Positions 1-39,264 of a stretch of 39,264 nucleotides of DNA are shown piece by piece; position 1 is the first letter of the stretch; each line of letters starts with the position of its first letter. A program made the position numbers and the translations under genes. Below the pieces are notes generated by a model. The model saw nothing but the letters and a program-made list of their open reading frames with translations. It searched no databases and had not been told where the DNA came from. The DNA is from an uncultured Opitutia bacterium (GTDB lineage: Bacteria > Verrucomicrobiota > Verrucomicrobiia > Opitutales > Opitutaceae), in contig CAIKTR010000045.1 in the NCBI GenBank assembly GCA_903830425.1, forward strand, positions 1 to 39,264, written 5' to 3'.

Positions 1-815
1 ACGACCTTGAGCTTGTTCTGGTGCAGGACCGCGGGGTCGAGCAGCGCCTTCGACGCCACGGCCAGGTAGGCGTCGTCCGCCGCGCGATCGAGCGTCGTGA
101 CCTGCGCCAGGTCCTTGGCGAGGAACCGCCCCACCTCCGCCAGCGCCACTGCGTTGACCTCGGCGACAATGCCCTGGTCATGGGGGGGAATCACCTGCGC
201 GCCGTCCTCGAAGTAGGCCTTGAACCCGTTGTCGTGCGGCGGATTGTGGCTCGCCGTGATCACGATGCCGGCGTGGGCCCGCAGCCAGCGCACGCTGAAG
301 CTGAGCTGCGGCGTGGGCCGCGGACCGTCGAAAATGAACGCCTCGCCGCCGAGCCGGATCCAGGTCGAGGCCGCCAGCTCGCAGAAATGCCGCGAGAAGT
401 GGCGGACGTCGTGCGCGATGACGAGCTTCGGGCGGGGGGCGTCCGCGCGGGCCGCCAGATAGTGGTGCGTGTAGCGGTACAGCCCGACCACGGCGCGGAT
501 GAGGGTGAAGTCGTTCAGCAGGTTGCTGCCGATGGCCGCATGCTCGGGCGTGCCCGCCGCGCTGAGCACGCCAGTTTCCGCCGCCGCCGGGACCAGCCCG
601 ATCGTGCGGCCGCGCATGCCCCCGGTGCCAAATTCGACGTAGCGGTAGAACCGGTCGTTCAGCTCGGACCACTCCGCCCGAGCCACGAGCTCCTCGATGC
701 TGGCCACGGCCCACGCCGGCAGGCCCGCCCCGAGGAAGGCCGTGAGATTTTCGACGGCCCCGGGCAGCAGTGCGCCCGTCGCCGCCGCCGATTTGATTTG
801 CTCAAGCGTGGTCAT
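1..815 (-). CDS. Phosphohexomutase (phosphoglucomutase/phosphomannomutase), C-terminus outside window
   Basis: This is the N-terminal ~271 residues of an alpha-D-phosphohexomutase, which interconverts hexose 1- and 6-phosphates in the cytoplasm. Translated from the ATG at 815, it carries the phosphoserine loop ITASHNPP, with the phosphate-carrying Ser at about residue 189. An early FGTGGMRG stretch near residue 60 is typical of the PGM2/PMM-type branch. The gene runs off the left edge, so the metal-binding DGDxDR loop and the C-terminal domain are not visible. Its ATG overlaps the stop of the upstream nucleotidyltransferase as ATGA (812-815), so translational coupling is likely. The neighbour suggests a hexose-1-phosphate to UDP-sugar route. 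Glucose, mannose or glucosamine phosphate specificity cannot be decided. Confidence 0.88.
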   Translation of the reverse strand, partial: MTTLEQIKSAAATGALLPGAVENLTAFLGAGLPAWAVASIEELVARAEWSELNDRFYRYVEFGTGGMRGRTIGLVPAAAETGVLSAAGTPEHAAIGSNLLNDFTLIRAVVGLYRYTHHYLAARADAPRPKLVIAHDVRHFSRHFCELAASTWIRLGGEAFIFDGPRPTPQLSFSVRWLRAHAGIVITASHNPPHDNGFKAYFEDGAQVIPPHDQGIVAEVNAVALAEVGRFLAKDLAQVTTLDRAADDAYLAVASKALLDPAVLHQNKLKV

Positions 816-2248
816 GGAGGGTTGCAGTCGAGATAGAGGCCGTCGGTGATGGCCGGCCGGGGCGAGAGTCGGCCCCAGGACTCGGCAAAGGAGTCCTCGT
901 CATAGCCAAAGCGCGGCGAGACTTCCAGCCCCGCGTGCGGCCGCCCGCTCGCATCCGTCGCGACCTCGGCGCCGTTGGCCCGCAGCCAGCGGGCGAATTG
1001 GCGGAGCTGGTCGTCGCGGCAGGTCTGCGGCGAATCGACGCCGGTGGCGTTCTTCACCGGCGAGAAGTCGTCGGCCCGGCTGGTCTCGATCACGAGCGGA
1101 TGGGCGGCAAAGGGCTGGGCGTCGAACACGAACAGCTCGAACTTCACGCCGTTGGGCTGCGCCGGCTTCACCGGCCGGCCGGCGGCATCCACTGTCGGGA
1201 TCTTCTTGTCCGCGCGGTGAAACGGCAGCGCGACGCCCTCGCCGCCGGCGGCGATTCCCCGGATGAACTCCCGGTCCAGCATGTGGATCGCGATGCTGCC
1301 CGCCCGGAAGCGGAGCTGCCCGTCCGGCGTGGTCTCGCGCTGCATCGCCAGCGGCAGGTCGGAGTACTCCACGACCACGAGCCGCCCGTCCAACAGGCAG
1401 AAGTGGCCGAGCTTCTCCTCGGGGTAGGCCTTGGGGATCATCTTGCTCGACATCTGCGAGCCGCGCAGCCGGTGCCAGCCGATGAACGCCGGGTCGACAC
1501 AGCGCACCAGCGGGTTGTCGACCTGGAAGTAGCTCAGCGTCTCGATGTGCTCGCGGCGCATCAGGTCCAGCGCGCCGCTGCGCTCGAGCGCCCGGAGCGA
1601 GCCGCCGTGGCCGTCCGGCGAGAGGGCGAGCGTGCCGGGCGTCTCCAGCAGGATCCGGCCGGCAAAGTCCACCGCCGGCATCCGGCCCTGGCGGAAGCAA
1701 TGCACCCGGGCGCGGTCCAGGCCGAAATACCGGTGCTCCTCGAGGAACGCGACCGTGGCCCCGTGGTTCTGGTGGCTCGTCATGATGAACCAGTGCAGGG
1801 GCTGGCCGTAGCGGACGCCGGCGGCCTGGATTTTCTCGGCGAAGACCTGGAAGAGCGGCTTGTGCCGGAGCGGCGTGACCGGGAACGTGCCCTTGGGCCC
1901 GTCGTAGCCCAGCCGGGTGCCCTGGCCGCCGGCGACGGTGAACGCCGCGACCCGGCCGGCCCGCAGTTCCTCCTCCCCCGCGGCCTTGGCCCGCGCCCAG
2001 GCCGCCGCCTCGCCCCCCTGCGCCGGCAGGGCCTCATAGGGGGCCGGCGTCAGGTCGGCGAACGGCACCCCCGCGCTCGCGCTCCCGGTCAGCAGCGTGC
2101 GCGTCAGGCGGTCCACCTCCGCGAGGTCGATCTCCGCCGCTTCCTGCAGCAGCTGCCGCTGGCCCGCGGGATCCAACTGTTCGAAAAAGGCGAAGACCTG
2201 GCTCTGGCCGGCGCGGCGAAAGGTCTCGATGAGGGGAGGCAGCGGCAT
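812..2248 (-). CDS. UTP-dependent sugar-1-phosphate uridylyltransferase (UAP1/UDPGP family)
   Basis: This predicted 478-residue cytoplasmic enzyme would make a UDP-sugar (UDP-GlcNAc or UDP-glucose) from UTP and a sugar 1-phosphate. The nucleotide loop AGGQGTRLG lies at residues 106-114 and is followed by GPKGTFPV. Further family blocks are DNPLVRCVDPAFIGWH, SKMIPKAYPEEKLGHF, VVEYSDLP, PNGVKFELFVFD and DDFSPVKNATG. These resemble the eukaryote-type UAP1 family more than bacterial GalU or GlmU. I chose the ATG at 2248 because upstream in-frame codons read into the preceding ftsB-like gene. It lies 19 bp after that gene and overlaps the phosphohexomutase start by 4 bp. The exact sugar is not decidable by eye. 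Confidence 0.88.
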   Translation of the reverse strand: MPLPPLIETFRRAGQSQVFAFFEQLDPAGQRQLLQEAAEIDLAEVDRLTRTLLTGSASAGVPFADLTPAPYEALPAQGGEAAAWARAKAAGEEELRAGRVAAFTVAGGQGTRLGYDGPKGTFPVTPLRHKPLFQVFAEKIQAAGVRYGQPLHWFIMTSHQNHGATVAFLEEHRYFGLDRARVHCFRQGRMPAVDFAGRILLETPGTLALSPDGHGGSLRALERSGALDLMRREHIETLSYFQVDNPLVRCVDPAFIGWHRLRGSQMSSKMIPKAYPEEKLGHFCLLDGRLVVVEYSDLPLAMQRETTPDGQLRFRAGSIAIHMLDREFIRGIAAGGEGVALPFHRADKKIPTVDAAGRPVKPAQPNGVKFELFVFDAQPFAAHPLVIETSRADDFSPVKNATGVDSPQTCRDDQLRQFARWLRANGAEVATDASGRPHAGLEVSPRFGYDEDSFAESWGRLSPRPAITDGLYLDCNPP

Positions 2249-2267
2249 GCGGACAAAGTGAGCCACC

Positions 2268-2549
2268 TCACTCCTCAAAGCGGAAGATGAATTCGTCGGG
2301 CTTGGCGTAGTGCAGCCGGCGGCGGATGACCCGCTCGACAAAGGCCGGGTCGTTGCGCAGGCGCTCGATGATCTTTTCCTGCTCCTTCAGCTTCGCCTCG
2401 GTCTCCGCCAGCCGGCGGCGGTTGGCCGCCTCCTGCTGCTTCAGCTGCGCGTATTCCGCCTTGGTCTGCCAGAAAAACAACCCGGAGGCCACCCCCACCC
2501 CGATAAAGAGCACAAGGTAGAGGCTGACGATGAGGCGGCGGAAATTCAC
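2268..2549 (-). CDS. FtsB/DivIC-type septum formation initiator
   Basis: This is a 93-residue bitopic membrane protein with the FtsB/DivIC plan. A very short cytoplasmic N-terminus is followed by one membrane span (about residues 6-27, rich in L, V, I and G). A charged coiled coil comes next, and the conserved tail has RNDPAFVERVIRR followed by YAKPDEFIFRF. Family members join FtsL and FtsQ in the divisome periplasmic subcomplex. I prefer the GTG at 2549, because a longer version from a TTG at 2609 would put an arginine-rich extension before the span. It leads the minus-strand group that continues with the UTP-sugar pyrophosphorylase. Its start faces the ExeA-like gene, so 2550-2736 should hold both promoters; I see no convincing -10 box there. 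Confidence 0.8.
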   Translation of the reverse strand: MNFRRLIVSLYLVLFIGVGVASGLFFWQTKAEYAQLKQQEAANRRRLAETEAKLKEQEKIIERLRNDPAFVERVIRRRLHYAKPDEFIFRFEE

Positions 2550-2736
2550 GGGAAGGTGGCGCAAAATAAACGGCGCGCCGTCTGCCCCACGCAATGCTTT
2601 TCCCGCCAACCGCGCCCCGCCCCCGCCTACCCCGGCGGCGGTCCGCCCTCGCGCTTGGTTTGAAACTTGTGAAACCCCGCCCCGACCGCGATTTTGGCGT
2701 GCGTTTTCCCCCGGGGCCGCCTACCTCCAAGTCCGC

Positions 2737-3552
2737 ATGTATCAGAGCTTTTTCGGGTTCAAGGAGATGCCGTTCAACATCACCCCTGACCCCCGGTTTT
2801 TATACCTCAGTCCCACCCACCAGGAAGCCCTCCAGCACCTCAAGTACGGGGTGCGGGAAAAGAAGGGCTTCATCGTGCTCGTGGGCGAGGTGGGCTGCGG
2901 CAAGACCACGCTCTGCCGCTGCTTCCTGAACGAGCTCGACCCGGCCAAGTACGACACGGCGCTCATCCTCAACCCGCGGGTGACCGAGACCCAGATGCTC
3001 AAGGCCATCCTCACCGACCTCGGCGAGACCAAGCTGGCCCGCAGCCAGGTCGACCTGGTCGCCCAGATGAACCGGGTGCTGCTGGCCCGCATCGAGGTCG
3101 GCCGCGACATCGTGCTCATCATCGATGAGGCCCAGAACCTCTCCTTCAACGTGCTCGAGCAGATCCGGCTGCTGTCGAATCTCGAGACCGACAAGCAGAA
3201 GCTCCTGCAGATCGTCCTGATGGGCCAGCCCGAGCTCAAGGCGGTGCTCGCCCGCGACGAGCTGCGCCAGCTGCGCCAGCGCATCCTCGTGCACTACGAG
3301 CTGCACCCGCTGTCCCTCACCGACGTCCAGCAATACATCCAGCACCGGCTCACCCTGGCCGGCGGCATGGGCCGGCCCAGCTTCACCAAATGGGCCCTCC
3401 GGGCCATCCACCGCGGCAGCAAGGGCATTCCCCGCATCGTCAATAATCTCTGCGACAAGGCCATGCTCTCCGCCTTCATCCGCGGGTCGGACGAGGTGAA
3501 CTACTGGGATGCCCGCCGCGCCCTCCGCGACATGGACAAGCTCACCTCCTGA
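2737..3552 (+). CDS. ExeA/GspA-like AAA ATPase
   Basis: This 271-residue ATPase begins MYQSFFGFKEMPFNITPDP, the signature start of the ExeA/GspA family, which also includes exosortase-associated ATPases. Walker A (GEVGCGKTT) is at residues 50-58 and Walker B (VLIIDEAQ) at about 126-133. A sensor-like LMGQPEL follows at 161-167, and an RGSKGIPRIVNNLCDKA helix-rich lid near 227-243. In ExeA systems the protein drives assembly of an envelope secretin through GspB. This copy lacks the C-terminal periplasmic peptidoglycan-binding part of classical ExeA, so it looks like a cytoplasmic ATPase only. The ATG at 2737 fits the family N-terminus; upstream in-frame sequence is arginine/proline-rich and not conserved-looking. 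It is followed 11 bp later by a GspB-like gene. Confidence 0.86.
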   Translation: MYQSFFGFKEMPFNITPDPRFLYLSPTHQEALQHLKYGVREKKGFIVLVGEVGCGKTTLCRCFLNELDPAKYDTALILNPRVTETQMLKAILTDLGETKLARSQVDLVAQMNRVLLARIEVGRDIVLIIDEAQNLSFNVLEQIRLLSNLETDKQKLLQIVLMGQPELKAVLARDELRQLRQRILVHYELHPLSLTDVQQYIQHRLTLAGGMGRPSFTKWALRAIHRGSKGIPRIVNNLCDKAMLSAFIRGSDEVNYWDARRALRDMDKLTS

Positions 3553-3563
3553 CCCCCGCCGCC

Positions 3564-4166
3564 ATGAGCCTGATCAACGACGCGCTGAAAAAAGCGCAGC
3601 TCCAGCGCACGGGCAATCCAGCCGACCTGCCGCCCATGCCGGGCGGCGGCCACGCCGCCCACGGCCTGCGGCGCGGCGCCCCCCTGCCGGCGCAGACCCT
3701 CACCCTGGTCGTCGCCAGCGCCGTCGCCGCCGCGGTCGTCGCCGTCGTCCTCACGGTCTACTTCTTCAACCGCTCCCCGGCGCCGGCCCGCCCGGTGCCC
3801 CGGCCGGTCGCCGCCGCGCCCGCGCCCGCCGCCACCCCCAGTCCGGTGATCGTCGCCCCGGTCCTCGTGCCCCCGCCGGTCGCCCCGGCGCCCAAGCCCG
3901 ACACCCGCGCCGCCGCGGCCCCGCCCGCCCCCGCCGCGCCGTCGCCGGCCCCCGCCCCGGACCTCCCCATCCTGACCATTGTCGACGCCCACCACGTCAT
4001 GGGCATTCGCTCCTCCGGCACCGACAGCAAGGTGCTGATGAACGACCGGGTGTACCGCGTGAACGACATGGTGGATTACACCCTCGGGATCCGCCTCACC
4101 AAGGTGGCGGCCGACGGCCTGACGTTCACCGACGCCAACGGCATATCCTACCCGAAGAATTTCTAA
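3564..4166 (+). CDS. GspB-like inner-membrane protein
   Basis: This is a 200-residue protein starting MSLINDALKKAQ, an N-terminal motif of GspB-like and exosortase-locus proteins. A single membrane span lies at about residues 46-68. A Pro/Ala-rich flexible linker (about 71-135) leads to a C-terminal domain containing VMGIRSSGTDSKVLMND and ending ANGISYPKNF, which resembles the type II secretion GspB C-terminal domain. Its likely role is to partner the ExeA-like ATPase upstream and reach through the periplasm. The gaps are 11 bp upstream and 15 bp downstream, so the three genes probably form one operon. No secretin or other secretion genes are in the window, so the machine it serves is unknown. 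Confidence 0.78.
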   Translation: MSLINDALKKAQLQRTGNPADLPPMPGGGHAAHGLRRGAPLPAQTLTLVVASAVAAAVVAVVLTVYFFNRSPAPARPVPRPVAAAPAPAATPSPVIVAPVLVPPPVAPAPKPDTRAAAAPPAPAAPSPAPAPDLPILTIVDAHHVMGIRSSGTDSKVLMNDRVYRVNDMVDYTLGIRLTKVAADGLTFTDANGISYPKNF

Positions 4167-4181
4167 GGGCTGTCCCGCCCC

Positions 4182-5567
4182 ATGCTCACCCATCCTCAAC
4201 GGATCCGGATGCGTCTGCTGCAGGTCGCGGACGGCGGCCTGTTCGCGCTGGCCCTGTGGGTGGCCTATCTCCTGCGCGTCACCGGGGTCGACTGGTTCCG
4301 CTGGCAGGCGCTGGAGCCCGGCGCGGGTTATCTCTGGCTCGCCCCCGTGGTCGCGGTGCTGGGCCCGCTGGTGCTCGCCGGCCAGGGGTTTTATGAGTCG
4401 CCCCGCCCTCCCCACCGGCTGCGGGCCCTCTTCGCCCTCCTGCGCAGCTGCAGCTTCACGGTCGTCGGACTGATCCTCCTGCTCTTCCTCCTCCGCCTCC
4501 AGATCGCCCGCTCGGTCATCATCCTCGTCGGCGCCATCGGCGGCCCCCTGGTCTACCTCCGCTACGAGCTCGCCTTCCGGCTCCTCTCCCGCGACTTCGC
4601 CCTGACCCAGCTGCGCCGGCGCGCACTCTGGGTGGGCCGGCCGGACGAAAACCGCCAGCTCCGGGCGACCCTCACCCGGATCGAGCGGGACACCTTGGCC
4701 GACTCCGGCGACTTCGACCCTGCCACCCAGCCGCTCGGGGAGTTTGTCCGCCTCCTCCACGAGCAGTCGGTCAACGTCGTCATCCTGAACCTCGCCGGAG
4801 TGGACCGGGCCCAGGCGACGCAGGTGCTGGCCGCCTGCGCCACGGAGGGCGTCGAGGTGCTGGTGCGCCCCGGGCTGGCCGCCCTGCCCTCGGGCCACGT
4901 CACCGTGGACCAGTTTGGCGGCGAGGCGGTGCTCTATTACCGCGCCCAGTCGGCCCCGCTGGGCCACCTGCTCGTCAAGCAGCTCCTCGACTACGCCGCC
5001 GCCGCCCTGCTGCTGGTGCTGCTCGCACCGCTGCTCGGCCTGATCGCGCTGGTCATCCGGCTCACCTCCCCGGGTCCCGCCCTCTACCGGCAGGTCCGCG
5101 CCGGCCTCAACGGCCGCTCCTTCCGCATGCTGAAGTTCCGCTCGATGCAGTTTGACGCGGAAAGCCAGCAGGCCGGGCTCGCCGACCGCAACGAGATGCG
5201 CGGCCCCGTGTTCAAGGTGACCGCCGACCCCCGCGTCACCCCGTTCGGGCGCTGCCTGCGCCGCCACAGCCTCGACGAGCTCCCCCAGCTCTGGAATGTC
5301 CTCCGCGGCGAGATGAGCCTCGTCGGCCCGCGGCCGCTCCCCCTCCACGAGGTGCAGCGCTTTGACCAGGACACCCACCGCCGCCGCCTGAGCGTGAAGC
5401 CCGGCCTCACCTGCCTCTGGCAGATTAGCGGGCGCAACGACATCGCCGACTTCGAGGACTGGGTGCGGCTCGACCTGGCCTACATCGACCAGTGGTCGCT
5501 CTGGCTGGACTGCAAGATCCTCCTCGCCACCCTCCCCGTCGCCCTCTTCGGCCGCGGCGGCCGCTAG
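4182..5567 (+). CDS. Polyprenyl-phosphate glycosyl-1-phosphate transferase (exopolysaccharide priming)
   Basis: This 461-residue membrane enzyme would load the first sugar phosphate onto undecaprenyl phosphate to start exopolysaccharide or O-unit assembly. Four hydrophobic spans lie in residues 12-130 and a fifth at about 270-295. The bacterial sugar-transferase domain follows, with KFRSM (318-322), FKVTADPRVTPFGRCLR, the LDELPQLWNVLRGEMSLVGPRP block (364-385, acidic pair D365/E366) and KPGLTCLWQISGRND (406-420). The middle part (about 146-250) corresponds to the Rossmann-like region of WbaP/WcaJ-type proteins. It ends the ExeA-GspB-transferase plus-strand unit and converges with polX. The sugar donor cannot be deduced. 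Confidence 0.9.
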   Translation: MLTHPQRIRMRLLQVADGGLFALALWVAYLLRVTGVDWFRWQALEPGAGYLWLAPVVAVLGPLVLAGQGFYESPRPPHRLRALFALLRSCSFTVVGLILLLFLLRLQIARSVIILVGAIGGPLVYLRYELAFRLLSRDFALTQLRRRALWVGRPDENRQLRATLTRIERDTLADSGDFDPATQPLGEFVRLLHEQSVNVVILNLAGVDRAQATQVLAACATEGVEVLVRPGLAALPSGHVTVDQFGGEAVLYYRAQSAPLGHLLVKQLLDYAAAALLLVLLAPLLGLIALVIRLTSPGPALYRQVRAGLNGRSFRMLKFRSMQFDAESQQAGLADRNEMRGPVFKVTADPRVTPFGRCLRRHSLDELPQLWNVLRGEMSLVGPRPLPLHEVQRFDQDTHRRRLSVKPGLTCLWQISGRNDIADFEDWVRLDLAYIDQWSLWLDCKILLATLPVALFGRGGR

Positions 5568-5581
5568 CCGGGACGCCCGGC
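5567..5581. repeat. Short GC hairpin GCCGGG-acg-CCCGGC
   Basis: A perfect 6-bp stem with a 3-nt loop begins at the last base of the sugar-transferase stop codon and sits between two convergent genes. The same hairpin, with the same loop, recurs at 10180-10194. A variant with loop TGA is at 23780-23794. There is no T-tract on either side, so a terminator role is only a possibility. Confidence 0.5.
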
Positions 5582-5588
5582 GGCGGCT

Positions 5589-7343
5589 TCAGCGGGCCGC
5601 CAGGTATTTTTTCACCGCCGCCAGGTCGCGGGTGTTGAACACCGACTCCCGCGTGAGCCAGCCTTTCCGCGCGGCATTGAGGCCGGCGCGCACGTGCTCC
5701 AGCCCGCCCGTCTCGTGGGCGTCCGGGTTGATCGCGGTCAGCAGCCCCTTGTCCGCCGCCTTGCGCCAGAGGCGCCAGTCCATGTCCAGCCGCCACGGGT
5801 TCGCGTTCAGCTCGATGATGACGCCGTGCGCGATGGCCGCGTCGATCACCTTGGCCGCATCGAGGCGGTAGCCCTCGCGGCGCAGCAGCAGCCGGCCGGT
5901 CAGGTGGCCCAGCATCGTTGTGCGCGGGTGCTCGATCGCCCGGATCAGCCGCGCCGTCATCACCGCCTCCTCCTGCGTGAAGGCGTTGTGCACCGAGGCG
6001 ACGACGTAATCGAGCGACGCCAGCACCGCGTCCTCATAGTCGAGCCGGCCGTCGGCCAGGATGTCGCATTCCACCCCGGCAAACACGTGGGTCGGGTGGC
6101 GCGCCGCGGCGTTCAGCGCGCGGATCTCGGCCACCTGCCGCTGCAGCCGCTCCACGCTGAGCCCGTTCGCCTGGTAGCTCGACTTCGAGTGGTCCGCGAT
6201 GCCGAGGTACTCCCAGCCCAGCGCCGCCGCGGCCGCGGTCATTTCCTCGAGCGTGCTCCGGCCGTCGGAGGCCGTGGTGTGATTGTGAAAGGCCCCGCGC
6301 AAGTCGCCGGCCGCAACCAGCCGGGGCAGCGCGCCGGACTCCGCCGCCGCGATTTCGCCGAAGCCTTCGCGCAGCTCCGGCGGGATGTCGTGCAACCCAA
6401 GCGCCGCGAACAGCTCCGCCTCCGTCTGCACGCCGACCCCCGCCCGCTGCTCCGCCTTTTCCTTCGCGGTCCCCTCGCCGGCCGCCGGCACCAGCCCCCA
6501 CTCGCTCAGGCTCAGCCCCCGGGCCAGCGCCCGCTGGCGCAGTTCCACGTTGTGGTCCTTGGAGCCCGTGAAGTGATGCAGGGCGAAGACAAACTGGTCG
6601 TCCGGCACGATCCGGAGGTCCGCCTGCAGGCCGCTCTCGAAACGCACGCTCGCCTTGGTCTCGCCCTGCGCCGTGACCTCCTTCACGCCCGGCTGGCCCG
6701 TGAACCAGGCCACCACCGGCGCCACCTCGGTCGCCGCCACGATGAAATCCAGGTCTCCCACCGTCTCCAGCCCGCGCCGCAGGCTGCCCGCCGCCTCCGC
6801 CCGCCGCACCTGCGGCAGCCGCCGCAGCCCCGCCACGATCGGCTCGGCGATCGCCGCCGCCTCCCACCACAGGTGCCGCCGCCCGTACGCCTCGCGGTTC
6901 CGGATGCCCTCGAGAATCTTCGCCTGCGTCTTCTCGCCAAAGCCCGCCAGCTCCGCCACCCGCCCGTCCGTGCACGCCTGCGCCAGCGCCGCAATGCCCG
7001 CCAGCCCGAGCTGGGTGTGCAGCGCCCGGATCTTCTTCGGACCCAGGCCCGGGATCTGCAGCATCTCCTCCAGGCCGGGCGCCAGCGACGCCTTCAGCTG
7101 GTCGTAGAAGGCCAGCCGGCCCGTCGTGTGCAGCTCGGTGATCTTCTGGACGAGGGCCTCCCCGAGGCCCTTGACCGTCTGCAGCTCCCCCGCCGCCAGC
7201 AGGCGGGCCAGCTCGGCGTCCTCCAGGGTCTCCAGCACGCGGGCGCCGGTCTGGTAGGCCCGCACCTTGAAGGGGTTTTCGCCCTTCAGCTCGAGCAGCG
7301 TGCCGATCTCCGCCAGCACGTCGGCAATCTCGTTTTTGGTCAT
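5589..7343 (-). CDS. polX: DNA polymerase/3'-5' exonuclease PolX
   Basis: This 584-residue protein has the full bacterial PolX architecture. N-terminal helix-hairpin-helix repeats ([10 protein letters not shown] near 59-68, [12 protein letters not shown] at 97-108) bind DNA. A family-X nucleotidyltransferase core follows, with GSLRR (186-190), the catalytic pair in GDLDF (D197, D199) and a third Asp in ADLRI (D242). The C-terminal PHP phosphoesterase domain has HNH at 353-355, GIADHSK at 381-387, a GVECDI block and NPDAHET near the end. PolX enzymes fill short gaps in base-excision repair and trim ends through the PHP domain. The ATG at 7343 matches the family N-terminus [14 protein letters not shown]. 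All key residues appear present. It converges with the sugar transferase and is transcribed away from the thioesterase. Confidence 0.95.
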
Positions 7344-7472
7344 GGGTGGCAGGCTCGAGGTTCGGCGGCCGGGCCCCACGCGGCAAGTGGTAAGCGCGGG
7401 GCGGCGGCCGGCCGGGGCAAATTCAGTCTGGAGCTCCGGGCCCGGAGCCTCCTGTCTACCCCCTGCCGCCCC

Positions 7473-7880
7473 ATGCCCTTCATCCATCATCGCACGGTTC
7501 GTCTCGCGGATACCGACGCCGCCGGCGTGGTTTTTTTCGCCCGCACCCTGATGCTGTGCCACGAGGCCTACGAGGAGTCCCTGTCCGCCGCCGGGATCGG
7601 CTTGCCGCAGCTGCTCGGGGCCGCCGACCTGATCGTCCCGATCGCCAAGAGCGAGGCCGAGTACCTGCGGCCGCTGCGCTGCGGCGATAAGGTCGCCATC
7701 AGTGTCAAGCCGGTCCTGCTTTCGGCTAATTCGTTCGCGGTCAGCTTCGAGATCACCCGGCTGGGCCCCCCCGCCAAGCTGGCCGCCCGCGTGCGCACCG
7801 AGCATGTCGTCACCTCGCTCGCCAAGCGCGAGCGGATCCCGCTCTCCCCCGCCCTCGCCGCGTGGGTCAGCGCCGGCTGA
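7473..7880 (+). CDS. Hot-dog acyl-CoA thioesterase, probable DHNA-CoA thioesterase
   Basis: This 135-residue single hot-dog domain belongs to the 4-hydroxybenzoyl-CoA thioesterase/YbgC group. The N-terminal motif [11 protein letters not shown] contains the expected catalytic Asp (D15), aligned with D17 of Pseudomonas 4HBT. The sheet segment [15 protein letters not shown] is also family-typical. It faces menE with only 12 bp between the gene ends, and menC follows. The most economical reading is therefore hydrolysis of 1,4-dihydroxy-2-naphthoyl-CoA in menaquinone synthesis. That substrate comes from context; a general acyl-CoA thioesterase is the alternative. The ATG at 7473 is chosen because the protein starts directly with the first strand, and the sequence before it has no coding character. 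Confidence 0.82.
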
Positions 7881-7892
7881 CGGCCGGCGCCG

Positions 7893-9044
7893 TCACCCCT
7901 TGACCGGCGGCGGCAGGCCCGCCGGCAGCGCCGCCCGGTTCAGCTTGCCCTGCGCGTTGCGCGGCCAGTCCGCCACCGCCACCCAGCGCTTCGGCCGCTT
8001 GTACGCCGCCAGACCCGCCAGGGCCGCCGCCGTCCGCGCCTCGTCGGGCGCGCGCCCGCCCGCCGGATAGCACGCCACCACCACCTGGCCCCAGTCCGCA
8101 TCCGGCACCCCAACCACCGCCACATCCTCAAATTCGCCGCTCGCCCGCAGCGCCGCCTCGACTTCCGCCGGGAACACCTTTTTGCCTCCCGTAATGATCA
8201 CCGCGTCGCGCCGCCCCAGCACGTGGAGCCGCCCCTGCGCATCCAGCGTGCCCAGGTCCTCCGTCGCCAGTTCGCGCGACGACGAAACGTCCGGATAATA
8301 CCCGCGGAACACCGACTCGCCCGCGACCTGCACGCCGCCCTCCGCCGTGAGCGTCACCCGGGCATGCGGCAGCGCGCCGCCGCTGCTGCGCCCACCGGCT
8401 AGAAATTCCTCCGGCCGCAGCGCCGTCACCATCGCCGCCGTCTCGGTCAGCCCGTAGCTCAGCGCGACTGGGAGCCGCGCTCGGGCCGCGGCGTCGGCCA
8501 GCTCCGGCCAGACCGGCCCGCCGCCGACGAGAATAACCTCGAATCCCCGCAGCCAGTCCACCGCCGCGGGCACGGCCACCAGCCGCTGCAATTGCGTCGG
8601 TACGAGTGAAATCACCCAGCCGCCGCCCGGCCGCTCCGGCCACCGCCCCGCCGCCAGCTCCTTCCACTCCCAAGCCACGTGCGCCCCGCCGGTCGCCGCA
8701 CAGCGCACGCGGGCCATGAGGCCGCTGACATGGTGCGGCGGCAGCACGTCGACCGCGTTGACCCGCGCCAGGCCGAAATGCGCGCAGAATCCGACCACCG
8801 CCGCCGTCAGCGTCCGCTCGTCGTGCCGCGCAAACCGCACGCCGCCGGAGGTGCCGCCGGTCGGGAGACAGAGCCAGCCCTCGGCCGGGGGCGCGCCCGC
8901 CCGTCCGCGCCCGGCCTGCTGGGCCGCGGTGGCGGCGGCGCGCTCGCTCGCCCCCCAGCGGGGATCGCAGAGAAAAACACATCCGTCCCGCTCCTCGGCA
9001 CAACCGGTGGCGCGGACGAGCTGGCTCAGGGCAGCGCGTTCCAT
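7893..9044 (-). CDS. menE: o-Succinylbenzoate-CoA ligase, short form
   Basis: This 383-residue ANL-superfamily adenylating enzyme would activate o-succinylbenzoate with ATP and CoA in menaquinone synthesis. The P-loop-like PTGGTSGG lies near residue 60. SYGLTETAAM marks the A5 region, GRRDAVIITGGKK the hinge, and RNAQGKLNR near the C-terminus carries the catalytic lysine. The protein is shorter than usual MenE (about 450 residues), because almost nothing precedes the P-loop. The assignment depends strongly on the adjacent menC, which it overlaps by 19 bp (9026-9044). I chose the ATG at 9044 because of that overlap and because it begins a plausible helix (MERAALSQLV). Other ANL acyl-CoA ligases are the alternative. 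Confidence 0.83.
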   Translation of the reverse strand: MERAALSQLVRATGCAEERDGCVFLCDPRWGASERAAATAAQQAGRGRAGAPPAEGWLCLPTGGTSGGVRFARHDERTLTAAVVGFCAHFGLARVNAVDVLPPHHVSGLMARVRCAATGGAHVAWEWKELAAGRWPERPGGGWVISLVPTQLQRLVAVPAAVDWLRGFEVILVGGGPVWPELADAAARARLPVALSYGLTETAAMVTALRPEEFLAGGRSSGGALPHARVTLTAEGGVQVAGESVFRGYYPDVSSSRELATEDLGTLDAQGRLHVLGRRDAVIITGGKKVFPAEVEAALRASGEFEDVAVVGVPDADWGQVVVACYPAGGRAPDEARTAAALAGLAAYKRPKRWVAVADWPRNAQGKLNRAALPAGLPPPVKG

Positions 9045-10111
9045 ACGGCCTCCGGGTTCAGGCGCTCCAGGTCCGACCACGCCAGGAAGGGGGCCAGATA
9101 GGGTCCGTCAAAGCGGGCGTCGGCAAACAGCGGCCAGACCCCGAAGCCCAGCGCGCGCGGCGGGGCCGCCGCCCCCGCGGCCGCCATTAATCCCGGCCAG
9201 GCAAAGGCCGCGCGCGCCGCCGCCCGGGCCCCGACTCCCGTCTCCAGCGCCGAGGAAAAGACCACCGCCGCCTTCGCCTTGGCCAGCTGTGCCAGCGTCG
9301 CCGCCACGTCCCCCAGCAGCGACGGCTTCACGATGAACACCCCCGGCCAGCCCGCGGCCAGCCACCGGGCGAGGTCGTCCTCCCCGGTAACCGACTCGTC
9401 CAGCGCCAGCGGCGTGGGGAACTCATGGGCCAGGCCCAGCAGGAGATCGTCGGTCCGGCGGCGCTGGGCCGGGCCCTCCGTCGCCGGGGCGAAACAGGGC
9501 TGCTCAATGAATTCCACGGGCCGCTCCGCGCAGCGCTCCAGCCAGCGCTCCGCGCGCCGCCGGTCCCACGCCCCGTTCGCATCCAGCCGGAGCTTCGCAC
9601 CCTCGGGCAGCGCCGCACACAGGTCGTCCAGCAGGACCAGCTCGTCCGCGGCATCCGCCACCCCGACTTTCCACTTGAAGACCCGGAACCCGTCCTCCGC
9701 CCTCGCCATCAGGGGCGCCAATGCGGCCCGGCCGGCCGGCAGCAGCGCCGCCACGCCGAGCGCCGGCGGCGGCTGCACCCATGACTCGGCCGGCGCCTGG
9801 GCCGCGGCCAGCGCGTTCCGCAGGCAGCCCAGCCGCTCCGGCCCCGCCGGGGCCTGCGCCGCGGCCGCGCCGAAGGCCGCCAGCCGGGCCGAGTCCACCT
9901 TCCCGCCCAGCTCGCGGCACGCCGCCTCCACCGCGTCCGCCGTCTCCGTCCCAAACCACGGGATCGGCGCCGCCTCGCCGTAGCCGGCCACGCCCGCCTC
10001 GTCCGTCAGCCGCACCAGCACCCCCTCCCGCTCGCCCCACGGCCCGTGCGCCGTGCGCAGCGGGAGGCGGAACGGCAGGCGATAACGGCGGTACTCGAAA
10101 AGATACTCCAT
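9026..10111 (-). CDS. menC: o-Succinylbenzoate synthase
   Basis: This 361-residue enolase-superfamily enzyme would dehydrate SHCHC to o-succinylbenzoate in menaquinone synthesis. The catalytic frame is complete: KWK with K146/K148, metal ligands D177 in LRLDANG, E203 in EFIEQP and D238 in LALDES, and the opposite-face lysine K262 in FIVKPSLLGD. The ATG at 10111 begins MEYLFEYRRYRLPF, and the next residues have the capping-domain character expected. It is the first gene of a menC-menE pair and is divergent from guaB. N-succinylamino acid racemase/dipeptide epimerase relatives share the residues, but the menE overlap favours MenC. Confidence 0.9.
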   Translation of the reverse strand: MEYLFEYRRYRLPFRLPLRTAHGPWGEREGVLVRLTDEAGVAGYGEAAPIPWFGTETADAVEAACRELGGKVDSARLAAFGAAAAQAPAGPERLGCLRNALAAAQAPAESWVQPPPALGVAALLPAGRAALAPLMARAEDGFRVFKWKVGVADAADELVLLDDLCAALPEGAKLRLDANGAWDRRRAERWLERCAERPVEFIEQPCFAPATEGPAQRRRTDDLLLGLAHEFPTPLALDESVTGEDDLARWLAAGWPGVFIVKPSLLGDVAATLAQLAKAKAAVVFSSALETGVGARAAARAAFAWPGLMAAAGAAAPPRALGFGVWPLFADARFDGPYLAPFLAWSDLERLNPEAVWNALP

Positions 10112-10159
10112 ACGGACGACCCCACAGCACTCCGGGCGCGGCAATAAATCAAAGTGAAA

Positions 10160-10194
10160 CCGCCGGCCGGCGGGGCGGGGCCGGGACGCCCGGC
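10160..10194. repeat. Palindrome plus GCCGGG-acg-CCCGGC hairpin between menC and guaB
   Basis: Two GC palindromes lie back to back in the divergent menC/guaB interval. A 14-bp perfect palindrome, CCGCCGGCCGGCGG, occupies 10160-10173. The hairpin GCCGGG-acg-CCCGGC follows at 10180-10194. The latter is identical to the one at 5567-5581, including a following GGC. Position upstream of guaB could mean a leader structure, but no function is shown. Confidence 0.45.
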
Positions 10195-10240
10195 GGCCGA
10201 CTTTCTGTTTGCGCTCCCCGCCCGCCCCCTTACTTCGTTC

Positions 10241-11827
10241 ATGGCAATCATGACCAAGGTTGCCCAGCCCTCCCCCTCCGGCGCGGATGCCGAGTTCTAC
10301 CTGCCGGCCGACGCCTTCTTCCGCGCCAGTCTCCCGACGGCCCTCACGTTCGACGACGTGTCGCTGGCCACCCTCTACTCGGAGATCCTGCCCAAGGACG
10401 CCGACACCGCGACCGCGCTCTCCGACGCCCTGCGCCTGCAGATTCCCATCATCTCGTCCGACATGGACACCGTCACCGAGTCGCGCATGGCGATCGCCAT
10501 GGCGCTCAACGGCGGGCTCGGCCTGATCCATTACAACATGCCGGCCAAGGACCAGGTGAAGGAGGTCGCCCGCGTGAAGCGCCACATCCACGGGCTCATC
10601 CAGGATCCGATCACCGTCACGCCGGACCAGCTGATCGGCGACGTGCTCGCCATGATCGAGACCAAGCGCTTCGCCTTCTCCACCTTCCCCGTGGTCGACG
10701 CCGACGGCCGGCTCGTCGGCCTGCTCTCGGGCAACGTGGTCAAGGAGCGCTACAAGTCCAAGGCCGTCGCCGCCGTCATGACCCCGCGGGCCCAGCTCAT
10801 CACCGAGAAGGAAAGCGCCGTCGCCAAGGACCCGATCAAGGCCGCGGACCGCTTTTTCTCCACCAACGTGGGCCTCAACAAGATGCTCGTGGTCGACGCC
10901 GCCGGGCGCCTCCGCGGGCTCGTCACCATCTCGGACGTCGAGAAGATCACCAGCGAGGCCAAGTCCCGCCGCAAGCCCGCCCGCGACGCCCAGTTCCGGC
11001 TGGTGGTCGGCGCCGCGCTCTCCCCGGTGCGCCGGCCCGACGGCACGATCGACCGCGACGCCGTCCTCACCCACGTCGGCCACCTGGTGGACGAGCACAT
11101 CGACGCCGTCGCCGTCTCCACCGCCCACGGGCACACCGCCGGCGTGGGCGACGTGGTGAAGCTGGTCCGCCAGGCCTTCCCCGACCTCACCCTCATCGCC
11201 GGCAACGTCACCAGCGCCGCCGGCGTGGCCTTCCTCGCCGGCTGCGGCGCCAATGCGATCAAGATCGGCCAGGGGCCCGGCTCCATCTGCACGACCCGCA
11301 TCGTCGCCGGCGTCGGCATCCCCCAGCTCACCGCCCTCTACGTCGCCAGCACCGCCGCCAAAAAGCACGGCGTGCGGCTCATCGCCGACGGCGGCATCAC
11401 CAAGTCCGGCGACATCGTCAAGGCGCTGACCCTCGCCGACGCCGTCATCTGCGGGGGCCTGCTCGCCGGCTGCCGCGAGGCCCCGGGCGAGATCATGGAG
11501 ATCAGCGGCAAGGTTTATAAGCAGTACCGCGGCATGGGCAGCCTCTCCGCCATGAAGGCCGGCAGCGCCGCCCGGTACGGCCACGACAAGCACGACCAGA
11601 CCCGCAAGGTCGCCGCCGAGGGCATCGAGGCCCTCAAGGAGGTCTCCGGTTCCGTGGACGAGGTGCTGGGCAGCCTGATCGGCGGCGTCCAGTCCGGCAT
11701 GGGCTACCTCGGGGCCGCCGACCTCGGCAGCCTGCGCGCCAAGGCCCGCTACATTCACGTCAGCTCCGCCGGCCAGAAGGAAGCGGCCCCGCACGACGTG
11801 GTCGAGGTCTCCACCCGCAAGCACTGA
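10241..11827 (+). CDS. guaB: Inosine-5'-monophosphate dehydrogenase
   Basis: This 528-residue enzyme oxidises IMP to XMP with NAD+, the first step toward GMP. The catalytic loop [18 protein letters not shown] carries the nucleophile C350. [30 protein letters not shown] and [10 protein letters not shown] are the IMP-binding and flap segments. A Bateman module of two CBS domains is inserted between about residues 125 and 245, where ATP/GTP could regulate the enzyme. The start could be the ATG at 10241 or the one at 10250. The family's FDDV motif appears as LTFDDVSL, preceded by a roughly 35-residue extension. At 528 residues it is somewhat longer than the usual ~490. Confidence 0.95.
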
Positions 11828-11860
11828 CCGCGGCGCGGCCCGCCGCGCGTCCGCCCGGCC

Positions 11861-12712
11861 TCAGCGGGCCGGCGCCGGGGCGGCCGCCCGCTGGTAGACG
11901 CGGACGTACTCAATCTCCATCCGCTGGGGGAACGAGGCGGCATCCACCCCCTCGATCGCGCCCCAGTCGCCGCCGACCGCCACGTTGAGCACGAGGTGGA
12001 AGTCGCGGAAGAACGGCCAGGAAGTCCAGCCGCCGCCGGCCCGGCGCGAGGTGAAATAGTGCGCGTCGTCGACGAAGATGCGGATCTCGTCCGGGTCCCA
12101 TTCCAGCGTGTAGGTGTGGAACGCGGCCGTGGCGTCGGGCACCGCGAGGGTCGCGGTGCGCTGGGTGCCTTTTTTCCACTGGTGCTCGCGGGAATGGGTC
12201 GAGGCGTGCACCACGCCGGGGGCGTGGCCGACGTGCTCCATGATGTCGATCTCGCCGTTGTCGGGCCAGTGGCCGTCGCCGAGGTTCCAGACCGTGGGCA
12301 GCATCCAGATCGCCGGCCAGGAGCCGCGACCGACCGGCAGCCGGGCCCGGATCTCGAACCGGCCGTGCGTCCAGTCGCCCTTGCCCTTCGTCACCAGCCG
12401 CGCGGAGGTGTAGGCTTGGCCCTGCCGCGGCTCGTGGCGCGCCTCCAGCACCAGCCGGCCGTGCTCCACGCGGGCGTTCTCGCGCCGGTTGTCCGTATAA
12501 AACTGCAGCTCGTGGTTGCCCCAGCCGCCCCCGCCGACGTCGTAGCTCCACCGGGCGGGATCAGGCGCGCCCGCCTGCTCAAACTCGTCGCTCCAGACCA
12601 GTTTCCAGGGCGCCGGCGCAGCCGGGGCGGGAGTCTCCGCCGCCCGCGCCGCCAGCGGCAGGAGCAGCGCGAACAGCAGCGGCAGACCGAGGCGGTGGGC
12701 GGCGGGTTTCAC
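11861..12712 (-). CDS. Secreted GH16 endo-beta-glucanase (laminarinase-like)
   Basis: This is a 283-residue exported glycoside hydrolase. Residues 1-25 form a signal peptide ending in LAARAAE. The mature part opens with WKLVWSDEFEQ, and the GH16 active site GEIDIMEHVG gives nucleophile E154, assisting D156 and acid/base E159. The ExDxxE spacing with the extra residue is that of the laminarinase-type subfamilies rather than lichenases. It would cut internal beta-1,3 (possibly mixed) glucan bonds outside the cytoplasm. The GTG start at 12712 is favoured because it overlaps the GH30 stop as GTGA and begins exactly at the signal peptide. It is the last gene of the minus-strand glycan operon. Confidence 0.9.
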   Translation of the reverse strand: MKPAAHRLGLPLLFALLLPLAARAAETPAPAAPAPWKLVWSDEFEQAGAPDPARWSYDVGGGGWGNHELQFYTDNRRENARVEHGRLVLEARHEPRQGQAYTSARLVTKGKGDWTHGRFEIRARLPVGRGSWPAIWMLPTVWNLGDGHWPDNGEIDIMEHVGHAPGVVHASTHSREHQWKKGTQRTATLAVPDATAAFHTYTLEWDPDEIRIFVDDAHYFTSRRAGGGWTSWPFFRDFHLVLNVAVGGDWGAIEGVDAASFPQRMEIEYVRVYQRAAAPAPAR

Positions 12713-14139
12713 AGCGGGGCTCCGACGTAGGTCTGGATGGCGTGCGCCGGGATCGTGCAGGCGAGCGTCGGCCCGTCGGCGGCGAGGGCGAAGGACACCG
12801 CCGCGTCCGTCGCGTTGACCACGACGGTCACGAGCGAGCCGTCGGGATTGGCAAAGGCCACGGACTGCAGCACAGCCGGGCCGCCCGCCGCGGCGATGCG
12901 CCGCGCGCCCGGCTGCACGTAGCGGCTGAACTGCCCGATGTAGTAGAAGGCCGGGGTGTACCGCACCTCCTGCGTGTTCGTGTCGACGAGCACCGGTGCG
13001 TCGCAGAAATTGCCCACATGGTTGGGACCGCCGCGCTGGTCGAGCACGATGTTCCAGTCCAGGTAGCCGCACACCCAGTGCTGGAAGTCCCCGATCATCT
13101 GGCGCGCATAGGCCTCGCCGTGCCGCCAGATGCCGAGCTCCTGTCCGCCTTCCCAGCAGCCCTCGGTGAAGAGGATCGGCTTGTCGGGATGCCGCGCATG
13201 CACCCGCGAGGAGGCGGCGAAGTCGTCGCTCACGTACCAGTGGAGCCCGAGGCCCCACACATATCGGGCGGCCAGCGGGTCGGTCAGCAGCGCCTGGGCG
13301 CGCGCCTCCAGCCGGTCGCGGTTGTGGTCCCAGCCAAGGACTTTCACGCCGCCCAGCCCGGCTCGCTGCAGGGTCGGCCCGAGGTAGTCGCGCACAAAGT
13401 CGCGCTCCTCCTCCGGGGTGTAGAGGCAGGACTCCCAGCGCTGCCGGGCCTCCGGCTCGTTCTGCACGCTGATCGCCCAGACCGGGATGCCTTCCTCCCG
13501 CTGCATCGCCTGAATGAAGCGGACGTAGAAGTTGGCCCAGGGCTGGCGGAAGTCCGGCCGCAGGGAGCCGCCGTCGTCGACCCGGTTGTTCGTCTTCATC
13601 CACGCCGGCGGGCTCCACGGGGAGGCCAGCAGGTGGAACCGGCCCGGGCCGGCGGCCTGCTGCGCGTCATGCAGCAGCGGCAGCAGCCAGCGGCGCATCG
13701 GCTCGAGCGAGAAGTGGTGCAGGTCGTAGTCGCCGGCCACCTCGTCGAGCGACCAGAGATTCAGCGAGAAGTCGCAGGAATTGATGTGGGTGCGGGCGAG
13801 CGTGTAGCCGATGCCCTCCCGCGGGTCGTAGTAGCGGCGGAGCACCTCGCGGCGCTTCTCCGGCGGCAGCTGGGCGAGCACCCAGGCGGACGACTCGGTC
13901 AGGGCCCCGCCGAACCCAACGATCTCCTGGAACGTCTCGGCCGGACGCAGCACGAGGGCCGGAGACGCCGGGGTCGCCGGAGTCGCGGGGGCGGCGCTGG
14001 GCGCCGGGAGGGTCGTCAGGCGGTGGCCGTTGTCCCGGGCCGTCTCGACGACGGACCAGAGCCGGCTGGGGGCGGCGGGCAGCAACTGCGGGAGCAGCAG
14101 CAGGAGACCGGCGCGGGCGAGGCAGGAGGACGGGGGCAT
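12709..14139 (-). CDS. Secreted GH30 glycosidase (beta-glucan acting)
   Basis: This 476-residue exported glycoside hydrolase of family 30 has a hydrophobic signal segment at residues 8-23. The TIM barrel includes EIVGFGGALTESSAW (72-86), HINSCDFSLN, LLASPWSPPAWMKTN, acid/base E228 in SVQNEPE and nucleophile E326 in LFTEGCWEGG. A C-terminal beta domain follows. Family members cleave glucosylceramide, beta-1,6-glucan or xylan; next to a laminarinase-type GH16, removal of beta-1,6 branches is the likeliest job. The subfamily cannot be settled here. The stop overlaps the GH16 GTG start, and the transporter ends 13 bp upstream of its start, so these genes are co-transcribed. Confidence 0.9.
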   Translation of the reverse strand: MPPSSCLARAGLLLLLPQLLPAAPSRLWSVVETARDNGHRLTTLPAPSAAPATPATPASPALVLRPAETFQEIVGFGGALTESSAWVLAQLPPEKRREVLRRYYDPREGIGYTLARTHINSCDFSLNLWSLDEVAGDYDLHHFSLEPMRRWLLPLLHDAQQAAGPGRFHLLASPWSPPAWMKTNNRVDDGGSLRPDFRQPWANFYVRFIQAMQREEGIPVWAISVQNEPEARQRWESCLYTPEEERDFVRDYLGPTLQRAGLGGVKVLGWDHNRDRLEARAQALLTDPLAARYVWGLGLHWYVSDDFAASSRVHARHPDKPILFTEGCWEGGQELGIWRHGEAYARQMIGDFQHWVCGYLDWNIVLDQRGGPNHVGNFCDAPVLVDTNTQEVRYTPAFYYIGQFSRYVQPGARRIAAAGGPAVLQSVAFANPDGSLVTVVVNATDAAVSFALAADGPTLACTIPAHAIQTYVGAPL

Positions 14140-14152
14140 GGGGAAAAAGGGG

Positions 14153-15556
14153 TCAGGTCGCCGCCGGCGACGGGGTGGCGCCCCCGGCCGGGCGCGCCGC
14201 GAGTTCCCGCTCCATCTGCTTCACGGTGGGCTCGTCGAGCCGGTAGAAGAAGATGGCGAGGCCGCTGAGCAGCCCGATGGCCGCGGGCAGCAGGCTGAAC
14301 ACGAGCTTGATGCCCAGCAGTGCGCGCGGGGTTTGCGCGGCGTTGGGCACAAAGCCGGCGAAGGTGAGGATCCAGCCCAGCAGGAAGCTGCCGACCGCGA
14401 GGCCGATCTTCTGGGCAAACACCGCGGCGGAGAAGACCAGGCCGGTCGTGCGCCGGCCGAACTTCCAGGCCCCGTAGTCCGCGGTGTCGGCGTACATCGA
14501 CCAGACGATGGCGGGCGTCGGGCCGGCGACGAAGGTGCCCACGATGTTCAGCAGGTGCAGCGTCACCAGGGAGTGCGGGTCGACGAAGAAGAACGCCGCC
14601 ATCGCGACGGCATTCACCGAGGTCAGGCCGATCATCAGCGACCGCCGGTTGAAGTAGCGCAGGAAGAGCGGCGTCGCCATCGCCCCGGCAATGAAGGTCA
14701 GCGTGCCGATCGTGCCGAAGAGCGTGAACTTGGATTCGTCGCCCACGTTGTACTTGAAGTAGTAGATGATCGAGGCGTTGCGCACGCCGACGTTGGTCAG
14801 GGTCAGGAACGCGGCGAAAAACAGCACGAGCCAGGGCCCGTTGGCGAAGAGGTACTTCAGGTCCTGGCCGAGCGAGGCCTCCGGGTCGGGCGCCGGCTGG
14901 ACGCGTTCCCGCGTCTGCGCGAAGGTGTAGAACAGCATCGCCACCGACACGAAGGAGAAGAGCAGCATCGTGTACTTGTAGCCGGCCGCCGGATCCCCGC
15001 CGCCGAAGTAGTCCCGCAGCGGGAGCATCAGGGCGTTGATCGCCAGCCCGCCGCTGAAGGCGCAGACGAAGCGGAAGGTCGAGAGGGAGGTGCGGTCGGC
15101 CGAGGAGGCCGACATCACGCCCATCAGCGCCGAATACGGGATGTTCACCGCGGTGTAGGCGACCCACATCAGGATGTAGGTGACGTAGGCGAAGACCAGC
15201 TTGCCGGGCTGGCTGAGCGCCGGATTGGAGAACATCAGGTAGCCGCACAGCCCGAACGGGATCGCGCCAAACAGGATGTAGGGGCGGAACTTGCCCCAGC
15301 GCGTCTGCGTCCGGTCCGCGATGATCCCGGTCAGCGGGTCGAGCACGGCGTCCAGCACGCGCGCCACCAGCACCATCGTGCCCACCGCGGCGGCGGGCAG
15401 GCCGAAGACGTCGGTGTAGTAGATGAAGAGAAACAGGTTGACCGTCTGGAAGGTCAGGTTGCAGGCGGTGTCGCCGAGGCCGTAGGCCAGTTTTTCCCGC
15501 AGGGAGAGGCGGGGTTCGGGGGAGGAGGTCACAGCGGGGTCAGGGGGTTGGGACAC
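14153..15556 (-). CDS. GPH-family sugar:cation symporter
   Basis: This 467-residue, roughly 12-span inner-membrane transporter of the glycoside-pentoside-hexuronide branch of the MFS begins with the family opening LREKLAYGLGDTACNL, followed by NLFLFIYYTDVFGL. The cytoplasmic loop after span 2 (ADRTQTRWGKFRPYIL) carries the charged signature of the group. A GTG at 15556 is the predicted start; the short Ser/Pro-rich N-terminal tail before LREKLAYG suggests that a slightly later start is also possible. It lies between the TonB receptor and the GH30 gene and would bring released glucose or short beta-glucosides into the cytoplasm. The substrate is inferred from the operon. Confidence 0.9.
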   Translation of the reverse strand: MSQPPDPAVTSSPEPRLSLREKLAYGLGDTACNLTFQTVNLFLFIYYTDVFGLPAAAVGTMVLVARVLDAVLDPLTGIIADRTQTRWGKFRPYILFGAIPFGLCGYLMFSNPALSQPGKLVFAYVTYILMWVAYTAVNIPYSALMGVMSASSADRTSLSTFRFVCAFSGGLAINALMLPLRDYFGGGDPAAGYKYTMLLFSFVSVAMLFYTFAQTRERVQPAPDPEASLGQDLKYLFANGPWLVLFFAAFLTLTNVGVRNASIIYYFKYNVGDESKFTLFGTIGTLTFIAGAMATPLFLRYFNRRSLMIGLTSVNAVAMAAFFFVDPHSLVTLHLLNIVGTFVAGPTPAIVWSMYADTADYGAWKFGRRTTGLVFSAAVFAQKIGLAVGSFLLGWILTFAGFVPNAAQTPRALLGIKLVFSLLPAAIGLLSGLAIFFYRLDEPTVKQMERELAARPAGGATPSPAAT

Positions 15557-15626
15557 AGCAGGCGGAGGGGGGCCGGGGCAGGATCAGGGCCCGCCCCGGC
15601 GACGAAAGGCAAAGGGGAAATGACAC

Positions 15627-15661
15627 AAAAAGCGCGCACCCGTTTGGCAACCGGTGCGCGC
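15627..15661 (-). terminator. Intrinsic terminator after the TonB receptor
   Basis: A 9-bp perfect stem GCGCGCACC/GGTGCGCGC (15632-15640 with 15653-15661) has a 12-nt loop. Read on the minus strand it is followed by TTTTT (15631-15627). It lies 25 bp beyond the receptor stop. It would end or attenuate transcription so that the downstream transporter and hydrolase genes are expressed at a lower level than the receptor. Confidence 0.75.
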
Positions 15662-15686
15662 GATTTGGTCAAACCTGTCCCCCTAC

Positions 15687-18650
15687 TCAAAACTTATAGT
15701 CGCACTCGAGACGGGCCGTGGTCGGCGACGAATAGATGAAACCGTAGAGCTTCTGGTCGTTCAGCACATTGTTCACGTTCAGCTGCACGCTGGTGTCGTG
15801 CTCGCGGAGCTTGAAGGCGTAACGCACCATCAGGTCGATGTTGTTGCGCGACTTCGTCTCCAGCATGACCGGATTGCCGCTGGCATCCGTGATCTGCTGG
15901 CCGCCGCCGTGCGTCAGGCCGGAGAGATAGAGGCGGGGCGACTCATGATAGCCACCCACGCCAATCGTCAGGCCCTTGAGGGTGCCCGCGGTGAAGCTGT
16001 AGTTGGCCCACGCGGTGAACTGGTGCTCCGGCGTGTCGTCCATCGAGAGCCCCTGACCCCAGTTGGTGCCGGTCCAGGTGGAGCTGTCGTAGGGCGCGCT
16101 GTAGGCCTTCGCCAGCGGCACGCGCGTCAGACCCCAGTCCGTGTTCGGGAAGTACCAGGGCGCCCAGTGATCCGCGGAGGACGACGACTTGGAGAACTGG
16201 CCGGCGCTCTCGACGACCCGCTGGACGTGGGCGTAGCCGAGGACGATCTGCAGGTTCTGATTCGGCGTGAACATGATCTGGGTGTCCCAGCCCTTGGAGG
16301 TGTCGGCGCCGAGCACATACTCATTGCCATCCGGGCCGCTCGCGCGGGTGTCCCAGAGGTTGTTCGTGTTGCCGTCGTTGTTGTAGAGCCAGCCCGGCCA
16401 GGACATGCCGTGGGCCGCGGTGTAGGCGAAGACCGAGTCGAGGTAGGCCGCGCCGGTGGTCTTGGAGGCGTTCACATACCAGGTGTTGTTCTGCTGGTAG
16501 ATGGAGCCCGCGGTGACGCCGGCGTTCCACTGGGCGAGGGAGGCCTCGGCGGCGCCGTTGCCGCCGTTGCTGCCATTCACCACGCTGCCGGGCGAGAAGT
16601 TGCTGACGTTGTAGACGATGTCCTTGCTCGCATTGAAGCGGCTGCCGTAGTTCGACGTCGGCGCCCACCAGTAGAAGATCGGGGAGTTGGTCCGCTTGAT
16701 CTTGAACGTGCTGATCGTGCCCGTGAGCTTGCCGTTGAGCAGGTCGATCTTGACGCCCATTTCCTTGCTCTTCGCCAGGGTGGCGGGGAGCGGCTTGCCG
16801 TTGGTGTCGCGGTTGCCGGTGAAGTTCGGCTGCAGGCCGTCGGACTTGAGGGCGTAGAGCGAGAGCTCGCGGGTAACCTGGAAGGAGGCGCCCGTCTGGT
16901 AGGTGGTCTGGGACTCGGCGGGACGCGAGGCGGTGACCGGCGTGCCGTTGCCCAGGTACGTCACATTCCTCGTGTTCGTCCGGTTGGAGTCGCGGCGCGC
17001 GCCGGAGACCAGCGTCAGGCGGTCGTCGAGCAGCTTGCCCTGGAAGACGAAGTAGTTCGCGGAGTTCCAGGTCGTGGCATCGGTGCCCGTGTTCCGCAGC
17101 ACCGGCATCTCCGCCTTGCCGTTGGCCTGGAGCTGGCCAAAGCGCAGCGGACCGACGTTCGAGGGATTGTAGTAGTTGGTGACCCAGGAGTTGTTGTTGG
17201 CCTGGTCCCACGCGGACTGGTAGGTGGTCTGGACGTTCCGGGCCTTCAGGTCCGTGTGGCCCAGCATCAGCATGTTGTCCATGCGGAGCCATTTGCCGGC
17301 GGACTCGAACAGCTTGAAGTTGTAGACGAGCTCGGCGCGCACCTGATCGCGGTCATTTTCCGTGGCTTCGCCAATCCAGCGGTAGGCGAGCGTGGCCCGG
17401 GTTAGCCCGGTGGTGTTGCCCAGACCGGTGTTGCTGTCGCCGTGGATCGGGTCGGCCGGGATGTAGGGCACATAGCCAAAGGCCGAGTCCGGGTTGGAGA
17501 ACTGGTCCGTCCAACCCTGCAGGTTGCCGATGACGTCGCGCTTCTCAAAGATGACCTTGGACTTGTTGTAGCCGACGAGCAAATTCAGGTTTTCCAGCAG
17601 CTGCTGGTTGACCTGCACGCGCAGGTTCGTCGCGGTGGTGTTGAGGTAGGTGTCCGGTCCGCTCCAGCGATAGGTGCGGGCATCGGTGCCGGGGAGGGTG
17701 TAGAACGCCGCATGCTCGTTCTGGTCGTTGTTCGGGCCCGGGCCGACGGACGAGCGCACGCGCTGGAAGCCGATGCCCTTGTCCTTCGCAAAGCCGTTCT
17801 CGTAGTCGACCACGACCTCGGTCGTCTTCGTCGGCTTGAACGAGATCACGGGCGAGATGAAGTGATGATGCGACGAGCGCAGGTCGGTGTAGTCGCGCAC
17901 CGACTCCCAGGCGCCGGTCAGACGGTAGCTCAGCGACCAGGTGTCCGACACCGGGCCGGTGACATCGAGGGTGGCGCGGCGGAGTCCGTAGGTGCCGGCC
18001 GAGAAGCCGACGGTGCCCTGCTGCTTGGCCTCGGGCAGCTTGACGAGATAGTTCACGATGCCGCCGAAATTGCCGACGCCGTAGAGCAGCGCCGCCGGGC
18101 CGCGCACGACCTCGACGCGGGAGATGTTGACGGAGTCGGTCGAATTCTGGCGCAGGTAGCCGTCGCGCAGCACGGACTCGGTGACGAAGCCGCGAATCTT
18201 GACGGACGTCTGGCTCTGGTTCGCCGTCGCGCCCTCCGAGTTGTTCACGCCGCCCGGACCCTGGTACGCGCCGCCCGGGGTGCCATAGTCGTTCTGCGAC
18301 TGGAGCAGGATGCCCGCGCTGTAGCGCAGACTCTGCCGGAGATCCTTGGCGCCGGTGTCCTTCAGAAACTGCTCCGTGATCACCTCGATCGGCATCGGGA
18401 TGTCCTTGATCGCCGTGTTCAGGCGCGTGCCGGAAATGGAGTTCGTCGCGCGGTAGCCTTTGTCCTTCTCCGTGGTCACCTTGAAGGGCGACAGGATGAC
18501 GGTTTCTTCCTTCGCCGCCGGGGTCAGGGCCGGATCAGCCGGCTTGTCCGCGGAGGTTGATTGAGCGCCAGCGATCGCCGGCCAAGTGCCGAGGAGCGCA
18601 GAGCAGACCAGCAGTCCGGCACGAAGCGCGGAGCGATGTTTAATGATCAT
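15687..18650 (-). CDS. TonB-dependent outer-membrane receptor
   Basis: This 987-residue outer-membrane receptor has a signal peptide at residues 1-30 (ending AIAGAQS), then a TonB-box-like segment ETVILSPFKV at about 49-58. A plug domain follows (SGTRLNTAIKDIPMPIEVI, DLRQSLRYSAGI, RVEVVRGPAALLYGVGNFGG) and then a long beta-barrel ending in aromatic YKF. It would import a ligand with TonB/ExbBD energy. The domain style is also seen in proteins labelled siderophore receptors, but the linked GH16, GH30, sugar transporter and divergent LacI gene favour oligosaccharide uptake. The ATG at 18650 is chosen because the signal peptide starts there; upstream in-frame residues form no sensible leader. 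A hairpin precedes the start and a terminator follows the gene. Confidence 0.92.
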   Translation of the reverse strand: MIIKHRSALRAGLLVCSALLGTWPAIAGAQSTSADKPADPALTPAAKEETVILSPFKVTTEKDKGYRATNSISGTRLNTAIKDIPMPIEVITEQFLKDTGAKDLRQSLRYSAGILLQSQNDYGTPGGAYQGPGGVNNSEGATANQSQTSVKIRGFVTESVLRDGYLRQNSTDSVNISRVEVVRGPAALLYGVGNFGGIVNYLVKLPEAKQQGTVGFSAGTYGLRRATLDVTGPVSDTWSLSYRLTGAWESVRDYTDLRSSHHHFISPVISFKPTKTTEVVVDYENGFAKDKGIGFQRVRSSVGPGPNNDQNEHAAFYTLPGTDARTYRWSGPDTYLNTTATNLRVQVNQQLLENLNLLVGYNKSKVIFEKRDVIGNLQGWTDQFSNPDSAFGYVPYIPADPIHGDSNTGLGNTTGLTRATLAYRWIGEATENDRDQVRAELVYNFKLFESAGKWLRMDNMLMLGHTDLKARNVQTTYQSAWDQANNNSWVTNYYNPSNVGPLRFGQLQANGKAEMPVLRNTGTDATTWNSANYFVFQGKLLDDRLTLVSGARRDSNRTNTRNVTYLGNGTPVTASRPAESQTTYQTGASFQVTRELSLYALKSDGLQPNFTGNRDTNGKPLPATLAKSKEMGVKIDLLNGKLTGTISTFKIKRTNSPIFYWWAPTSNYGSRFNASKDIVYNVSNFSPGSVVNGSNGGNGAAEASLAQWNAGVTAGSIYQQNNTWYVNASKTTGAAYLDSVFAYTAAHGMSWPGWLYNNDGNTNNLWDTRASGPDGNEYVLGADTSKGWDTQIMFTPNQNLQIVLGYAHVQRVVESAGQFSKSSSSADHWAPWYFPNTDWGLTRVPLAKAYSAPYDSSTWTGTNWGQGLSMDDTPEHQFTAWANYSFTAGTLKGLTIGVGGYHESPRLYLSGLTHGGGQQITDASGNPVMLETKSRNNIDLMVRYAFKLREHDTSVQLNVNNVLNDQKLYGFIYSSPTTARLECDYKF

Positions 18651-18667
18651 AGCAGGGACGGTTTGTG

Positions 18668-18691
18668 GGGTTTGGTGTTCACCACCAACCC
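18668..18691 (-). promoter_or_regulatory. Leader hairpin upstream of the TonB receptor
   Basis: TTGGTG (18672-18677) pairs with CACCAA (18683-18688) across a 5-nt loop. GGG (18668-18670) pairs with CCC (18689-18691) around one bulged T. The structure ends 17 bp before the receptor ATG, so it could limit ribosome access or bind a regulator. There is no T-tract, so it is not a standard terminator. Confidence 0.4.
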
Positions 18692-18833
18692 GCCACGTTT
18701 CCTGTCGAGCACAGGCAGGACAGCTACGGCCGGAAACACAGGGGATGGGGTAAAAAGCAGGAGATTTATTGCACCGACTGTTCAATGCAGCACGGCCAGC
18801 AAATAATTCTAAGGCTCGTTGTCAACATAAACG

Positions 18834-18849
18834 TGCACTAGTTAGTGCA
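18834..18849. promoter_or_regulatory. Operator-like palindrome TGCACTA-gt-TAGTGCA
   Basis: A perfect 7-bp inverted repeat around a 2-bp centre lies in the AT-rich divergent region, next to a TTGACA hexamer on the receptor strand (18825-18820). The size and location suit binding by the adjacent LacI-family regulator or a second dimeric repressor. Direct LacI binding is an inference. Confidence 0.55.
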
Positions 18850-18881
18850 TGTTGTTTATTTAGCATTAAGAGTTGGTAACT

Positions 18882-18961
18882 AACGGTTATTTAGGTCTTT
18901 GTGTATTGTTTTGTGATTATACTTACTAAACTATTACGTTTGTTAACCGTTTTTGTGCACA
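18882..18961. promoter_or_regulatory. Second set of inverted repeats in the divergent region
   Basis: AACGGTTA (18882-18889) is the exact reverse complement of TAACCGTT (18944-18951). Directly after the latter lies the 8-bp palindrome TGTGCACA (18954-18961), whose core GTGCAC repeats that of the 18834 palindrome (18833-18838). The ~122-bp spacing of the GTGCAC cores would suit looping between two bound regulators. No binding is proven. Confidence 0.35.
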
Positions 18962-19061
18962 CTTTTATTCTTGATTGTTTCCAAGTCCAAAGTACTTATC
19001 TCACCTGTAATAGTTTCGTTACCGACTACCCCAATTTCACCGTTCGGTCCCTTTCCTGGTC

Positions 19062-20117
19062 ATGCCCTCCGTCAATCAAGACCTCATCGCCACCCGGCTG
19101 AAAATCTCGCGGACCACGGTCTCGCGCAGCCTGGCGAACCATCCGGCCATCAGCACTGAGACGCGGGCCCGGGTGCAGCAGATGGCGGAGAAGTTGGGCT
19201 ACCGCCAGAGTCCGGGGCGCACGCTTCGCCGCCACAGCAAGAGTTCGCGATCCCTGACCATCGGCGTGCTGATCGGCATCCCGGCGGAGAATGTGGTGAT
19301 GGCCACCTTCCCCCACATCCTGAAGGGGATTTCGGAGCGGGCCCAGGCCGAGCACGTCAAGGTGGACGTCCATTATGAGGCCCCGGACGACTTTCACCCG
19401 GAGGAACGGCGGCAGTCGGTCTTCCGCCACATCCGCAACGGGGACTGGCGGGGCACGATCCTGATTTATCCCTTCGCCGAAAAGGCGGTCGAGATGATCG
19501 CGCAAAAAATCTCCACGGTCTCGGTGCTCGAGAGCTACAGCCAGGCCGGCATCGACAGCATCGACACCGACGACGCCTCGGCCATCTCGTCCCTCGTCGC
19601 GGGCCTGCACGCCGCCGGCCACCGGCGCATCGGGTTCCTCTCCTGGACCTACCCGATCGGCGGCCACTGGGTCGCGCGGCGCTTCAGCGGCTACGTCGAG
19701 GCCCTGTTTGTGCACGGTCTGGAGTTCAACACCGACTGGGTGCTGAACGTGCACAAGAACGCCCCCCGCCTCACCCCCGCCGAGGTGAGTGAGTCCGTCG
19801 CCCGCCAGATCAAGGAATCCGGCGTCACCGCCTGGGTGTGCGCCGCCGATCACCAGGCCTACCCTCTCATACAGGACTTGCAGGCCCGGGGCATCCGGGT
19901 GCCGGAGGACTGCTCCATCACCGGCTTCGACGGCCTGGAGCCCGCCGCCGGCCTCCGCCGCGTCACCTCCATGCGCGTGCCCCATGAGCAAATCGGCTCC
20001 GCCGCCGTCTCGCGCCTGCTCAACCGGATCGGCCATCCCGGGGCCCCCCGGCGCAAAATCCTCGTCGAAGCCGAGCTCGTCGCGGGCGATACCATCGCCG
20101 CTCCGCGCCTGCCCTGA
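19062..20117 (+). CDS. LacI-family transcriptional regulator
   Basis: This 351-residue regulator has an N-terminal HTH at about residues 4-50 (NQDLIATRLKISRTTVSRSL, then AEKLGYR) and a short hinge. The periplasmic-binding-protein-like effector domain runs from SRSLTIGVLIG (about 62) to the end, with SIDTDDASAISSLVAGL, GHRRIGFLSW and SITGFDGLEPAAGLRRVTSM as typical blocks. It probably senses a sugar released from the glucan and represses the divergent receptor operon; the effector is unknown. The ATG at 19062 gives a normal LacI N-terminus, with no clear Shine-Dalgarno before it. It lies between the receptor operon and the large phosphorylase-like gene, transcribed toward the latter. Confidence 0.93.
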   Translation: MPSVNQDLIATRLKISRTTVSRSLANHPAISTETRARVQQMAEKLGYRQSPGRTLRRHSKSSRSLTIGVLIGIPAENVVMATFPHILKGISERAQAEHVKVDVHYEAPDDFHPEERRQSVFRHIRNGDWRGTILIYPFAEKAVEMIAQKISTVSVLESYSQAGIDSIDTDDASAISSLVAGLHAAGHRRIGFLSWTYPIGGHWVARRFSGYVEALFVHGLEFNTDWVLNVHKNAPRLTPAEVSESVARQIKESGVTAWVCAADHQAYPLIQDLQARGIRVPEDCSITGFDGLEPAAGLRRVTSMRVPHEQIGSAAVSRLLNRIGHPGAPRRKILVEAELVAGDTIAAPRLP

Positions 20118-20215
20118 AACCGCGCCGCCCCCTTCCCTCCTTGGTCCGTCCCGCCACCTACCCCCTCGCCGCGACCGGTCTCACTTATTGATCGGCGCGG
20201 GCACCGGCCGCCCTC

Positions 20216-20269
20216 CCGGCAGCCCCGGCTCCGACTGCCCGCCAAACTGGCGCCTCCCCGGGCTGCCGG
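20216..20269. promoter_or_regulatory. Nested hairpin upstream of the large phosphorylase-like gene
   Basis: A 10-bp perfect inverted repeat (CCGGCAGCCC at 20216-20225 with GGGCTGCCGG at 20260-20269) encloses a second 5-bp stem, CGCCA-aac-TGGCG (20240-20252). It lies 45 bp before the ATG at 20315 and 98 bp after the lacI stop. No T-tract follows. It may be a leader structure, an attenuator or a weak terminator for lacI. Confidence 0.45.
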
Positions 20270-20314
20270 AGCGGCCCGCCCCGGCGACCGCCAGACCCCG
20301 CCTCACTCCCCTCC

Positions 20315-23300
20315 ATGACCGCCCCCCTCCCCCTTGACCCCAGCGACCCCGCGCCGGCCGGGACCCTCGTGAGCGCCTTCGGCGGCCGCTACTATCGCAT
20401 CACCCACGCCGACGCCCTGCCCACCTTCTTCATGAACGTGGTCAGCTCGTCCGACCTGTGGCTGTTCCTCGCCAGCAACGGCGGCCTGACCGCCGGGCGC
20501 GGCGACTCCGACCGGGCGCTCTTCACCTACCAGACCGTCGACCGGATCTACGACAGCGCCGGGGTAAACGGCCCGCTGACCGCCTGCTGGGTCGGCACCG
20601 CCGGCGGCCCGGTCCTCTGGGAGCCCTTCGCGCGGCGCACCGCGGCCCACGCCGGCATCGCCCGCCACCTCTACAAGAGCATCGAGGGCGACCGCGTGTG
20701 GTTCGAGGAAATCAACGCGCCGCTCGGCCTCGCCTTCCGCTACGGCTGGAGCACGTCCGAGGAGCACGGCTTCGTCCGCCGCTGCGAGCTCGAAAATCTC
20801 ACCGACCAGCCCCGGGACGTCCGCGTGCTCGACGGCCTGCGCAACGTGCTCCCCGCCGGCATCCCGCTGCGGCTCCAAAGCGCCAGCAGCTGCCTCGCCG
20901 ACGCCTACAAGACCGCCGAGCGGCTCCCCGACACCTCCCTCGCCGTCTTCGCCCTGTCCGCCGGGATCGTGGACCGGGCCATGCCGCTGGAATCGCTCAC
21001 CGCCACCGTGGTGTGCTCCGAGGGCCTGCCGGGGGCCGTCACCCTGCTGTCGGACCGGCAGCTCGGAAGCTTTCTCGCGGGCGGCACGCCGGCGCCGGAG
21101 ACACACGGCCGCGGCCTCCGCACCAGCTACTTTCTCGCCGCTCCGCTGCGCCTGCTCCCGCGCGCCGCGGAACGCTGGCTGCTGGTCGCGGATATCGGGC
21201 TCAGCCAGGCGGCCGTCGCCGCCCGGCGCCGCGACCTCGCCCACGGCGGCTTCGGCGCCCGCGTGACCGCCGCAGCCGACGAATCCACGCGCCGACTGCG
21301 CCAGTGGGTCGGCGCCGCCGACGGCCTGCAGGCCGGCGGCGACGAGACCGTCACCGCCCACCATTTCGCCAACGTCCTGTTCAACATCATGCGCGGGGGC
21401 ATCGGCCTCAACGGCCACGCCATCCCCGGCCCGGACTTCGCCGCCTTCGTCCGCCTCCGCAACCGCGACGTGGCCGAGCGGTTCGCCTCCCTGCTCGCCG
21501 CCCTGCCCGGGACAATGTCCCACGCCGACTTCATCGCCCGGCTGGCCGCGCCGGCCGACCACGATCTGGAGCGCCTGGGTTGGGAATACCTGCCGCTCAC
21601 CTTCAGCCGCCGCCATGGCGACCCGAGCCGGCCGTGGAACCGCTTCAGCATCCGGGTGCGGGACGAGCAGGGCCGCCGGCACCTCGGGTACGAGGGCAAC
21701 TGGCGCGACATCTTCCAGAACTGGGAGGCGCTGGGCCTGAGCCATCCGGATTTCCTGGAAAGCATCGTGGCCAAGTTCGTCAACGCCTCCACCGTGGACG
21801 GCTACAACCCCTACCGCGTCACCCACCAGGGCATCGACTGCGAGGTTCCCGAGCACGACAACCCGTGGTCCTCCATCGGCTACTGGGGCGACCACCAGGT
21901 GGTCTACCTCCTGAAATTGATGGAGTGGTCCGCGCGCTTTCATCCCGGCCGGCTCGAGCAGTGGCTGCGGCGGGACCTGTTCACCTACGCAAACGTCCCC
22001 TACCGCATCGCGGACTATGCGGCGATGCGGCGCGATCCCCACGCGACCATCGAGTTTGAGACGGAAAAGCACCGCGCCCTCGCGCAGCGCGCCGCGCAGG
22101 ACGGAAGCGACGCCCGTCTGGTTCGCCGGGCCGACGGCGGGGTGCGGTCGGCCAATCTCACCGAGAAGCTGCTGGTGCTCGTGCTCACCCGCCTGACCAA
22201 TTTCGTGCCCGGGGGCGGCATCTGGATGAACACCCAGCGGCCCGAGTGGAACGACGCCAACAACGCCCTGGTCGGCCACGGCCTGTCGGTGGTCACGCTC
22301 TGCTATCTGCGCCGCCTGCTGGTCCGGCTCCACCACGAACTGCTCCCGGCCCTCGGCTCAGCCCCGGTCGCCGTCGCCCGTCCCGTGGCCGAGCTGCTCC
22401 GCCGCGTGCAGGCCGCCTTCGCCGCCCACCCGGCGCTGCAGCACGAACCGCTGATCACGCCGGCAACCCGGCGCTCCCTGCTCGACGCCCTCGCCACCGC
22501 CGGCAGCGACTACCGCGCCGAGGTCTACCGCGCCGGTCTCGGCGACCCCGTCGATCTGGCCCCCGCGGAAATCCTGGAGTTGCTCGCGACCGCCCTGGCG
22601 GCCGTCGACCACACCCTCCGGGCCAGCCGCCGCGACGACGGGCTGTTCCACTCCTACAATCTGCTGGAGTTCACCGCGGAGCCGGCCGGCCTGCAGGTCC
22701 AGCCCCTCGGCCCGATGCTCGAGGGCCAGGTCGCGATCCTCAGCTCCGGCCTGCTCACGCCGCCGGAGGCCGTCGCCCTCCTGATCGCGTTGCGCCGCAG
22801 CGCGCTCTACCGCGCCGACCAGCACAGCTACCTGCTCTACCCCGATCGCGCGCTGCCCGGCTTCCTCGAGCGCAACGTCCTGCCGCCTGCGGCCGTCGCC
22901 TCCTGCCCGCTGCTGGGCGCGCTCCTCGCCCACGGCGACTCCCGCCTGGTCGGGCGCGACGCCGACGGCCGGCACCGGTTTGCCGCCGACCTCACCAACA
23001 CCGCGGCGCTCGACGAGCGCCTCGCCACCCTGGCCGCCGACCCGCGCTGGGCGGCCCCGGTGCAGGCCCAGGCCCCGCAGGTCCGCGCCCTCTACGAGGA
23101 CGTGTTCCATCATCGCGCCTACACCGGGCGCAGCGGCTCGATGTTCGGCTACGAGGGCCTCGGCAGCATCTACTGGCACATGGTCGCCAAGCTCCTGCTC
23201 GCGGTGCAGGAAAACCTGCTCGCGGCCGAGGCCGCCGGCGCCCCGGAAGCCGGCCGCCTGGCCGCGTGCTACTACGACGTGCGCGCCGGGCTCGGCTTCA

Positions 23301-23788
23301 ACAAGACGCCCGCCGCCTACGGGGCCTTTCCCACCGACCCGTATTCCCACACCCCCGGGCATTCCGGCGCCCAGCAGCCGGGCATGACCGGCCAGGTCAA
23401 GGAGGAGATCCTCACCCGCTTGGGCGAACTGGGCGTCCGGATCGCGCAGGGCGCCGTCAGCTTCGTCCCCACCCTGCTCCGGGCCGGGGAGTTCACCGCC
23501 GCGCCCAGCCAGCTGCCGCTGCCCGCCGCCGACGGCACGGAGCCGGCGCTGGAGCTGCCCGCCGGCTCCCTCGGCTTCACGTTCTGCGGCACGCCCGTGA
23601 TCTACCGGCTCGGCCCGGGGCCCGCCGTCATCCTGATTCATGCCCCCCACGGGCCGGTGGCCGAGCAGCCCGGCCGGCAGCTCGATTCTGTCACCAGCGC
23701 ACGCCTCTTCGCCCGCGACGGCAGCATCCACCACCTGGAGGTGCGGCTCGGCGCCGACTTCCGCCCCGGCGTGACGCCCGCCGGGTGA
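20315..23788 (+). CDS. Large cytoplasmic GH94/GH149-like protein, candidate beta-glucan oligosaccharide phosphorylase
   Basis: This 1157-residue protein has no signal peptide or membrane span. The N-terminal third looks like a glycoside-phosphorylase beta-sandwich: [17 protein letters not shown] near residue 55, LWEPFARR, and [21 protein letters not shown]. The central helical part has RPEWNDANN near 643-651, where D647 sits like the catalytic Asp of the WND motif in GH94. The C-terminal part has [14 protein letters not shown] near 1018-1031, placed like the GH94 phosphate-binding SWLTGT segment. Length and context recall the beta-1,3-oligoglucan phosphorylase families GH149 and GH161, which would yield glucose 1-phosphate. 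I infer the family from motifs and cannot prove it; a non-phosphorolytic (alpha/alpha)6-barrel protein is the alternative. It lies downstream of lacI in the same direction. Confidence 0.55.
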
Positions 23789-23815
23789 CCCGGCGCCGGC
23801 GCGGGGCCGGTTTTT
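23780..23815 (+). terminator. Double hairpin terminator after the phosphorylase-like gene
   Basis: The first hairpin, GCCGGG-tga-CCCGGC (23780-23794), uses the gene's own TGA stop as its loop. Directly after it comes CCGGC-gcggg-GCCGG (23796-23810), followed by TTTTT (23811-23815) and more T-rich bases. The second stem with the T-run is a plausible intrinsic terminator on the plus strand. Confidence 0.6.
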
Positions 23816-23909
23816 GTTTGCCCCCGCTCCGCGCCTCGGCTCTCTCCTGCTCTGCAACAGGGGTTCATCCTCCCGACGGACTTCGGTTGCCGCGCCTTCC
23901 CCGCCAACC

Positions 23910-25454
23910 ATGTCCCTCCTCCCCTTTTCCAGCCAGCTGATCGCCGACGTCGGTATTTCCCTGGGGGACGAGGGCAAGGGCCGCCTCATCCCCGAGATCG
24001 CCAACGAGCTCCGCGGCACCCGCGCCCCCGTCTCGGTCGTGCTCAAGGTCAACGGCGGCGCCAACTCCGGCCACACCGCCGGCGGCATCAAGCTCAACCT
24101 CCTCCCCGCCGGCGTCGTCGTCCAGGACGCCCCCCACCTCTGCATCGGCAGCGGCGTCGTCGCCGACCCCCGCAAGATCTGGTGGGAAACCCGCCCGCTC
24201 GAGCTCAAGGGCCACGCCATCCTCTCCCGCCTCGTGATCGACGAGCGCACCATGGTGTCCGACCTCACCCACCGCCTCCTCGACCTGGCCTGGGAGGACT
24301 ACCGCACGCACATCCTCGCCGAGGAGCCGCGCGGCTCCACCGGCCGCGGCATCACCCCCGCCTACCTCGACGAGGCCGGCCAGTGCCAGATCACCTTCTC
24401 CGACTTCCTCGCCGGCCCGAACTTCTTCGCCCGCAAGCTCGCCCAGCGGGCCGACCGCGCCCTCCGCACCATCCAGCACGTCTGCCGGGTCAGTCCCGAG
24501 ACCTTCGCCGGCTTCTTCGACAAGCTCACCGCCGCCGAGCTGCGCGCCAACGCCGAGGGCCTCGAGCTCGGCGTGTTCACCCCGGCCGAGTTCGATTTCA
24601 CCCGCTTCCGCGGGGCCGCCCCGTTCACCCTCAACCTCGACGCCCTGACCGCCACCTACTGGCAGGCCGGCACCGCGCTCGCGAAAAACATCGGCGAGGT
24701 CCGCGAGCTCATCCTGCGCGAGCTCCGCGCCGGGCACACCATCATCGGCGAGTTCGGCCAGGCCTACTGGCTCGACAAGCGCCGCGGCTACTCGCCCAAC
24801 GTCACCGCCTCCCACACCTACACGCCCGAGTTCTTCGAGAGCGCCGGCATCCCCGTGCAGCGCATCCACACCTTCGGCGTCGCCAAGGCCTACGACACCA
24901 AGGTCGGCACCCACACCTTCCTGACCCAGATGGACGACGCCCACCCGCTGGCGATCAAGCTCAAGCAGCTCGAGTTCGGCACCAGCACCGGCCGCCAGCG
25001 CATGGTCGGCTGGTTCGACGCGGTCGAGAAGGGCGACGCCCTGCGGTACGGCGGGTTCCAGGACGTGATGATCAACAAGGCCGACGCCCTCACCCATGCC
25101 GGCGAGTGGCGCGGCGACCTGCTCATCTGCACCGCCTACGCCGACGCGGGCGGCCGCCGCCACGACCACGTCCCGCGCAACGAGGCCGTCCGCAAGACCC
25201 TCCGCCCGGTCTACAGCCGGCACCCCGGCTGGGCCGAGGACATCTCCACCGTGCGCCGCTTTGCCGACCTCCCGGAGAACGCCCGGCGCTACGTCGCCGC
25301 CATGATGAAGAGCACCCTCGACGTCGCTTATGCCGGGGAGACCTGGCCCGCCGCCGACCACCTGCCCAATCTCCGCTACCTCGGCGTCGGCCCCGAGCCC
25401 TCGCAGATCATCAAGGACGTCCCCGCCACCGCCGCGCTGGTCAAGCTGGCCTAG
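23910..25454 (+). CDS. purA: Adenylosuccinate synthetase, long divergent form
   Basis: This 514-residue enzyme would join IMP and aspartate, using GTP, in AMP synthesis. The P-loop SLGDEGKGR lies at 17-25, with the catalytic Asp as D20. NGGANSGHT (48-56) carries the catalytic His as H55, and [14 protein letters not shown] (357-370) is the IMP/switch segment. Normal PurA is about 430 residues; here about 45-50 extra residues lie between H55 and the GTSTGR block, and the C-terminus also looks extended. The canonical QWGDEGKGK is changed to [10 protein letters not shown]. The ATG at 23910 is the one closest to the conserved core. It stands alone between the glucan locus and the convergent folC operon. 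Confidence 0.87.
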
Positions 25455-25475
25455 GCGGCGCGCCGGGCGCGCGGC

Positions 25476-26753
25476 TCACAGGGCCACCGGCCCGAGCCGC
25501 GCCATCATCTCGCCCAGCAGGTAGATCGACCCGGTGACGACCAGCGTGTCCTCCGGACCGCCGGCCGTGCAGGTGTTGGGCGCGGGCACCAGGTCCGCGA
25601 TGTTCGCCCGCACCACCCGGCCCGTGAAGCTCGCCGGCACCAGCGCCGCCAGCTCGTCATGGGAGCACGCCCGCGGGACGTCCGGCACCACCAGGTGCAC
25701 TTCCCGCGCGTGCCGGCAGATGGTCGTGATCAGGGGCTGCGCCCGCGCCACCCCCAGCGCCGCCGTGATCACCACGGGCGGCCGCCCCGTCTCCGCCACC
25801 AGCTGGGCCAGGCTCGTGTCCAGCACCCCCGCGCCCTCCGGATTGTGCGACGCGTCGAGAATCGCCAGCCGGCCCCCCACCGTCACGCGCTGCCAGCGCC
25901 CGGGCCAGTCCACGTGACGCAGCCCGCCGGCCACCGCCGCCTCCGTGACGCGCCAGCGGGCCGGCAGCGCGCGCGCCGCCAGCGTCGCCGTCGCCGCGTT
26001 CCACCGCTGGTAGTCGCCCTCCAGGTTCGTGGCCGGGTAGTCCTCCAGCCGCTCGCCGTAGGCCTCGGCCACCGAAAAGACCGGGGCCCCCACGGCCGCC
26101 GCCACCGCGCGAATCACCGCCTCCGCTTCCGCCGGCACCCGGCCGAACACCACCGGGCGGCCCGGCTTGATGATGCCGGCCTTCTCCCGGGCAATCGCGG
26201 GCAGCCCGTTCCCGAGGTACTCGCAGTGGTCCAGGCTGATCGAGGTGATCACGCTGACCTCGGGATCCACAATGTTGGTCGCGTCCAGCCGGCCGCCCAG
26301 CCCGGTTTCCATCACGCCGAGGTCGCAGCGCTGGCGGGTGAACTCGAGGAAGGCCATCGCCGTCACGTACTCAAAAAAACTGGGCTGGTCGCCGGGGTGC
26401 TCCCGCGCAATGCGCTCGGCCAGCGGCAGGATTTCCCGCGTGTAGGCGAGCAGGTCCGCCAGGGTCAGCCGGCGCCGGTCGACCTGGATGCGCTCGCCGA
26501 GGTTGACCAGGTGGGGGGAGGTGTAGAGCCCCACCCGCCAGCCCGCGGCGCGGAGGATGGCGTCCAGCATGGCCGCGACCGAGCCCTTGCCGTTGGTGCC
26601 GGCGACATGGACGACCGGCAGCGACCGCTCGGGATGCCCCAGCTCGGCGGCCAGCCGGCGCATCCGGTCAATGCCGTACTTCCCCCCCTGCGGCTTGAGG
26701 CCGTAGAGGAACTCCGTCACCGCCGTATAATCGGCCGGAACGCTCGCGGGCAT
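25476..26753 (-). CDS. folC: Folylpolyglutamate synthase/dihydrofolate synthase
   Basis: This 425-residue Mur-ligase-family enzyme adds glutamate to dihydropteroate or folates. The P-loop HVAGTNGKGSV lies at 49-59, followed by LYTSPHLVNLGERI. GVMETGLGGRLDATN and TSISLDHCEYLGN are the Mg and substrate segments. EKAGIIKPGRPVV and ILDASHNPEGA are also family hallmarks. It is the last gene of the minus-strand operon, 15 bp after accD. The accD-folC adjacency is also found in E. coli and other bacteria. The ATG at 26753 is the natural start. Confidence 0.95.
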   Translation of the reverse strand: MPASVPADYTAVTEFLYGLKPQGGKYGIDRMRRLAAELGHPERSLPVVHVAGTNGKGSVAAMLDAILRAAGWRVGLYTSPHLVNLGERIQVDRRRLTLADLLAYTREILPLAERIAREHPGDQPSFFEYVTAMAFLEFTRQRCDLGVMETGLGGRLDATNIVDPEVSVITSISLDHCEYLGNGLPAIAREKAGIIKPGRPVVFGRVPAEAEAVIRAVAAAVGAPVFSVAEAYGERLEDYPATNLEGDYQRWNAATATLAARALPARWRVTEAAVAGGLRHVDWPGRWQRVTVGGRLAILDASHNPEGAGVLDTSLAQLVAETGRPPVVITAALGVARAQPLITTICRHAREVHLVVPDVPRACSHDELAALVPASFTGRVVRANIADLVPAPNTCTAGGPEDTLVVTGSIYLLGEMMARLGPVAL

Positions 26754-26768
26754 GGCGGGCGCGGGGCG

Positions 26769-27644
26769 TCAGGCCTGCGGCGCTGCCGGCGCCGGGTTCA
26801 GCCGCTTGACATGCAGCGCCTGCAACAGGTCGCGGATGCGGTCGCGGAGTTCGAGCCGGCTCACAATCTGGTCGATCAACCCGTGCTTCAGCAGGAATTC
26901 CGCGGTCTGGAATCCCGCCGGCAGGGTCTGCTTGGTGGTGTCCTTGATGACGCGGGGGCCGGCAAACCCGATCAGGGCGCCGGGCTCGGCGAGGATCACG
27001 TCACCGAGGGTCGCATAGCTGGCGGAGACGCCGCCGGTGGTCGGGTGCGTCACCACGGAAATATAGGGCAGGCCGGCGGCCGCGAGCCGGCCCAGCGCGG
27101 CGCTGGTCTTGGCCATCTGCATCAGGGACAGGATGCCTTCCTGCATCCGCGCGCCGCCCGAGGTGCTGAAAATGATGCAGGGGCAGCGCTGGGCGAGCGC
27201 GGTTTCGATCGCGCGGGTGATCTTCTCCCCGGCCGCCGAGCCGAGGGTGCCGCCGCAGAAGCGGAAATCCATCACCGCCAGCGAAACCGGGATGCCGTGG
27301 ATCTTGCCCAGGCCGCAGATGACCGCCTCGGGCAGGCCGCTCTCCTTTTCGTATTTCTGGAGCCGCGCCGGGTACGTCGCCGAGTCCACGAACTTCAGCG
27401 GGTCCGCCGACCGGACCGCCGCATCGGCCTCCTTGAAGGTGCCCTCGTCCACCAGCTTCGCGATCCGCTCCCGGGCCCCGATCGGGAAATGATGCCCGCT
27501 CAGCGGCACCACCATCTGGTTGTCCTCGATCTCCTTGGTGAACACCGCATCCCCCGTCACGGGATCCTTCGTGTAGAGCCCGTGCGGGATATCCTTCTTG
27601 CGGGTTCGGCGGACCGTGTAGGTCGGTTTATCGAAATGGGACAT
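26769..27644 (-). CDS. accD: Acetyl-CoA carboxylase carboxyltransferase beta subunit without zinc-ribbon cysteines
   Basis: This 291-residue crotonase-fold carboxyltransferase subunit works with AccA to form malonyl-CoA. The catalytic part is well kept: FRFCGGTLGSAAGEKI, FSTSGGARMQEGILSLMQMAKTS, THPTTGGVSASYA and EPGALIGFAGPRVI. The N-terminal zinc ribbon is degenerate. Where E. coli AccD has C27, C30, C46 and C49, this protein has D27, T30, V46 and S49, within an otherwise alignable stretch (GLYTKDPVTGDAVF and VVPLSGHHF). No cysteine occurs in the first 100 residues. It is the fourth gene of the ruvX-truA-comF-accD-folC group, 6 bp after comF. Confidence 0.95.
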   Translation of the reverse strand: MSHFDKPTYTVRRTRKKDIPHGLYTKDPVTGDAVFTKEIEDNQMVVPLSGHHFPIGARERIAKLVDEGTFKEADAAVRSADPLKFVDSATYPARLQKYEKESGLPEAVICGLGKIHGIPVSLAVMDFRFCGGTLGSAAGEKITRAIETALAQRCPCIIFSTSGGARMQEGILSLMQMAKTSAALGRLAAAGLPYISVVTHPTTGGVSASYATLGDVILAEPGALIGFAGPRVIKDTTKQTLPAGFQTAEFLLKHGLIDQIVSRLELRDRIRDLLQALHVKRLNPAPAAPQA

Positions 27645-27650
27645 GGGGAT

Positions 27651-28400
27651 TCAGCCGTGGCCGAAGGTGATGACGTCGAGATTCAGGCAACCCGCGTGGC
27701 GGAGCACGCGTGCGCAACTATTGAGGGTGGAACCAGTAGTGAAAACATCATCAATCAGGATCAAATGCTGGTCGGGATTGAAGCCGGGGCCCTCGGCGAG
27801 TGCAAAGGCATTTTTGAGGTTGGCCTGGCGCGCCCGCCGGTCGTGGTGCGTCTGGGAAACCGTGTCCACCGTCCGGCGCAGCAGCGGCACCACCCGGGCG
27901 CCCCCGCCCGCCGCCCGGGCCAGTTCCTCCGCCAGCAGCGCGCTTTGGTTGAACTCGCGCTCCCGCTCCTTCCGCGGGTGCAGCGGCACCGGGACCAGCG
28001 TCGCCCCCCGCGCCAGCGCGAGCACCGTCGGGGACCGGCGGAAGATCTCCCCCATGTCCGCCAGCACGTGGCCGCCGTGGTGGTACTTGAGCTCGTGGAC
28101 CAGCGCCCGGACCGGGCCCTTCAGCAGCACCGCGGTGCGGCCCTCCCGGTAGGCCGGCGCGAGGCCCACGCAATGGGGGCAGCGCCGCTCGCCGACGACC
28201 TCGCCGTAAAAGGGATGCCCGCAGGCCGAGCAGTGGGGCGGCGCCACCAACACAATCTGCCGCACGCAGGCGGCGCAGAGATGCCGGAACCCGCCCGCCG
28301 GGGGCGCGGGTGGCTCCACCAGACAGCGGCAATGCACGCACACCGGCGGGAACAGGACGTCGCCCAGCCCCCGCGCCGCCCGGGCGAGCCCCGCGTTCAC
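27651..28400 (-). CDS. comF: ComF-family phosphoribosyltransferase-like protein
   Basis: This 249-residue protein has the ComF plan. An N-terminal zinc finger carries cysteine pairs (CVHCRC, LCAAC, HCSACG, RCPHC within residues about 19-75). A type I phosphoribosyltransferase fold follows, with LVPVPLHPRKEREREFNQSA and the PRPP motif LILIDDVFTTGSTL near the end. ComF proteins act in DNA uptake and in salvage-like or other poorly defined roles. The GTG at 28400 is chosen because it overlaps the truA stop as GTGA, and the protein then begins just before the cysteines. It sits between truA and accD. Confidence 0.9.
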   Translation of the reverse strand: MNAGLARAARGLGDVLFPPVCVHCRCLVEPPAPPAGGFRHLCAACVRQIVLVAPPHCSACGHPFYGEVVGERRCPHCVGLAPAYREGRTAVLLKGPVRALVHELKYHHGGHVLADMGEIFRRSPTVLALARGATLVPVPLHPRKEREREFNQSALLAEELARAAGGGARVVPLLRRTVDTVSQTHHDRRARQANLKNAFALAEGPGFNPDQHLILIDDVFTTGSTLNSCARVLRHAGCLNLDVITFGHG

Positions 28401-29155
28401 GGATAAAAGACCTTCACGAGGAACAGCCCCTCGGGCGGCGCCGTCAGCACCGCCGCCGTGCGCTCCCGCGCGGCGAGGATCTCCCGCACCCGCCCCGGGG
28501 TGAGCTTGCCCTCCCCCACGCTCACCAGCACGCCCGCCAGGCTGCGCATCATCTTGTAGAGAAAGCCGTCCGCCTCCGCGATGATGCGCACCGTCCGCCC
28601 GCGCCGGACCACCTCCAGCCGCCGCAGGTCCCGCACCGTGTCCTCGCGCACCAGCCCGTTGAGCGCCGTGAACGACCGGAAGTCGTGCCGCCCGCGGAGC
28701 ACCGCCGCCGCCGCCTGCATCGCCCCGAGGTCCAGCGGCCGGAACACCGGCCAGCAATACAGCCGGTTGAACGGGTCCGACGCCCCCACCTGCAGGCGGT
28801 ACTCGTAGCGTTTGCCCGTCGCCTGGAACCGGGAGTGAAAATCCGCCGCCACCGCCCGCACCGCCTTCACCTGGACCGCCGGCGGCAGCCCCATGCGGAA
28901 CGCCGCGAGCAGCTTGCGCCCGCCGTGCGGCCAGGCCGCGTCGAAATGGAACACCTGCCCGAGGGCGTGCACCCCCGAGTCCGTGCGCCCGCTGCCATGG
29001 ATGCGGACCGGCGTCCCGAAAATCTGCGCGAGCCGCGCCTCAATGACGTCCTGCACCGCATCGGCCCGGACCTGGCTCTGCCAGCCTGCGAAGCCCGTGC
29101 CGTCGTAGGCACAGGTGCATTTCCAGCGCTGGAGCTTGGGGGTCGGTCGGGTCAC
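28397..29155 (-). CDS. truA: tRNA pseudouridine synthase A
   Basis: This 252-residue enzyme makes pseudouridine at positions 38-40 of tRNA anticodon stems. The catalytic loop GSGRTDSGVHALGQ puts the nucleophile Asp at 59. YDGTGFAGWQSQ near the N-terminus, ATGKRYEYRL, HDFRSFTA and DGFLYKMMRSLAGVLVSVGEGKL are the usual TruA blocks. The start is a GTG at 29155, giving MTRPTPKLQRWKCTCAYDGT. It follows ruvX by 31 bp and overlaps comF by 4 bp (GTGA). Confidence 0.95.
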   Translation of the reverse strand: MTRPTPKLQRWKCTCAYDGTGFAGWQSQVRADAVQDVIEARLAQIFGTPVRIHGSGRTDSGVHALGQVFHFDAAWPHGGRKLLAAFRMGLPPAVQVKAVRAVAADFHSRFQATGKRYEYRLQVGASDPFNRLYCWPVFRPLDLGAMQAAAAVLRGRHDFRSFTALNGLVREDTVRDLRRLEVVRRGRTVRIIAEADGFLYKMMRSLAGVLVSVGEGKLTPGRVREILAARERTAAVLTAPPEGLFLVKVFYP

Positions 29156-29186
29156 GGGAAGGTTTCAGGGTTTCGTGCCCGCGCGC

Positions 29187-29621
29187 CTACTCGGACTCCG
29201 CGACCGGCGGCGGGGACCCCTGCTGGTCCAGGAAATCCTGCAGGATCAGCGTCGCGGCGCGCGAGTCGATCAGGCCGCTCGCCCGCACCGCGCGGCGCTG
29301 CCCCTTCGCGATGGTGGATTCTGCCTCGTAGCTCGTCAGCCGCTCGTCCACGAGGTGCACCGGCAGCCCGAACTCCGCGCGCAGCCGCCCCGCCAGGGCC
29401 TCGGCCTCCTTCGCCTTGGGCCCGGCCGTGTCGTCCATGTTGAGGGGATAACCCAGCACGAGGTCGGTCACCCGGCGCTGCGCCACCAGCGCCGCCAGCG
29501 CCGTCCACCGCTGCTCCGGCGCCGCCGCGACGATCGCCGGCAGCGGCGTCGCCACCCCTAGGTCGTCGCCATAGCTCAGCCCGATTCGCCGGGTGCCGTA
29601 ATCGATGCCGAGACAACGCAT
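29187..29621 (-). CDS. ruvX: RuvX/YqgF Holliday-junction-resolvase-like RNase
   Basis: This 144-residue RNase H-fold protein has the YqgF acidic frame: GIDYGTRRIGLSYGD at the N-terminus, LVLGYPLNMDDTAGPKAKEAE in the middle, VHLVDERLTSYEAE, and the late DSRAATLILQDFLD. Family members process the 5' end of pre-16S rRNA; the Holliday-junction role is older and uncertain. The ATG at 29621 begins MRCLGIDYGT, the expected first strand. It opens the five-gene minus-strand operon and is divergent from a rhodanese gene. Confidence 0.93.
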   Translation of the reverse strand: MRCLGIDYGTRRIGLSYGDDLGVATPLPAIVAAAPEQRWTALAALVAQRRVTDLVLGYPLNMDDTAGPKAKEAEALAGRLRAEFGLPVHLVDERLTSYEAESTIAKGQRRAVRASGLIDSRAATLILQDFLDQQGSPPPVAESE

Positions 29622-29628
29622 GCGGGAT

Positions 29629-29673
29629 GTTCGCCGGCCCGGCCCGCCGGGCGCAAATCCATTTGCAGCGAAC
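29629..29673. promoter_or_regulatory. Nested palindromes in the ruvX/rhodanese divergent interval
   Basis: GCAAAT-cc-ATTTGC (29653-29666) is a perfect 14-bp dyad. It lies inside a wider repeat, GTTCGC (29629-29634) with GCGAAC (29668-29673). It starts 8 bp before the ruvX ATG, so it could be an operator shared by both genes or a leader structure of the ruvX mRNA. Confidence 0.4.
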
Positions 29674-29731
29674 CCGAAAAACATCCTCCTTCACGGCGCC
29701 GCCAACCGGTGGCAACTCCCGCCCGTCCACC

Positions 29732-30070
29732 ATGGAACCCTCCCACTTCCCCCTCGACGTCACCGTCACCGAAGCCCGCCAGCTGGCGCTGGCTCAGCCG
29801 GACCGGGTCCGCCTGCTCGACGTGCGCGAACCGTCGGAACTCGAGATCTGCCGGATCCCCGGCGCCGCCGCCATCCCCATGGGCGAGATCCCCGACCGGA
29901 TAGCCGACCTGTCGCGCGACCAGCATCTGCTGGTGTTCTGCCACCACGGCGGCCGGAGCCTGCGGGTCGCCCAGTTTCTGCGCGCCCAGGGCTTCACCGC
30001 CGTCAGCAACGTCACCGGCGGGATCGATGCCTGGGCCGAGCAGCTCGACCCGCAGATGGCCCGCTACTGA
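29732..30070 (+). CDS. Single-domain rhodanese-like sulfurtransferase
   Basis: This 112-residue cytoplasmic protein is one rhodanese domain. LLDVREPSELEICRIPGAAAIPM carries the N-terminal rhodanese signature. The active loop CHHGGRS gives the persulfide cysteine C70. The C-terminal VSNVTGGIDAW is the usual ending block. It would move sulfane sulfur to a small acceptor or protein partner, which is not identified. I chose the ATG at 29732; an earlier in-frame start would add an unconserved Arg/Ser-rich stretch. It converges with the aminotransferase gene with 27 bp between stops. Confidence 0.9.
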   Translation: MEPSHFPLDVTVTEARQLALAQPDRVRLLDVREPSELEICRIPGAAAIPMGEIPDRIADLSRDQHLLVFCHHGGRSLRVAQFLRAQGFTAVSNVTGGIDAWAEQLDPQMARY

Positions 30071-30097
30071 GTCCCCGGGCAACGCCGGACCCGCCGG

Positions 30098-31015
30098 CTA
30101 GCCCACCCGCCGTTCCGGATGCGCCGCGGCATAGCTCCGCGTGTAGTCCGCAAACGCCGCCTTCAGCCGGGCCGTGACGGAATCCGCCGCCACCTTGAAC
30201 TTCTGCCCGTCGATCGCCGCCACCGGGGTGACATCCTTCGTCGTGGAGAGCAGCAGGCACTCCTCCAGCCCCGCCCAGTCGGCGGGGCGGATCGTCTCCT
30301 CCCGCGCCGGAATTCCCGCCGCCGCAGCCACCGGGCCGAGGACCAGCTCCCGGGTGATGCCGCCGAGAATGCCCGCCGTCAGCGGCGGCGTCAGCAGGGT
30401 CCCGCCGCGGACAAACGCGATGTTCGACACCGCGGCCTCCGTCACCTCGCCGGCCTGGTTGAGCATGACAACCTCGTCCGCGCCGCGCGCCCGCGCCTCC
30501 CGCAGGCCCAGGATGTTGTTCAGGTAGTTGCCGGTCTTCCACGCCGGATTGAGCGTCTCCGCCGGGTTGCGGCGCAGGGACGTGGCGAGCGACAGGCGCA
30601 GGCCCGCGCGCAGCGTCGCCGCGGGGTGCTCCGTGTTGGGCTGCACCAGCACCACATAGTCCGTCGCCTCCGCCAGCGCGACATCCAGCCCGATCGGGCC
30701 GCCGCCCCGCGTGACCTGCAGGCGGATATAGAGTTCGTCGGTGCGGCCGGTGGCCTGGCGATAGGCCGCCGCGGTGCGGCGGATTTCCGCCCACGCCTGC
30801 TCCGCGGTGAACGGCAGCGTCAGGTGCAGGGCGGCGGCCGACTGCTCCAGCCGGGACCAGTGCTCCGCCCAGGCAAAGACCACGCCATGATAGGTCCGCC
30901 AGACTTCATATACGGCGTCACCATAGAGAAACCCCCGGTTCAAGGGCGCCACCGACGGCTCCTGCGCATTGTGCAGGCGGCCGTTGGTGCAGGCTTGAAT
31001 ATAAGGTCCGGCCAT
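30098..31015 (-). CDS. Class IV aminotransferase (branched-chain or D-amino acid type)
   Basis: This 305-residue PLP enzyme is of fold type IV. The N-terminal PLNRGFLYGDAVYEVWR is the family opening, and RLQVTRGG lies around 99-106. The PLP lysine is K160 in PAWKTGNYLNNILG, and GEVTEAAVSNIAFV plus LTAGILGGITRELVL complete the cofactor site. Branched-chain aminotransferase, D-alanine aminotransferase and 4-amino-4-deoxychorismate lyase are the options. The WKTGNYLNN form leans toward the IlvE-like side, without certainty. The ATG at 31015 starts MAGPYIQACTNG. Three hairpins lie upstream, between it and the HTH gene. Confidence 0.9.
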   Translation of the reverse strand: MAGPYIQACTNGRLHNAQEPSVAPLNRGFLYGDAVYEVWRTYHGVVFAWAEHWSRLEQSAAALHLTLPFTAEQAWAEIRRTAAAYRQATGRTDELYIRLQVTRGGGPIGLDVALAEATDYVVLVQPNTEHPAATLRAGLRLSLATSLRRNPAETLNPAWKTGNYLNNILGLREARARGADEVVMLNQAGEVTEAAVSNIAFVRGGTLLTPPLTAGILGGITRELVLGPVAAAAGIPAREETIRPADWAGLEECLLLSTTKDVTPVAAIDGQKFKVAADSVTARLKAAFADYTRSYAAAHPERRVG

Positions 31016-31054
31016 GAGGAAGGCCGAGCGAACCGGAACCCGGCCAACAGACAA

Positions 31055-31103
31055 ACCAAAAGCCGAGCTATCGCCGGGGTAACCCCCGGCGACGGATCGG
31101 CTT
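31055..31103 (-). terminator. Intrinsic terminator after the small HTH gene
   Basis: A two-part stem is formed by AAGCCGA (31060-31066) with TCGGCTT (31097-31103), and inside it TCGCCGGGG-taac-CCCCGGCGA (31071-31092), a 9-bp perfect helix with a 4-nt loop. A small internal loop (gcta/cgga) separates them. On the minus strand it is followed by TTTTGGTTT, which fits termination of transcripts from the HTH/AraC side. Confidence 0.7.
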
Positions 31104-31113
31104 GACCGCTGGC

Positions 31114-31166
31114 GACCGCGCGCGGGCGCCCGCGGTCACCCTGGCGCGGGGACCCACGGTCCCCGC
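31114..31166. repeat. Two more strong hairpins next to the small HTH gene
   Basis: GACCGCG (31114-31120) pairs with CGCGGTC (31131-31137) and encloses further self-complementary GC sequence. Then GCGGGGACC-cac-GGTCCCCGC (31146-31166) forms a 9-bp perfect stem with a 3-nt loop, 4 bp from the stop of the HTH gene. With the terminator at 31055-31103 this makes three hairpins in about 110 bp. Confidence 0.55.
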
Positions 31167-31170
31167 CGCG

Positions 31171-31539
31171 TCACTTGCGGGCTTTGACCAGGCCCAGCTC
31201 CTTCTTGATGTTCTGCACGCTGGGCAGCGAAATGCCCACTTCCTTGCCGATCTCGGCGGCGGTCTTGCCGGCCTCGGTGAGCGACTTCACCTGGGTCTTG
31301 GTTTCGGCGGTAATCACCGCGCGCTTGCGGCGCGGCGCACTCGGCTTGCGGGGGCTGGCCGCCTTGCGCTTGCCGCCGGCGCTCGCCTTCACCGCCTTGA
31401 TAAAGGCCGCCACGGTCTCGAAGCCATATTTGCCGGGCAGCGCCGCCAGTTCCTTGGCCAGCTGCGTCGCGATCGACTTCTCGAGCTCGGCCATCTTGGC
31501 CTGCGTTTCTTTCAGTTCTTTAATTTTGTCGGTAACCAT
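31171..31539 (-). CDS. Small coiled-coil, basic-linker, helix-turn-helix protein
   Basis: I do not recognise a named family for this 122-residue protein. Residues 1-32 are a charged heptad-like helix, followed by an LPGKYGFETVAAFIKAV helix (34-50). A Lys/Arg/Pro linker (about 57-73, RKPSAPRRKRA) resembles an AT-hook-like or histone-tail-like segment. Residues 76-116 form a resolvase-type HTH (LTEAGKTAAEIGKEVGISLPSVQNIKK). An oligomerising DNA-binding protein, perhaps nucleoid-associated or an autoregulator, fits. It lies 72 bp downstream of the AraC gene on the same strand, with an AT-rich leader holding a 30-bp dyad ending at its start codon. Strong hairpins follow its stop. Real coding is likely from composition and the HTH. 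Confidence 0.75.
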   Translation of the reverse strand: MVTDKIKELKETQAKMAELEKSIATQLAKELAALPGKYGFETVAAFIKAVKASAGGKRKAASPRKPSAPRRKRAVITAETKTQVKSLTEAGKTAAEIGKEVGISLPSVQNIKKELGLVKARK

Positions 31540-31542
31540 ACA

Positions 31543-31610
31543 GCTATAGTTAACCTGAATGTAACCTATAGCAAGTCGTGCTATAACTATTTTTGCCTAC
31601 AGTTAGTATA
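31543..31610 (-). promoter_or_regulatory. AT-rich promoter and dyad operator of the small HTH gene
   Basis: GCTATAGTTAAC (31543-31554) and GTAACCTATAGC (31561-31572) form a 12-6-12 inverted repeat with 10 of 12 matches. A second dyad, TATAGCA-agtcg-TGCTATA (31567-31585), overlaps it. A TATACT -10-like hexamer lies at 31610-31605 on the minus strand; no clear -35 is visible. The dyad begins 3 bp before the ATG, so it could block transcription or, as RNA, hide the start codon. Confidence 0.55.
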
Positions 31611-31611
31611 A

Positions 31612-32484
31612 TTATTCCACTATATCTAATTTGTCGCCCGGGCGGCCTCCGCGGTCCCGGCGGAAGCGGGCGGGACCGCAGCCGGTCTGGCGCTGGAAGA
31701 CCCGGCTGAAATGGTGCCGGTTCGCAAAACCCACGGCCTCTGCGACTTGCTCGATGGTGTCGGCGGAGAATGTCAGCCGCCGGCAGGCCTCGCGGATCCG
31801 CCGCTCGGCCACAAACGCCGCCGGCGTGCGCCCCGTCCCGGCCTTGAACCAGCGGATAAAACCCTCGACGCTCAGGCCCGCCTGCGCCGCCAGGCGCTCG
31901 TTGGTGATCTCCCCGGACAGCGAGTGCTGGATCCAGCCCAGGATCTGGCGCAGCCGCGCGGGGACCGCCGTGAACTCCTCCGAGTTCACCTCGGCCATCA
32001 CGAGATGCAGCAGCCCCGCGCTGAGATGCGCGGCCCGCGCCGCCTCGCGCCGCCCGATCGCCCGCTGCAGTTCCCGCGCCACCGCCCGCACCGTCCGCCC
32101 GGCCGGGACGGCGATCAGGCCCGCGGTGGCGGCGGTCAGGGATAGATATAGCGAGAAATGCACCCAGAGGTGCCCGGCCCCGGCACGGCTGCCGCAGTCG
32201 AAGCTCACCCCGTCCGGGACCAGCACCACCCGCTCCGGGCCCAGCGCCAGCCGGCGCCCGCCCGACTCGACCCACGCCCCCGGGGTCAGGCCATAGTATA
32301 GCCGCCAGAAGGGGCTGCGCACCCCGCGAAAGCTCCAGTGCGGATCCAGCCGGAGCGCCCCGCACTCGTGCAGCTGGAACCCGCTCGCGCCGTCCCCCGC
32401 CGGCGGCTTGAGGCCGTGCGACGTGATCGGGTCGTGCCAGGGCCGGTGGTCAGTTTTAGACACAAAACATGCGGTTGCAGGCAT
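31612..32484 (-). CDS. AraC-family transcriptional regulator
   Basis: This 290-residue regulator has an N-terminal cupin-like sensor domain (LRLDPHWSFRGVRSPFWRLYYG, then VVLVPDGVSFDCGS, about 44-98). The C-terminal double HTH covers about 187-280, with ITNERLAAQAGLSVEGFIRWFK, TPAAFVAERRI, EQVAEAVGFANRHHFSRVFQRQTGCGP. These match the AraC/XylS consensus. The ATG at 32484 lies 36 bp from the divergent ATG of the ferritin-like gene, so it probably controls that gene. A GTG a few codons later is an alternative start. The ligand is unknown; a sugar would be usual for this cupin type. Confidence 0.9.
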   Translation of the reverse strand: MPATACFVSKTDHRPWHDPITSHGLKPPAGDGASGFQLHECGALRLDPHWSFRGVRSPFWRLYYGLTPGAWVESGGRRLALGPERVVLVPDGVSFDCGSRAGAGHLWVHFSLYLSLTAATAGLIAVPAGRTVRAVARELQRAIGRREAARAAHLSAGLLHLVMAEVNSEEFTAVPARLRQILGWIQHSLSGEITNERLAAQAGLSVEGFIRWFKAGTGRTPAAFVAERRIREACRRLTFSADTIEQVAEAVGFANRHHFSRVFQRQTGCGPARFRRDRGGRPGDKLDIVE

Positions 32485-32513
32485 TGCCCGGAGGCAAGCG
32501 CAAATGCTATAGT
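32484..32513 (+). promoter_or_regulatory. Candidate promoter for the ferritin-like gene
   Basis: TTGCCC (32484-32489) and TATAGT (32508-32513) are separated by 18 bp. The -10 ends 7 bp before the ATG at 32521, so transcription would start at or next to the start codon, giving a leaderless mRNA. A GCTATAG box (32506-32512) identical to that in the HTH-gene dyad overlaps the -10. Confidence 0.45.
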
Positions 32514-32520
32514 GCGGACC

Positions 32521-34005
32521 ATGAGTACCCCCGCCGCCCCGACCGCTGATGCGCTTCCGTCCCGCCGCGTGCTGGTGACCGCGGACTCCAAGCAGAAGCC
32601 CACCATCGTCGACCTGCTCAACGACTGGCAGTATCTGGAGAAGGCCACCCACCGCCTGATCTGCGCGTGGGGCCGGGAGATCGCCCCGTGGTTCGACAAG
32701 AGCGCCATCCACCGCCACGTCTGGGACCAGGCCGAGTGCGTCCGCCGCCTCCGCGAGCGGGTGGCCCAGTTTCCCGGCGGCAAGCCCGAGGCCCCCGTCT
32801 CCCCCCGGCTGGAACAGCTCGCCAACACCGTCCTGCTCGCCCCCGGCGTCCAGGACGCCCTCGACGGCATCTACGAGATCCTCCTGAAGGCGATGATCAC
32901 CGCCTACGGCGACTACTCCCGCCAGGCGCATCCCGTGCACGACGCCCCGACCGTCGCCCTGCTCCACGAGATCAACCAGATCAAGAGCCAGGAGTTCCTC
33001 TGGTACCGCGACTTCCGCCGCCGCCACCCGCACGCCACCACCCCCGCCTACCGGGCGGCGGTGGAGGCCCAGATCGCCGCCTGCGGCGGCTTCCACTCCG
33101 CCCTGCCCCTCGCCCCCGGCGAGGCCGGCGCCCAGCCGGCCGGCGCCCGGACCGACTTCCGCTACGCCAAGTTCAGCGCCCGCGACGTGCCGATCCGCCC
33201 GCGCCAGCCCTTCATGGACTACATCCGGGTGGACTTTCCCACCAGCATCGAGGCCCGCCGGCTCTTCTGGGGGTTCGGCTACCTGATGGAGAAGAACCTG
33301 CCGGACGACCAGCTGTGCTGGATCTACGACGGCCACTACCTGCCGTGGGAATGGCACCACGACATCTCGCGCCATCTCTGGGACGAGTCCCGCCACGGCG
33401 ACTCCGGCTACTCCCGCCTGCGGGACTTCGGCATCGACTTCGACGACGTGGGCTTCCCGGGCTACGATCAGGGCAACCGCCTCCCGGTGCTCGAGGCCGC
33501 GGCGCGGCAGGACGGGATCACCCTCGACGAGGCGTTCAAAAACTACGCCAAGTACCTCGACCCGGTGCGCGCCGAGCCGATCGCCCCGGCCCACCTGTAC
33601 GAGAACGTGTTCATGATCGGCATGGTCGCGGAAACCGGGCACTTCATCGTCAAGCAGGAGGGCTACGCCGACTTCCGCGAGGGCCACGACCTCGAGTCCG
33701 CCGAGATGATGCTGTTCGACATCATCGACGAGACCGCGCACGTCCAGTACGCCCACAAGTGGCTCCCCCTGCTGGGCGAGGTCTGCGGCGTGGACAACTC
33801 GAACTACCGCGAGCGGGCCGCCGCCGTGCGGGCGGAGTACCAGCAGCGCAACGACGACCTGGCTGCCGAGCTGGCCCGGACCCTCTCCCGCACCCCGGGC
33901 GACCCGGCCTATGATTTTTATTGCGACCTCCTCGCGCGGATCCGCCGGGTGAAGCCGCTGGCCAACGCCGCGTCCTGCCCGCCGCGCTCCCCCAAGCCGA
34001 TGTAA
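32521..34005 (+). CDS. Uncharacterised ferritin-like (putative diiron) protein
   Basis: I do not recognise a named family for this 494-residue soluble protein. It is helix-rich and contains three ExxH motifs: DESRHGDSG (E289/H292), ETGHFIVKQEG (E371/H374) and DETAHVQYAHKW (E404/H407, with H412 nearby). A helix with LLHEINQIKSQEF around E150 could be the fourth. E/ExxH sets spread over long helices are the usual diiron pattern of ferritin-like oxygenases and hydroxylases, so an iron-dependent oxidase is conceivable but unproven. Other dense blocks are YLPWEWHHDISRHLW (273-287) and SNYRERAAAVRAEY. The N-terminal 20 residues are low complexity. It is divergent from the AraC gene, so sugar- or metabolite-dependent control is plausible. 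Confidence 0.7.
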   Translation: MSTPAAPTADALPSRRVLVTADSKQKPTIVDLLNDWQYLEKATHRLICAWGREIAPWFDKSAIHRHVWDQAECVRRLRERVAQFPGGKPEAPVSPRLEQLANTVLLAPGVQDALDGIYEILLKAMITAYGDYSRQAHPVHDAPTVALLHEINQIKSQEFLWYRDFRRRHPHATTPAYRAAVEAQIAACGGFHSALPLAPGEAGAQPAGARTDFRYAKFSARDVPIRPRQPFMDYIRVDFPTSIEARRLFWGFGYLMEKNLPDDQLCWIYDGHYLPWEWHHDISRHLWDESRHGDSGYSRLRDFGIDFDDVGFPGYDQGNRLPVLEAAARQDGITLDEAFKNYAKYLDPVRAEPIAPAHLYENVFMIGMVAETGHFIVKQEGYADFREGHDLESAEMMLFDIIDETAHVQYAHKWLPLLGEVCGVDNSNYRERAAAVRAEYQQRNDDLAAELARTLSRTPGDPAYDFYCDLLARIRRVKPLANAASCPPRSPKPM

Positions 34006-34131
34006 CCCGGTGCCCCGGCAACAGCGGCTCGCGCCAGCCGATGCGGCAAATTAGAGAATCTCGTCCTGTCCGCACCGACCCCCATCGCAGCTACTACCTC
34101 CCGCCGCCCGGGGTTCGCCGGCCTATTCGGC

Positions 34132-34161
34132 TTGCACGGCGCAGACCCGCAAACCTTTACT
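34132..34161 (+). promoter_or_regulatory. Weak candidate promoter before the HTH-MBL gene
   Basis: TTGCAC (34132-34137) and TTTACT (34156-34161) are 18 bp apart, and the second ends 8 bp before the ATG at 34170. This again implies a leaderless or nearly leaderless transcript. The rest of 34006-34131 shows only a loose hairpin, TGCGG/CCGCA. Confidence 0.3.
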
Positions 34162-34169
34162 GACCCAGC

Positions 34170-34997
34170 ATGGCCCGAATTCCGCTCGAGGATAACTTCA
34201 ACGACGTCATCAACAAGACCCAGCGCGGGCTGAAAATCTCCGACGAGGCGCTGGCGCAGCGCGCGGAGGTCACCGCCGAGGACTTGGCGGCCGTCAAGGG
34301 CGGCACCCCCCTCATCGCGGTCATCCGCCGCGTGGCCCGCCACCTGCACCTCGGCCCCACCGCCCTCGAGGCCCTCGCCACCAAGGCCTGGTACCCCGAG
34401 CAGCCGAACTTCCCGACCGGCTTCGCCGCGTTCAACACGGCGTTTGAGGACATGACGGTGAACAGCTACCTCGTGTGGGACTCCCGCACCAAGCTCGCCG
34501 CCGCCTTCGACACCGGGGCGAACTGCGAGGCCATGCTCGACACGATCCACGCCGAGAAGCTCAAGGTGCAGTACATCTTCCTCACCCACACGCACGACGA
34601 CCACATCGCCGATCTCGCGGCCCTCGCGGCCGGGACCAAGGCCGAGGTCTGGGCCAGCGAGCTCGAGCCCGCCAATTTTACCGGCGCCAAGACGTTCAAG
34701 GAGAACGCGCATTTCCACCTCGGCCCGATCGCCTTCAAGACGCTGTTCACCTGGGGACACTCCCCCGGCATGACGACCTTCTACATCACCGGCCTGAGCT
34801 GGCCGCTCGCCATCGTGGGCGACTCCATTTTCGCCAGCTCCATGGGCGGCAGCGCCACCCACTTCGCCGACCAGTACCGCAACAACCGGGAGAAGATCCT
34901 CACGCTGCCCAACGACACCGTGCTCGCCTGCGGCCACGGCCCCCTCACCACCCTCGGTCAGGAAAAACGCCACAATCCCTTTTTCACGTCCCGCTAA
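34170..34997 (+). CDS. Metallo-beta-lactamase-fold hydrolase with N-terminal HTH-like domain
   Basis: This 275-residue protein has two parts. Residues about 8-72 look like a Cro/C1-type helix-turn-helix (NKTQRGLKISDEALAQRAEV, then LIAVIRRVARHLHL). Residues 85-275 are a metallo-beta-lactamase domain with THTHDDH (139-145), H197 in TWGHSPGM, D218 in VGDSIF and H256 in CGHGPLT, a full dinuclear zinc site of the glyoxalase II-like type. A thioester or related hydrolase is likely; the substrate is not deducible. The HTH-like part may bind DNA or may simply be a helical dimerisation domain. It is 19 bp upstream of the dehydrogenase and probably co-transcribed. Confidence 0.85.
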   Translation: MARIPLEDNFNDVINKTQRGLKISDEALAQRAEVTAEDLAAVKGGTPLIAVIRRVARHLHLGPTALEALATKAWYPEQPNFPTGFAAFNTAFEDMTVNSYLVWDSRTKLAAAFDTGANCEAMLDTIHAEKLKVQYIFLTHTHDDHIADLAALAAGTKAEVWASELEPANFTGAKTFKENAHFHLGPIAFKTLFTWGHSPGMTTFYITGLSWPLAIVGDSIFASSMGGSATHFADQYRNNREKILTLPNDTVLACGHGPLTTLGQEKRHNPFFTSR

Positions 34998-35016
34998 CCC
35001 TACCCTATCAGCTGCT

Positions 35017-35901
35017 ATGTCCAAAACTATTGCCTTCGTCGGAGTCGGTCGCATGGGCGCCAACATGGCGCGTCGCCTCAAGGATACCGGTTTCACCGTC
35101 ACCGCGGTGTACGATGTCCACGCCCCCAGCGCCGCCGCCCTCGCCCAGGAAATCGGCGCCCGCCACGCCACCCAGCTCGCCGACGTGACCGCGGCCGCCG
35201 AGGTCATCTTCACCGTCGTCACCGATGATGCCGCCCAGCTCGGCGTCTTTGCGACCAGCGGCGATTCGCTGCTGGTCGGCGCCCAGGGCAAGATCTTCGT
35301 CAACTGCGCCACGATCACGCCCAAGACCCACGTCGAGGTCGAGCGCCGCGCCCGGCTTGCCGGCGCCGTCACCCTCGAGGGCTGCATGGCCTCGTCCATC
35401 CCCCAGGCCCGCAACGGCACCCTCTACCTCATGTGCGGCGGCGACCGGGCGACCTTTGACCAGGTGAAGCCCATCCTCGAGCAGCTCAGCACCGCGCTCC
35501 GCTACATCGGCAGCACCGGCCAGGCCGCGCAGGTGAAGGCGCTCGTCAACATGGTCATGAACATCAACACCGCCGGGCTCGCCGAGGGCCTCGGCCTGGG
35601 CGCCGCGCTCGGGCTCGACCTCAACATGCTCCGCGAGGTGTTCTCCCAGACCGGCGCCAACTCCCAGGTGCTCAAGACCGACGGCGAGGACATGCAGAAC
35701 CGGGACCACTCCTGCTTCTTCTCCGGCGCGCACGCCGCCAAGGACAGCGGCATCGCCGCCCAGCTGGGCGTCGACGTCGGCCTCACCCTCCCGCTGGCCC
35801 AGGCCACCCAGGCCCAGTTCAACAAGATGGTGCAGCTCGGGCTCGGCGCCCTCGACAAGTCCGGCGTCGCCGAACTCACCTTCAAGGGCCGCCACGGCTA
35901 A
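35017..35901 (+). CDS. 3-Hydroxyisobutyrate-dehydrogenase-family NAD(P) oxidoreductase
   Basis: This 294-residue beta-hydroxyacid dehydrogenase has FVGVGRMGANMARRL (7-21) as its Rossmann loop. The catalytic lysine is K174, in AAQVKALVNMVMN, with N178 four residues on. The usual substrate loop DAPVSGG is replaced by EGCMASSIPQARNG (121-134), so the substrate may differ from hydroxyisobutyrate or tartronate semialdehyde. It lies between the HTH-MBL hydrolase and the TIM-barrel isomerase, suggesting a small sugar-acid or aldehyde pathway. The ATG at 35017 gives a regular N-terminus. Confidence 0.88.
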   Translation: MSKTIAFVGVGRMGANMARRLKDTGFTVTAVYDVHAPSAAALAQEIGARHATQLADVTAAAEVIFTVVTDDAAQLGVFATSGDSLLVGAQGKIFVNCATITPKTHVEVERRARLAGAVTLEGCMASSIPQARNGTLYLMCGGDRATFDQVKPILEQLSTALRYIGSTGQAAQVKALVNMVMNINTAGLAEGLGLGAALGLDLNMLREVFSQTGANSQVLKTDGEDMQNRDHSCFFSGAHAAKDSGIAAQLGVDVGLTLPLAQATQAQFNKMVQLGLGALDKSGVAELTFKGRHG

Positions 35902-36018
35902 ACCCCGGCCCGCCCGCCCCGCGGCCCCGGCCCGTCCCGCCCTCCGGCGCCGGGCGCGGCCCGCCCTGAGGCGCGCCGGACCACCCCCCCACCGCTCTGC
36001 TTTAACTCACCACCACCC

Positions 36019-36864
36019 ATGCCCCACATCGCCCACATCGCCAACCTCTGGTCGCTCGTCAACCACCCCTCCCCGACCCGGCAGTGGTCGCTCGAGCGCA
36101 AAATCAAGGCCTGCGCCGATGCCGGCTTCGCCGGCATCACCACCGGGCTCACCCCCGAGCACCGCCCGCTCGCCGAGAAATACGGCCTGCAGCACCTGCT
36201 CGGCTTCGTCTCCACCTCGTCCGGCGACCCCAAGGAGTTCGCCGCGCGCATCCGCGCCCAGAAGGAGGCCGGCGCCGTCCAGATCAACGTGCAGCTCGAC
36301 GACCACGACACCCCCCCGGCGCTGGCCACCAAGCACTGGATCCAGCTGATGCGGGCGGCCGAGAAGATCGGCGGCGTCGTCCTCTCGCTCGAGGTGCACC
36401 GCGACTGCTGCACCGAGACCCCGGAGAAGACCTACGAGATCGCCGAGCGCTACCAGAAGGCCACCGGCGAGATGATCAAGATCAACTTCGACTTCTCGCA
36501 CTTCGCGGTCGTCAAGCACCTCGGGCCGAGCAACTACGCCGCGCGCCTGCTCGACCACCCGGCGCTGGTCCAGAACAGCGAGCAGTCCCACTGCCGCCCG
36601 TTCAACGGCCACCACTGCCAGGTCCCCGTCACCCACCAGGGCAAGCTCACCGACGAGGCCAAGAGCTACCTCAACTTCTGCGCCGCCCTCTTCGCCTGCT
36701 GGAAGGCCGCGCCGAAGAACCGCGAGCGCACCCTCTTTGTCTGCCCCGAGATGGGGCCGTGCCACGAGGGCGGCGGCGGCTACAACATCACCGGCCTGCC
36801 GGGCGCCTGGCCCGACGCCGTGGTGCTCCGCGGCGAGCTCGCCAAGGCCTGGAACCGCGCCTGA
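36019..36864 (+). CDS. Sugar-phosphate isomerase/epimerase-like TIM barrel
   Basis: This 281-residue protein of the xylose-isomerase-like TIM-barrel (AP endonuclease 2) group has candidate metal ligands E125 in SLEVHRD, D158 in INFDFSHF with H161, H191 in SEQSHCRP, and E244 in VCPEMGP. It has no signal peptide. In Verrucomicrobia and Planctomycetes, such proteins often sit with Gfo/Idh/MocA oxidoreductases in sugar and inositol-like catabolism; here one lies at 37878-38912 on the other strand. The exact reaction is unknown. It ends 5 bp before the next gene, so the two are probably translated from one mRNA. Confidence 0.83.
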   Translation: MPHIAHIANLWSLVNHPSPTRQWSLERKIKACADAGFAGITTGLTPEHRPLAEKYGLQHLLGFVSTSSGDPKEFAARIRAQKEAGAVQINVQLDDHDTPPALATKHWIQLMRAAEKIGGVVLSLEVHRDCCTETPEKTYEIAERYQKATGEMIKINFDFSHFAVVKHLGPSNYAARLLDHPALVQNSEQSHCRPFNGHHCQVPVTHQGKLTDEAKSYLNFCAALFACWKAAPKNRERTLFVCPEMGPCHEGGGGYNITGLPGAWPDAVVLRGELAKAWNRA

Positions 36865-36869
36865 GCCGC

Positions 36870-37775
36870 ATGCGCCTGCGGCTCACCGTCCTGCTCGCGC
36901 TGGCGGTCCCGCTGCTCCGCCTCCCGGTCGGCGCCCAGCCCGCGCCGGCCGGCCGCGTCCTGCTCTACGCGGAGCCCAACTACCGCGGCGAGGCCCTCGT
37001 CGTCCCGGCCGGCACCGCCCTCGACAACCTCGAGTACGTCCGCGACGGCCGGGGCCGGAAGTGGAACGACCGGATCGTCTCCGTCCGGGTCGAGGGTCCC
37101 GTCGTGCTGGTCGCCTATGAGCATGCGAACTTCCGCGGCGCCCAGACCACGTTCACCCGCCACTCGGCCGACCTCCTGACCCTCTCGCTCGGCGACCGCG
37201 GCGGGGCCGACTGGACCCGCCGCATCTCCTCCCTCCGCGCCGAACCCGCCGGGCCCGACGGCTCCGTCTTTCTCGTCTGGAACCGGCGCGACGCGGAACG
37301 CGCCGTGCGCTCCGCCTACCGTGACCTCCTCGGCCGCGAGCCCGACCCGGCCGGCCTGCAGGCCTATGGCACACGGCTGCGCGACGCCGGCTGGACCGAG
37401 GACCAGCTGCGCGACCAGCTCCGGCGGAGCCCCGAGTTCCGGGCACGCGATCTCGGCGCCCTGATCCGCCAGGCCTATCGCGAGCTCCTCGGGCGCGAGC
37501 CCGACCCCGCCGGCCAGGCCGCCTACACGCGCCGCCTGCAGGGCGGCATGTCCGAGGCCGAGTTCCGCGCCGACCTCCAGCGCAGCGGGGAATACCGCTC
37601 CCGGGCCGCCCGCGACCGCGTCACGCGGGCCTACCGCGAGGTGCTCCGCCGCGAACCCGATCCGGCCGGGCTGGCCCATTACACGCAGTTCATCCTCGAG
37701 CGGGGCTGGGACGACAACCGCGTGCGGGACGCGCTGCGCCAAAGCGACGAATACCGGAACCTCCCGCGGCGTTGA
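36870..37775 (+). CDS. Secreted beta/gamma-crystallin plus DUF4214-like repeat protein
   Basis: This is a 301-residue exported protein with a signal peptide at residues 1-22 (LLALAVPLLRLPVGAQ). Residues about 29-128 form a beta/gamma-crystallin domain of two Greek-key motifs: VLLYAEPNYRGE with KWNDRIVSVRV, and VLVAYEHANFRGA with WTRRISSLRA. Three repeats of about 45 residues follow (about 142-295), each with AYRDLLGREPDPAGLQAY-like cores ending SPEFR, SGEYR or SDEYR, as in DUF4214. Calcium binding by the crystallin motif and protein or glycan contacts by the repeats are possible roles. The ATG at 36870 starts exactly at the signal peptide. Confidence 0.87.
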   Translation: MRLRLTVLLALAVPLLRLPVGAQPAPAGRVLLYAEPNYRGEALVVPAGTALDNLEYVRDGRGRKWNDRIVSVRVEGPVVLVAYEHANFRGAQTTFTRHSADLLTLSLGDRGGADWTRRISSLRAEPAGPDGSVFLVWNRRDAERAVRSAYRDLLGREPDPAGLQAYGTRLRDAGWTEDQLRDQLRRSPEFRARDLGALIRQAYRELLGREPDPAGQAAYTRRLQGGMSEAEFRADLQRSGEYRSRAARDRVTRAYREVLRREPDPAGLAHYTQFILERGWDDNRVRDALRQSDEYRNLPRR

Positions 37776-37782
37776 TCCGCGC

Positions 37783-37823
37783 GAGACGTCCCTCCGCCGC
37801 AAGAGACGTCCCACGCAGGGACG
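37783..37823. repeat. Direct repeat and hairpin in a convergent interval
   Basis: GAGACGTCCC occurs twice, at 37783-37792 and 37803-37812, with a 20-bp period. The second copy also forms CGTCCC-acgca-GGGACG (37807-37823). It lies between the ends of the crystallin gene and the oxidoreductase gene, so a two-way terminator is possible, although no T-tract is seen. Confidence 0.35.
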
Positions 37824-37877
37824 CGCCCCGCCTGGGGCCCGGCGACGACGGGAGACCTCGACGGCGACGGTGCGGCC

Positions 37878-38912
37878 TCAGCCGTACTTCGCCGCCAGCG
37901 TCCGGCCGGTCCGCGCGCTGCGGTCCGCCAGGTCGAGAATGTGAATCGGCCGGCGGGCCCACTCCGCCGTGATGATCAGCGGGGTGCCCTTCGTGAGGTG
38001 CGCCGCGACGTTGGCATAATACCGCGGCCACTGCGTCGGCGGGTTCTTCCCCTTGGTCACGGTCGTTGTCTCCCCGTCGCGGAGGGTGATCTCGTGGTTC
38101 TCATAGTCCCACCAGAAGGTGCCCTTGGTGCCGGTGACCTCCATCATGCCGCGCTTCGGGTTGGCGTCGATGTTCGTGATGCAGAGCGTCGCCCAGACGC
38201 CGCTGCGGAAGCGGACGACGGCATAACCCTCGTCCTCCACCGTGTCCGCGCCCCACTTCGACTGGGCGGCCCAGTAGCCGCGCTTGGCGAAGCCCGAGAC
38301 CTCGGTGACCTCGGAGTCCACCAGCTGCAGGGTGTATTCCAGCACGTGGACGCCCCAGTCGTAGAGGACGCCGCCGGAGATGGACTTGCTGGAGCGCCAC
38401 CAGTCGCCGGGCTTGCCCCACTGGCCCATGTGCGCCTCGACCCGGACGAGGTCGCCGAGGGCGCCGGAGCGCAGCACCTCGAGCGCCTTCAGGATGGAGC
38501 CGTCCCAGTGGCGGTTGTGGAAGGTCGAGAGCATGACGCCGGCTTTTTTCGCCGCGGCGATCATGGCGTCGCACTCCTGGGTGGTGATGGCGAAGGGCTT
38601 TTCACAGACCACATGGCGGCCGGCCTTCAGGCACTGCAGCGCGAGCGGCGCGTGGGTGTTGTGCGGGGTGATCAGCACCACCAGGTTAACATCCGACTTC
38701 GCCAGCATCTCGCTCACGCTGGAGTAGGTCTGGATGCCAGGAAACTCCTGGGCCGCCACCGCCAGCCGGGCGGCATCGGGCTCCGTCACCGCCCGCGGCG
38801 TCATGCCCGCCTTCTGCATGTCCTGCAGGTGCATGCGCCCCATGTTAAAGGCGCCACCGTAGCCGATGACGCCGACTTTGATTTCTTGGGGGTGTTTGAA
38901 GCGGGATTTCAT
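37878..38912 (-). CDS. Gfo/Idh/MocA-family oxidoreductase
   Basis: This 344-residue NAD(P)-dependent oxidoreductase has the Rossmann loop VGVIGYGGAFNMGRMH at 13-28. The catalytic-region lysine lies in VVCEKPFAITT, and the Asp/His pair in GGVLYDWGVHVLEYTLQLV. The C-terminal alpha/beta domain contains ATLCITNIDANPKRGMMEVTG. Substrates of this family are usually sugars, inositols or sugar acids. I prefer the ATG at 38912, since it gives a short N-terminus before the first strand. It is cytoplasmic (no signal). A hairpin at 38973-38999 lies upstream, and no clear promoter is visible. Confidence 0.9.
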   Translation of the reverse strand: MKSRFKHPQEIKVGVIGYGGAFNMGRMHLQDMQKAGMTPRAVTEPDAARLAVAAQEFPGIQTYSSVSEMLAKSDVNLVVLITPHNTHAPLALQCLKAGRHVVCEKPFAITTQECDAMIAAAKKAGVMLSTFHNRHWDGSILKALEVLRSGALGDLVRVEAHMGQWGKPGDWWRSSKSISGGVLYDWGVHVLEYTLQLVDSEVTEVSGFAKRGYWAAQSKWGADTVEDEGYAVVRFRSGVWATLCITNIDANPKRGMMEVTGTKGTFWWDYENHEITLRDGETTTVTKGKNPPTQWPRYYANVAAHLTKGTPLIITAEWARRPIHILDLADRSARTGRTLAAKYG

Positions 38913-38972
38913 GGAGGGGAAAGGGAGGCGGGGCAAAAACGCAGGCGCCAAGCTCTGTGCCTAAGGTGTTGG

Positions 38973-39059
38973 CCGCACGCTTCAAAACTATTCGTGCGGG
39001 CGATGAACAATCGCGCCGGCAGGCCCCGGCCCCGTCGGCGGTGGGGGGCTCTCCCCCAC
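38973..39059. repeat. Two hairpins upstream of the oxidoreductase and tRNA
   Basis: CCGCACG (38973-38979) pairs with CGTGCGG (38993-38999) across a 13-nt loop. GTGGGGG-gctct-CCCCCAC (39041-39059) is a separate 7-bp perfect stem. A run of eight T's at 39097-39104 lies too far away to make the second one a classic terminator. The 218-bp interval 38913-39130 shows no gene. Confidence 0.4.
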
Positions 39060-39130
39060 GCGCCGGGCACCCCGGATTTCAATACTTGCGGCGCAATTTT
39101 TTTTCATGCATGGTGCGCGGCCTTGTGTTG

Positions 39131-39168
39131 GGCGCGGTTGCCAAGTGGTAAGGCCGAGGTCTGCAAAA
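39131..39168 (+). tRNA. Broken tRNA-Cys(GCA): 5' half only
   Basis: GGCGCGG (39131-39137) fits a tRNA-Cys acceptor 5' strand. GCCAAGTGGTAAGGC (39140-39154) is a standard D-arm with the invariant GG. The anticodon loop CTGCAAA (39161-39167) holds anticodon GCA. The anticodon 5' stem GAGGT needs ACCTC afterwards, but only the first A (39168) matches and the sequence then becomes TCGAA. No T-arm or 3' acceptor strand (CCGCGCC) follows within the remaining 96 bp. The gene is therefore interrupted or truncated at about base 39 of the tRNA. Confidence 0.75.
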
Positions 39169-39240
39169 TCGAACAGGCCATTTTAGCCTGAATTCGACCA
39201 AGTCACCTTGCGTCACAAAAGTCCGAATACGAGTGGACTT
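39169..39240 (+). other. Structured AT-richer DNA directly after the tRNA half
   Basis: TCGAA-CAGGC (39169-39178) pairs with GCCTG (39186-39190) and TTCGA (39193-39197), with a 7-nt loop and a 2-nt bulge. AAGTCC (39219-39224) pairs with GGACTT (39235-39240), and an outer CACAA/TTGTG can extend it with a bulge. The composition is clearly less GC-rich than the rest of the window. It may be the end of an integrated element or part of a structured RNA; no coding sequence is visible. Confidence 0.5.
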
Positions 39241-39264
39241 GTGCGTTTAGGCTATTCGCTTGCG

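Follow-up and report, generated by a model that had tools for sequence, protein, structure and literature searches.

A tRNA gene that breaks off in mid-sequence

The window analysed here, i.e. the whole stretch of 39,264 nt, is one entire contig (C45) of the draft assembly G000, which comprises 3.51 Mb in 254 contigs. Close to its right edge a tRNA-Cys(GCA) gene breaks off, and the question is what has cut it. Direct reading shows the first 38 bases of the gene (39131-39168), with G1 at 39131, the anticodon at 39163-39165 and A39168, one base past the anticodon loop, as the final matching base. The window stops at 39264, 96 bases beyond the break. The features of the region, including those assigned in the following sections, are:

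37878-38951, minus strand: host flanking gene, a Gfo/Idh/MocA oxidoreductase (Pfam)
39072-39130, plus strand: presumably native promoter-side DNA upstream of tRNA-Cys, conserved in the genus (same-genus alignments)
39131-39168, plus strand: 5′ half of tRNA-Cys(GCA), probably a displaced fragment at an attL junction (the gene is complete in 10 of 11 other genomes of the genus)
39161-39167, plus strand: anticodon loop CTGCAAA, 7 nt, the putative 7-bp crossover (overlap) region (left-end boundaries of relatives)
39169-39264, plus strand: very probable left end of an integrated element, cut by the contig end (nhmmer profile; blastn to G007 and G026)
39174-39190, plus strand: inverted repeat CAGGC-CATTTTA-GCCTG at the element end (read from the sequence)

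ARAGORN detected no complete tRNA in the window. The initial annotation had suggested searching for the missing 3′ half, for an integrase gene and for a second, full tRNA-Cys elsewhere in the genome, and none of the three turned up in the assembly. A typed pattern of the 3′ half had no match in the rest of the assembly at up to two mismatches, a second copy of the 5′ half was found nowhere else in it (E 0.001), and the 39 tRNA genes above the Rfam cut-off include no Cys gene. The 3′ half lies off the assembly because the contig ends at 39264.

The uninterrupted site in related genomes

The last 395 bases of the window matched 87 of 95 genomes, G000 counted, chiefly through the tRNA half. Ten of the 11 other genomes of the same genus aligned over about 39072-39168 with 77-90% identity, and all of these alignments ended at query position 299, i.e. 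at exactly 39168, which confirms the annotated break just after the anticodon loop; the remaining genome, G011, had no match to the window edge. The tRNA-Cys gene is complete in those ten genomes. By eye, the DNA upstream of it is conserved and the DNA downstream of it differs between genomes, and with this distribution the half in the window would most simply be the native, promoter-side copy of the gene.

The 96 bases behind the break

The DNA that follows the break resembles the left ends of inserts in other genomes. A nhmmer profile yielded one match in the window (39169-39220) with an E-value of 1.8e-11, which is flattering because the 10 members of the profile, drawn from 24 left ends, had been picked partly for their likeness to the window (the window itself and L065 of G007 were excluded). 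With blastn, the 96-base stretch was 81% identical to contig C73 of G007 over 99 nt and 79% identical to contig C60 of G026 over 53 nt. In G007 this left end stands behind an apparent 5′ half of tRNA-Arg(CCG), identified as Arg by eye, and in G026 behind the 5′ half of tRNA-Met(CAT). A scan of 252 genomes of the family with the 96-base stretch gave matches in four at E 0.01, including G000 itself and the marginal case of G127 (0.00999). G060 matched when the tRNA half was included (66 nt, 92%), but not with the 96-base stretch alone.

The hairpin starting with TCGAA that had been annotated behind the break is present, by inspection, as an inverted repeat, with the arms TCGAA (39169-39173) and TTCGA (39193-39197) as well as CAGGC (39174-39178) and GCCTG (39186-39190). 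Comparable inverted repeats were seen by eye in the left ends L166 and L162. RNA folding of 39120-39264 showed nothing out of the ordinary (z = −1.31).

Elements with both ends visible

In four genomes a complete tRNA is preceded by a 5′ half of its own kind, at distances of 1.9 kb (G060), 1.9 kb (G028), 8.0 kb (G031) and 5.9 kb (G026). The halves are 100% identical to the complete tRNA in G060, G031 and G026, and 97.4% identical in G028. The target is tRNA-Cys in G060, G028 and G031, and tRNA-Met in G026, the element that has the left end of the window. The inserts of the relatives measure about 1.7-12 kb, and at their end stands a complete tRNA that has a 5′ half of its own. These paired halves show that the elements restore the 5′ half of the tRNA, not the 3′ half.

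A Phage_integrase gene (Pfam) adjoins the complete tRNA in G026 and G031 and is transcribed away from it; at the G026 locus (L067) the integrase ORF beside the rebuilt tRNA is whole in the integrated state (369 aa). The inserts of about 1.9 kb at tRNA-Cys in G060 and G028 have only short integrase remnants beside the rebuilt tRNA, and their cargo consists of toxin-antitoxin-type genes (PIN; Gp49-like with HTH). Among seven element proteins searched with PADLOC, only the toxin-antitoxin-type pair of G028 gave hits, which were weak, and among 10 element proteins searched against PHROGs the integrase alone was matched. One cargo protein of the G026 element (L067:2873-3679, reverse strand) had no hit in PHROGs or PADLOC; judged by eye, it presumably resembles RelA/SpoT-type synthetases.

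Two further observations concern individual loci. In G060, the same 74-nt stretch with integrase remnants precedes both tRNA-Cys 5′ halves (L062:4083-4195 and 6004-6116), which suggests a repeated or tandem insertion at tRNA-Cys. A reading of this stretch as a duplicated promoter was rejected, as the coding remnants of the integrase N-terminus lie there. At L124:14214-14250, a tRNA-Met-like 5′ half with a loop resembling CCGTTAA instead of CTCATAA is followed by a typical left end.

Proposed origin of the broken gene

Very probably, a small integrative element that restores the 5′ half sits in tRNA-Cys, with its attL junction at 39168/39169. Such an element would have entered the sole visible tRNA-Cys gene of a host that, judging from its relatives, is presumably of the Opitutaceae type, a tyrosine integrase recombining its attP with the anticodon loop of the gene. 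The chromosomal promoter side and 5′ half would have been left at the left junction as a dead fragment, and the far end of the element, carrying a 5′ half of its own, would have joined the chromosomal 3′ half and thus rebuilt a full tRNA-Cys. The integrase gene, where it survives, would adjoin the rebuilt tRNA and be transcribed away from it. By analogy with the relatives, the far end of the G000 element probably follows the same plan; it is unseen because the assembly contains no clade integrase at E 1e-20, no exact arm-repeat pair, no second 5′ half and no 3′ half. The initial annotation had already proposed that a tyrosine recombinase may have inserted an element at the anticodon loop and that the break marks one of its ends, and the relatives visible from end to end support this; what had been missed is the unusual polarity, i.e. 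that the 5′ half is restored.

A variant that overlaps with this explanation is that the G000 element is decayed and immobile and, like those of G060 and G028, contains an integrase fossil and toxin-antitoxin-type cargo. The existence of these two inserts of about 1.9 kb at tRNA-Cys with mere integrase remnants is in line with the variant, and so is the finding that the G000 assembly contains no integrase of the clade at E 1e-20. However, the far part of the element is absent from the assembly, so that the absence of an integrase says little, and we regard the decayed state as possible but somewhat less probable than an alternative condition of the element. The integrase of the clade is likewise absent, at E 1e-20, from the assembly of G007, which has the closest left end. 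G000 has four Phage_integrase matches, all short of the clade score, and by eye those on C1 (cut by the contig end) and C178 lack the GVDIPTVSRWLGH stretch of the clade.

Two other explanations are very unlikely. Under tRNA-dependent lysogeny, the element would break tRNA-Cys without rebuilding it and carry a complete tRNA-Cys elsewhere inside. The phenomenon is known in actinobacteriophages, according to the parts of the report cited here (PMC10865867), and no intact tRNA-Cys is visible in the G000 assembly; yet in related elements that can be followed from end to end, the tRNA is rebuilt with the 5′ half that the element itself carries. An assembly chimera or a plain decayed tRNA fragment might be suspected from a break 96 bases from a contig end in an assembly of 254 contigs, but in two further assemblies other 5′ halves are likewise followed at once by a similar sequence. 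Moreover, the half retains its conserved upstream DNA and its syntenic neighbour: DNA matching the 5′ region of the oxidoreductase gene was found about 1.5-3.0 kb from tRNA-Cys in five genomes of the genus (G003, G004, G005, G007 and G008).

The chance of a group I intron that splits the tRNA in or beside the anticodon loop, which had been annotated as a second option and is compatible with the position near the loop and with a weak P1-like pairing, is negligible: cmscan reported no intron core at the gathering threshold in the window (which holds only 96 nt of the insert) or in five related loci spanning 8-16 kb each, and none at an E-value threshold in the last 335 bases, while in four of those five loci the insert is closed at its far end by a complete tRNA and the same left end occurs behind halves of different tRNAs (Arg by eye).

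Polarity and distribution of the integrase clade

The polarity described above is shared by an integrase clade. Relatives of the G026 integrase were found in 78 of 252 genomes of the family (E 1e-20). At the best 30 family loci, the tRNA lies on the strand opposite to the integrase in 25 cases and on the same strand in three (all Leu-TAG), and two loci have no tRNA. A set of 41 chosen family regions comprised 29 with a 5′-facing tRNA, four with a 3′-facing tRNA, seven without a nearby tRNA, and one (L159) without an integrase. The four 3′-facing cases among the 33 regions with a nearby tRNA involve Leu-TAG (twice), Leu-CAG and Lys-TTT. A downstream 3′ fragment was found in two family regions, L135, which is itself 5′-facing, and L152.

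An alignment of 20 integrases, two of them from 3′-facing loci, was used to scan named genomes, and the best 80 of 414 relatives were analysed. Five residues (R229, H315, R318, H341 and Y352) are invariant in the 20 aligned proteins and would represent the catalytic set of the integrase. A tRNA lies within 500 bp at 72 of these best 80 of 414 loci and is lacking at eight, and in all 72 cases the 5′ end of the tRNA faces the integrase. Sixteen tRNA species are represented in the 72 loci, the commonest being Met (20), Ser-CGA (9), Arg-CCT (8) and Arg-TCT (8). An upstream 5′ fragment beside the full tRNA was detected at 17 of the 72 loci (14 starting from base 1, three from bases 5-8), and a downstream 3′ fragment at none, within the fetched DNA. 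At the other 55 loci, the 5′ fragment may lie beyond the fetched flank or the contig, or may have been lost.

According to the record titles, 75 of the best 80 of 414 loci belong to Verrucomicrobiota. The remaining five are L166 (Obscuribacter), L172 (Proteobacteria), L220 (KSB1), L193 and L225; some of the loci from outside Verrucomicrobiota are perhaps misbinned. A quick-method tree of 91 integrases, 81 of them five-facing and 10 three-facing, required three changes of the side label, compared to 9.7 after shuffling; the placement of L152 is unsure, with a long branch.

IMG/VR contains 34 relatives of the integrase, the best of which is 52% identical over nearly the whole query. Phage and plasmid records contain 18 and two distant relatives, respectively (E 1e-15), with about 23-26% identity among the 10 phage and two plasmid matches listed. 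The typed left-end pattern had no exact match in viral contigs.

For comparison, the integrase located directly behind tRNA-Cys in G007 was searched as a control in the same 252 genomes. This retrieved 29 loci, 10 without a tRNA and 19 with one, and all 19 are 3′-facing; one locus had been entered three times, and thus there are 17 distinct loci with a tRNA. Fifteen of these 17 are at tRNA-Cys. This canonical, 3′-half-restoring family (L066:3177-4250 and L276-L304) has the 3′ side of this tRNA-Cys gene as its target; in the bacterial family studied here, the gene seems to accept insertions on both sides. The clade offers a natural comparison of both polarities, even at one and the same tRNA-Cys gene.

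Architecture of the putative attachment sites

The position at which the identity to the tRNA copy stops was determined for 24 distinct left ends and counted from the anticodon start, so that +4 is the 3′ edge of the loop. It was +4 in 16 left ends, +5 in five (three of these boundaries were set by hand), +6 in two and −2 in one. The boundary thus lies at or near the anticodon loop in all but one of the 24 left ends from relatives, similar to the window, where identity ends at +5 (39168), and we infer that the crossover takes place within the anticodon loop.

Of 87 right ends, 79 have a tandem pair of 8-mers within 110 nt upstream of the rebuilt tRNA, whereas 30 shuffles gave 13.2 such ends on average and 21 at most. 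The repeat words vary by subclade (e.g. GGGTGACAA, GGGTTACAA, CAGTATCAG and GTGTAGAA), and the word of a right end reappears in its element's left end, frequently some 123-150 nt inside. For 20 elements, the repeat-word score was 8.15 for the element's own pair of ends versus 6.89 for foreign pairs, and none of 20,000 permutations reached the value of the own pairs. The match comprised eight or nine of nine positions in 16 of the 20 elements and six in the other four (L188, L191, L214 and L064). The joint change of the repeats at both ends argues that they are putative arm sites of the integrase, and the element ends look like attachment sites of lambda-type integrases. The window contig stops 96 nt into the element, short of the expected start of the arm repeats, and an exact arm-repeat pair was found nowhere in the G000 assembly.

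At the right end, the rebuilt tRNA would be driven by a promoter in the DNA of the element. Upstream of the 87 rebuilt tRNAs, positional information is weak, with an AT-rich stretch from about −16 to −7. An AARYC-type motif occurs between −40 and −15 in 34 of the 87 cases, compared to 9.7 in shuffles, and hairpins with scores of at least 7 occur in 17 of 87, compared to 7.4% in shuffles; as promoter signals, both are suggestive only.

We tentatively propose, with less confidence than the attL assignment itself and as a view that may well prove wrong, that restoration of the 5′ half is the standard mode of the whole, Verrucomicrobiota-wide clade, that tRNA genes are thereby pulled off their native promoters, and that dead elements are retained. 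If this is true, element DNA supplied by the insert would control essential host tRNA genes. Loss of the right end of an element would then cost the host its tRNA, and therefore even dead elements would be held; the integrase-gene fossils of G060 and G028 still lie beside the rebuilt tRNA-Cys.

Relation to known systems

Elements that restore the 5′ half are known, but rare. The Islander collection of 3919 islands includes 3760 with a 3′ fragment and 159 with a 5′ fragment, according to the parts cited here (PMC4383910). As described there, the islands of the latter class share with the present clade a tyrosine integrase, a site in the anticodon loop and a 5′ fragment upstream of the regenerated tRNA. 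They are a minority of 4%, whereas here this arrangement is the usual mode of one integrase clade, which differs from that description also in the range of its targets (16 tRNA species among the named loci) and in an integrase gene that is divergent from the rebuilt tRNA. Members of the clade may well already sit unremarked in the tables of Islander or TIGER.

An archaeal review states, in the portion used here, that the pTN3-like integrases of Thermococcales restore the 5′ half and, citing Williams 2002, that bacteria rarely show a comparable arrangement (PMC8371274). Integration of pTN3 is described as splitting the integrase gene and separating the tRNA from its original promoter (PMC5495485, in part). 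Restoration of the 5′ half and a rebuilt tRNA severed from its original promoter are thus shared features. pTN3 differs, however, in having its attP within the integrase gene, and integration splits that gene. Integrated elements of the present clade can retain an uninterrupted integrase ORF; in the relatives, e.g. L067, it stands whole beside the rebuilt tRNA, with no split of the pTN3 type. In archaea, tRNA fragments are reported to arise by element insertion (PMC9897764, in the part cited).

The canonical integrases, which restore the 3′ half, share tRNA targets and the enzyme superfamily with the clade, but they have the opposite polarity, and the native promoter stays on the rebuilt tRNA. 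The phages with tRNA-dependent lysogeny also integrate so that they overlap a tRNA gene; unlike in the present elements, their core is about 10 bp and the tRNA is not rebuilt, as far as the cited parts of the description go (PMC10865867). Among the top-ranked titles and the beginnings of abstracts in the literature, a 5′-restoring integrase clade in Verrucomicrobiota is not described. The interest lies not in the kind of island but in its consistent use by a large clade. It raises the question of whether an element controls the transcription of an essential host tRNA and is stabilised by it. In addition, contig breaks inside such elements, like the one in the window, may explain some tRNA genes that are seemingly absent from draft genomes.

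Other incomplete tRNA genes in the same assembly

Three further loci of G000 were noted. On the reverse strand of L077 (C115:1-3000), at about 142-202, a broken 5′ half of tRNA-Leu(CAA) was recognised by eye. It lies about 140 nt from the contig end, and behind it are GTGTAGAA-like repeats of the sort seen in another subclade; an intact Leu-CAA gene is not among the tRNAs detected in G000. L078 (C95:2793-2847, reverse strand) is, by eye, a 3′ half of tRNA-Met with a weak Rfam hit (19.3 bits). An intact tRNA-Met on that strand lies about 2.2 kb upstream of it, an arrangement of the conventional polarity. At L074 (C178:24000-30060), the contig ends inside a tRNA-Gly(CCC), and a tyrosine integrase gene lies directly behind the 3′ end of the tRNA.
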